Shown in pieces: positions 1 through 31,731 of a stretch of DNA of 31,731 nt. Both the position numbers and the translations under genes were made by a program. The notes under the pieces were generated by a model, which made no database searches, had not been told where the DNA came from, and worked only from the letters and a program-made list of their open reading frames with translations. The DNA is from a virus: positions 1-31,731 of IMG/VR virus record IMGVR_UViG_3300025896_000118, one strand, 5' to 3'. Each line of letters opens with the position of its first letter. Position 1 is the first letter of the stretch.

Positions 1-13
1 CAAAATGGTGCAA

Positions 14-454
14 CTAAAAAGGAATTTCTGACGAGTCGTCAGTAAAAACGCTCTCCATCGTCTCCCGCTCCTGCCGCCGTTCGCGTGGCTGTTCGCGGTC
101 TTGACGGCCGCTTGACTCCTCAGGCTTGCCGCCCAAGAACTGCATCACCTCGCCGATCACCTTTAGCTTGCTCCGCTTCTGGCCTTCCTTGTCCTGCCAA
201 GTGTCGAGCTGAAAACGGCCCTCGATATAAACCGGACGGCCCTTGGCGAGATACTGCCCCGCAAGCTCCGCAGTCTTACCCCATAGAGTCACGTCAACGA
301 AAGTCGTCTCCTCCTGCCGATCTCCGTTGTCGCCCTTAAAGGAGCGGTTGATTGCAAGGCTAAGGTCGCCAATAGCGGTTCCCTTGGTGGTGTACTTGAT
401 CTCAGGATCACGGGTGAGATTCCCGATTAGCATTACTTTGTTTAGGTTTGGCAT
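14..454 (-). CDS. ssb: Single-stranded DNA-binding protein (SSB)
   Basis: A 146-residue protein with the N-terminal OB-fold of bacterial-type SSB: LNKVMLIGNLTRDPE near residues 4-18, then a TTFVDVTLWGKTAE core and the GRPVYIEGRFQ strand. The C-terminal third is a charged, disordered linker (about 110-135) ending in the acidic tip DDSSEIPF, the conserved tail that recruits partner proteins. It coats single-stranded DNA during replication and recombination. It is the last complete gene of the leftward recombination cluster (RecT, nuclease, RusA, SSB), three bases after the RusA-type gene, so probably translationally coupled to it. Length and tail are normal for a phage SSB. Bases 1-13 beyond its stop hold nothing recognisable. 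Confidence 0.96.
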   Translation of the reverse strand: MPNLNKVMLIGNLTRDPEIKYTTKGTAIGDLSLAINRSFKGDNGDRQEETTFVDVTLWGKTAELAGQYLAKGRPVYIEGRFQLDTWQDKEGQKRSKLKVIGEVMQFLGGKPEESSGRQDREQPRERRQERETMESVFTDDSSEIPF

Positions 455-457
455 AAA

Positions 458-823
458 TTAGATTTCTTCTTGGATGGTCAATTCAACCCTCGGGTTCTTG
501 TCCCGCGTCACGATCACCGGACGCAAAGGCCAAAGGTCTTTGTCATTCTCAATCACACCCGCATCTTGTAGCCCATCGAACGCAGACTTCAGTGCGTCGA
601 TTAGGTTAGTTGGGTCCAGATGCCGCGCTGTCGGAAAGTAAGCCGTGACTTGCACGGTTGCCTTCTTCCATCGCGGACATTTCCCGCCGCAAGCCTTAAG
701 CGCCAGCATATGAGTCTGGAAGCGGTAGGACTTCACGGCGGATGATTTCTTGGCCCAGTGGACACGCGCATTGTTGCGGAGCGCCTGCGGAGGTAAGGGT
801 ATGGTCACGGTGATAGCATTCAT
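458..823 (-). CDS. rusA: RusA-family Holliday junction resolvase
   Basis: A 121-residue protein matching the RusA family, small dimeric endonucleases that cut four-way DNA junctions. The family's acidic metal-binding pattern is visible: D70, N73, D76 and D83 within LDPTNLIDALKSAFDGLQ, followed by DAGVIENDKD (88-97). The N-terminus has the usual 'TIPLPPQALRNN' strand and loop. It overlaps the preceding 26-residue gene by ATGA, which fixes the start. With the RecT-type protein, the nuclease and SSB it forms a recombination set; RusA would resolve joint molecules before packaging. The family assignment is firm. Activity is inferred from the conserved acidic residues. Confidence 0.93.
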   Translation of the reverse strand: MNAITVTIPLPPQALRNNARVHWAKKSSAVKSYRFQTHMLALKACGGKCPRWKKATVQVTAYFPTARHLDPTNLIDALKSAFDGLQDAGVIENDKDLWPLRPVIVTRDKNPRVELTIQEEI

Positions 824-900
824 TTAAATGCCTCCCCGATAAGCCAGAATGCGATAAATCCGACGAGTGTTCCGATAAGTGATAGTTCGATTGGTGTCAT
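820..900 (-). CDS. 26-residue single-membrane-span peptide
   Basis: A very small gene translating to MTPIELSLIGTLVGFIAF followed by WLIGEAFK. Residues 4-22 form one hydrophobic helix with an acidic start and a short amphipathic end, so an inner-membrane peptide is likely. Its start overlaps the stop of the 57-residue zinc-motif gene (ATGA, 897-900), and its stop overlaps the RusA-type start (ATGA, 820-823). This double coupling inside a tightly packed operon is the main evidence that it is real. A longer in-frame start at 1008 would run through the upstream gene in another frame and is less likely. Function unknown. Confidence 0.6.
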   Translation of the reverse strand: MTPIELSLIGTLVGFIAFWLIGEAFK

Positions 901-1070
901 GATGCTAATACCCTTGCTCTGTATTGTTCGTTTGAATTTTGGCGGTGTGCCTTTTTGCATTTGCTGCAACGTGTTAGTGTTGAGCCCTTGCCTTTTGGCT
1001 CGCCGCAATCAAAGCAGCCCTTAGCTTTGCGCTGCTCATAGTATCGACGTTGATATTCTCGTTGTTTCAT
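897..1070 (-). CDS. Small Cys4 zinc-ribbon-like protein (57 aa)
   Basis: A 57-residue basic protein starting MKQREYQRRYYEQRKAKG. It has two CxxC pairs, CFDC (19-22) and CSKC (35-38), with a GEPKGKG turn after the first, consistent with one zinc ribbon. The basic N-terminal helix and the Cys4 unit resemble the N-terminal parts of phage HNH enzymes, but no HNH motif follows. It could be a stand-alone nucleic-acid-binding domain or a remnant of a nuclease. Both ends overlap neighbours by ATGA (1067-1070 and 897-900), which supports the start, the stop and expression. No Shine-Dalgarno site is evident. Function unknown. Confidence 0.68.
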   Translation of the reverse strand: MKQREYQRRYYEQRKAKGCFDCGEPKGKGSTLTRCSKCKKAHRQNSNEQYRARVLAS

Positions 1071-1282
1071 TCGGCGACCCCCATTTCACATTGGCAATCT
1101 TCGAACTTCTCGCAGCAGCTCGTGCATTGGCATCTACAGTCCTGCAAATACTCGTCGCAGTGGCCGCAGACATTGACGTGGCCTTCGCCGTCGCAGTCCT
1201 CACGGCGGTATTGCCGCTCACGTTGCCGACCTGTGCCTTTGCACTCGCCGCAGACTTTGCGAAGGATGTCGGGAAAGGTCAT
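1067..1282 (-). CDS. Cysteine-rich DnaJ-zinc-finger-like small protein
   Basis: A 71-residue protein with ten cysteines. CGECKGTGRQRERQ near residues 11-24 and the later CDGEGHVNVCGHC resemble the CxxCxGxG zinc-binding repeats of DnaJ. The C-terminal half holds further Cys pairs in 'LQDCRCQCTSCCEKFEDCQC'. It probably binds one or two zinc ions and may mediate protein or nucleic-acid contacts. It overlaps the nuclease gene upstream (ATGA at 1279-1282) and the 57-residue zinc-motif gene downstream (1067-1070). There is no J domain, so it is not a co-chaperone in the ordinary sense. Partner and role are unknown. Confidence 0.75.
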   Translation of the reverse strand: MTFPDILRKVCGECKGTGRQRERQYRREDCDGEGHVNVCGHCDEYLQDCRCQCTSCCEKFEDCQCEMGVAE

Positions 1283-2424
1283 GGTAGCGCCTCCTCAATC
1301 TGTTGCGCGGTTTCCTTGCTCTCTGTCGCGCCCCGCAACACTTCTTTGATAGTCGCATCTAGAGCCTTACCTTTCGCTCCCGTGGCATCGCGTAAAAGCG
1401 TCTTGAGAGCGTCCTTGGTCACGGAGCAAGCTCCCGTGAAAACCTCAGCCTTAACGCCAAGCTCTTCGCACTTGGACCATACCTTGCCAACGTCGGTGAT
1501 CTTCTCGCGGATCTGGCCGGGCTTCATTCGGAAGCCTGGAATCTCGCTTTCCTCCACCCGCTTCCGCATCGCGCCCTCAATCGCTGCCGTATACCAGCCA
1601 ACCAACTTCAGACCGCGATACAGCGCCGCAAGCCTCTGCGGTGTCATCTCCATTGCCCGAGCAAACAGCGCGGCCCGTGCGGTGGCGTCGTCGGCAGGCA
1701 GGGTTAGGGCCATGTTTTCAACAGGCTCAAGCGCAACGCTGCGGAGAGCAGGGCAGACCGCTTTTGCCTTGCAGTAGTGGCACCAAGCGCCGGGGTTGAG
1801 GTCGTTAGGTGTCGCAAGCTTAACCCGCTCCAAAACGTCGAGCAGCCAAAAGCGAGACTGGTCGATTGCTTGCCTGTCATAATCCGCAACGCTCGCGGGG
1901 CCAGCCCAAGGTTGGACGATAGCCACACGCACCGAGTCCAAGCGCCAGACCCATGCGGCCATGACAGCCAAGCCGCGAAGCTGCAGGTTTTCTTCTGCGC
2001 TCGCAACTTCACCGCGCCCAGTCTTGTAGTCGAGAACGAGACCACGCTTGCCGTCGATCACGATCAGGTCAGCTTGGCCCGTAAAAACGAGATCCGCTCT
2101 GGTGTCGTCGGTCACAATAACCACGCCGCCGATGCGAGTTAAGCCAAGGCGGATCTCATTGTGCGGAGTGCCGGTCATGTTAGGGCTCCAATCAGCGATG
2201 ACATTCCACGCCTGATCATCGCACATTTCCGCTGTGTGCTCCTCGTCGGCAGATAATCCTGCCATGCTTTTAGTCTCCAGCGCCTTGTGGATGCGCGTTC
2301 CAGACTCTGCAACGTCACTGGATTCGTCAGGCATGTCTTTGCTTGCCAGCCAGCTTCCAGGGCAGTTGTGCAGCCGCTCAAGTGATGATGCGGAAGGGAG
2401 TCCGCGTCTAGGGTCGTTAGTCAT
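1279..2424 (-). CDS. PD-(D/E)XK nuclease, RecB/Cas4-like recombination exonuclease
   Basis: A 381-residue nuclease of the PD-(D/E)XK superfamily (DUF2800/Cas4-like phage exonucleases). The catalytic core is visible as FTGQADLIVIDG followed by LVLDYKTGRG, giving the D...D-x-K pattern, then the 'NLQLRGLAVMAAW' helix. A cysteine early in the protein (NCPGSW) and the later CHYC...CP group form a Cys4 set like the iron-sulfur clasp of Cas4/AddB nucleases. The start at 2424 is preferred over 2478 because AGGAGGTG stands just before it and it overlaps the upstream stop by ATGA. It would resect double-stranded ends to feed the RecT-type annealing protein encoded just upstream, as lambda Exo does for Beta. 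Confidence 0.86.
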   Translation of the reverse strand: MTNDPRRGLPSASSLERLHNCPGSWLASKDMPDESSDVAESGTRIHKALETKSMAGLSADEEHTAEMCDDQAWNVIADWSPNMTGTPHNEIRLGLTRIGGVVIVTDDTRADLVFTGQADLIVIDGKRGLVLDYKTGRGEVASAEENLQLRGLAVMAAWVWRLDSVRVAIVQPWAGPASVADYDRQAIDQSRFWLLDVLERVKLATPNDLNPGAWCHYCKAKAVCPALRSVALEPVENMALTLPADDATARAALFARAMEMTPQRLAALYRGLKLVGWYTAAIEGAMRKRVEESEIPGFRMKPGQIREKITDVGKVWSKCEELGVKAEVFTGACSVTKDALKTLLRDATGAKGKALDATIKEVLRGATESKETAQQIEEALP

Positions 2425-2696
2425 GGCAGCACCTCCTTTGCTCTGGCAATCAAAATAGAAGCTGCATGAAGGCCGCAATCACACGCACCATTGATATAGT
2501 GAATCAACGAGCAATCGTAAGCGTGCCCATTGTTAATGAGTCGCTGCAAAGCATCCCTCAATTCCCGCGCAAGTTCCCGCGCCTCGTCTCGCTCGCGTTC
2601 TAATTCGCTTGAAAACGAAGCAAGTGTCAATGCGTTTGCCTGATTAGTCTCTACCCAAGAGGCAGCATTTGTGTCCGGTGTTGGTCGGTCACTCAT
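2421..2696 (-). CDS. Hypothetical protein with coiled coil and Cys pair
   Basis: A 91-residue protein of unknown function. Residues about 27-52 are strongly helical and charged (LERERDEARELARELRDAL), typical of a coiled coil. They are followed by a short segment with Cys and His residues (AYDCSLIHY, ACDCGLHAA) that might bind a metal. GGAGGTG lies just upstream of the start, and the start overlaps the previous stop by ATGA (2693-2696). It sits between the RecT-type gene and its nuclease, so an accessory role in recombination is possible, but nothing in the sequence shows it. Confidence 0.8.
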   Translation of the reverse strand: MSDRPTPDTNAASWVETNQANALTLASFSSELERERDEARELARELRDALQRLINNGHAYDCSLIHYINGACDCGLHAASILIARAKEVLP

Positions 2697-2995
2697 TTTA
2701 CACCTCCCTTCACCTTTTGGATTGCCATCTGCACCGCCGCTTTGTTCGGCAAATTGTCGATGCTAGGTGGATGCTCCTGCTGGAATTTGCCAGCCACCGC
2801 ACCGATACCGAAGTCAGCGCGACCATGTTTGCAATAAACGGCGAACCGGCGTTGAAGCAGCTTCTTGTCTGCGGCGGTTAAGTCGTTGAAGTGCGGCACT
2901 TCGCGGTCAAGTAGTTCGCGCACGGCTTTAAGGTTGAGTTTGATGGCAAGTCCGAAGCCAGTGCCTGCGTCTCGATGGTAAATTGTGTCAGTCAC
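2693..2995 (-). CDS. Hypothetical protein downstream of recT-like gene
   Basis: A 100-residue soluble protein beginning MTDTIYHRDAGTGFG with a GTG start. The start is supported by GGGAGGTG five bases upstream and by a GTGA overlap with the stop of the RecT-type gene (2992-2995). The middle is helical and basic (LTAADKKLLQRRFAVYCKHG); the C-terminus is another helix (KAAVQMAIQKVKGGVK). No known domain was recognised. The strong ribosome binding site suggests it is made in quantity together with the annealing protein. Confidence 0.82.
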   Translation of the reverse strand: MTDTIYHRDAGTGFGLAIKLNLKAVRELLDREVPHFNDLTAADKKLLQRRFAVYCKHGRADFGIGAVAGKFQQEHPPSIDNLPNKAAVQMAIQKVKGGVK

Positions 2996-3906
2996 TGGGC
3001 ACCTCCCTTCTTAATGCCTGCCACAATCGCTCCCCACGCGCTCACGATGTCAGCCAGCGCGTCGGGCGCTTGCTCTTCCATCGGCGCTTCAAGGTCCACA
3101 AAAAAGCCGCCAGCAGCCGCCTCTTGCCCGACTTGCTCCCAGGTCAGGCCAGACTCATTTAGGCGAGCGGTCAGGATCTCCAAATGAGTCGGCGCGTCGG
3201 CGGTCAGCGTCAGCGCTTCGGGTTCCTTCGTCGGAAAAAGCGGCACCTTCGCGGGAGTGACTTCGCGCTCTGGAGCGGTATCAATCGCCTCCTCTGCGGT
3301 CATCATACCCAACGTGATGTCGGGCGCGTAGAGCCTAGCAAAGAAAGCCGCAGCACGGTAGCGAATCATCAATTCACGCATGTCGGTTTGCCACTTGCTG
3401 CCAGCCTTCCCAACCCAGCCCTCAGAGATTGCCATGTCATAAGACACTGGCGGGCCTTCGATCACATTGCCGCTCGCCTTGTCCTTCGTGTAAGCAACGC
3501 AGGTCGTCGGCGTGTAGGTGTATTTAATCTCCCTGGACACCTTCTTTTGGTTCTCCCAAACTTCGAACGTGACAGCTTTGGTTGTCTCCTTGCCCGTCTC
3601 AGTCATGCGGAATTGCAGTGGCTCGAAGCGACCACTGGCGTTAACCATCGCAATCAGGAAAGTGGCGCGGAAGCTTGGTCGTCCGTGGATGATGTCGATG
3701 TTTTGCAACACCATGAACGGGTCAGCGCCAAGGCGTTTGGCGATGTTGATGCCAATGGCACAGTTGGCCATGTTAGCTTGGAACTCTTTCGGGACGAGCG
3801 TCGATGTCGAAAACATCTTGGCTTGGCGTTGCAGCATTTCGAAGGCGGCGTTCTCTCGCTGGATTTTGATGTCGGTGATTTCGGGTGTGGATAGTTCGGT
3901 TGTCAT
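2992..3906 (-). CDS. RecT-family single-strand DNA annealing protein
   Basis: A 304-residue protein resembling the RecT/RedB recombinases. The N-terminal half has typical family patterns, 'ANCAIGINIAKRLGADPF' and 'IIHGRPSFRATFLIAMVN', followed by beta strands and the 'WQTDMRELMIRYRAAAFF' helix. The C-terminus is acidic and variable. It would anneal complementary strands exposed by the nearby PD-(D/E)XK nuclease and by SSB-coated DNA. The start has no Shine-Dalgarno site; AAACAAACGCAAC precedes the ATG. Annotation as RecT family rests on motif resemblance, not on an alignment. Confidence 0.85.
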   Translation of the reverse strand: MTTELSTPEITDIKIQRENAAFEMLQRQAKMFSTSTLVPKEFQANMANCAIGINIAKRLGADPFMVLQNIDIIHGRPSFRATFLIAMVNASGRFEPLQFRMTETGKETTKAVTFEVWENQKKVSREIKYTYTPTTCVAYTKDKASGNVIEGPPVSYDMAISEGWVGKAGSKWQTDMRELMIRYRAAAFFARLYAPDITLGMMTAEEAIDTAPEREVTPAKVPLFPTKEPEALTLTADAPTHLEILTARLNESGLTWEQVGQEAAAGGFFVDLEAPMEEQAPDALADIVSAWGAIVAGIKKGGAQ

Positions 3907-3932
3907 GTTGCGTTTGTTTTAGGGTTAGTGTT

Positions 3933-4706
3933 TTATTTCCAAGATGCAGCTCTTAAAATTTTCAGTTCTCGACCTTGATTATTAGCCATGCACGCAGCGA
4001 CAATGTATGGATATTGAACCGTCCCCTTTTGAGTCGATGACGATAAAAAATTACGCAATGCTTGAGCTGGCTGGCAATCTGTAGTGAGCTTAAAAAGCTC
4101 AGCATACATTTCACAAGCCTCTTCTCCGTATCTGTGATGATAATCAACAAAAGCCAATCCAACGACCGCCGTGCCGATTATTCTTGCTGGCTTGTGAATT
4201 TCAGAAATAGCTATGTAAGAATTAGCCATTTTATGAAAAATTTCCAAAGCCTCTTCTGGGCTTGCTTTGGCCTTATTTGTCATTTGCCTTTTCATCGATA
4301 CTAACGCAGCAATAAACTTATTTTGGTTGAGGTTTTCCACAAACGATACTCGATCACCCAAAGTTCTGCTGATTCCAGTGTCCATATACCTGATCACGTC
4401 TGGACTCACGCCAAGCCTGACCGACGCCCAAACTGACTGGTTAGCAATTGCTATTCCGGCCATGCGATGCTGCCCGTCGATTAGCCTTCCATCGCTAGAA
4501 AAGCAAATTGGCTGCGGGTGATTTTCAATCCATTCCCCATTCTTGATTTGTTGAGCGATATATTTTGCTCCCGCCTGCCTTCTAAATCGGTTTCCTTCGT
4601 TGTGCTCGGATAATACTCTCTCGGCATCCAAGGGTGTAATTTTGACCACCGCTTGAGATGGAATGCTCCAGTCGAGTGCGAATATGCTTTTTGATTCTCT
4701 TTTCAT
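3933..4706 (-). CDS. ParB/sulfiredoxin-fold (DGQHR-type) protein
   Basis: A 257-residue protein with the ParB/Srx N-terminal fold as found in DGQHR-type phage proteins: 'QQIKNGEWIENHPQPI' leads into SSDGRLIDGQHRMAGI, with the DGQHR motif at about 77-81, then an ASVRLGVS strand and YMDTGISRTLGDR. The second half is helical and unrecognised. Family members include nucleotide-binding ParB-like proteins and nucleases, so a DNA-related role is possible. The start at 4706 was chosen over an in-frame ATG at 4778 because the extra 24 residues look like leader sequence and GAACGAT lies shortly upstream. The gene looks clearly richer in A+T than its neighbours, which suggests separate acquisition. Confidence 0.72.
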   Translation of the reverse strand: MKRESKSIFALDWSIPSQAVVKITPLDAERVLSEHNEGNRFRRQAGAKYIAQQIKNGEWIENHPQPICFSSDGRLIDGQHRMAGIAIANQSVWASVRLGVSPDVIRYMDTGISRTLGDRVSFVENLNQNKFIAALVSMKRQMTNKAKASPEEALEIFHKMANSYIAISEIHKPARIIGTAVVGLAFVDYHHRYGEEACEMYAELFKLTTDCQPAQALRNFLSSSTQKGTVQYPYIVAACMANNQGRELKILRAASWK

Positions 4707-4793
4707 ATGTTTATCGTTCTTGTTTTGTCTTAGGTTTGCCGTCTTTCCGGCCGTCAACTGAGATTGAGCCCTTAACACTGGACTCGAAAGGGT

Positions 4794-4931
4794 TTAGAGA
4801 GGGTCAAGGTAAGTGCCGTAGATGCGCCCATTCTCGCGCACAGCGAGCTTGTAGCGGCGTTGAATGTCACGACGGCGGCGGATGGATGCGATGGCCCAAT
4901 ATGGCAGGAGGGAGTAGATGAGGGATTTCAT
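4794..4931 (-). CDS. 45-residue basic protein with hydrophobic N-terminus
   Basis: A short reading frame encoding a peptide that starts MKSLIYSLLPYWAIASI, a hydrophobic segment. A strongly basic stretch (RRRRDIQRRYK) follows, then a short tail. It could be a membrane-anchored basic peptide. It lies between the 66-residue gene upstream (gap 15 bases) and the ParB-fold gene. No Shine-Dalgarno site is present and there is no overlap with a neighbour, so support is weaker than for the other small genes here. Confidence 0.5.
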   Translation of the reverse strand: MKSLIYSLLPYWAIASIRRRRDIQRRYKLAVRENGRIYGTYLDPL

Positions 4932-4946
4932 TGGTGTTGTTTTGGT

Positions 4947-5147
4947 TTATGCCCGTTGATCGAGGCAAATTGTAGCGATAGGTCCGCCGTGCGTGATGCG
5001 GTAGCCTTGTTGCACTTCGGAGACTTCCAGCACTGCGGAGTCACCGGCATTCGGGACTCGGACCCAGGCGACGACATCGGAGTCAAGGCCGTTGGGCAGG
5101 TTGTCACTAAGCTCGACAAGTTGGCGGATGAGTGCGTCGATGCTCAT
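4947..5147 (-). CDS. Hypothetical 66-residue protein
   Basis: Starts MSIDALIRQLVELSDNLPNG, an N-terminal helix followed by predicted beta strands (VVAWVRVPNAG, AVLEVSEVQQGYRI). The start is well supported: AAGGAGG lies upstream and the ATG overlaps the preceding stop by ATGA (5144-5147). No family was recognised. Part of the small-gene run that opens the early leftward cluster. Confidence 0.74.
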   Translation of the reverse strand: MSIDALIRQLVELSDNLPNGLDSDVVAWVRVPNAGDSAVLEVSEVQQGYRITHGGPIATICLDQRA

Positions 5148-5467
5148 AGGTTCGCCTCCTTTTCGATTTCAATCACCGCCTCGAGGCGCCAAGCGTTAAG
5201 CTTGCCAAGAATCTCATCCGCCTTGGATTTAATACCTTCAAGCGTTAGGACGGCAGCGTGAGCTTGACCCGCTGCCACCACCAAATCTTGAGCTGGATAA
5301 ACCATGTTGTTCGTTGTTTCAATGGCGCGTCGGATAAAGCGAATAGACTCGCCCAGCTTCTCTGCCAAGGGCAGGCATTCATATCGCGCTTCAAGAAGCA
5401 AGTCGTTGGATAGGTAATTCAGATCGTTCATTTTGAATTTAGGATTGTGTGTATTGCGCCAAGTCAT
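5144..5467 (-). CDS. Hypothetical helical protein (107 aa)
   Basis: An all-helical 107-residue protein of unknown function, with ARYECLPLAEKLGESIRFI and 'QAHAAVLTLEGIKSKADE' segments that look like two or three long helices. The start at 5467 is preferred because it overlaps the stop of the 57-residue gene by ATGA (5464-5467); an internal start at MNDLNYL, 12 codons later, is the alternative. Its 3' end overlaps the next gene by ATGA. It may be a small regulatory or structural factor of the early operon. Confidence 0.74.
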   Translation of the reverse strand: MTWRNTHNPKFKMNDLNYLSNDLLLEARYECLPLAEKLGESIRFIRRAIETTNNMVYPAQDLVVAAGQAHAAVLTLEGIKSKADEILGKLNAWRLEAVIEIEKEANL

Positions 5468-5637
5468 GCCCTAAACGTCGCGGCCCTCCATGCCTTGTAG
5501 TCGGATTTGGCCCAGGATGCGACGAGCGCGACGTGGTCAGTTCTGCGTTGACCGTGAAAGCCAGCCCAGAAGCAGGCGCGATCAAGCCATGTGGTCCAGC
5601 GAATAAGCAGGGTTGAAGCGGAGGTAAGCGGCATCAT
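5464..5637 (-). CDS. 57-residue Trp-rich hypothetical protein
   Basis: A small gene starting MMPLTSASTLLIRWTTW and containing five tryptophans (one each in IRWTTW, TTWLDR, CFWAGF, ASWAKS and KAWRAA). The C-terminal half (VALVASWAKSDYKAWR) is amphipathic and helical. The stop overlaps the downstream start by ATGA (5464-5467). The start is preceded by GAACGATT directly against the ATG, a motif also seen at two other starts in this window. Function unknown. The overlap and shared start motif are the evidence for expression. Confidence 0.62.
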   Translation of the reverse strand: MMPLTSASTLLIRWTTWLDRACFWAGFHGQRRTDHVALVASWAKSDYKAWRAATFRA

Positions 5638-5686
5638 AATCGTTCGATCTGTATTTGGTATTATCGGTGTTGGATGTAGTTATGGA

Positions 5687-5845
5687 TTATGGCTTCTTGC
5701 GGTTAAGCGACTTTTCCAAGACGCGCTCGACGAAGTCCTGGAGCTTGTAACCATTGCGGCAAGCGTGGATCTTGAGCCGCCTGTGAAGGTCGGCGGTGAC
5801 TTTGAGCGAGGCGGTTGGAAGTGGAGCTGGAGGAGTGGTAGTCAT
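5687..5845 (-). CDS. Ribbon-helix-helix (Arc/MetJ-type) DNA-binding protein
   Basis: A 52-residue protein whose core reads as a ribbon-helix-helix domain: the strand SLKVTADLHRRLKIHA (13-28), a turn at CRNGYK, and the second helix LQDFVERVLEKSLNR. Such proteins dimerise and bind DNA operators through the paired strands. It starts nine bases after the stop of the 86-residue gene. It is the most plausible transcriptional regulator in the window and lies 270 bases from a palindrome in the control region upstream of the same cluster, so autoregulation there is a reasonable inference. A C-terminal antitoxin domain is absent, and no toxin gene is adjacent. Confidence 0.78.
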   Translation of the reverse strand: MTTTPPAPLPTASLKVTADLHRRLKIHACRNGYKLQDFVERVLEKSLNRKKP

Positions 5846-5854
5846 GGCGGTAAA

Positions 5855-6115
5855 TTATCCGAGATTCTCAAGACCAGCGCCCGCTTCCACCAATTCATCA
5901 CAAAGCTCAATCATCGCGGCGTTGCCGGGAGTTGCGATTTTGCAGCCGATGTATTCGACGTCATTGCAGAATTGCTCATAGTTTGCGGATGTGATAGGGC
6001 CGTTTTCGCTGACCCATGATTGCATCTCCTCGGTGTCTACAGGGTAGCAGACTTGGCCATCGTTGATGACGGTGATTTGAGCGGCGGCGGCGAGGATTTC
6101 GGTTTTGGTATTCAT
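5855..6115 (-). CDS. Hypothetical 86-residue acidic protein, first gene of early cluster
   Basis: First gene downstream of the control region at 6.12-6.20 kb. The protein begins MNTKTEILAAAAQITVI and is acidic, mixed alpha/beta, with VCYPVDTEEMQSW and 'NYEQFCNDVEYIGCKIA' in the middle. No known family was recognised. No Shine-Dalgarno site; GAACGAT abuts the ATG. Its position as the first gene suggests early expression, a place where phages often carry host-takeover or anti-defence proteins, but that is position-based inference only. Confidence 0.72.
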   Translation of the reverse strand: MNTKTEILAAAAQITVINDGQVCYPVDTEEMQSWVSENGPITSANYEQFCNDVEYIGCKIATPGNAAMIELCDELVEAGAGLENLG

Positions 6116-6120
6116 ATCGT

Positions 6121-6153
6121 TCGTGTGGTTAACGAGATGATTAAATCACACGA
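6121..6153. promoter_or_regulatory. Palindromic operator candidate
   Basis: A perfect 7-bp inverted repeat, TCGTGTG (6121-6127) and CACACGA (6147-6153), extended imperfectly by GTTAA and TTAAAT inside each arm. It lies 6-38 bases upstream of the first gene of the early cluster and downstream of a promoter candidate, the position expected for a repressor site. The ribbon-helix-helix protein encoded at 5687-5845 is the obvious candidate ligand. Binding is inferred from symmetry only. Confidence 0.45.
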
Positions 6154-6173
6154 TTCGACCCCTGTCTAGCAAA

Positions 6174-6202
6174 ATTCTACTTTTCTACAAAATTCCACTC
6201 CA
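6174..6202 (-). promoter_or_regulatory. Weak sigma70-like promoter candidate for the early cluster, with direct repeats
   Basis: On the minus strand, TGGAGT (6202-6197) is separated by 17 bases from TAGAAT (6179-6174), a 3/6 and a 5/6 match to the -35 and -10 consensus. The region also holds two near-identical direct repeats (plus strand TCTACAAAATTC at 6184-6195 and TCTAGCAAAATTC at 6165-6177), about one and three-quarter helical turns apart. The repeats could be activator or repressor half-sites, or may simply reflect the A/T-rich promoter. Confidence 0.35.
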
Positions 6203-6208
6203 GCCCTG

Positions 6209-6283
6209 ATAAACAAAGGGCGTCACCAGCAAGCCACCACAGGGAAACAACAACGAAAACCCTTTAAACTTGCCAGTGACGCC
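6209..6283 (-). terminator. Long hairpin with U-rich tail after the endolysin gene
   Basis: Starting five bases after the endolysin stop, the minus-strand transcript can form a 15-bp stem: GGCGTCACTGGCAAG (6283-6269) with CTTGCTGGTGACGCC (6233-6219), all paired with two G-U wobbles. It is followed by CTTTGTTTAT. The 35-base loop is longer than usual and may contain a small inner GGG/CCC stem. It would end the late transcript and insulate the early cluster. A processing site or operator is also possible because of the long loop. Confidence 0.55.
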
Positions 6284-6287
6284 ACAT

Positions 6288-6860
6288 TTATCGCGTGGCC
6301 TGAAAGTGCATCGCATCCCTCGACCAGAATGCCCCGGCAGGAAGCCAGCCTTCACGGGCGAAGCATTCCATCACCTCAAGCGGCATGTTGGCTCTTGTGG
6401 GCCAATGAGTGTTGAGCCCGTTCGTCCCCGGCGCAAGGTCGATGGCTGCACCGTAGGCGTGCAGGCTCCAGCGAGTCCCGCCGCGCATTGGACGATGATT
6501 GTAGATGCCTGCATACTCACCGAGCACCCAAGCGCATTCACGGGTGGAGATGTCCACCAGCACCTTGTAAAGCGAGTCAGCGCATTTGCGGTGCACGTTG
6601 ACGGATTTAACTGGCGAACTGCTGTATTTGAGACCGAGCCCGGTCACATCCAGCTTGATGATTTGCCTGATCACTTCGCCTTTGGCTGGGTCACCGTAAT
6701 GCTTAGCCAAGGCTTGCGGCGTCGATGCTGGGAACGCGCTGGGCGATGGCATGAGCGAGCGCAAATACGACTGGCAGGCCGCTGTTGACTTAGGCCCCCA
6801 GAATCCGTCTGGAGTCGTGCCGATGCGCTCTTGAATCTCCTGGATTTGTTGGCGGGTCAT
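6288..6860 (-). CDS. Endolysin, M15-family peptidase (L-Ala-D-Glu / VanY type)
   Basis: A 190-residue peptidoglycan hydrolase. The N-terminus (QIQEIQERIGTTPDGFWGPK, about 4-23) looks like a short peptidoglycan-binding repeat. The C-terminal two-thirds carry the M15 zinc site: SLHAYGAAID (132-141) gives the conserved S-x-H-x-x-G-x-A-x-D with H134 and D141, and H185 in DAMHFQ supplies the third ligand. The start overlaps the stop of the lipoprotein gene by ATGA (6857-6860). There is no signal peptide, so release should depend on the holin candidate upstream. It is the last gene of the late transcript. Confidence 0.93.
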   Translation of the reverse strand: MTRQQIQEIQERIGTTPDGFWGPKSTAACQSYLRSLMPSPSAFPASTPQALAKHYGDPAKGEVIRQIIKLDVTGLGLKYSSSPVKSVNVHRKCADSLYKVLVDISTRECAWVLGEYAGIYNHRPMRGGTRWSLHAYGAAIDLAPGTNGLNTHWPTRANMPLEVMECFAREGWLPAGAFWSRDAMHFQATR

Positions 6861-7021
6861 GGCTTTGCGTTCCTTTCTGATTTGCGCTTTTGCTGCTTAT
6901 TCCGCCACCCGGCATATCCTGATGCTGGCTTGCCTCCAAACTGCCGAAAGCCCTCCACAACATCGAGCGCCACACAGCTCGGAAGGGCGGTGATGAGGGC
7001 GGCAAGTAAAAGGCGTTTCAT
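6857..7021 (-). CDS. Small lipoprotein, outer-membrane spanin (Rz1-like) candidate
   Basis: A 54-residue protein with an N-terminal signal peptide (MKRLLLAALITALPSC) ending in a lipobox-like L-P-S-C with Cys16 as the lipidation site. The mature part is short and very basic towards the end (WRNKQQKRKSERNAK). Size, lipobox and position in the lysis cassette, overlapping the endolysin start by ATGA, fit an o-spanin, which would join inner and outer membranes at the end of lysis. It lacks the proline-rich body of lambda Rz1, so the spanin assignment is an inference; lipoprotein status is much firmer. Confidence 0.72.
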   Translation of the reverse strand: MKRLLLAALITALPSCVALDVVEGFRQFGGKPASGYAGWRNKQQKRKSERNAKP

Positions 7022-7036
7022 AAATGGCGGGTCATA

Positions 7037-7285
7037 TCAAAAATGAATGGTAATCTTTGCCTGTGGCCCGAGAGCGCGAAGGATGCTTGCAACGTCCTTG
7101 TTTTCCGCGACCAGTTCAAACGCGCCGACATCAGGCCGAAAGGTAATCTCGGCGGTTGCGCTGCCGTGCTGCGTCAGCCTTGATTTAGCGTCTTCGTGAG
7201 CTGCGAATACGTGCGGCGCGATACTCGACACGTCGGGCTCTGAGAAGGCTAGTGCAAGCGGCGAAGTCGGGAAGGGATAGTTCAT
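7037..7285 (-). CDS. Hypothetical lysis-cassette protein (82 aa)
   Basis: A soluble 82-residue protein starting MNYPFPTSPLALAF and ending in a beta-rich segment (AEITFRPDVGAFELVAENKD, then KITIHF). The start at 7285 overlaps the stop of the upstream 46-residue gene by ATGA (7282-7285); a longer in-frame start at 7534 runs back through that gene and is rejected. No family recognised. Placement between membrane proteins and the lipoprotein suggests a lysis or late accessory role. Confidence 0.7.
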   Translation of the reverse strand: MNYPFPTSPLALAFSEPDVSSIAPHVFAAHEDAKSRLTQHGSATAEITFRPDVGAFELVAENKDVASILRALGPQAKITIHF

Positions 7286-7422
7286 GGTGGTGATTTGGTC
7301 ACAGTCCAGCACATCCAGCCAATAGCAAGCCACAACGCCGCAGCCAAGATCAGCACAAGGGCGACAGCGAGCCTTTCCTTGATGCGTTCGATCTTGTGGC
7401 GGCGATGGGCTTTGCTGGTCAT
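7282..7422 (-). CDS. 46-residue single-span membrane protein
   Basis: A small protein with a basic N-terminus (MTSKAHRRHKIERIKERL) followed by one long hydrophobic helix (residues about 19-40, 'LAVALVLILAAALWLAIGW') and a short C-terminal tail. The positive-inside rule puts the N-terminus in the cytoplasm. It overlaps the holin candidate upstream (ATGA 7419-7422) and the 82-residue gene downstream (7282-7285). It could be a pinholin-like or antiholin peptide, or a membrane-anchored spanin part. Confidence 0.66.
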   Translation of the reverse strand: MTSKAHRRHKIERIKERLAVALVLILAAALWLAIGWMCWTVTKSPP

Positions 7423-7712
7423 GGGTTTTTGCGAGCCATGAAGGACAGCCCCAATTCAACGAGCACAGCGACAGCCGCGACAACGCCAGAGACGATGGCT
7501 TGCGTCTGGTCACCATCTGCGCCGTTAGCGGCAAGCCATGCGGTCAGTGGCGTGGTAATGTAGGCCGTAGCCTTGATCGCTTGGCGGATGACCCAGCCCT
7601 TGCTGGTGGTCAGGATAGCAATAAGTGAGTTCATTGGGATTTCGTCGAGTTTGATGTGGTGCGGGTTTTTGTGCCGTTGACGGCGAAGATGCGGATATTC
7701 GGGAAAGCTCAT
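7419..7712 (-). CDS. Holin candidate (two membrane spans)
   Basis: A 97-residue protein with two hydrophobic segments: 'AIKATAYITTPLTAWLAANG' (about 45-64) and 'AIVSGVVAAVAVLVELGLSF' (about 72-91), followed by a short basic tail. Size, two spans and position just upstream of the endolysin fit a class II holin, the timer that permeabilises the inner membrane. The start at 7712 is supported by an ATGA overlap with the upstream stop. An internal start at MNSLIAIL (71 residues) would leave both spans intact, so a dual start as in lambda S is possible. No holin family signature was recognised. Confidence 0.7.
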   Translation of the reverse strand: MSFPEYPHLRRQRHKNPHHIKLDEIPMNSLIAILTTSKGWVIRQAIKATAYITTPLTAWLAANGADGDQTQAIVSGVVAAVAVLVELGLSFMARKNP

Positions 7713-7948
7713 GGCTGGCCGTGGGTCATGGCGTTAAATGGACACTCCAGCCGCTTCGGGCATCGCTCAAACATTGAGACCTTAGCCGAGTTCTGCCCGT
7801 TCTCGCGCTCAAGTCGCTCCATTTCTTGTCGCAGCTCTTCGACGGTTTCTTCGGCCTTGACCAGCCGAGCATACATGAGCTTGACGACCCAACAAAGAGC
7901 GCCAGTGACGCTGGAGAGAGCAGCTAAGAGAGCGGATTCGAGTGTCAT
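7709..7948 (-). CDS. Membrane-anchored coiled-coil protein, inner-membrane spanin candidate
   Basis: A 79-residue protein with one N-terminal hydrophobic helix ('LESALLAALSSVTGALCWVV'), then a coiled coil (VKAEETVEELRQEMERLERE, about 33-53) and a Cys-containing end (FERCPKRLECPF). An N-terminal anchor plus coiled coil is the i-spanin plan, which would pair with the small lipoprotein downstream. The start at 7948 forms a TAATG overlap with the preceding gene; the in-frame start at 7972 would lie inside that gene. A regulatory membrane protein remains possible. Confidence 0.68.
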   Translation of the reverse strand: MTLESALLAALSSVTGALCWVVKLMYARLVKAEETVEELRQEMERLERENGQNSAKVSMFERCPKRLECPFNAMTHGQP

Positions 7949-8421
7949 TATTTCGCAAGAATCTGAGACCATGCCTCGCGGTGGTCGATGTTGAGTTGGT
8001 TAGCGACGTGGATCACAAACGCATTGTCCGCTGGGATGCGGTTGACGCTGTGCCACCGAAGCAGCGCCTTGCGGCGTTGGGTTTCGTCGGGAATACTTTG
8101 CAGCGCGGCGTCAACGTGGGCGCTGGTTATGCCGTGATCGTCGAGCCAGTCGAGGACTTGGTATTTTTCGGCGTCGGGGAGCGCGCTTAACTCAGCGGCA
8201 ATCTCTACGGCCGTTTTGTCAATGATTCGCCAGCTCCGCTCAACACGATCATCATGCCACACCAAAACGGGCTCAGCCTTCTGTGTTGCGGTGGTTTCAG
8301 GCTGCGGCAGCTTGACCAACGGCACGACGGTTTCGCCTTTTGGCACGTCGATCCAGTTACCGTCTTCGTCCTGATGGAGGCTGACAAGTTGCTGTGATGG
8401 GATAAGTCCGATGGTTTGCAT
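7948..8421 (-). CDS. Tail-fibre-associated protein, possible assembly factor
   Basis: A 157-residue protein directly after the fibre gene (one base gap), the usual place for a fibre assembly chaperone or fibre tip partner. The first third has short polar strands (HQDEDGNWIDVPKGE), the middle 'LVWHDDRVERSWRIIDKTA' resembles small tail proteins, and the C-terminal half is helical (EKYQVLDWLDDHG and later RRKALLRWHSVNR). It is coupled to the lysis cassette by a TAATG overlap. Assignment to fibre assembly is positional. Confidence 0.62.
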   Translation of the reverse strand: MQTIGLIPSQQLVSLHQDEDGNWIDVPKGETVVPLVKLPQPETTATQKAEPVLVWHDDRVERSWRIIDKTAVEIAAELSALPDAEKYQVLDWLDDHGITSAHVDAALQSIPDETQRRKALLRWHSVNRIPADNAFVIHVANQLNIDHREAWSQILAK

Positions 8422-8422
8422 G

Positions 8423-11218
8423 TTAAGTTCCGTATGCTATTTCAACGCCTTCGACGACTGCCACCCAGCGCCAAGTCTCTGAGGTAATACCCGTTACTGC
8501 AATTTGCAGTGCATCATTGGTGTCGTCTGCTGTGATGGCGATGCTAGTTCCTGCGGCTTCGTCGGTGCCGATTGTGTTGACGGTGCCGACTAATGATGTT
8601 GTTCCAGCGACATTTTTAATTGTGACTTGGCGCATGTAACTAGCCACTGCTGTTCCATCACTTTTACTGCCGAGCAGTGTTACCTGGAGGTGTAAGATTC
8701 GACCGCTTGGGACGGTTAAGCGCGTGGATGAGCCGTCCAAAAATAATGTAACAGCGCTGTTAGTGGTGGTTTTGTTTCTGACCACAAATTTCACCGCCTG
8801 AGCATCACCATTTGCCGCAAACTGCCCAGCGGCATGTGCCCACATTCCAAGTCTATTTGCGCCCGATCTGAGGCCCGTAGCCATGGCATTTGCTGCGGAT
8901 GAATTTGCCTCTTCGCCTATTGCGACGGATGCCGTGGCGCTGGCGGTGTTGCTGATGCCTATAGCGACCGACCTGGAACCTGTTGCGTTATTTGTCCTAC
9001 CAAGAGCGACCGAAGTTAGTCCAGAGGCTGTGTTTGAGAATCCAACGGCAAATGCGCCGTTGGCAGTCGCGTTATTGGAGTCGCCCAATGCGACTGATCC
9101 AGTTGCGGTAGAAGTATTAGTTGTCCCAATACCAGCCGCTGAAATACCTGATACCGTGTTGCTTATTCCTGCGGCAAAGGCGTTTTCGCCAGAAGCGACT
9201 CTGGTGTTGAGTCCGTGCGTGAGTTGCAAATCAACCGCCCTGACCCCAATGATATTGCCGCCTGTGCCTGTGCTATCGGGCGGCGCGCCGAGCATAAAGC
9301 CGCCCGTGCCTTTTGGCGTCAGCACAAGGTTAACATTGGTCGTTCCGCCTGTGACCGCGAGCTGCTCTGCGTTGACCGTGTTGTTCGGTGATGCCGTGTG
9401 TAACGTTTCGGTGATGTTTGTCAGTCCACCACTCCCACCCGCCGCCCACTTCACGCCACTTGCTGTCGCTGAATCCACCGTCAGCACATGCCCGTTCGTC
9501 GCGCCAACAGCCACACGGATGTTGTCGCTACCGTTGTGGACGATCAGATCGCCCTTGGTCGTGGTTGGTGCGAGGGCGTCGAAGGCTGCGGTCTGCGTTG
9601 TTTGGCCTGTGCCGCCGTTGGCAATGGCGATTGGCGTTGATAGGTAGCCGAGTTGGACGACGCTACCAGCCACACTTGCGACGTTTAGCAGTTGGCCTGC
9701 GGTGCCTGCGGCTGTTGGCGTGACGAGGGTGTAGTCACCACCTGTCGCGCCGCTGTCGATGGTGGTTCTGCTGCCTACTTGTCCAAGCTCAATGAAGCCC
9801 TGGAGAGTGTTAATAGTGCCGCCGCCTTCTTTTGTGATGATGTCGCCACCATTAAGCCCATTTGATCCGTCTGCCGCATTACTGCCGCTGGTTTCAATAT
9901 TCCCAGCATTCCCGCCGGTATAATCTCCGCCAGGGTCGCCGCTAGTAAACCCATCGCCGCCAATGGTGTAAATGTTACCACCTAAACCACCAGATCCGGT
10001 TCCAGGGCTTTGTGGCGTTAAGCCAGCATCACCGCCATAGGTCAATAGATCCCCAGCGCGTGCCGTAAAAGCTCCATAGTCAGCGCCAGACTGCATTCCA
10101 ATCTTCGCCCTTGTCGCGGACGTGCCTTCGATTGGCATCTCCAGGTAAGGATCTACCCATCGAATATCAGCGCCACCGAACGAGCCCGAGTTGTTGAATT
10201 GCAGTTCAGTGTTAGCGCCGCCTGGAGTTCCGCCGCCACCGCTGCCATTTGCAGCCGCCGTAACACGCCCTTTTGCGTCAACGGTGATGTTTGCGCTGGT
10301 GTAGCTGCCGGGAGTGACTGCGGTGTTGGCGAGCGTCAATGCACCAGTATTTGCCAGCGTAGCATCACCTGAGACGCTCTTGTTCTCAAAAACTGTCCCT
10401 GCGGCGTTGGCGACAAGCACTTGGCCGCTTGTGAGGCTAGTGATGGTGACGCCCTCGTCGTCCTTGATGTTACTGCCCAGCAATGGGCGGATAAACAATG
10501 TGCCGTTAGTGGCGTGAGCAGAGACAACAGCAGCAACAATAACGTGTGGGTTTGGGGCTGCTGGCTGCGTGTCTGTCAGGCTACCTGTGGCGGTGCCGAG
10601 GTAAATGATTTCACCGTTAGTCCATACTTGGCCGTAGTTTACACCATTTGTCTGAATGCCTTTGATCTTTCCGAATGCGATAACAAAGCCTTCTTCGCCA
10701 TTTGAAAGCTCTTCAGCTGTGAGGCCCATGAAATACACGCTAGGTCCAGTTCCATTCCAAGGTGCAATGTTCAGCTTTCCGCTGCTGCCAACAGTGCCAG
10801 CAAACATGACAGGCACGCCTTTTGCGATGGTGCTGCCAGTGTCGTTTTTAACGTGATAAACAGTATGCTCACCAACGTGCAGCGTGAAGCTGTTAAGCTG
10901 AATATCGACTGTTTCTTCGTCTGCATTCCAGCCAAGTTGACCCTGCACCGACACAGCACTAGCAGGCGTAGTATCAAGCTGGATGATGTTGACGCCAGAT
11001 AAGTTGGTCGCTGAAAGTGTATCTGTAGTCTTGTTGTAGGTCAGCCCTGCGTCACCGCCGAAGCTGCTACTGTCGTTGAACTGCACCTGCGTATTCGTGC
11101 CCCCAGGCGTGCCACCACCGCCACTCCCAGGCGGTCCCTGCGGCCCCGGCGCGGTAATAATAACGCGATTCCCGGTCTGGATCGCAACGCTGTTTCCTGT
11201 CTGGACGGTCACACTCAT
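8423..11218 (-). CDS. Long tail fibre / receptor-binding protein (931 aa)
   Basis: The largest protein in the window and the probable host-range determinant. The N-terminus holds a short collagen-like piece (PGPQGPPG, about 29-36). Two copies of a GGTPGG-x-NT-x-x-QFN-x-S-x-SFGG unit (about 37-56 and 335-353) may be junction elements. The middle carries 'IANGGTGQTTQTAAFDAL' and TKGDLIVHNGSDN, segments seen in many phage fibres. Residues about 675-795 are repeats of the YadA/Hia head type. The last 125 residues form a beta-rich C-terminal domain. The start overlaps the upstream gene by ATGA (11215-11218). No autocatalytic chaperone motif was seen at the C-terminus. Confidence 0.9.
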   Translation of the reverse strand: MSVTVQTGNSVAIQTGNRVIITAPGPQGPPGSGGGGTPGGTNTQVQFNDSSSFGGDAGLTYNKTTDTLSATNLSGVNIIQLDTTPASAVSVQGQLGWNADEETVDIQLNSFTLHVGEHTVYHVKNDTGSTIAKGVPVMFAGTVGSSGKLNIAPWNGTGPSVYFMGLTAEELSNGEEGFVIAFGKIKGIQTNGVNYGQVWTNGEIIYLGTATGSLTDTQPAAPNPHVIVAAVVSAHATNGTLFIRPLLGSNIKDDEGVTITSLTSGQVLVANAAGTVFENKSVSGDATLANTGALTLANTAVTPGSYTSANITVDAKGRVTAAANGSGGGGTPGGANTELQFNNSGSFGGADIRWVDPYLEMPIEGTSATRAKIGMQSGADYGAFTARAGDLLTYGGDAGLTPQSPGTGSGGLGGNIYTIGGDGFTSGDPGGDYTGGNAGNIETSGSNAADGSNGLNGGDIITKEGGGTINTLQGFIELGQVGSRTTIDSGATGGDYTLVTPTAAGTAGQLLNVASVAGSVVQLGYLSTPIAIANGGTGQTTQTAAFDALAPTTTKGDLIVHNGSDNIRVAVGATNGHVLTVDSATASGVKWAAGGSGGLTNITETLHTASPNNTVNAEQLAVTGGTTNVNLVLTPKGTGGFMLGAPPDSTGTGGNIIGVRAVDLQLTHGLNTRVASGENAFAAGISNTVSGISAAGIGTTNTSTATGSVALGDSNNATANGAFAVGFSNTASGLTSVALGRTNNATGSRSVAIGISNTASATASVAIGEEANSSAANAMATGLRSGANRLGMWAHAAGQFAANGDAQAVKFVVRNKTTTNSAVTLFLDGSSTRLTVPSGRILHLQVTLLGSKSDGTAVASYMRQVTIKNVAGTTSLVGTVNTIGTDEAAGTSIAITADDTNDALQIAVTGITSETWRWVAVVEGVEIAYGT
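8840..9200 (-). repeat. YadA/Hia head-like repeats inside the fibre gene
   Basis: About eight imperfect 14-residue repeats of the form x-G-x-x-N-x-A-S/T-G-x-x-S-V-A, for example 'ATGSVALGDSNNATANG' and ASGLTSVALGRTNNAT. In trimeric autotransporter adhesins such repeats fold into a left-handed parallel beta-roll trimer. The coding is degenerate at DNA level, so this is a protein repeat rather than a fresh DNA duplication. Boundaries are approximate. Confidence 0.75.
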
Positions 11219-11589
11219 GCTTCTGGATCAACAATGATTTGGCCTTGAACCAGCGGATAGACAGCGCCGCCCGTGGTTGTGCCGTTAAGGTCGAACCAAT
11301 AGGAGCCGAGCGGAATGGCTGCGGTTTCCGTGGCTGTCACTCTGAGTGCAAACCTGCCAGTGGCTGCACTAGTAATTGAAAAGTCACCGTCCGCAGTTGT
11401 CCAGGTCGCTACGTCTTGACCGCCCGGCTTTACCTTGACCATGACAAGCTCAAACGTGTAGCCCGTAATGTCGATGGCCACGCCGTCAGGGTCTTGATAG
11501 GTGAAGGTCGCGTCAAAGTCAGCGCCCTGATGGATATACAAGGGCTGATCCGTCTGATTCGGCGGTGTGTTGTTTGAGTCGCAGGCCAT
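11215..11589 (-). CDS. Small Ig-like / baseplate-associated beta protein
   Basis: A 124-residue beta-rich protein. 'LYIHQGADFDATFTYQDPDG' followed by DITGYTFELVMVK and a late SYWFDLNGT strand resembles the N-terminal beta-sandwich of phage baseplate upper proteins and receptor-binding adaptors. It is immediately upstream of, and coupled to, the fibre gene (ATGA), so an adaptor that docks the fibre to the tail tip is plausible. No Shine-Dalgarno site was seen at 11589. Confidence 0.66.
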   Translation of the reverse strand: MACDSNNTPPNQTDQPLYIHQGADFDATFTYQDPDGVAIDITGYTFELVMVKVKPGGQDVATWTTADGDFSITSAATGRFALRVTATETAAIPLGSYWFDLNGTTTGGAVYPLVQGQIIVDPEA

Positions 11590-11604
11590 CGAATAGCAGA
11601 AAAG

Positions 11605-12264
11605 TCAAACAAGCTCACCGCTTGGAACGATCACGATCTGATTGCCGACGACTGTGGACTGCATGTTAAAAACCAAAAGCTCCTCTGGGCTTTGGCTGGC
11701 AATGCTGGCATACCACTGCCCGTTGAAGGTGTTTTTTGTTAGGCGCACAAGCAAGCGCCGAATCCATCCAGCGGAGCAAGTGCCAGTGTCCGAATCGACG
11801 ATGGACGGCGTGCTTTCATACTCTGGAGTGATTTCAGATTCTGCGGCGATCTCCAGATTGATGTCTCCGTTTTTATCAACTCGGATGACCTGATAGCCCG
11901 GAACTTCTGGCCCCGGCGGATTAATTGGGTCTGATGGCCTGTAATCCGTGACCGCGATATAAGGCACGAAGCAATAAATAAGCAGGTCAGACGTTGCCGC
12001 TGGATTGAACGTCAAGGTGCCCGTAGATCCAGGAAAGGATGATGGGTAGGTGTAAGTAAATCCGTTGAGCCAGACAGCGCCAACAGTGAAGGAAACAAAG
12101 TTAAATCCAACAGTTATGGATGTGCCAGCAAGCGGTTGTGGCGCGCCTTTAACGTAAACCGTGTTACCGATTTCTGCGACCACGTCGGCATCTTCCACGG
12201 TCAAGCCGCGATCAGTCAGCACCTTAGCCCATTGGCGGAATGTGCGCTTGCTTAGAAGGCTCAT
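11605..12264 (-). CDS. Tail-tip candidate protein A (219 aa)
   Basis: A 219-residue protein with a helical N-terminus (MSLLSKRTFRQWAKVLTDRG) and a beta-rich body (TSITVGFNFVSFTVGAVWLN, then LTFNPAATSDLLIYCFVPY) followed by a proline-rich linker (DPINPPGPEVPG). It is coupled to its upstream neighbour by ATGA (12261-12264). It shares a plan (short Trp/Arg helix, then beta domain) with the next two genes, so the three may be divergent copies or may bind the same partner. No family recognised; a tail tip or adhesin role is inferred from position. Confidence 0.68.
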   Translation of the reverse strand: MSLLSKRTFRQWAKVLTDRGLTVEDADVVAEIGNTVYVKGAPQPLAGTSITVGFNFVSFTVGAVWLNGFTYTYPSSFPGSTGTLTFNPAATSDLLIYCFVPYIAVTDYRPSDPINPPGPEVPGYQVIRVDKNGDINLEIAAESEITPEYESTPSIVDSDTGTCSAGWIRRLLVRLTKNTFNGQWYASIASQSPEELLVFNMQSTVVGNQIVIVPSGELV

Positions 12265-12830
12265 AAGAAAGTGAACATGATGTGGTGATTAGCCTGGATA
12301 ACAAGCGAGACGTTTTGCTTCAGAAGTTGATGCGTTGTATCTTGCGTGAAATAAGCAATCGGCACCGCGATCTGGGATTCAGAAACAGATTGCCCGGTGA
12401 TGCTGAACGAGCCAAGAAATGCCGCAGGGTCGCTAATCTCAGCAATTGGCGCAATGGTCAAGCCGCCAGCCTGCACGACGTAATACGACTCAATCGGGTT
12501 GATGACCTGATACGGCGGATTAGCTGATGTGGTGATGCGCAGAACGACCCAAGCCGGGAAACTTGTGATGACGAGCCCTCCGTTGTCAGTAATCACCCAG
12601 CTTGACGGAGTTGATGACGATGTAAAGTTTGTGACAAGACCAGGCTGAAAGCGCACGGTATTACCAGACCTTGATACCTTGAACGGATGCCCAGTGTCAG
12701 CGCTGCGGCTCATCTTGAGCAAGTCATCATTGCCAATCATGACTTCTCGCCCGTTGGTTAGCACTTTGCTAATTAGCGACTGGATGAGCCGCCACGCCTT
12801 GCGCGATGATGCTAAAGAGTTGGTTTTCAT
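12261..12830 (-). CDS. Tail-tip candidate protein B (189 aa)
   Basis: A 189-residue protein with an N-terminal basic helix (SSRKAWRLIQSLISKVL), a short polar segment and a beta-rich remainder (WVITDNGGLVITSFPAWVVL, then FLGSFSITGQSVSESQIAVP). It forms a TGATG overlap with the upstream gene and an ATGA overlap with the downstream one. The plan matches proteins A and C. Function unknown; probably a virion component between tape measure and fibre. Confidence 0.68.
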   Translation of the reverse strand: MKTNSLASSRKAWRLIQSLISKVLTNGREVMIGNDDLLKMSRSADTGHPFKVSRSGNTVRFQPGLVTNFTSSSTPSSWVITDNGGLVITSFPAWVVLRITTSANPPYQVINPIESYYVVQAGGLTIAPIAEISDPAAFLGSFSITGQSVSESQIAVPIAYFTQDTTHQLLKQNVSLVIQANHHIMFTFL

Positions 12831-13372
12831 CAGGTCAAGTATGCGTCGATACCAAGCGTTCCAATCGTCTGAAAATTGATGTTGCTACGGATAAAGACTT
12901 GTAGCGTTTGGTTACTGCGAAAGGCCACGGGAATGACTGCGCGGCCAAGAGATCCGACAGTGCCATCTGGCATAACGCTTGCGCGAGCGTTGAGTTCATT
13001 GCCAAGAATCCAAGTTGGCAACGTGAGAAGGTTGATGGTGCCGCTGAAAATAAATGACGCTGGAGATGATGAGCCGTCAATCTCAGTGACCGTCGGCTCA
13101 TAATCAAACGCGATGGAGATGTAACCGTCCTCTGGCGGGATCTCACCTGAAATGGCGTAGGATGTCCCGTTGATGGAAATGCCGATTGATGGAATGGTTT
13201 CTCTATTCACTGAGTCCTGCCCTTGTTGGACGTGCTGGTCACCACCAGAGATAATCTTATCGAACTCGTCGCTGGTGATGCCTGCATATTTGAGAGCGGG
13301 GCCGAGATAGGACTTGATCCAGCGCCAGCGCGCTAGCCCTTTGCTTTGATCGTCCTTTTTGCGCGGCTTCAT
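12830..13372 (-). CDS. Tail-tip candidate protein C (180 aa)
   Basis: A 180-residue protein. It starts with a charged helix (GLARWRWIKSYLGPALKYAG), then continues as a beta domain (SIGISINGTSYAISGEIPPE, then YISIAFDYEPTVTEID). Its start lies one base after the stop of the 270-residue gene. It shares the Trp/Arg helix plus beta-sandwich plan with proteins A and B. No known domain recognised. Confidence 0.68.
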   Translation of the reverse strand: MKPRKKDDQSKGLARWRWIKSYLGPALKYAGITSDEFDKIISGGDQHVQQGQDSVNRETIPSIGISINGTSYAISGEIPPEDGYISIAFDYEPTVTEIDGSSSPASFIFSGTINLLTLPTWILGNELNARASVMPDGTVGSLGRAVIPVAFRSNQTLQVFIRSNINFQTIGTLGIDAYLT

Positions 13373-13373
13373 T

Positions 13374-14186
13374 TTACCAAGTAGCTGCGGCGTTGTAAGT
13401 GTAGGTCTCCTGAATGAACCAGACGTTAGTGCCGACTAAGTTTTCAGCTTCACGCGCTGTAATCACCCAGCCGTTTGGCCAATGCCATTTAAGATCGCCC
13501 ACAAGCGAAGGTATCCATACACCAGGGTTAATTGGTGGGATTTGAGAGCTTGGGATATCAGCCATTCCCGGCATTCCAATTTGAACGTATGAAGAGCGGA
13601 CTTCAGGTCTTGGCCAAAGTATATCACCGGATCGCGGATCGCTCCAGCCGCCGGGAAGGTTGACGGCAATGTTCTCAATCCCCATTTCACGAGCCGCCGT
13701 CGAAAGGCTGTTCTTGCGATCTTTAGTGCGTAAAATGCCGCGAAATTTTACGTTAGCGCGCCAGTATTCAAAGTCAGGGTCAATGCGCTCAAAGCTAACA
13801 TCTGAAACATACATCCCGCTTTGCTCGGTTGATGTCGTCCCAAGCGGAAAAACATTGCGGCCAAAGACAACCCAAGTTTCAGAGCCATCATCAAAGCCCT
13901 CTTGATTCTGCGTCCAGCTTGAGCCTAATTTGCGGTTTGGCTGCGTGCCGTAAAGCCCAACGCCAGTGACGCGCAATTCCGCCGTGTCATCAGGCTCAAA
14001 GTTGATCTCCACATCACGCGCTTTAAACCCACCGTAGGGCGCAGGCAGCGTGTTGCCGGGAGCAATGAAAAGCGGGTTGTCCGTAAAGTAAACCGCGCTC
14101 AGCTCATCCAGCCCATCAAATCGGCGGCGAATCGTTGGATTCTCCAGCCAGAAATTAGGTGAGCCTTCGGATAAGACGGGAGTCAT
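13374..14186 (-). CDS. Tail-tip candidate protein D (270 aa)
   Basis: A 270-residue, mostly beta protein beginning MTPVLSEGSPNFWLENPTIR, with FKARDVEINFEPDDTAELRV and a later aromatic stretch (PSLVGDLKWHWPNGWVITAR). It is coupled to the 212-residue gene by a TAATG overlap at 14184-14188. It is one of the first genes after the tape measure, the position of distal tail proteins in other siphoviruses, but no Dit signature was recognised. Assignment to the tail tip is positional. Confidence 0.66.
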   Translation of the reverse strand: MTPVLSEGSPNFWLENPTIRRRFDGLDELSAVYFTDNPLFIAPGNTLPAPYGGFKARDVEINFEPDDTAELRVTGVGLYGTQPNRKLGSSWTQNQEGFDDGSETWVVFGRNVFPLGTTSTEQSGMYVSDVSFERIDPDFEYWRANVKFRGILRTKDRKNSLSTAAREMGIENIAVNLPGGWSDPRSGDILWPRPEVRSSYVQIGMPGMADIPSSQIPPINPGVWIPSLVGDLKWHWPNGWVITAREAENLVGTNVWFIQETYTYNAAATW

Positions 14187-14824
14187 TAGCCTTTGATATC
14201 GAGCTTCATTTCAGCCGCCAGAATTGCACCAATTACCGCTGTGCCGGTCATGCTGTCCACCACATTGACCGTGACACGAATGTCGAGCCAGTCACCGGGA
14301 GAAAGCGCCGTGGACGTGATGTCGAAGTCCTTGTCACCGAAAGTCAGTGAGCGGATGGTCGTGGCCGCAGTGGTCACAAGGTCTGAGCCCATGCCCGTGC
14401 TGCCGTCTTGCGCCATCTTGTAGCACTCCACGTCCACCGTTGCTGCTCCGCTTGATACGGTGGTGATCATGCCGGCGTGCAGCGTCAAACGCACGCTCTG
14501 CCCCGCGACATACTCAGCCGGGAGTTGGTAGCCCACGCGAGCATATCGCGTCACTGTGCTGTTCTTCACATCGCCCGTGCCGATGTAGGGTGGCGCCGTG
14601 CCGAACGTGCCAGTGATCATCCCAAGGTCGTCAGTGGCCGACGTGCCGGGAAGGGCGGTAGCGTAAGCGTCCCAAACGCGGAACCGCTCAAGCGGAATCA
14701 TGAACGACACAAAGTCATCTTGAATCAGCGAAGAGCGCGGGATGTTCGGGAGATTGCCACGAACGATCAAATCACCTTCGATGTCGACGTTGTTGGGAAT
14801 GCGTTGGGTTTGGGCTGCGGACAT
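14186..14824 (-). CDS. Tail-tip / virion surface candidate protein E (212 aa)
   Basis: A 212-residue protein. The N-terminus has 'NNVDIEGDLIVRGNLPNIPR', a fibre-like 'D-x-x-G-D-L-x-V-x-G' phrase common at attachment ends of phage fibres. The rest is a jelly-roll-like beta domain (GQSVRLTLHAGMITTV, then WLDIRVTVNVVDSM). It is the first gene after the tape measure (17-base gap). It could be a distal tail or decoration protein. No exact family recognised. Confidence 0.66.
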   Translation of the reverse strand: MSAAQTQRIPNNVDIEGDLIVRGNLPNIPRSSLIQDDFVSFMIPLERFRVWDAYATALPGTSATDDLGMITGTFGTAPPYIGTGDVKNSTVTRYARVGYQLPAEYVAGQSVRLTLHAGMITTVSSGAATVDVECYKMAQDGSTGMGSDLVTTAATTIRSLTFGDKDFDITSTALSPGDWLDIRVTVNVVDSMTGTAVIGAILAAEMKLDIKG

Positions 14825-14841
14825 ACGTTATTGGGGTTTTG

Positions 14842-16560
14842 TCAATCGACGGTGACACGCGCATCAAACAAATCATAAAGCCGATCAATGGCTCCAACGA
14901 TAGGCGATGCGGAAGAGCCTGCTGGGTTGGCATTCATTGCATCCAAATTCGGAGTAATCGGCTTTGCAAAGTTTGGGTCTTTTTGGTTGTCGTAAAACTC
15001 ACCGATGCCACCGAACCCACGGGAGTATGCGCCGGCGCGCTTTGCTGCGCTATCTGCTGCGCGCTGAGCGGCTCGGCCACGGGCTGCGCCAACTCCACCC
15101 TGCCGCTCTGAAGAATAGCCTTGGATGCGGCCTTCTGGTCTGTCCTTGGTTTTGTCGGCAGCGTCTTGCAGGTCTTGGAACTGGCGAGAGATTGCCATCG
15201 CCTTAGCGACTGACACGCCTGTCTGATCTGCGATGTCTTTGGCTCGGCTGCGGATCTCCGCTTCTTTTTCAAGCTGATCGGCTAATTCAGTTTGGCCTGA
15301 TGCTTTTGCCGCCAGAATCTTCATCTGCGTTTCAAGGTCAGCCTTGGCGCTAGATTGGCTTTTGGCTTCTTTGGCTACTGATTCGGCTTTGTCTTTAGCT
15401 TTTTCTTGTGACGCCGCTTCTTTGTCGAATGCACGTTCAGCTTCGTCTGCCTGCTCTCTTTTTGAGCGAGCGATTTCATCCTCAATGGCTTTCTTGGTTT
15501 GAAGAATGTCGAGATCCTTCTTAGCCAAATCAGCGGCCAACTGCATCTGCTTAAACTCGTCACCTTTGGCGGCTGCGACTTCGTGCGCTAGCTTTGCGCG
15601 CTCATGCTCAAGCCGTTTCAGTTTGTCAGGGTCTGACTCTCCAAACTGCTCAACAGCCCGTCGAGCTTCAGCTAATCCACGTTGACCGCTTACACGGCGT
15701 TGAGACTCGTCTTTACGCTTTGCCGCCTCGTCTCCGCCACCGCTTATTTCTGATCTTCTGGTCGCTTGCTCAATCAGCTTGTCTTCAGTTGGCTTGGTAA
15801 ATCCCTTGGCTCTGATAGCCGTTATTTGACGCTCTAGGTCAAGCAATCGTTGCGCTTCATCCGCTTCTGCCTTTTTGCCTGCTGCGAGCAACTCCGCGAT
15901 CTTTGTTTCTCGCTCGCCAATAGCAACAGCTTGATTGCCAGCTTCGACTCTTGCCATCATTGCATCGCCTTGAGCATAGTCAGCTTCTAGGCCGCGAACC
16001 GATGCCCCTTTACCGCTGAAGATCCCGCCAGCGTTAGCCGTGATGTATCCCATCACCGTGCCCAGCTTGTCGGCTTCTTCTCTGAGTGTTTTCATCTGCT
16101 CTGCGCCCTTGCCGAGCGCAGACGCGATCTCATCAACTGAAGCTGTCGAACTAAGCTGATTGAGCGAATTTACAAAGCCATCAGCACCAGCCACTGCATT
16201 ATCAAAGGCTTCTTTGTTTTTGGCGACAGCCATGGCTAGGGCACCAAATACAGCAACGCCAGCACCAACGACCATACCCATCGGCCCAAACGCTCCAGCG
16301 ACTTGAGATCCTTGTTGGGCGAAAATGGTTAGAGCGCTAGTGCCCATCTGGGCCTGCACAGCAACGTCTTGCAACTGCGCGCCCATGTTGCCGAGCTGAA
16401 ACTTAGCGCCATTACCGCCTACTTTTGCGGCTGCTGCGCCTACCCTAGTAAATGACTTTTGAGAATTTTGAGCAAAGTTATCAACTTGACGCCTAACAGC
16501 CTCTAGGCCGCTTTTAAGCTCCTTAACGTCCAATCCGAGTTGTATAACTGCGTCTGCCAT
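14842..16560 (-). CDS. Tail tape measure protein
   Basis: A 572-residue protein of tape-measure type. The N-terminal 'VIQLGLDVKELKSGLEAVRR' and the phrase 'GAQLQDVAVQAQMGTSALTI' (60-79), leading into a hydrophobic segment (about 87-113), are characteristic. The middle is a long charged coiled coil (about 220-470). It sets tail length and threads the tail tube during assembly. At about 0.15 nm per residue this predicts a tail of roughly 85 nm, short for a siphovirus. It follows the frameshifted chaperone pair with a TAATG overlap, exactly as in lambda (G-T-H order). Confidence 0.9.
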   Translation of the reverse strand: MADAVIQLGLDVKELKSGLEAVRRQVDNFAQNSQKSFTRVGAAAAKVGGNGAKFQLGNMGAQLQDVAVQAQMGTSALTIFAQQGSQVAGAFGPMGMVVGAGVAVFGALAMAVAKNKEAFDNAVAGADGFVNSLNQLSSTASVDEIASALGKGAEQMKTLREEADKLGTVMGYITANAGGIFSGKGASVRGLEADYAQGDAMMARVEAGNQAVAIGERETKIAELLAAGKKAEADEAQRLLDLERQITAIRAKGFTKPTEDKLIEQATRRSEISGGGDEAAKRKDESQRRVSGQRGLAEARRAVEQFGESDPDKLKRLEHERAKLAHEVAAAKGDEFKQMQLAADLAKKDLDILQTKKAIEDEIARSKREQADEAERAFDKEAASQEKAKDKAESVAKEAKSQSSAKADLETQMKILAAKASGQTELADQLEKEAEIRSRAKDIADQTGVSVAKAMAISRQFQDLQDAADKTKDRPEGRIQGYSSERQGGVGAARGRAAQRAADSAAKRAGAYSRGFGGIGEFYDNQKDPNFAKPITPNLDAMNANPAGSSASPIVGAIDRLYDLFDARVTVD

Positions 16561-17224
16561 TACAATGTCGAGTTAGTCAATCGCTCCTGAATCGCCAGCC
16601 ACCATCTGCCGTCTGGCGTGCTTTCGGTAGTTGGCCATGTCATTAGTTCTCCGTCAAGTAACCGCTGCGCGTGAAACATCGCCCAGCCTTTTGCGAGCGG
16701 TAGATTCCAATCAATATCAAAGTCAGTTCGGCCTGTCGCTTTTCTCACCACTGCAAGGTAAAGAGCGTCCTCGACAGGCCATGCTAGTTTCCCGATTCGG
16801 CTCCGTTTGAAGGAATCGGCACGGCGCGAGTTAGGCTAGACTGAATGACGATCTTGTCGGCCAGATCAAGCAGTGGCCCGTTGTCATTGTCGCCCACGTT
16901 TTCGTCTGCCCACCGCCAGATCTCCGCGCTCATCGCTTCAGGGTTGCGGCGCTTGGTGATCAGTTCGTCGGTGGGGGTCAGGCACAGCCACACGATCTTG
17001 GTCGCGTCGTCGAGTAGGCTGTTGTCCACGCCATCGATACCGCGAAGGCGAATCCACTCCCGGCGGCGTCCGCTGGTGAATGGACCGAGCGGAATGCCCT
17101 TCCATTCGAAGGTCGCGTCAAAGGCTTCTTCCCGCGCTTTTTCGTGCGGGTCAATCGGTGCGGGTTGGTCAATCAGGATGGTTACTGATTCGGGTTGTTC
17201 TTCGCGTAGTTCGATGTCGTTCAT
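16560..17224 (-). CDS. Tail assembly chaperone, -1 frameshift fusion (lambda gpGT analogue)
   Basis: A predicted 221-residue product made when ribosomes slip one base back at GGGAAAC (16793-16787) just before the stop of the 146-residue chaperone. The -1 frame is open from the slippery site through LAWPVEDALYLA and on into a 63-residue extension ending ERLTNSTL, which stops at 16560. A stand-alone GTG start at 16751 exists but has no support. In lambda the GT fusion binds the tape measure during tail polymerisation; here the extension overlaps the tape measure start by TAATG. The frame and heptamer were checked base by base; slippage itself is inferred. Confidence 0.82.
16784..17224 (-). CDS. 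Tail assembly chaperone, short form (lambda gpG analogue)
   Basis: A 146-residue acidic protein starting MNDIELREEQPES. The middle contains 'FEWKGIPLGPFTSGRRREWI' and ATKIVWLCLTPTDELI, then an acidic helix-rich end. Position between tail tube and tape measure, size, and the slippery heptamer at the end make it the unshifted chaperone. Its start overlaps the upstream 251-residue gene by ATGA (17221-17224). It is not expected in the virion. Confidence 0.82.
   Translation of the reverse strand: MNDIELREEQPESVTILIDQPAPIDPHEKAREEAFDATFEWKGIPLGPFTSGRRREWIRLRGIDGVDNSLLDDATKIVWLCLTPTDELITKRRNPEAMSAEIWRWADENVGDNDNGPLLDLADKIVIQSSLTRAVPIPSNGAESGN
16787..16793 (-). other. Programmed -1 ribosomal frameshift site, GGGAAAC
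   Basis: The heptamer reads G GGA AAC in the zero frame, matching the X-XXY-YYZ rule, directly followed by the TAG stop. Lambda uses GGGAAAG at the same genetic position. Both tRNAs can re-pair as GGG and AAA. No downstream structure was analysed; the adjacent stop codon itself may favour slippage. Confidence 0.85.
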
Positions 17225-17976
17225 GCAATTTTGAAGTGTCGTTTTACCTTGTCCATGATCGTTCCGCTGGCGTTTTCCATGACGTAGGCGCGCCTGAAAG
17301 AGTTAGGCTTGCGGATCAGCACCGAAGCCCGTTGAGCCTTCACTGCGCCGAGCAGATCACGCCGAGCCTTGAGTGCGTTGTAACCAGCCATGAAGTCGTC
17401 ATCGAACTCGTCGAGCGTGCCGGCGCGTAGCTCTTTCAGCAGTTGCGCGGCGTCCACGTTGTAAGCGCCGTGCGTGCCGACGAGATTCATGCCCATTGCC
17501 GGGACGTGGAAGCGGTGAGCGTTGCTGTGCCCGTCGATGGAGCAGACGGGCACGCCGATGGACGCAAGAGCAGCACAGGCGTCAATGTCGCCAGTGTCGA
17601 TCATCACAGCTTCTTGCGCGTGAGCTTGCCCTGGCTTGTAAATTGTGAATTGCTTCTGCGCCGTGGTCACAAGCCTTTGCTGCTTGCCCTGCTTCATCCA
17701 GTCCATGAGCGCGTTCAGGTTGTGCATTGCCCTCATGCCCATCAAGAGCGGATGATGCGGCGTGTTGCGCTCCATGTCGCCGCTGTCGTATGCTTGGCGA
17801 ATGTCGGAGAGTCGAGCTGGCGGGAATCCCGGCGCAGTAGCGGTGCGGAAAAAAAACGATGCGACGGTGTGCCCAGTTTCGGCGTCGGTCTGCTTTTCAA
17901 TGCGGCAAGGGAAGCCGAGCGCAGCAAAGCAGGCTGCTATCTGTGTGTTTCGTTCAGGGGCGCTCCAGGCTTCCAT
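17221..17976 (-). CDS. Hypothetical protein between tail tube and chaperone (251 aa)
   Basis: A 251-residue protein of unknown function. It starts MEAWSAPERNTQIAACF, contains a middle alpha/beta region ('AVMIDTGDIDACAALASIGV', then VCSIDGHSNAHRFHVPAMGM) and ends in a basic helical part (ALKARRDLLGAVKAQRA). Lambda has nothing between V and G, so this is an insertion relative to lambda. The DTGDIDAC and DGHSNAH patterns hint at an enzyme-like fold but match no family I can name. There is no Shine-Dalgarno site; GAACGATT abuts the ATG. Confidence 0.74.
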   Translation of the reverse strand: MEAWSAPERNTQIAACFAALGFPCRIEKQTDAETGHTVASFFFRTATAPGFPPARLSDIRQAYDSGDMERNTPHHPLLMGMRAMHNLNALMDWMKQGKQQRLVTTAQKQFTIYKPGQAHAQEAVMIDTGDIDACAALASIGVPVCSIDGHSNAHRFHVPAMGMNLVGTHGAYNVDAAQLLKELRAGTLDEFDDDFMAGYNALKARRDLLGAVKAQRASVLIRKPNSFRRAYVMENASGTIMDKVKRHFKIA

Positions 17977-18006
17977 AATCGTTCAGGTTCTGAGTGTCGG
18001 GATGGG

Positions 18007-18402
18007 TTAGGACATCAGCGGGTAGTGCATCGCCGAAAAGCTGAAGGTCGGCGTAGTGTCCACGTTGTTCAGCGTGTCCTCAACGTCTTGGAAGATAATC
18101 TTGCCAGACGCAGGATTGAAACCGCGAATGGTGGTCGCGTAGTTAGAAAGCGCCGTGATGGTCGTGCCGGGATGGAAGGCGGCGAACGTCACGCGAGTGG
18201 TGCCACTGATGCGACCTGCTGCGGTGATTTCGACCATAGGATCGACCCCGCGATGGAAGATGGTGGACTTGTTCGCGTTGCGCTTGGTCTCATACGTGCG
18301 CTTGAACGCCATCGTAAAAGTGTCCAACAAAATCCCAGCCTCTCCGTCCTCGTCGAGGTCGTAAGCGGGAAGAACTCCTGTTTCGATAACTGCGGTAGCC
18401 AT
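18007..18402 (-). CDS. Major tail tube protein candidate
   Basis: A 131-residue protein starting MATAVIETGVLPAYDLD. It is beta-rich, with GRISGTTRVTFAAFHPGTTI and an aromatic end (TPTFSFSAMHYPLMS). Size and place (after the tail terminator candidate, before the chaperones) match the tail tube gene of lambda-like phages. The start at 18402 was chosen over 18423 because AAGGG lies just before it; the longer form would begin inside the hairpin described next. Confidence 0.68.
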   Translation of the reverse strand: MATAVIETGVLPAYDLDEDGEAGILLDTFTMAFKRTYETKRNANKSTIFHRGVDPMVEITAAGRISGTTRVTFAAFHPGTTITALSNYATTIRGFNPASGKIIFQDVEDTLNNVDTTPTFSFSAMHYPLMS

Positions 18403-18420
18403 ACACCCTTTTGCGGGTGT
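18403..18420 (-). promoter_or_regulatory. Hairpin overlapping the tail tube ribosome binding site
   Basis: ACACCC (18420-18415 on the minus strand) pairs with GGGTGT (18408-18403) around a six-base loop GCAAAA. The 3' arm contains part of the AAGGG ribosome binding site and abuts the ATG. There is no U tract, so it is not a terminator. It could limit translation of the tail tube gene until the mRNA is unfolded. Confidence 0.5.
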
Positions 18421-18429
18421 CAAAACTAA

Positions 18430-18786
18430 TCAGCTCTCCGCAAAAACACTGCAATCCATATGCGCGTCAAAGTCCCGAAACTCTTTGCGGCGCTCCCTTA
18501 CCTCAATTCTCCAAAGCATTCGGCGAACCCTCTGAATCGTTATTGATAGCTCAAACGCTATCTTTTCGTGGCTGTCACCATTTTTAGCCATAGCTGCGAC
18601 TTGGGCTAATTCATCGACAGTGTAGCGAATACCCATCTTTTTACTGGTGAGCTTTGCATAATATCTCAACGCCTCCCTTTCGTCCGCTCGGAGTTTTTTG
18701 ATATTATTCCTGTGCGCTTGCATAGCCTGATTGATTTTGAGGCGAATCTGTTCCAGCGCATCTTTTGCTTTTTTGGGATCGTTCAT
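18430..18786 (-). CDS. Small basic helix-turn-helix-like protein (118 aa)
   Basis: A 118-residue helical, basic protein starting MNDPKKAKDALEQIRL. A long N-terminal coiled-coil-like helix is followed by a helix-turn-helix-like stretch: VDELAQVAAMAKNGDSHEKI then AFELSITIQRVRRMLWR (about 57-93). It may bind DNA. It interrupts the lambda-type order between the tail terminator and tail tube genes and looks richer in A+T than its neighbours, so it looks like a late insertion (moron). It shares the MND-x-KKA start with the 124-residue protein at 24016-24390. Confidence 0.7.
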   Translation of the reverse strand: MNDPKKAKDALEQIRLKINQAMQAHRNNIKKLRADEREALRYYAKLTSKKMGIRYTVDELAQVAAMAKNGDSHEKIAFELSITIQRVRRMLWRIEVRERRKEFRDFDAHMDCSVFAES

Positions 18787-18812
18787 GCTTTAATTTTATT
18801 CAATTCGCTCAA

Positions 18813-19250
18813 TCAGTCAATCTCCACCGCGAAGCTAATCACTTGCCGAGTGTCGCGCTGGTTGGACTCCTCGTCCGTCTCCACGTCAAACGCCCCAAGC
18901 CAGCGCTTTCTAAGAGCCCAGCCCGTGCGGTAAGTCGTTGTTTTGGTCGCGGCCCATGTTGACCACGCAGACTCGTCACGGATAAAATCAGCTGCCGCTT
19001 TGCTCCACGTTGCCGCTTGCGCGTCGGTGGTGTCATTGGCGTTGGTCATAACGTGGACGGTCAGGTTGGCGTTGACCATGTAGTTGCCTGCCCTGTCTCC
19101 ATCGACCTCCAGCACGACGCAAGGCCGAGCTCTAGCCGCTGTCGAGCGTGACGCGACCTTCTGAACCGTCGCCGGGATGGTGGTCGCGGAGATAGTTGAA
19201 AGGTAATCCGTGAAGATTGTTTCGAGTCGGATGGTCCAGTGGTCAGCCAT
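18813..19250 (-). CDS. Minor tail protein, tail terminator candidate (lambda gpU position)
   Basis: A 145-residue protein starting MADHWTIRLETIFTDYL. The alpha/beta pattern, with a central strand pair (PCVVLEVDGDRAGNYMVNAN, then LTVHVMTNAND) and a WSKAAADFIRDE helix, suits a tail terminator, the ring that ends tail polymerisation. The start at 19250 overlaps the upstream gene by eight bases; the longer in-frame start at 19373 lies inside that gene. Assignment is by position and shape. Confidence 0.66.
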   Translation of the reverse strand: MADHWTIRLETIFTDYLSTISATTIPATVQKVASRSTAARARPCVVLEVDGDRAGNYMVNANLTVHVMTNANDTTDAQAATWSKAAADFIRDESAWSTWAATKTTTYRTGWALRKRWLGAFDVETDEESNQRDTRQVISFAVEID

Positions 19251-20085
19251 TGCGTTTAGATTGTCGGTTGAATGCCGCCTTAGCAAGAGCGGCTTTCCGC
19301 GTCTCGATTGCTTTTTTGAATGCTGGCTCAAATTCGCGTCCGCAGACCTTTTTCTGCGACGCTGGAAAAGCAACGTCAGCCCATGGCACTTGGTTGATTA
19401 GCTTGAGAAAGGTCTCTGTTTCCGTGCGGATAAGTTGATGCGTGCCTTTTGATTTGCGATGACGCCCCGTGTTATACCACGCCTTGATTCCTTCGCGCTC
19501 GCTAATGCTTCCGCCGATGCTTTTGCCTGCCGCAGCCCATCCAGCTTTGGCTGCGCCAATGGTTTTTTGTTTCTTGGCAATGTAATCGGTGAGTGACTTC
19601 TCGCTAGTAGACACAATGTGCGTTGGCTTGTAATCTTGTGGCACTGCTCGCTTTGGAGTTGTTCTAGCCGACTTGTGATCATTAGCGCGCACGGGGCCAA
19701 AGGTGATGCCTGTTTTGGCCGTGATTTCCTTCAGATACCTTGGCAGCACCCAAGCTGTAAACTCTGCGGATTGCCCTGCTTTTTTAGCTTTGACGGCCTC
19801 CCAGAATCCAGCAGCTAGGCCAGGGTCAACGGCTTTGATGTCGCGCCAGATTGATCCCAGGTCGTCGATGTAGCGTTGCGTGCGCTTGATGTCGGCCTGC
19901 ACTTTGCCGACTGAGTGCTTCGGCGGCTGATCGTATGCGCCGTAAGGCAAGGTATTCTTCGCGGCGATAGCGGCAAACGTGCGCGCAGCAGTCCTGAGAT
20001 CCGTTCCGGCCGCGACCAAGAATTTCTTCGGCACATCCTTGAACAGTCGGTCAAGTTGCGTCTTGTCGAACTTCATTGTGATCAT
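19243..20085 (-). CDS. Minor tail / head-tail completion protein (lambda gpZ position)
   Basis: A 280-residue basic protein starting MITMKFDKTQLDRLFKDVPK, with long helices and the phrase 'DLRTAARTFAAIAAKNTLPY', typical of gp10/Z-like minor tail proteins that connect tail to head. The C-terminal part is rich in Lys and Arg (KAIETRKAALAKAAFNRQ). The start at 20085 was chosen because it overlaps the upstream stop by ATGA (20082-20085). Function is inferred from position and general composition. Confidence 0.68.
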   Translation of the reverse strand: MITMKFDKTQLDRLFKDVPKKFLVAAGTDLRTAARTFAAIAAKNTLPYGAYDQPPKHSVGKVQADIKRTQRYIDDLGSIWRDIKAVDPGLAAGFWEAVKAKKAGQSAEFTAWVLPRYLKEITAKTGITFGPVRANDHKSARTTPKRAVPQDYKPTHIVSTSEKSLTDYIAKKQKTIGAAKAGWAAAGKSIGGSISEREGIKAWYNTGRHRKSKGTHQLIRTETETFLKLINQVPWADVAFPASQKKVCGREFEPAFKKAIETRKAALAKAAFNRQSKRNG

Positions 20086-20402
20086 CGGTGCTGAGCCTGA
20101 AGGGTTAAAATCCACTCGCTCATGCGGTGATCATTGTTGACCTCCGTCACCCGGTAAGTCGTGCCGTTGGCTGTGATGGTCGTGCCGTTGGTCGGCGCGG
20201 TTGCATACTCGCATTTGCGGATGTGCAGCTCTGCATCGATGCCTTGGATGAATCCACCGCTCTCTAGGTCGTCCTGCCGTGACACGTCGCTAAGAACTCC
20301 AGTGCCAGCAACGCCGCTGATGGTCACAGAGACTTTGCCGCCGCCGCAGTATTTTTGACGGAGACGAGCGGCGTTAAAGAGAGATTCGGAGCGTGCGGTC
20401 AC
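20082..20402 (-). CDS. Head-tail connector candidate (106 aa)
   Basis: A 106-residue protein read from a GTG at 20402, beginning (M)TARSESLFNAARLRQKYC and ending 'DHRMSEWILTLQAQHR'. The beta-rich centre contains TNGTTITANGTTYRVTEVNN. In-frame ATGs farther upstream would add an Arg-rich segment (MTHGRRRHRSF) lying within the glycosyltransferase gene in another frame, so they are less likely. It sits where lambda FII, the connector, sits. The start is uncertain because no ribosome binding site is visible. Confidence 0.65.
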   Translation of the reverse strand: MTARSESLFNAARLRQKYCGGGKVSVTISGVAGTGVLSDVSRQDDLESGGFIQGIDAELHIRKCEYATAPTNGTTITANGTTYRVTEVNNDHRMSEWILTLQAQHR

Positions 20403-20418
20403 ATTATAGCGGGAGTGT

Positions 20419-20976
20419 CTAAAGCTCCGGTGCCGCCGTCTCCCGTGCGTCATGCGTGTAACGGTGCAGCACCTGATCAATGTGCAGCCCTGTCCTCACC
20501 CTCCGCCGTGCCTGTTCAGCCCACACGCGATCTTCGCCGTAGCTGATGTCGGGAAATAGACAGTCAGCCACCAACTCGCGCTTCCAGGCGCAGACGTGCC
20601 ACGGAGCGCGCAAGGTTTGCCCGCCCTCCACGAACGGCCCGTCTTGGTTGTTTAGATGAAACACGACCTCAGAGCGCCGCCCGTTGTAGATCGCGTCTTG
20701 CTTGAACGTGATCACGTCAGGCGCGTGCTTGATGGCGGCGAGAATGAGCGGGATGGTATCGGGAAAGATTTCGTCGTCGTCGTCGCAGAACATGACGTAA
20801 TCGCCAATGGCGGCGTCCATGCACGCTTGCCGCTTGAGTCCGACAGAGCGGGTCATGTTGTCGAGAACAACAACGTGCTCAGCCTGCGGATGGGGCGCGA
20901 TAAGATCCGCGAGAGCGCGGGTTTTGTCGATGCGTCGCCAGATGGCGGGAGTTAGGATGGAGAGTTTTGGAGTCAT
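20419..20976 (-). CDS. GT-A fold glycosyltransferase (family 2-like)
   Basis: A 185-residue glycosyltransferase. The N-terminus KLSILTPAIWRR and the helix SVGLKRQACMDAAIGDY lead into VMFCDDDDEIFP, whose aspartates (65-68) form the metal and nucleotide-sugar binding DxD-type site; GED (147-149) is in the position of the general base. At 185 residues it is a minimal catalytic domain without a membrane span. It is the last gene of the modification block and lies 16 bases upstream of the connector gene. Substrate is unknown: virion protein, host glycan or modified DNA are all possible. Confidence 0.88.
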   Translation of the reverse strand: MTPKLSILTPAIWRRIDKTRALADLIAPHPQAEHVVVLDNMTRSVGLKRQACMDAAIGDYVMFCDDDDEIFPDTIPLILAAIKHAPDVITFKQDAIYNGRRSEVVFHLNNQDGPFVEGGQTLRAPWHVCAWKRELVADCLFPDISYGEDRVWAEQARRRVRTGLHIDQVLHRYTHDARETAAPEL

Positions 20977-20987
20977 GGTAGTTGCGT

Positions 20988-21794
20988 CTAAATCTCGGGA
21001 GATTGTGATATTGCGTTGTTCAGCAGAGAGGAATCGACGCGCAGGATGCAGCGGAGGATTTCGGCGGCGACTTGTGGCACGATGGCGTTTCCGGTGCCTC
21101 TAGCTCGGTCCACCCAATGGGGTATCCCATGTGCCACTCCAACCATTGAGGGTTGATCGGCTTCCCATTCAGCCACTCGAAGCCAGGCCTCATCGGCAGT
21201 TCCTCCAAGTTCTGATAAGAGCGTTTCCGCGTCCACCATTTGCGGTTCTTGTAGATGCTGGCGCGAGTCGTGGGCAATAATCCACACCCTGTCTCGTCTG
21301 TGCCAGTTCCCCACGGCACAAGCTGGAAGCACAACCGGCGGCGCACAGGTGTATCCAAGGCTTGCCAAGTCATCAAGCACCTGGTCGAGACCCAGCGTGA
21401 TGTGGCCAATAACATTTTCACACAGCAGCCAGCGGGGTCTTGCCTCGGCAGTAATTCGGCGAACTTCCGGCCAGAGGTGGCGGTCATCGTCCTCGCCTTT
21501 TCGCTTCCCGGATAGACTGAAAGGCTGGCAAGGGTATCCGCCGGTAATAATGTCGATTGTTCCATATTTTGAAGGGTCTAGTGTTTTCACGTCCTCATGT
21601 ATCGGGACGCTTGGGAAGTTCTTGTTGAGGACGCGCCGCGCCCATGGGTCGATCTCGCAGAATGCTACCGTTTCGATTCCGCCAACCATCTTTGCGGCCA
21701 GCGCGAATCCGCCGATCCCACTGAATAAATCAAGATGCTGAACAAGGCGTGGGAGGCAACGCCGAGGAGCTTGGTTGGCGAGTTCGAGCGTCAT
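20988..21794 (-). CDS. DNA cytosine-C5 methyltransferase
   Basis: A 268-residue C5-cytosine methyltransferase with all core motifs: DLFSGIGGFA (22-31, SAM binding), GYPCQPFS (86-93, catalytic C89), ENV (126-128), RRDRVWIIA (166-174) and GTGNAIVPQVA (233-243). The target-recognition region between motif VIII and the RARGTGN motif is only about 55-60 residues, shorter than in M.HhaI (327 residues overall). The start at 21794 overlaps the upstream stop by ATGA (21791-21794). No restriction enzyme is adjacent, so it is an orphan, probably protecting phage DNA from host restriction. Recognition sequence unknown. Confidence 0.94.
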   Translation of the reverse strand: MTLELANQAPRRCLPRLVQHLDLFSGIGGFALAAKMVGGIETVAFCEIDPWARRVLNKNFPSVPIHEDVKTLDPSKYGTIDIITGGYPCQPFSLSGKRKGEDDDRHLWPEVRRITAEARPRWLLCENVIGHITLGLDQVLDDLASLGYTCAPPVVLPACAVGNWHRRDRVWIIAHDSRQHLQEPQMVDAETLLSELGGTADEAWLRVAEWEADQPSMVGVAHGIPHWVDRARGTGNAIVPQVAAEILRCILRVDSSLLNNAISQSPEI

Positions 21795-24019
21795 TGGCGG
21801 CGTGCCTCCACTTGTGCGTTCTTCTTCACCCAGCACCGCCCGACCACGTGATATTCCCAGCCCATCTCAGCCAGCGCCCGTTGCACTCCTTCGGCGTCGA
21901 TGTCGTGACCGGCGATGATGCCGCCTTCTTTGACCTTTGGCCCCCAGGCTTTCAGGTCGGCGAGAACTGAATCGTAATCGTGAGCGGCGTCGACGAATAC
22001 GCCTGCGAGGGATAAGTCATCGAAGCCAGTTGCCGCCATGACCGAAGGGATCGCTACGGTAATGATGTTGCCGCATTTCGCCGCTTGCGCGTTGGCGTCA
22101 AACTGCTTCAACACATCAAGAATTCCCGTGTCAGCATCGCCCTTGAATGTATCGACGGCGTAGAGCTTGACCGCTTTCTCCTGATCCTGCAATCTCTGTG
22201 CAAGATGGACAATGCTCTGACCCTTCCACGCGCCGACTTCGACAAACGTGTCACCGTCTTGCAGCTTGCGCGCAATCGCCGTGTAGAGATCGCGGAAATC
22301 ACACCAGCCTTCGACATCCCATGATGTAATCGCGCCGCTTTGCAGACGCTGCAAATGCCGAGCGCCCTCAACGTAGTTTGATGGCATGTTCGACCTTGCG
22401 TAAGTCTCATCGACTTGAGCCTTTCCAAACGCTGGGTGCAGATGCTCAAACACCAAATCCCGCGCATCAATCACCACGCCATCCCGGTGGGCGCATTCGC
22501 TGAACCAGTTGTCCGAATACATGCTAAAGAAGTCAGGGTGGAACAAGTAACCCTGGTCAAGGTATCGGGCGCGGGTCAAGATAGCCATGCACATCAAGTC
22601 ATCTTCGCGGTGACCGTCTGAGATTTGGAGAACTGCAGGTTTCGACGTGTCGCCAATCCGATCAAGAATGATCTTGTCCCAGTGCATCGGCGGCTCCCAG
22701 TCGTCCGAGAGCTGAATCAGGATCTCGCCGTGTGATGCTTCAGCAGCGTAGTTCCAGGCGCGCACCGGTCCACCATCACCCTGAACAATGCGGTGCCGCC
22801 ATAGGGTCAGGTATTGGATGCTTTCGGCGTCGTCGGCGTCGATGGCAAAGATGTGTTCGATGGCGTCTGGACTTGCGGCTTTTTCTAACCACTTGCGGCG
22901 AGCGGCTGCGGCTTGCTGGACTCTGCCACGGGTCGCGTGAAGCAAGCTGATCTTCGCACCGTTGCGTTTAAAGAAGTTCAGTTCGTGCGTGTCGGCGCCG
23001 GCGAAGTCTAGGTTTGCCCGTAGCGCCATCGCGTGCGCTTCTACACCCTCACGCCCCCATAGCGAGCGGCGAGCATTCCACGGCCATTCATACGGCTTTG
23101 GTTGCGAGCGCAGGCACCGAGCCCAAGCAATCATCTCTTGCGGCTTTTGACGGGCGAATGCGCCCTTGCACAGTTCAGCGTAAGCTTCGCGGCGGGATGG
23201 GTCGATGGCGACTGCCTGAAGGTAAAGCTGAGAACGCATTGGCTCTTGCGCGCCCTTGGCGAGGAAGCAGTAGATTTGATACTTCTCAACGGGCGGCACT
23301 TCGGGATCTTGAACAAGCGCGGCCCCTTCGTTCATTGCTTCGTGATGCCGCCCCACAAGGTCGAGCGTCTGCATGTAGTGGAAGCGCTGGGAGACCGTGC
23401 GCTCTGCTTCGGGAATGCTCTCCAGAATCCGCATGTTGCGCTCGTTGTTTGGGGCGCGGTGAGAGATCGGAGCGTGGACGATCTTCACGTTGTTGAGCGT
23501 GCCAATGTTGGCGTCTTGAACGGTCGGCATCAGGCATTCGTGGATAGGTGATTGCCACTTCCACGCATCCTTTCTGACGATGCGCTCACGCATGACGGTC
23601 ACGCAATCTTCTGGCACTTCGTAGGGAAACTGAATGCCTGTGAAATCGTCCTCTAAGCCGTCCAGAGCGCGGCGAATGATCGGGATGTAGCGCGGGTCAA
23701 GAATGTCGTCGGTGTCGGCCCACATGACCCATTCGTTAGAGGCGAGGTCGAAAGCCATTTGGCGAGCAGCGGCGAAGTTGTCAACGTGGGGCCAATCACT
23801 TCCTTCTGCGTTTTGGTATTGTTCCAGCGCGTAAGGCTTTTCGCTTCCCGTTAAAAATCTAAGGGCAATAGTTCGACTTGCGTCACAGTGCTGATTCCCG
23901 ATGGCTTGAACCATTACAATCTCATCCACCAGCGGAGCAAATGAGCGAAGAAACCGCTCCATGATGTTTTCGACGTTGCCGTAAATGACAGCGAGGGTAA
24001 GCTTTCTTTTGTGGTTCAT
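21791..24019 (-). CDS. Glycosyltransferase-glycosyltransferase-methyltransferase fusion (742 aa)
   Basis: A three-part enzyme. Residues 5-165 are a family-2-like glycosyltransferase (LTLAVIYGNVEN; WADTDD with the acidic DTDD at 102-105; WQSPIHECL). Residues about 195-320 are helical and TPR-like. Residues about 355-530 look like a second glycosyltransferase domain (ISLLHATRGR; ILIQLSDDWEPP, 433-444; later FEHLHP). Residues about 575-735 form a class I SAM-dependent methyltransferase of the Methyltransf_24 kind (FVEVGAWKGQS, 592-602; VFVDAAHDYDSV, 674-685; GGIIAGHD). The start at 24019 overlaps the upstream stop by ATGA. It could build and methylate a glycan. Acceptor unknown; the domain order is clear, the second GT domain less certain than the first. 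Confidence 0.88.
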   Translation of the reverse strand: MNHKRKLTLAVIYGNVENIMERFLRSFAPLVDEIVMVQAIGNQHCDASRTIALRFLTGSEKPYALEQYQNAEGSDWPHVDNFAAARQMAFDLASNEWVMWADTDDILDPRYIPIIRRALDGLEDDFTGIQFPYEVPEDCVTVMRERIVRKDAWKWQSPIHECLMPTVQDANIGTLNNVKIVHAPISHRAPNNERNMRILESIPEAERTVSQRFHYMQTLDLVGRHHEAMNEGAALVQDPEVPPVEKYQIYCFLAKGAQEPMRSQLYLQAVAIDPSRREAYAELCKGAFARQKPQEMIAWARCLRSQPKPYEWPWNARRSLWGREGVEAHAMALRANLDFAGADTHELNFFKRNGAKISLLHATRGRVQQAAAARRKWLEKAASPDAIEHIFAIDADDAESIQYLTLWRHRIVQGDGGPVRAWNYAAEASHGEILIQLSDDWEPPMHWDKIILDRIGDTSKPAVLQISDGHREDDLMCMAILTRARYLDQGYLFHPDFFSMYSDNWFSECAHRDGVVIDARDLVFEHLHPAFGKAQVDETYARSNMPSNYVEGARHLQRLQSGAITSWDVEGWCDFRDLYTAIARKLQDGDTFVEVGAWKGQSIVHLAQRLQDQEKAVKLYAVDTFKGDADTGILDVLKQFDANAQAAKCGNIITVAIPSVMAATGFDDLSLAGVFVDAAHDYDSVLADLKAWGPKVKEGGIIAGHDIDAEGVQRALAEMGWEYHVVGRCWVKKNAQVEARRQ

Positions 24020-24390
24020 ACTGGTAATTCTGATTTGAAATTTCTGATTCCTTGAACTAGACCGGCCCCTGCTTTTACAGCCGCAAAACAATGATCCTTG
24101 TCGTAAAACCACCAAGCTGCCATGCAGATTGATTTAACTTTGTCTTGGGAGAATCCTGTCTCTCTGACCATAGCCACCATCGGCTCCCCGGCTTTGATTC
24201 TGAGCAAAAAAGACAGACCCATTTCGAGCCTTGCCTTTTGGTCGGCTTGCTTTTTTTGCTGTCGCTTTTCACGCTTAACAGACAACAAAGATGCTTCAAT
24301 GGGTCGCAATTCACGCCTCAGCGTTTTTACTTCAGCCATCAATTTCTTTATCTTCGCCCGCAAAGCTTGCGCTTTTTTGAAATCGTTCAT
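24016..24390 (-). CDS. Small helical protein opening the modification block (124 aa)
   Basis: A 124-residue basic protein starting MNDFKKAQALRAKIKKLMAE, with a long coiled-coil N-terminal half and a helix-turn-helix-like segment (GEPMVAMVRETGFSQDKVKS, about 69-88). It resembles the 118-residue protein at 18430-18786 in its opening residues and general plan. It is the first gene after the capsid terminator and overlaps the fusion enzyme by ATGA (24016-24019). It could be a regulator or DNA-binding partner of the block. No family recognised. Confidence 0.7.
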   Translation of the reverse strand: MNDFKKAQALRAKIKKLMAEVKTLRRELRPIEASLLSVKREKRQQKKQADQKARLEMGLSFLLRIKAGEPMVAMVRETGFSQDKVKSICMAAWWFYDKDHCFAAVKAGAGLVQGIRNFKSELPV

Positions 24391-24426
24391 CGGGAGTTCT
24401 TAACACTTCACGCTAAATCGCGCAAC

Positions 24427-24458
24427 AAAAAAGCGCGGCCCCCTTTCGGAGACCGCGC
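24427..24458 (-). terminator. Intrinsic terminator after the major capsid gene
   Basis: The minus-strand transcript forms an 11-bp stem, GCGCGGTCTCC (24458-24448) with GGGGGCCGCGC (24443-24433), two G-U pairs, closed by a GAAA tetraloop and followed at once by six U (24432-24427). It starts 15 bases after the capsid stop. Strength looks high. The following block and all tail genes must be reached by read-through, antitermination or a separate promoter. Confidence 0.9.
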
Positions 24459-24473
24459 CGCTTCGGGAGACGG

Positions 24474-25364
24474 TTAAGGCACCGTGAACAGTTTGAGTTC
24501 GTTGGTGACGGCGGTGGCGTAGCCGTAGAGACAGTGCAGGTTGGCAAAATATTTGCCTTGTGCGCGGCTCCAGTGGCGGGTGTAGAGAGCGGAGATACCA
24601 CTTTCTGCGTCCACGTATTGCTCAACGGCTTCGTAGTCTTCGGTGGGGAGGTAATCACCAAGCTGACGCATGGCGACCGCGATGGCGTTCTTGCCGCAAG
24701 CGAAGCCGGCGAGCGAAACGCTGTTGAGCGGGATGACATCTGAGGAGTAGATGTCCATGCCGAGCAAGCGACCAAGCAAGCCTTCCTTGATGGCGAGTGA
24801 GTCGCCACGGTTGAGCGCCAAGGTGATCTTGTCATCGCCCAGCATCGCAGCCTCGATGTCCATGTTAGCAACAAAAGACTTGTCGCCACGGACGCCGGCG
24901 GAAAGCAGAGCTTTGCGAGCGGCGATGAGTTGAGCGCGGCCATAGTTAGCGGCAGCGGTGGTGATGATCGCGGAGCCGAAGTTCGACGTGGTGATCAAGC
25001 TCCAGATGTCAGTGAGGACAGCCTGAGCCATGGAGCGGCCAAGCTGATCAGCGAACTGATCGAATCGGCCTGCGTTGCTGGATTCCGCCAACTGTTGCAG
25101 CGTGAGATCCATCGGTGTGATCTTGCGCTTGTTAAGGTTGACGGTGATTGCGGTGATGAGGCCGCCGGTCTGCTCATACACGTCGCTGGCTTGAGTGAAG
25201 GTGGTGGTCGTCACGTTGCCGAAGAGCGGCACGATGACGGCATCACCTTGACCGCGCACCTCGGAGGAGATGTCGGTAGCAAATGCGTTGAGCGGAGTCA
25301 GGATCTCGGTCAGTTGCTGGAAAGCACGTTGACCGAACAGCTTGTCGTTAAAGAGAGTAGCCAT
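24474..25364 (-). CDS. Major capsid protein (HK97-like fold)
   Basis: A 296-residue protein beginning MATLFNDKLFGQRAFQQLTE. The alternation of helices and strands (AQLIAARKALLSAGVRGDKS; ITLALNRGDSLAIKEGLLGR; DIYSSDVIPLN) and its place directly after the prohead protease identify it as the capsid subunit. It is compact, without a separate delta domain, because the scaffold-like part is on the protease. Ten bases separate it from the protease gene; no Shine-Dalgarno site is visible at this start, which is odd for the most abundant virion protein. Confidence 0.88.
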   Translation of the reverse strand: MATLFNDKLFGQRAFQQLTEILTPLNAFATDISSEVRGQGDAVIVPLFGNVTTTTFTQASDVYEQTGGLITAITVNLNKRKITPMDLTLQQLAESSNAGRFDQFADQLGRSMAQAVLTDIWSLITTSNFGSAIITTAAANYGRAQLIAARKALLSAGVRGDKSFVANMDIEAAMLGDDKITLALNRGDSLAIKEGLLGRLLGMDIYSSDVIPLNSVSLAGFACGKNAIAVAMRQLGDYLPTEDYEAVEQYVDAESGISALYTRHWSRAQGKYFANLHCLYGYATAVTNELKLFTVP

Positions 25365-25373
25365 GGGATGTGA

Positions 25374-26528
25374 TTAGGATTTGAATTTGAATTGTGCGGC
25401 GCGAATGGCCTTTTGGTTTTGATTGTAGAACTTGCCACGTTCGGCAGGATCAGTGATCGCGTCGTATTGCGCGAGGATGTCGCCCTTGTCGGTCTCAGCA
25501 TCTGGCAGGCTCCGTTCAGATTCGGGAGTAAAGCCGAGTGATGCGACTTGGGCCGCTGCTTTGGCTTCTGCCGTTTGCCGTTCAGCTTCAAGCCGTGCAA
25601 TTTCAGCCGTGGCTTCGTCGAAGGCTTTGGCTTTTGGCTCAAGCGCGGCCACTTGCGCTTTCAGCGAATCAATGCAGCTAAGAGCGACCTGGATTTGATC
25701 GTCTTTGTTTTGCAGTTCAGCTTTCAGCGCCGAGTCACTGTCACCACCAAAAAGGGCAGTAAACCGTGACAGCAGTGACTTTGCTTGGGGTTCCGTCACC
25801 TCGACTTCGGGAGCTTGTGGCTCAACCTCAGTTTCAGCATCCGCATCAACAGGAGCGATAGGCTCAACTGGCGCGTTTGCAGTTTCGTCCACAGGAGCGA
25901 CCTCTGGAGCGGTTTCGGAATTGGCTTGGAGAGACTTGGGTGTCATCTTAAATTTGCGCGAGTCAAAAGCGCGTGCGCTGAGAGCGACGGCACCGATCAG
26001 CTTGTCAGCAAATCCACGCTCTACCGCTTCCTTGCCGTCCATCCAGGTCTCCGCGCTCATCATCTCGCGGATCTCGTCCTCGTCGTTGCCAGTGCGGGAT
26101 GCGTAAGCGTTGACGAGTCCATTGCCGAGCTTGTCGAGCAGGTCGGCGGTGTCGCGCATTTCTTCAGCGTCGCCAACAGCTAATCCCCACGGATTGTGAA
26201 TCATGATGTAAGCGTTCTCCGGGATCTCAACCGTATCAGCCGCCATCAGAATCACCGAAGCCATCGACGCGGCAAGCCCTTCGACGCGCGCGGTGATCTT
26301 AGCCTTGGAGTTTTTCAGGCTGTTGTAAATCGCCCAGCCATCCAGCACATCGCCGCCGGGAGAGTGAATGCTAAGGTTGATCTCGTCCAGCTCGCCCATG
26401 CCGCGAAGGTCACGCATGAATGCAGATGCGGAGACGCCCCACAATCCAATCTCGTCGTGAATGCTGATGTCTGCCGCCTTGGGCTTGTCACTCTTGGCTT
26501 TGATCTGATACCATGTCTTGTTGCTCAT
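25374..26528 (-). CDS. Prohead protease (ClpP/S14-like) with C-terminal scaffold-like domain
   Basis: A 384-residue two-part protein. The N-terminal 200 residues are a ClpP-type serine protease: the oxyanion loop HSPGGD (55-60), the nucleophile in GLAASMAS (S88) and the histidine in MIHNPWG (H111). A proline/alanine/acid-rich linker (about 205-255) leads to a long coiled coil (about 275-345) like a scaffold, as in lambda C/Nu3. An internal start at about residue 194 (MTPKSLQANS) could make free scaffold, but its ribosome binding site is weak. The main start at 26528 has AGGAGGA just upstream and overlaps the portal gene by 41 bases. Confidence 0.9.
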   Translation of the reverse strand: MSNKTWYQIKAKSDKPKAADISIHDEIGLWGVSASAFMRDLRGMGELDEINLSIHSPGGDVLDGWAIYNSLKNSKAKITARVEGLAASMASVILMAADTVEIPENAYIMIHNPWGLAVGDAEEMRDTADLLDKLGNGLVNAYASRTGNDEDEIREMMSAETWMDGKEAVERGFADKLIGAVALSARAFDSRKFKMTPKSLQANSETAPEVAPVDETANAPVEPIAPVDADAETEVEPQAPEVEVTEPQAKSLLSRFTALFGGDSDSALKAELQNKDDQIQVALSCIDSLKAQVAALEPKAKAFDEATAEIARLEAERQTAEAKAAAQVASLGFTPESERSLPDAETDKGDILAQYDAITDPAERGKFYNQNQKAIRAAQFKFKS

Positions 26529-27939
26529 TTTGATCCTCCTGGATGTCGAGTTGCTTCTGTTTGAATCCGTCTAATGCGCCTTCTTCAAGTCCCATTTCAG
26601 ATTCGATTTCTCGGCGGCGTAAAATCTCCCGCGCCTTCTGCATCTCCACGCTTTCCCAGTCGCGGCCTTTGCGTGCGTGGTAGTCATTCAAGCTCATCAC
26701 GCCTGCGTCTAACTGCTCAAGCTCAAGCCGCCCTTCGCGGCCACGGTCAATGGTTAGGTCAGCCTGCGGAATCCACTCAGCCCACCACCAGTTCGCCGGC
26801 GGCGGTGGAAGTTCGCCATTCTTTACGGCTTTGGCGATGAAGTAGGTGTAGAAGCGTTGGCAGGCCTGCTTTAGTCGTGCCTGTTCATGCTCAATCCAGC
26901 GCTGAGTCTCGGCCATCAAGTAGCGCTGGCTTGGCCCTGTTTGTTTCGCTAAGTCCCAGAGCACCTCTGGCGACAGACCCACGCCCCATGCGATGTCACG
27001 CACAAGCCACTCAAGCAGCATCATCTGGTTAGGATGCGGTCTGCCGTCGTGGATGACGGACAGCGCTTCGTTCTCCATGAGCTGCGCCACCATGCCGCCT
27101 TCGCGCATTTGCTCAATATTAATGGTGCTGCCGCCTGTGCTGCGAGTTGTGACAGCGCTAGCAAAGCCCTGTGGACCGTTGCCGCCCTTCATGGTGCGAA
27201 CAAGGCCAACTTGATTAGCCATTTTGATGCCGTGCTTAACGTCGGCGGTGATTTCGGCACTGTCCTGGATGTTATTCAGGGCGTGAGCGAGTGCGGATAT
27301 TCCGCGCACTTGTCCCGGCCTCTCAAAATCGGCATAAAAGATAGCGTTATCCGCCGATACGCTCGTTGCTTGGCTTGGATTGCTAACATCGACAAGGTTG
27401 TATGCAACGTGTCTGCCGAATTTGTCGAGAAACACGCCGTCTTGGGCTGTTTTGCTCTGTCCGCTGGCGATTTGGTGGGATTCATAGAAGATGATGCGTG
27501 CGGTTTTGGATTCGGTTTCGCTCAGGACAGAAAGCGAGTCGCCGTCTTTGATGCGGAGACGGGTAAGCGCAATTTGCCACTGGAAGAAGTCCATTTTGCC
27601 TGCCCTGTCGAACACAAACGGCGTGCCGGCGCGTTCCTCGAATAGCTCCTCCGCTAGCCGGTTAAACTCACGGTCTGGAGTCGCGGCTTGTGGCTTGAGA
27701 TAGCCGACAAGATTAGCAACGCCGTTCACAATGCGACGAGCAAGGCCAACGTCTGCATACATTTTGCGCGCCTTGCGAAGGATGGTGATCCTATCGCCGC
27801 CTGTTAGCTCTTTGGACGTGTCCAGCGTGCCCCAGTTGATGTAAGCGCGGCGCGGAGACCACTGAGCGGCGTCAAAGTTCGTCAGTGCATTGATGCCTGC
27901 CGCTGCTGGTTTTCTATTGCCACGTCGTCCTCTACTCAT
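26488..27939 (-). CDS. Portal protein (lambda gpB family)
   Basis: A 483-residue portal protein. Typical phrases are RKARKMYADVGLARRIVNGV near the N-terminus, 'ADFERPGQVRGISALAHALN' in the middle, and WGVGLSPEVLWD near residue 330. It forms the dodecameric ring through which DNA enters. The start at 27939 overlaps the upstream gene by ATGA; the in-frame start at 27978 lies inside that gene. The C-terminal helices are charged and Gln-rich (GFKQKQLDIQEDQNEQQDM), and the last 41 bases double as the start of the protease gene. Confidence 0.93.
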   Translation of the reverse strand: MSRGRRGNRKPAAAGINALTNFDAAQWSPRRAYINWGTLDTSKELTGGDRITILRKARKMYADVGLARRIVNGVANLVGYLKPQAATPDREFNRLAEELFEERAGTPFVFDRAGKMDFFQWQIALTRLRIKDGDSLSVLSETESKTARIIFYESHQIASGQSKTAQDGVFLDKFGRHVAYNLVDVSNPSQATSVSADNAIFYADFERPGQVRGISALAHALNNIQDSAEITADVKHGIKMANQVGLVRTMKGGNGPQGFASAVTTRSTGGSTINIEQMREGGMVAQLMENEALSVIHDGRPHPNQMMLLEWLVRDIAWGVGLSPEVLWDLAKQTGPSQRYLMAETQRWIEHEQARLKQACQRFYTYFIAKAVKNGELPPPPANWWWAEWIPQADLTIDRGREGRLELEQLDAGVMSLNDYHARKGRDWESVEMQKAREILRRREIESEMGLEEGALDGFKQKQLDIQEDQNEQQDMVSDQSQE

Positions 27940-28235
27940 GTTCCGAAGGTGCGGGTTGAAAAGTCTTGGCTGAACCACTTGTCATTGTAATCCGTCGTGC
28001 CGTTGAGTTCGTTAATGGCCTCTTCGATGCGTCGGAGCCATGTTGCGCGCTCATCTGGACTGATGCTGATGCCCGTAGCGCTCCCGGCGCGGGAGGATTG
28101 GCTTGTGATTTGCACAACGTCCTGGATGCGTCCCGCTTCTGCTTGCAGGATGGACAATTCAGCCGCCTCCAACTCGGAGACGGTGAACCACTTGACCAAT
28201 TTTCGCACCCATATGTCAGACGACGCCATCGACAT
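27936..28235 (-). CDS. Head-tail joining protein candidate (gpW position)
   Basis: A 99-residue protein starting MSMASSDIWVRKLVKWFTV. The central helix-rich part (SELEAAELSILQAEAGRI) and the end (ERATWLRRIEEAINELNG) fit gpW-type small joining proteins that lie between terminase and portal. A start two codons later (28229) is equally possible. A long in-frame extension to 28532 runs antisense to the plus-strand operon and is rejected. No Shine-Dalgarno site at either start. The stop overlaps the portal start by ATGA. Confidence 0.72.
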   Translation of the reverse strand: MSMASSDIWVRKLVKWFTVSELEAAELSILQAEAGRIQDVVQITSQSSRAGSATGISISPDERATWLRRIEEAINELNGTTDYNDKWFSQDFSTRTFGT

Positions 28236-28269
28236 TGCGAGGGAGTCAAAAAATAATTCACATTTGCGC

Positions 28270-28297
28270 TTGCATACCGAACTGCTTGGGTTATTAT
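28270..28297 (+). promoter_or_regulatory. Promoter candidate for the plus-strand operon
   Basis: TTGCAT (28270-28275) and TATTAT (28292-28297) are separated by 16 bases, a 3/6 and 5/6 match to the sigma70 consensus, 34 bases upstream of the first plus-strand gene. The reverse strand of the same A/T-rich stretch contains TTGAGT and AATAAT with short spacing, so divergent overlapping promoters are possible in this 96-base intergenic gap. Confidence 0.5.
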
Positions 28298-28331
28298 TAG
28301 GGGTCAACGAAACACTCAACTCACTAAATAT

Positions 28332-28652
28332 ATGAACCTGTTCAAGAAACTGCTCACCACCCCAGCAACCCCAACTCCAACACGCGAAGAACTGGACGCC
28401 ATCTATGGCACCCGAGAAGAACAAGATGCCATCTATTATGCTGAATGCAGCGCCCGCAGCGCAGCGATGATGAAAAAGGTGGAACAACTCCACATCCTTC
28501 GTCGGGCAAAAATCGCGAGCCTGAAAAGCCAAGTAGCGACAAATGAACTTTATGCTGCAAAATGCACGCGCCCTCTAGTCATCAATCAGCACCTCGCTGC
28601 TGCTGCCCGCAAAATGACGCTCATCGCGAAGCTAGAAACCACACCAGTATGA
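28332..28652 (+). CDS. Plus-strand accessory protein (106 aa)
   Basis: A 106-residue protein on the opposite strand to all virion genes. It starts MNLFKKLLTTPATPTPTREE and contains a tandem ten-residue repeat, REELDAIYGT then REEQDAIYYA (about 18-37). The rest is helical and basic ('KKVEQLHILRRAKIASLKSQ'). There is no membrane span and no known family. It has its own promoter candidate and overlaps the following gene by ATGA (28649-28652), so the two form an operon. Independent transcription inside a late operon is the hallmark of a moron gene, often for superinfection exclusion or host fitness; this role is an inference. Confidence 0.7.
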   Translation: MNLFKKLLTTPATPTPTREELDAIYGTREEQDAIYYAECSARSAAMMKKVEQLHILRRAKIASLKSQVATNELYAAKCTRPLVINQHLAAAARKMTLIAKLETTPV

Positions 28653-28801
28653 ACCGCGCCGCACAAGAACTAGGTCGCCTCGGAGGGCTCAAAACCTCCG
28701 AGGCGAAGGCCGCCGCCGCAAAAGAGAACGGTAAAAAAGGCGGAAGGCCGCGCAAAACTCAAACATCGCTTTCAGCCTCTGGCGGCGCAGCCCCAAACTG
28801 A
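28649..28801 (+). CDS. 50-residue basic 'GKKGGRPRK' protein
   Basis: A small protein starting MNRAAQELGRLGGLKTSEAK and continuing AAAAKENGKKGGRPRK, a Gly/Lys/Ala pattern I recognise from small uncharacterised proteins of phages and bacteria. The GRPRK end resembles an AT-hook-like DNA-binding element. It overlaps its partner gene by ATGA, and its last 43 bases overlap the end of the terminase gene tail to tail. Function unknown; DNA binding is an inference from charge and the GRPRK element. Confidence 0.72.
   Translation: MNRAAQELGRLGGLKTSEAKAAAAKENGKKGGRPRKTQTSLSASGGAAPN
28676..28705 (+). repeat. Perfect 11-bp inverted repeat inside the 50-residue gene
   Basis: CGCCTCGGAGG (28676-28686) and CCTCCGAGGCG (28695-28705) flank an eight-base loop. 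It falls in the coding sequence for GRLGGLKTSEA. On either strand it makes a very stable hairpin without a clear U tract. On the minus strand it lies just past the terminase stop, so it could slow or end transcripts leaving the terminase gene. Confidence 0.7.
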
Positions 28802-30492
28802 TGCGCCACAAGCCACCACGACAAGACCGCTGAGAGCTTCAAAGCGTCGGCGTAGTGGTCATGCGCCAGCTTCTTCCACTGAAGGGGCTGGCGTTTGTGT
28901 TTTGCCATGATTAGCGCCATGCCAGAAAGCCCCATAATGAAGTCTGGCCCAATGTCCTCGGGAAAGTGCAGGAGCGGCGGGAGTCGCTTTTGCACCCTGT
29001 CCAGCCAGAGCGCGCATTTGATTCTGAAATCGACGTAGCTGGTCAGCATGAGTCCGGGCCAGTCGTTGATTTGGGACTGGTTGAAGGTGCCGAAGGCTTT
29101 GTCATTGCCCCTGGTCGGCCAGAGCTTGCCGCCGCTCATGGCGCAGATTTTGTAGATTCGGTCAGTCGCCCAGGCTGAGTCGATCAGACCGCCGCTGATG
29201 CCCACTGTTTTGCCGCTCGGCATGGCGTATTGCTTGGCGCCAAGTCGAAGCAGATCCTCGGGCGCGATGACTTCGCCGTAATCAATCACCCAAGCTTCGC
29301 CCGTTTTCTCGACCGCGGTCACGACGTAATGAGTGGACTTCTCGCCGGGGTCAGCGCCGATGCTGATATAAGCGGGATCTTCGACGGGGCAGTCACCGAG
29401 GCGGTAGGGAGCGCGAAGGCTGAGAATGTCCTCGTCCTTGACGGTCGCGCTGCGCTCCTCCCACGGCAGCGCCAAGGTCGAGTTGAAGAAGTCCTGAAGG
29501 ATGCTGGTGTCTGATTGCGCGTCCAACCACTTCACTGCCAGCGTGCCGAATGCACAGGAGCGCCACGGAGCGTAGAGGGAGTTAAGGTGATACCCGACGC
29601 GCCCAGGCTCGGCATTTGGGTTGGTCGAGATCCACTTCCCGCCGCGAAGCATCTTGGTTTTGTGGCTGTCGGTGATCTTCCCCTTGCACTCCTGGCACTC
29701 GTAATGGGCTGTGACGCGAACTCGTGCCTTGTCCCATTCGTCCTCCTTTTTGTCCTTGTCATACCACCGCACCTGCGACCACTCCAAGCGGATCAACTCG
29801 GAGCAGTGTGGGCAGGGAACCATAAAATAACGCTGGTCGGTGCGAAGGAACTCTTGCCATACCGTGCCGCTGTCTACGGTGGGTGTGCTGGTCTTGACGC
29901 GCAGCGGGTTGGTGAAGCTCTTGGTGCGGTTTTCTGCGAGCTGGAGCGCTGATGCTTCGTTGCCTCGCTGGGTCGCGAACTTGTCCACTTCGTCCATGAT
30001 GAGCAGGCCGCAGGGGCGGGAGGCAAGGTTCGCCGGCGAGTTACTGCCGACGAACGCAAGACCGGCGGCTGTGAAGTCTTGGCTCAGTGCCGTGATCTTG
30101 CGTGGCGATGGATGCTTGAGCGCTCGGAGTGGGCCGCAGTCGTCGACCATTGGAAGCCAGCGAGTCTGCGAAAATGACCGGGCGAGATCCTCGGACGGCA
30201 TAACCCACAATCCCGGCAGTGGTCGGTGGACGTAGCGCCACGCCGTGCCCACCATGATTGTGTTTGTCTTGCCTGTCTGCGTGCCCCAGCAGAGCACGAT
30301 GTCGGAGTTTCGATCATTGGCGAACATCTCCAGCGGCTCTCGGACGTAGGGCGTCAGGGCGGTTGAGTATGGCCCTTCGTTTTCGGTCTGGCGGATTGAT
30401 AGAACGATCTCATCTTCGGCCCATTGCCACACCTTACGGTTGTCGCGTGGTGCGAAGCAGGCGGCGAAGGATGCAGCAAGGGATTCAATCAC
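28759..30492 (-). CDS. terL: Large terminase subunit, GpA family
   Basis: A 577-residue packaging motor and nuclease. Walker A is GTQTGKT (70-76) and Walker B LLIMDEVD (163-170). A Cys4 zinc site lies in CPHC (227-230) and CQEC (266-269). The nuclease part begins at ISIGADPGEK with D381 as a metal ligand. It cuts concatemeric DNA and pumps it into the prohead. It uses a GTG start that overlaps the small subunit's stop by GTGA (30489-30492). Length is close to lambda gpA (641). The GpA type usually goes with cohesive ends. Confidence 0.95.
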   Translation of the reverse strand: MIESLAASFAACFAPRDNRKVWQWAEDEIVLSIRQTENEGPYSTALTPYVREPLEMFANDRNSDIVLCWGTQTGKTNTIMVGTAWRYVHRPLPGLWVMPSEDLARSFSQTRWLPMVDDCGPLRALKHPSPRKITALSQDFTAAGLAFVGSNSPANLASRPCGLLIMDEVDKFATQRGNEASALQLAENRTKSFTNPLRVKTSTPTVDSGTVWQEFLRTDQRYFMVPCPHCSELIRLEWSQVRWYDKDKKEDEWDKARVRVTAHYECQECKGKITDSHKTKMLRGGKWISTNPNAEPGRVGYHLNSLYAPWRSCAFGTLAVKWLDAQSDTSILQDFFNSTLALPWEERSATVKDEDILSLRAPYRLGDCPVEDPAYISIGADPGEKSTHYVVTAVEKTGEAWVIDYGEVIAPEDLLRLGAKQYAMPSGKTVGISGGLIDSAWATDRIYKICAMSGGKLWPTRGNDKAFGTFNQSQINDWPGLMLTSYVDFRIKCALWLDRVQKRLPPLLHFPEDIGPDFIMGLSGMALIMAKHKRQPLQWKKLAHDHYADALKLSAVLSWWLVAHQFGAAPPEAESDV

Positions 30493-31109
30493 GGCAGCAC
30501 GGACGGTGCCGTCGATAAGGTTTTAAACAGCGACTCATCGCGCCAGCGCTCAAGCTGCTCGCGCGCGTGGTCAGGATCTGAAGGGTTGACCTTGGCGGCG
30601 AGCGCCCCCGGCATGGAGTCAATGAGGCCACGGAGGCGGGCAAGGAAGGCGGTAAAGGTGGACTGCGCGGCTTGGGTCGTGATCGTGATCTTGTGCGCCT
30701 CTCGGAGTTTAAGGACTTGGGAGTGGAGGCTGGGATACTGCTTAGCAATGGCTTGATGGACGGTCAGCCATTTGCGAGAGTCGTCGGCTAGTCCTTGCTG
30801 CCAGAGTGTCTCGGCGTTCTCTTTGGCGAAGTTGCGGAGTTCTTCGACTTCGGCAAGGTAGCGCTCGGCTTCTTCGACGGTGGCTGCTTGGCGGATTCGG
30901 GCGGCTTTCTTTTCGGTGGCTTCGGGCGTGTCGGGGAGCGGGTTGGCTTTGTCGGATGCGCGGCCCCCTCGCTGGTTGCGGGTGTTGGCATCGCGCCAGT
31001 CCTCGGCATCACTGATGCTGGTCAAGGGCATACCCTTCTTGACCAAGTGATGCACGGCCACACGGGAGACGCCCCAGAGTTTGGCGAGCTTGGTTTGGGT
31101 TAGTTGCAT
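30489..31109 (-). CDS. Small terminase subunit candidate (Nu1-like)
   Basis: A 206-residue protein. The first 28 residues (QLTQTKLAKLWGVSRVAVHH then LVKKG) form a winged helix-turn-helix of the Nu1 kind that recognises the packaging site. A basic disordered linker follows, then a long helical region ('AERYLAEVEELRNFAKENAE') and an end that should contact the large subunit. The start at 31109 was chosen because it matches the helix-turn-helix start; the in-frame extension to 31268 overlaps the HNH gene. It overlaps the HNH stop by ten bases. Confidence 0.82.
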   Translation of the reverse strand: MQLTQTKLAKLWGVSRVAVHHLVKKGMPLTSISDAEDWRDANTRNQRGGRASDKANPLPDTPEATEKKAARIRQAATVEEAERYLAEVEELRNFAKENAETLWQQGLADDSRKWLTVHQAIAKQYPSLHSQVLKLREAHKITITTQAAQSTFTAFLARLRGLIDSMPGALAAKVNPSDPDHAREQLERWRDESLFKTLSTAPSVLP

Positions 31110-31731
31110 AGCGGGAGAAATATTTGGCACTCGCCCCGCTTGTTGCCTTCCTTGATGTTCTGGATTGCTGGCAACGGTCGAAGGTTTTGCCAGTTCCAGG
31201 CGCGGCGTTGATCGTCTGGGTTGCTCATGTCGAAGTATGAAAGCGGCGTGATGTGATCGACGTGCCACGCGCTACCGTAGTTGTCCCAGGTAATCCCGCG
31301 CTTGAATTGCTTTTCAATGTGGATGGCGAGTTCTGCGCCAGTGCAGCCGATTAACTCAAAGGTTCGCCCGTCCTTGTTTGCGTTGCGGCGCTTCATCGAC
31401 ATCATTACACGAGCGCGGATGGCGGATTCGAGTCGGAGCTTTGGATCTTCGCGTTTGCGCTTACTGAATGCGCGGCTTGATCGGAGTTGTTTTGCTTTGT
31501 GCTGGCCGGAGTCCTTGACGCGCTCGTAATACTCCTTGGCGTATTGGCGCATTTGCTCGCCTTTGGATTGGTAAAGCGACTTGTTGTAAACACGCTTGTA
31601 TTCGTCTCTACACTTATCGGAGCAGGTTTGTTTATTTGCAGTTCTTGTCCCGCAAATTTTGCACGACTTCCATGCGCCGACGCCCCGTGATCTTAAGGTG
31701 CATTCATGCGAGCAATACTTTTGTCGATAGT
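31100..31731 (-). CDS. HNH endonuclease with N-terminal zinc modules (5' end beyond the window)
   Basis: The reading frame is open from 31729 to the edge, so the gene is cut at its 5' end; 209 residues are visible. The first 45 contain Cys pairs, YCSHEC, CKIC and CSDKC, a tandem zinc-ribbon module. The catalytic part reads WHVDHITPLSYFD followed by WNWQNLRPLPAIQNIKEGNK, the HNH fold with H-x-D-H and a late N-x-x-x-x. HNH enzymes next to terminase genes are known to help cleavage during packaging in HK97-like phages, so this is more likely a packaging partner than a homing enzyme. A start at 31552 would lose the zinc module and is unlikely. Confidence 0.88.
   Translation of the reverse strand, partial: YRQKYCSHECTLRSRGVGAWKSCKICGTRTANKQTCSDKCRDEYKRVYNKSLYQSKGEQMRQYAKEYYERVKDSGQHKAKQLRSSRAFSKRKREDPKLRLESAIRARVMMSMKRRNANKDGRTFELIGCTGAELAIHIEKQFKRGITWDNYGSAWHVDHITPLSYFDMSNPDDQRRAWNWQNLRPLPAIQNIKEGNKRGECQIFLPLCN

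Follow-up and report, generated by a model that had tools for sequence, protein, structure and literature searches.

The glycosyltransferase (GT) genes carried behind the capsid gene of this phage probably form a cassette dedicated to its capsid protein (MCP). A GT-GT-methyltransferase fusion (GGM) and a small glycosyltransferase (GT3) would together glycosylate MCP in the cytoplasm, often with an O-methyl cap, on a putative acceptor site, with a putative sugar and to a presumed benefit. The DNA analyzed here (the window) corresponds to one entire IMG/VR record, 31,731 bases long, in which no end repeats occur. Since the GTs always lie behind the capsid gene and are inherited with it, they very probably coat the capsid with glycan, and as far as genetic coupling goes, sequence comparison supports the verdict of capsid glycosylation well. 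A first-pass annotation had proposed either glycosylation of virion proteins or an atypical surface glycan for a four-gene block at this site. The former is the best-supported reading, and the strict linkage, the shared inheritance, a natural swap, and homology with protein GTs now narrow it to MCP. The latter found no support.

The four open reading frames of that block are present and intact on the minus strand at the positions first given for them (Table 1). An ORF check also confirmed their ATGA overlaps at 24019-24016 and 21794-21791, and GT3 begins 11 nt past the gene for a C5-cytosine DNA methyltransferase (DCM). Pfam and PHROGs searches bore out the domain calls, with Glycos_transf_2, a second phage GT, and Methyltransf_24 in the fusion, DNA_methylase (6e-42) in DCM, and Glycos_transf_2 in GT3. 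The same searches identified MCP, a ClpP-type protease, a lambda-type portal, and a GpA terminase upstream of the block and an FII-like gene downstream. These flanking identities place the block between capsid and FII. Of its proposed equivalence to lambda D/E/FI/FII, the interval between E (capsid) and FII, roughly at FI, thus stands, but D and E are not replaced.

Table 1. Features of the capsid-glycosyltransferase region (window coordinates)
Feature	Positions	Strand	Basis
MCP, HK97 fold, presumed glycan acceptor	24474..25364	-	phrog_283 4e-18; model; position directly upstream of GGM
MCP E-loop motif T52-T-T54-T55-F56, candidate acceptor site	25197..25211	-	Clade-wide Ser/Thr conservation
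Predicted intrinsic terminator just past MCP, 12-bp stem and T run	24432..24459	-	Terminator prediction
h124, 124 aa, coiled-coil, variable insertion outside core	24016..24390	-	No homologue at locus in relatives
GGM, 742 aa, ATG start; GT-A + TPR + GT-A + Methyltransf_24 fusion	21791..24019	-	Pfam, PHROGs, profiles, model
GGM GT1 domain, SunS/GmaR-like, presumed initiating protein GT	23465..24019	-	Profile and fold matches, invariant motifs
GGM helical TPR region, residues ~190-352	22964..23452	-	Consensus TPR protein matches; all-helical in model
GGM GT2 domain, S438-D-D motif invariant	22385..22957	-	phrog_14945; Comrade gp78 4e-19
GGM methyltransferase domain, probable sugar O-methyltransferase, lacking in some relatives	21815..22327	-	Methyltransf_24 7e-18; Foldseek
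DCM, C5-cytosine DNA methyltransferase, insertion	20988..21794	-	PF00145 6e-42
GT3, 185 aa, small GT-A glycosyltransferase, core member	20419..20976	-	Glycos_transf_2; D65-D68 invariant; Che8 gp108 profile match

To delimit the cassette, IMG/VR was scanned with GGM and MCP, singly and as alignments, and several hundred loci were gathered from records that may be incomplete. The sets comprise the best 80 matches per scan, and more distant exceptions are possible. Among the matches listed, the order MCP-GGM-GT3 occurs in every sufficiently long locus of the MCP clade (127 distinct MCPs), and the deepest GGM scan, reaching ~38% identity, placed MCP immediately upstream in 74 of 74 new loci. The other two genes behave differently. 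DCM has no counterpart between GGM and GT3 in any relative fetched, and C5-methyltransferases occur elsewhere in the genome, unlinked, in 3 of 16 long relatives. The 124-aa gene (h124) has no Pfam match above cutoff and no homologue at the locus in relatives; it weakly resembles a coil-HTH gene that one of them (L004) carries as an insertion behind GGM. Both gaps beside GGM are insertion hot spots whose small genes differ between phages. Because only GGM and GT3 are conserved whereas DCM and h124 are variable, the supposed four-gene unit resolves into a two-gene core and two passengers. Every relative with enough sequence has GGM linked to GT3, but the full four-gene order is confined to the window, and neither DCM nor h124, both first counted as parts of the system, recurs at the locus in any relative fetched. 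Both are best regarded as separate cargo outside the glycosylation system.

In a tree of 179 distinct MCP sequences, the 127 GT-linked MCPs fall into one clade (support 0.98), which also holds two further contigs too short to judge. No loss of the GTs was seen in these 127 MCP lineages among the loci fetched, so they represent a clade-wide trait. The sister clade comprises 50 MCPs of the P8625 type, and none of its 32 members with at least 2.5 kb of downstream sequence carries a GT there. Verrucomicrobia phage P8625 itself resembles the window in its GpA terminase, portal, ClpP protease, and related capsid protein (~26% identity), followed by a head-closure-like gene, but it has no GT behind the capsid gene and thus exemplifies the cassette-less sister state. 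The insertion hot spots flanking GGM might suggest that the GTs, too, are morons hitchhiking neutrally in an insertion-prone gap, with no capsid role. We give this idea almost no credence. The small genes come and go, whereas the GTs are missing from none of the 127 MCP lineages; the catalytic motifs of GT1, GT2, and GT3 are all invariant, and GT2 is more conserved than portal or terminase across 50 genomes.

A function directed at the capsid is further indicated by shared inheritance. Distance correlations were computed for 28 dereplicated phages with 2000 permutations, and a raw version covered 50 genomes. In the dereplicated set, MCP and GT1 distances correlate with a Mantel r of 0.77 (p = 0.0005, the smallest value possible with 2000 shuffles), and controlling for terminase, portal, or protease leaves the correlation at 0.77 to 0.78. 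Physical linkage by itself favors co-transfer of neighboring genes, and the protease, as the other neighbor of MCP, served as a control for mere adjacency. The control pairs reach only 0.20 (MCP-protease), 0.16 (MCP-portal), and 0.10 (MCP-terminase), and all turn negative once GT1 is held constant. The packaging genes of the GT clade are often nearly unrelated to those of the window (terminase mostly 13 to 22% identity, portal 19 to 25%), yet MCP and the GT domains are still recognizable. By these distances, MCP appears as the gene that best tracks the history of GT1 among those compared, the others being terminase, portal, and protease.

Individual genome pairs point the same way. Two relatives, L034 and L159, share 86% DNA identity across terminase, portal, and protease and 81% from early GT3 onward, whereas their MCP, GT1, and GT2 proteins are only 53, 60, and 60% identical. 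The MCP-GGM-GT3 segment of L034 instead matches several phages at roughly 80 to 96%, although their terminases are only 30 to 32% identical. We read this as a natural swap, in which MCP, GGM, and the start of GT3 crossed backbones together and without a tail gene. In another pair, L127 and L159, MCP (96%) and GT1 (77%) match while GT2 and GT3 diverge (62%), a pattern that suggests a match between the capsid and GT1 in particular. The GTs could instead act on one or several other virion proteins, such as the tail tube, connector, or fiber, rather than mainly on the capsid; the cassette sits between head and tail genes, and both capsid and tail tube subunits are reported to be glycosylated in mycobacteriophages (PMC12619734, PMC12363180). 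As the main target, such a protein is nevertheless improbable, given that the swap between L034 and L159 moved no tail gene and that MCP tracks GT1 best within a comparison spanning terminase, portal, protease, and MCP, although it may be an additional acceptor.

The enzymes themselves are consistent with a protein acceptor. In profile comparisons, the closest matches of GT1 among solved structures are GmaR (1.6e-16) and SunS (1e-9), a likeness that may partly reflect which enzymes of the GT2 family have solved structures. SunS and ThuS, both peptide S-glycosyltransferases, are also the top fold matches of the whole GGM AlphaFold model (pLDDT 87). GT1 and the TPR region share with GmaR and SunS/ThuS a soluble architecture, in which a GT2-family GT-A domain with DxD and HE motifs precedes a TPR or helical region; the corresponding residues of GT1, D102-T-D104 and H160-E161, are invariant among relatives. 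GmaR is a flagellin O-GlcNAc transferase whose TPR has been proposed to recognize the protein substrate (PMC9638930). Whereas GmaR and SunS/ThuS act on polypeptides, a polypeptide acceptor for GGM is suggested by its linkage to MCP only, and GGM further differs from them in two ways: its polypeptide also carries a second GT and a methyltransferase, and its gene follows a capsid gene.

The remaining domains would fit later steps of glycan assembly. GT2 resembles gp78 of Streptomyces phage Comrade (4e-19), and GT3, with its D65-D68 motif invariant among relatives, matches in profile comparison the GT half of gp108 of mycobacteriophage Che8 (6e-38). Foldseek matched the methyltransferase domain to the sugar O-methyltransferases MeT1, SpnH, and MycF, from which it differs in being fused to GTs and optional among relatives. 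Of 71 relatives scored, 14 lack it, a distribution that takes at least five changes (five to six) along the tree and fits an optional cap.

Two further acceptors have to be weighed against a virion protein. The GTs might serve DNA hypermodification, either with DCM methylating cytosine, oxidation yielding 5hmC, and the GTs glycosylating the product or with a hydroxymethyl-base pathway feeding them. DNA GTs are well known from phages, a C5-methyltransferase does lie between the GTs in the window, and a TET/JBP search, although without a match, was equally silent in control genomes. This route is very unlikely, however. Conservation of the GTs does not extend to the C5-methyltransferase, GT1 resembles protein GTs, and the GTs are tightly coupled to the capsid gene. 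Moreover, the earlier observation that no hydroxymethylase is encoded holds: the thymidylate-synthase/hydroxymethylase family (PF00303) is absent from 16 long, possibly incomplete relatives in a search whose controls were positive and from the scanned window proteins.

A similarly slim chance attaches to modification of host surface polysaccharide, which would bring about superinfection exclusion or receptor change. Many phage GTs do act on O-antigen, and the GT2-family fold matches include the teichoic-acid GTs TarP and TarS. Against this, GGM and GT3 have neither membrane segments nor other hydrophobic stretches, and the cassette, as first noted, encodes no flippase or membrane GT of the gtrABC type. 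Profile scans of a species-genome collection with GGM and MCP, directed at host origin and prophages, also found no true relative of either. The location behind the capsid gene and the capsid-specific co-inheritance likewise argue for MCP as the substrate rather than a host glycan.

Expression of the cassette probably departs from what its gene overlaps had implied. Simple late co-expression with the capsid is put in question by a strong intrinsic terminator that separates MCP from the block, as it does in 74 of 102 relatives, against approximately one expected; its stem sequences differ among phages. In the sister clade, a terminator follows 8 of 48 capsid genes. With this terminator in between, the GTs are probably made by read-through at levels below that of the capsid, and a lower level suits enzymes.

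Within MCP, the E-loop offers our best guess at the acceptor. The MCP model (pLDDT 76) is poor in this loop; its top Foldseek matches come from phages Douge and Che8 and are likewise capsid proteins. Positions T54 and T55 each hold Ser or Thr in 126 of the 127 GT-linked MCPs, and T55-F56 is kept in the last one, too, while the surrounding loop varies in sequence and length. The Thr motif occurs in only 2 of 32 GT-less MCPs, a signal inseparable from that of 18 MCP columns without Ser/Thr that are equally clade-specific. Glycosylation at the C terminus, as reported for mycobacteriophages, was considered and set aside. MCP C termini differ in length and residues among relatives, and the E-loop is preferred for that reason, with T54/T55 as the predicted site.

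Taken together, these features are compatible with the following scheme, in which the protein and residue modified, the identity of the sugar, the sequence of steps, and the benefit are our inference. In the cytoplasm of the infected cell, GT1, guided by the TPR region, would add a first sugar to newly made MCP, most likely on an E-loop Thr (T54/T55). The GT2 domain and GT3 would extend or branch the glycan, drawing on host nucleotide sugars, and the methyltransferase domain, where present, would cap it by O-methylation. The outcome would be a glycan-coated capsid, with the particle masked or the shell stabilized. In this lineage, the capsid might even require the glycan as a structural component, in the role that a decoration or cement protein would otherwise fill. 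The interval between the protease and capsid genes of the window shows no decoration gene, no MCP lineage of the 127 lacks the GTs, and the presumed acceptor Thr is unvarying, all of which motivate this rather doubtful extension.

To our knowledge, virion glycosylation in tailed phages has so far been known mainly from a few mycobacteriophages. It has been described for Che8, Corndog, and Myrna (Freeman et al. 2023, doi 10.1016/j.chom.2023.05.028, as cited in PMC12363180, PMC11256854, and PMC12619734), and Che8 gp110 is a GT reported as essential for capsid glycosylation (PMC12363180, citing Freeman 2023). Capsid glycosylation by phage enzymes is therefore not the undescribed system for which the first-pass annotation had named this block the best candidate in the window. 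Like the window, the mycobacteriophage systems combine a methyltransferase with soluble GTs encoded by the phage in a single cassette. The resemblance to Che8 extends to its capsid, which is among the fold matches of the window MCP, and to gp108, a GT-methyltransferase fusion adjoining gp110, whose GT half is homologous to GT3, although gp108 itself is not the GT reported as essential. None of GT1, GT2, GT3, or the methyltransferase domain gave a profile match to gp110. In Che8, ~50 kb separate the capsid gene from the GT genes, which are located toward the right end of the genome, whereas the window has a different phage backbone and an initiating GT of the SunS/GmaR type joined in one polypeptide to a TPR region, a second GT, and a methyltransferase. 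Podovirus MW202524 (Manatee Spring) comes closer in layout. Its capsid gene is closely followed by one for a 761-aa protein, whose N terminus matches GT1 (5e-25), and then by more GTs. It belongs to another capsid family by MCP profile and lacks matches to GT2, the methyltransferase domain, and GT3, and it looks like a parallel arrangement.

A limited literature search on capsid glycosylation and phage glycosyltransferases found no description of the MCP-GGM-GT3 cassette. GGM is a compact GT-GT-methyltransferase enzyme with a predicted protein acceptor. The natural capsid-GT swaps, the losses of the O-methyltransferase, and the cassette-less sister clade provide ready comparisons, with which the question of why phages glycosylate their capsids becomes testable. 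Beside the mycobacteriophage systems, what appears to be new here, judging from the genomes compared, is a broad uncultured clade in which capsid-coupled glycosylation is a fixed trait and a different enzyme initiates it.

Small variable genes concentrate in two hot spots in the window and in the fetched loci L002-L047, namely the gaps on either side of GGM, the glycosyltransferase (GT)-TPR-GT-methyltransferase fusion gene that follows the major capsid protein gene (MCP) in relatives. Besides the C5-methyltransferase gene of the window, these gaps, the second of which ends at the small GT gene GT3, hold genes for coil proteins, coil-HTH proteins and a DUF7448-like protein, as well as genes of unassigned families. 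Directly after GT3, the ORF of several relatives has a start resembling that of ATP-dependent DNA ligases.

The putative tail fibre of the window is only partially conserved in L003 and L004 despite terminase identities of 97-98%, a sequence pattern that a fast-varying host range would fit. At the contig end of L006 (1-1063), the terminase region looks inverted and duplicated, with terminase pieces on both strands, which is possibly an assembly artefact.

Features of the window, its relatives, and comparison phages
Feature	Locus	Coordinates	Remarks
Gap MCP-GGM	Window	24016-24473	Corresponding gap compared in L002-L047
Gap GGM-GT3	Window	20977-21794	Corresponding gap compared in L002-L047
Ligase-like ORF downstream of GT3	L016	384-908	EKLDG motif, by eye
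Ligase-like ORF downstream of GT3	L019	111-842	EKLDG motif, by eye
Ligase-like ORF downstream of GT3	L177	390-923	EKLDG motif, by eye
Putative tail fibre, 931 aa	Window	8423-11218	YadA-head repeats
gp108, GT-methyltransferase fusion	Che8 (L184)	3983-5158	Basis, PHROGs
Capsid-GT region	Podovirus MW202524 (L183), Manatee Spring	1656-7307	

The GT3 homologue gp108 of mycobacteriophage Che8 is annotated solely as a glycosyltransferase, to which PHROGs adds the methyltransferase part. Podovirus MW202524 carries a capsid gene, a 165-aa ORF, a 761-aa GT that at its N-terminus matches GT1, the first GT domain of GGM, and two more GT-like genes, an arrangement of capsid and GT genes that looks parallel to that of the window.
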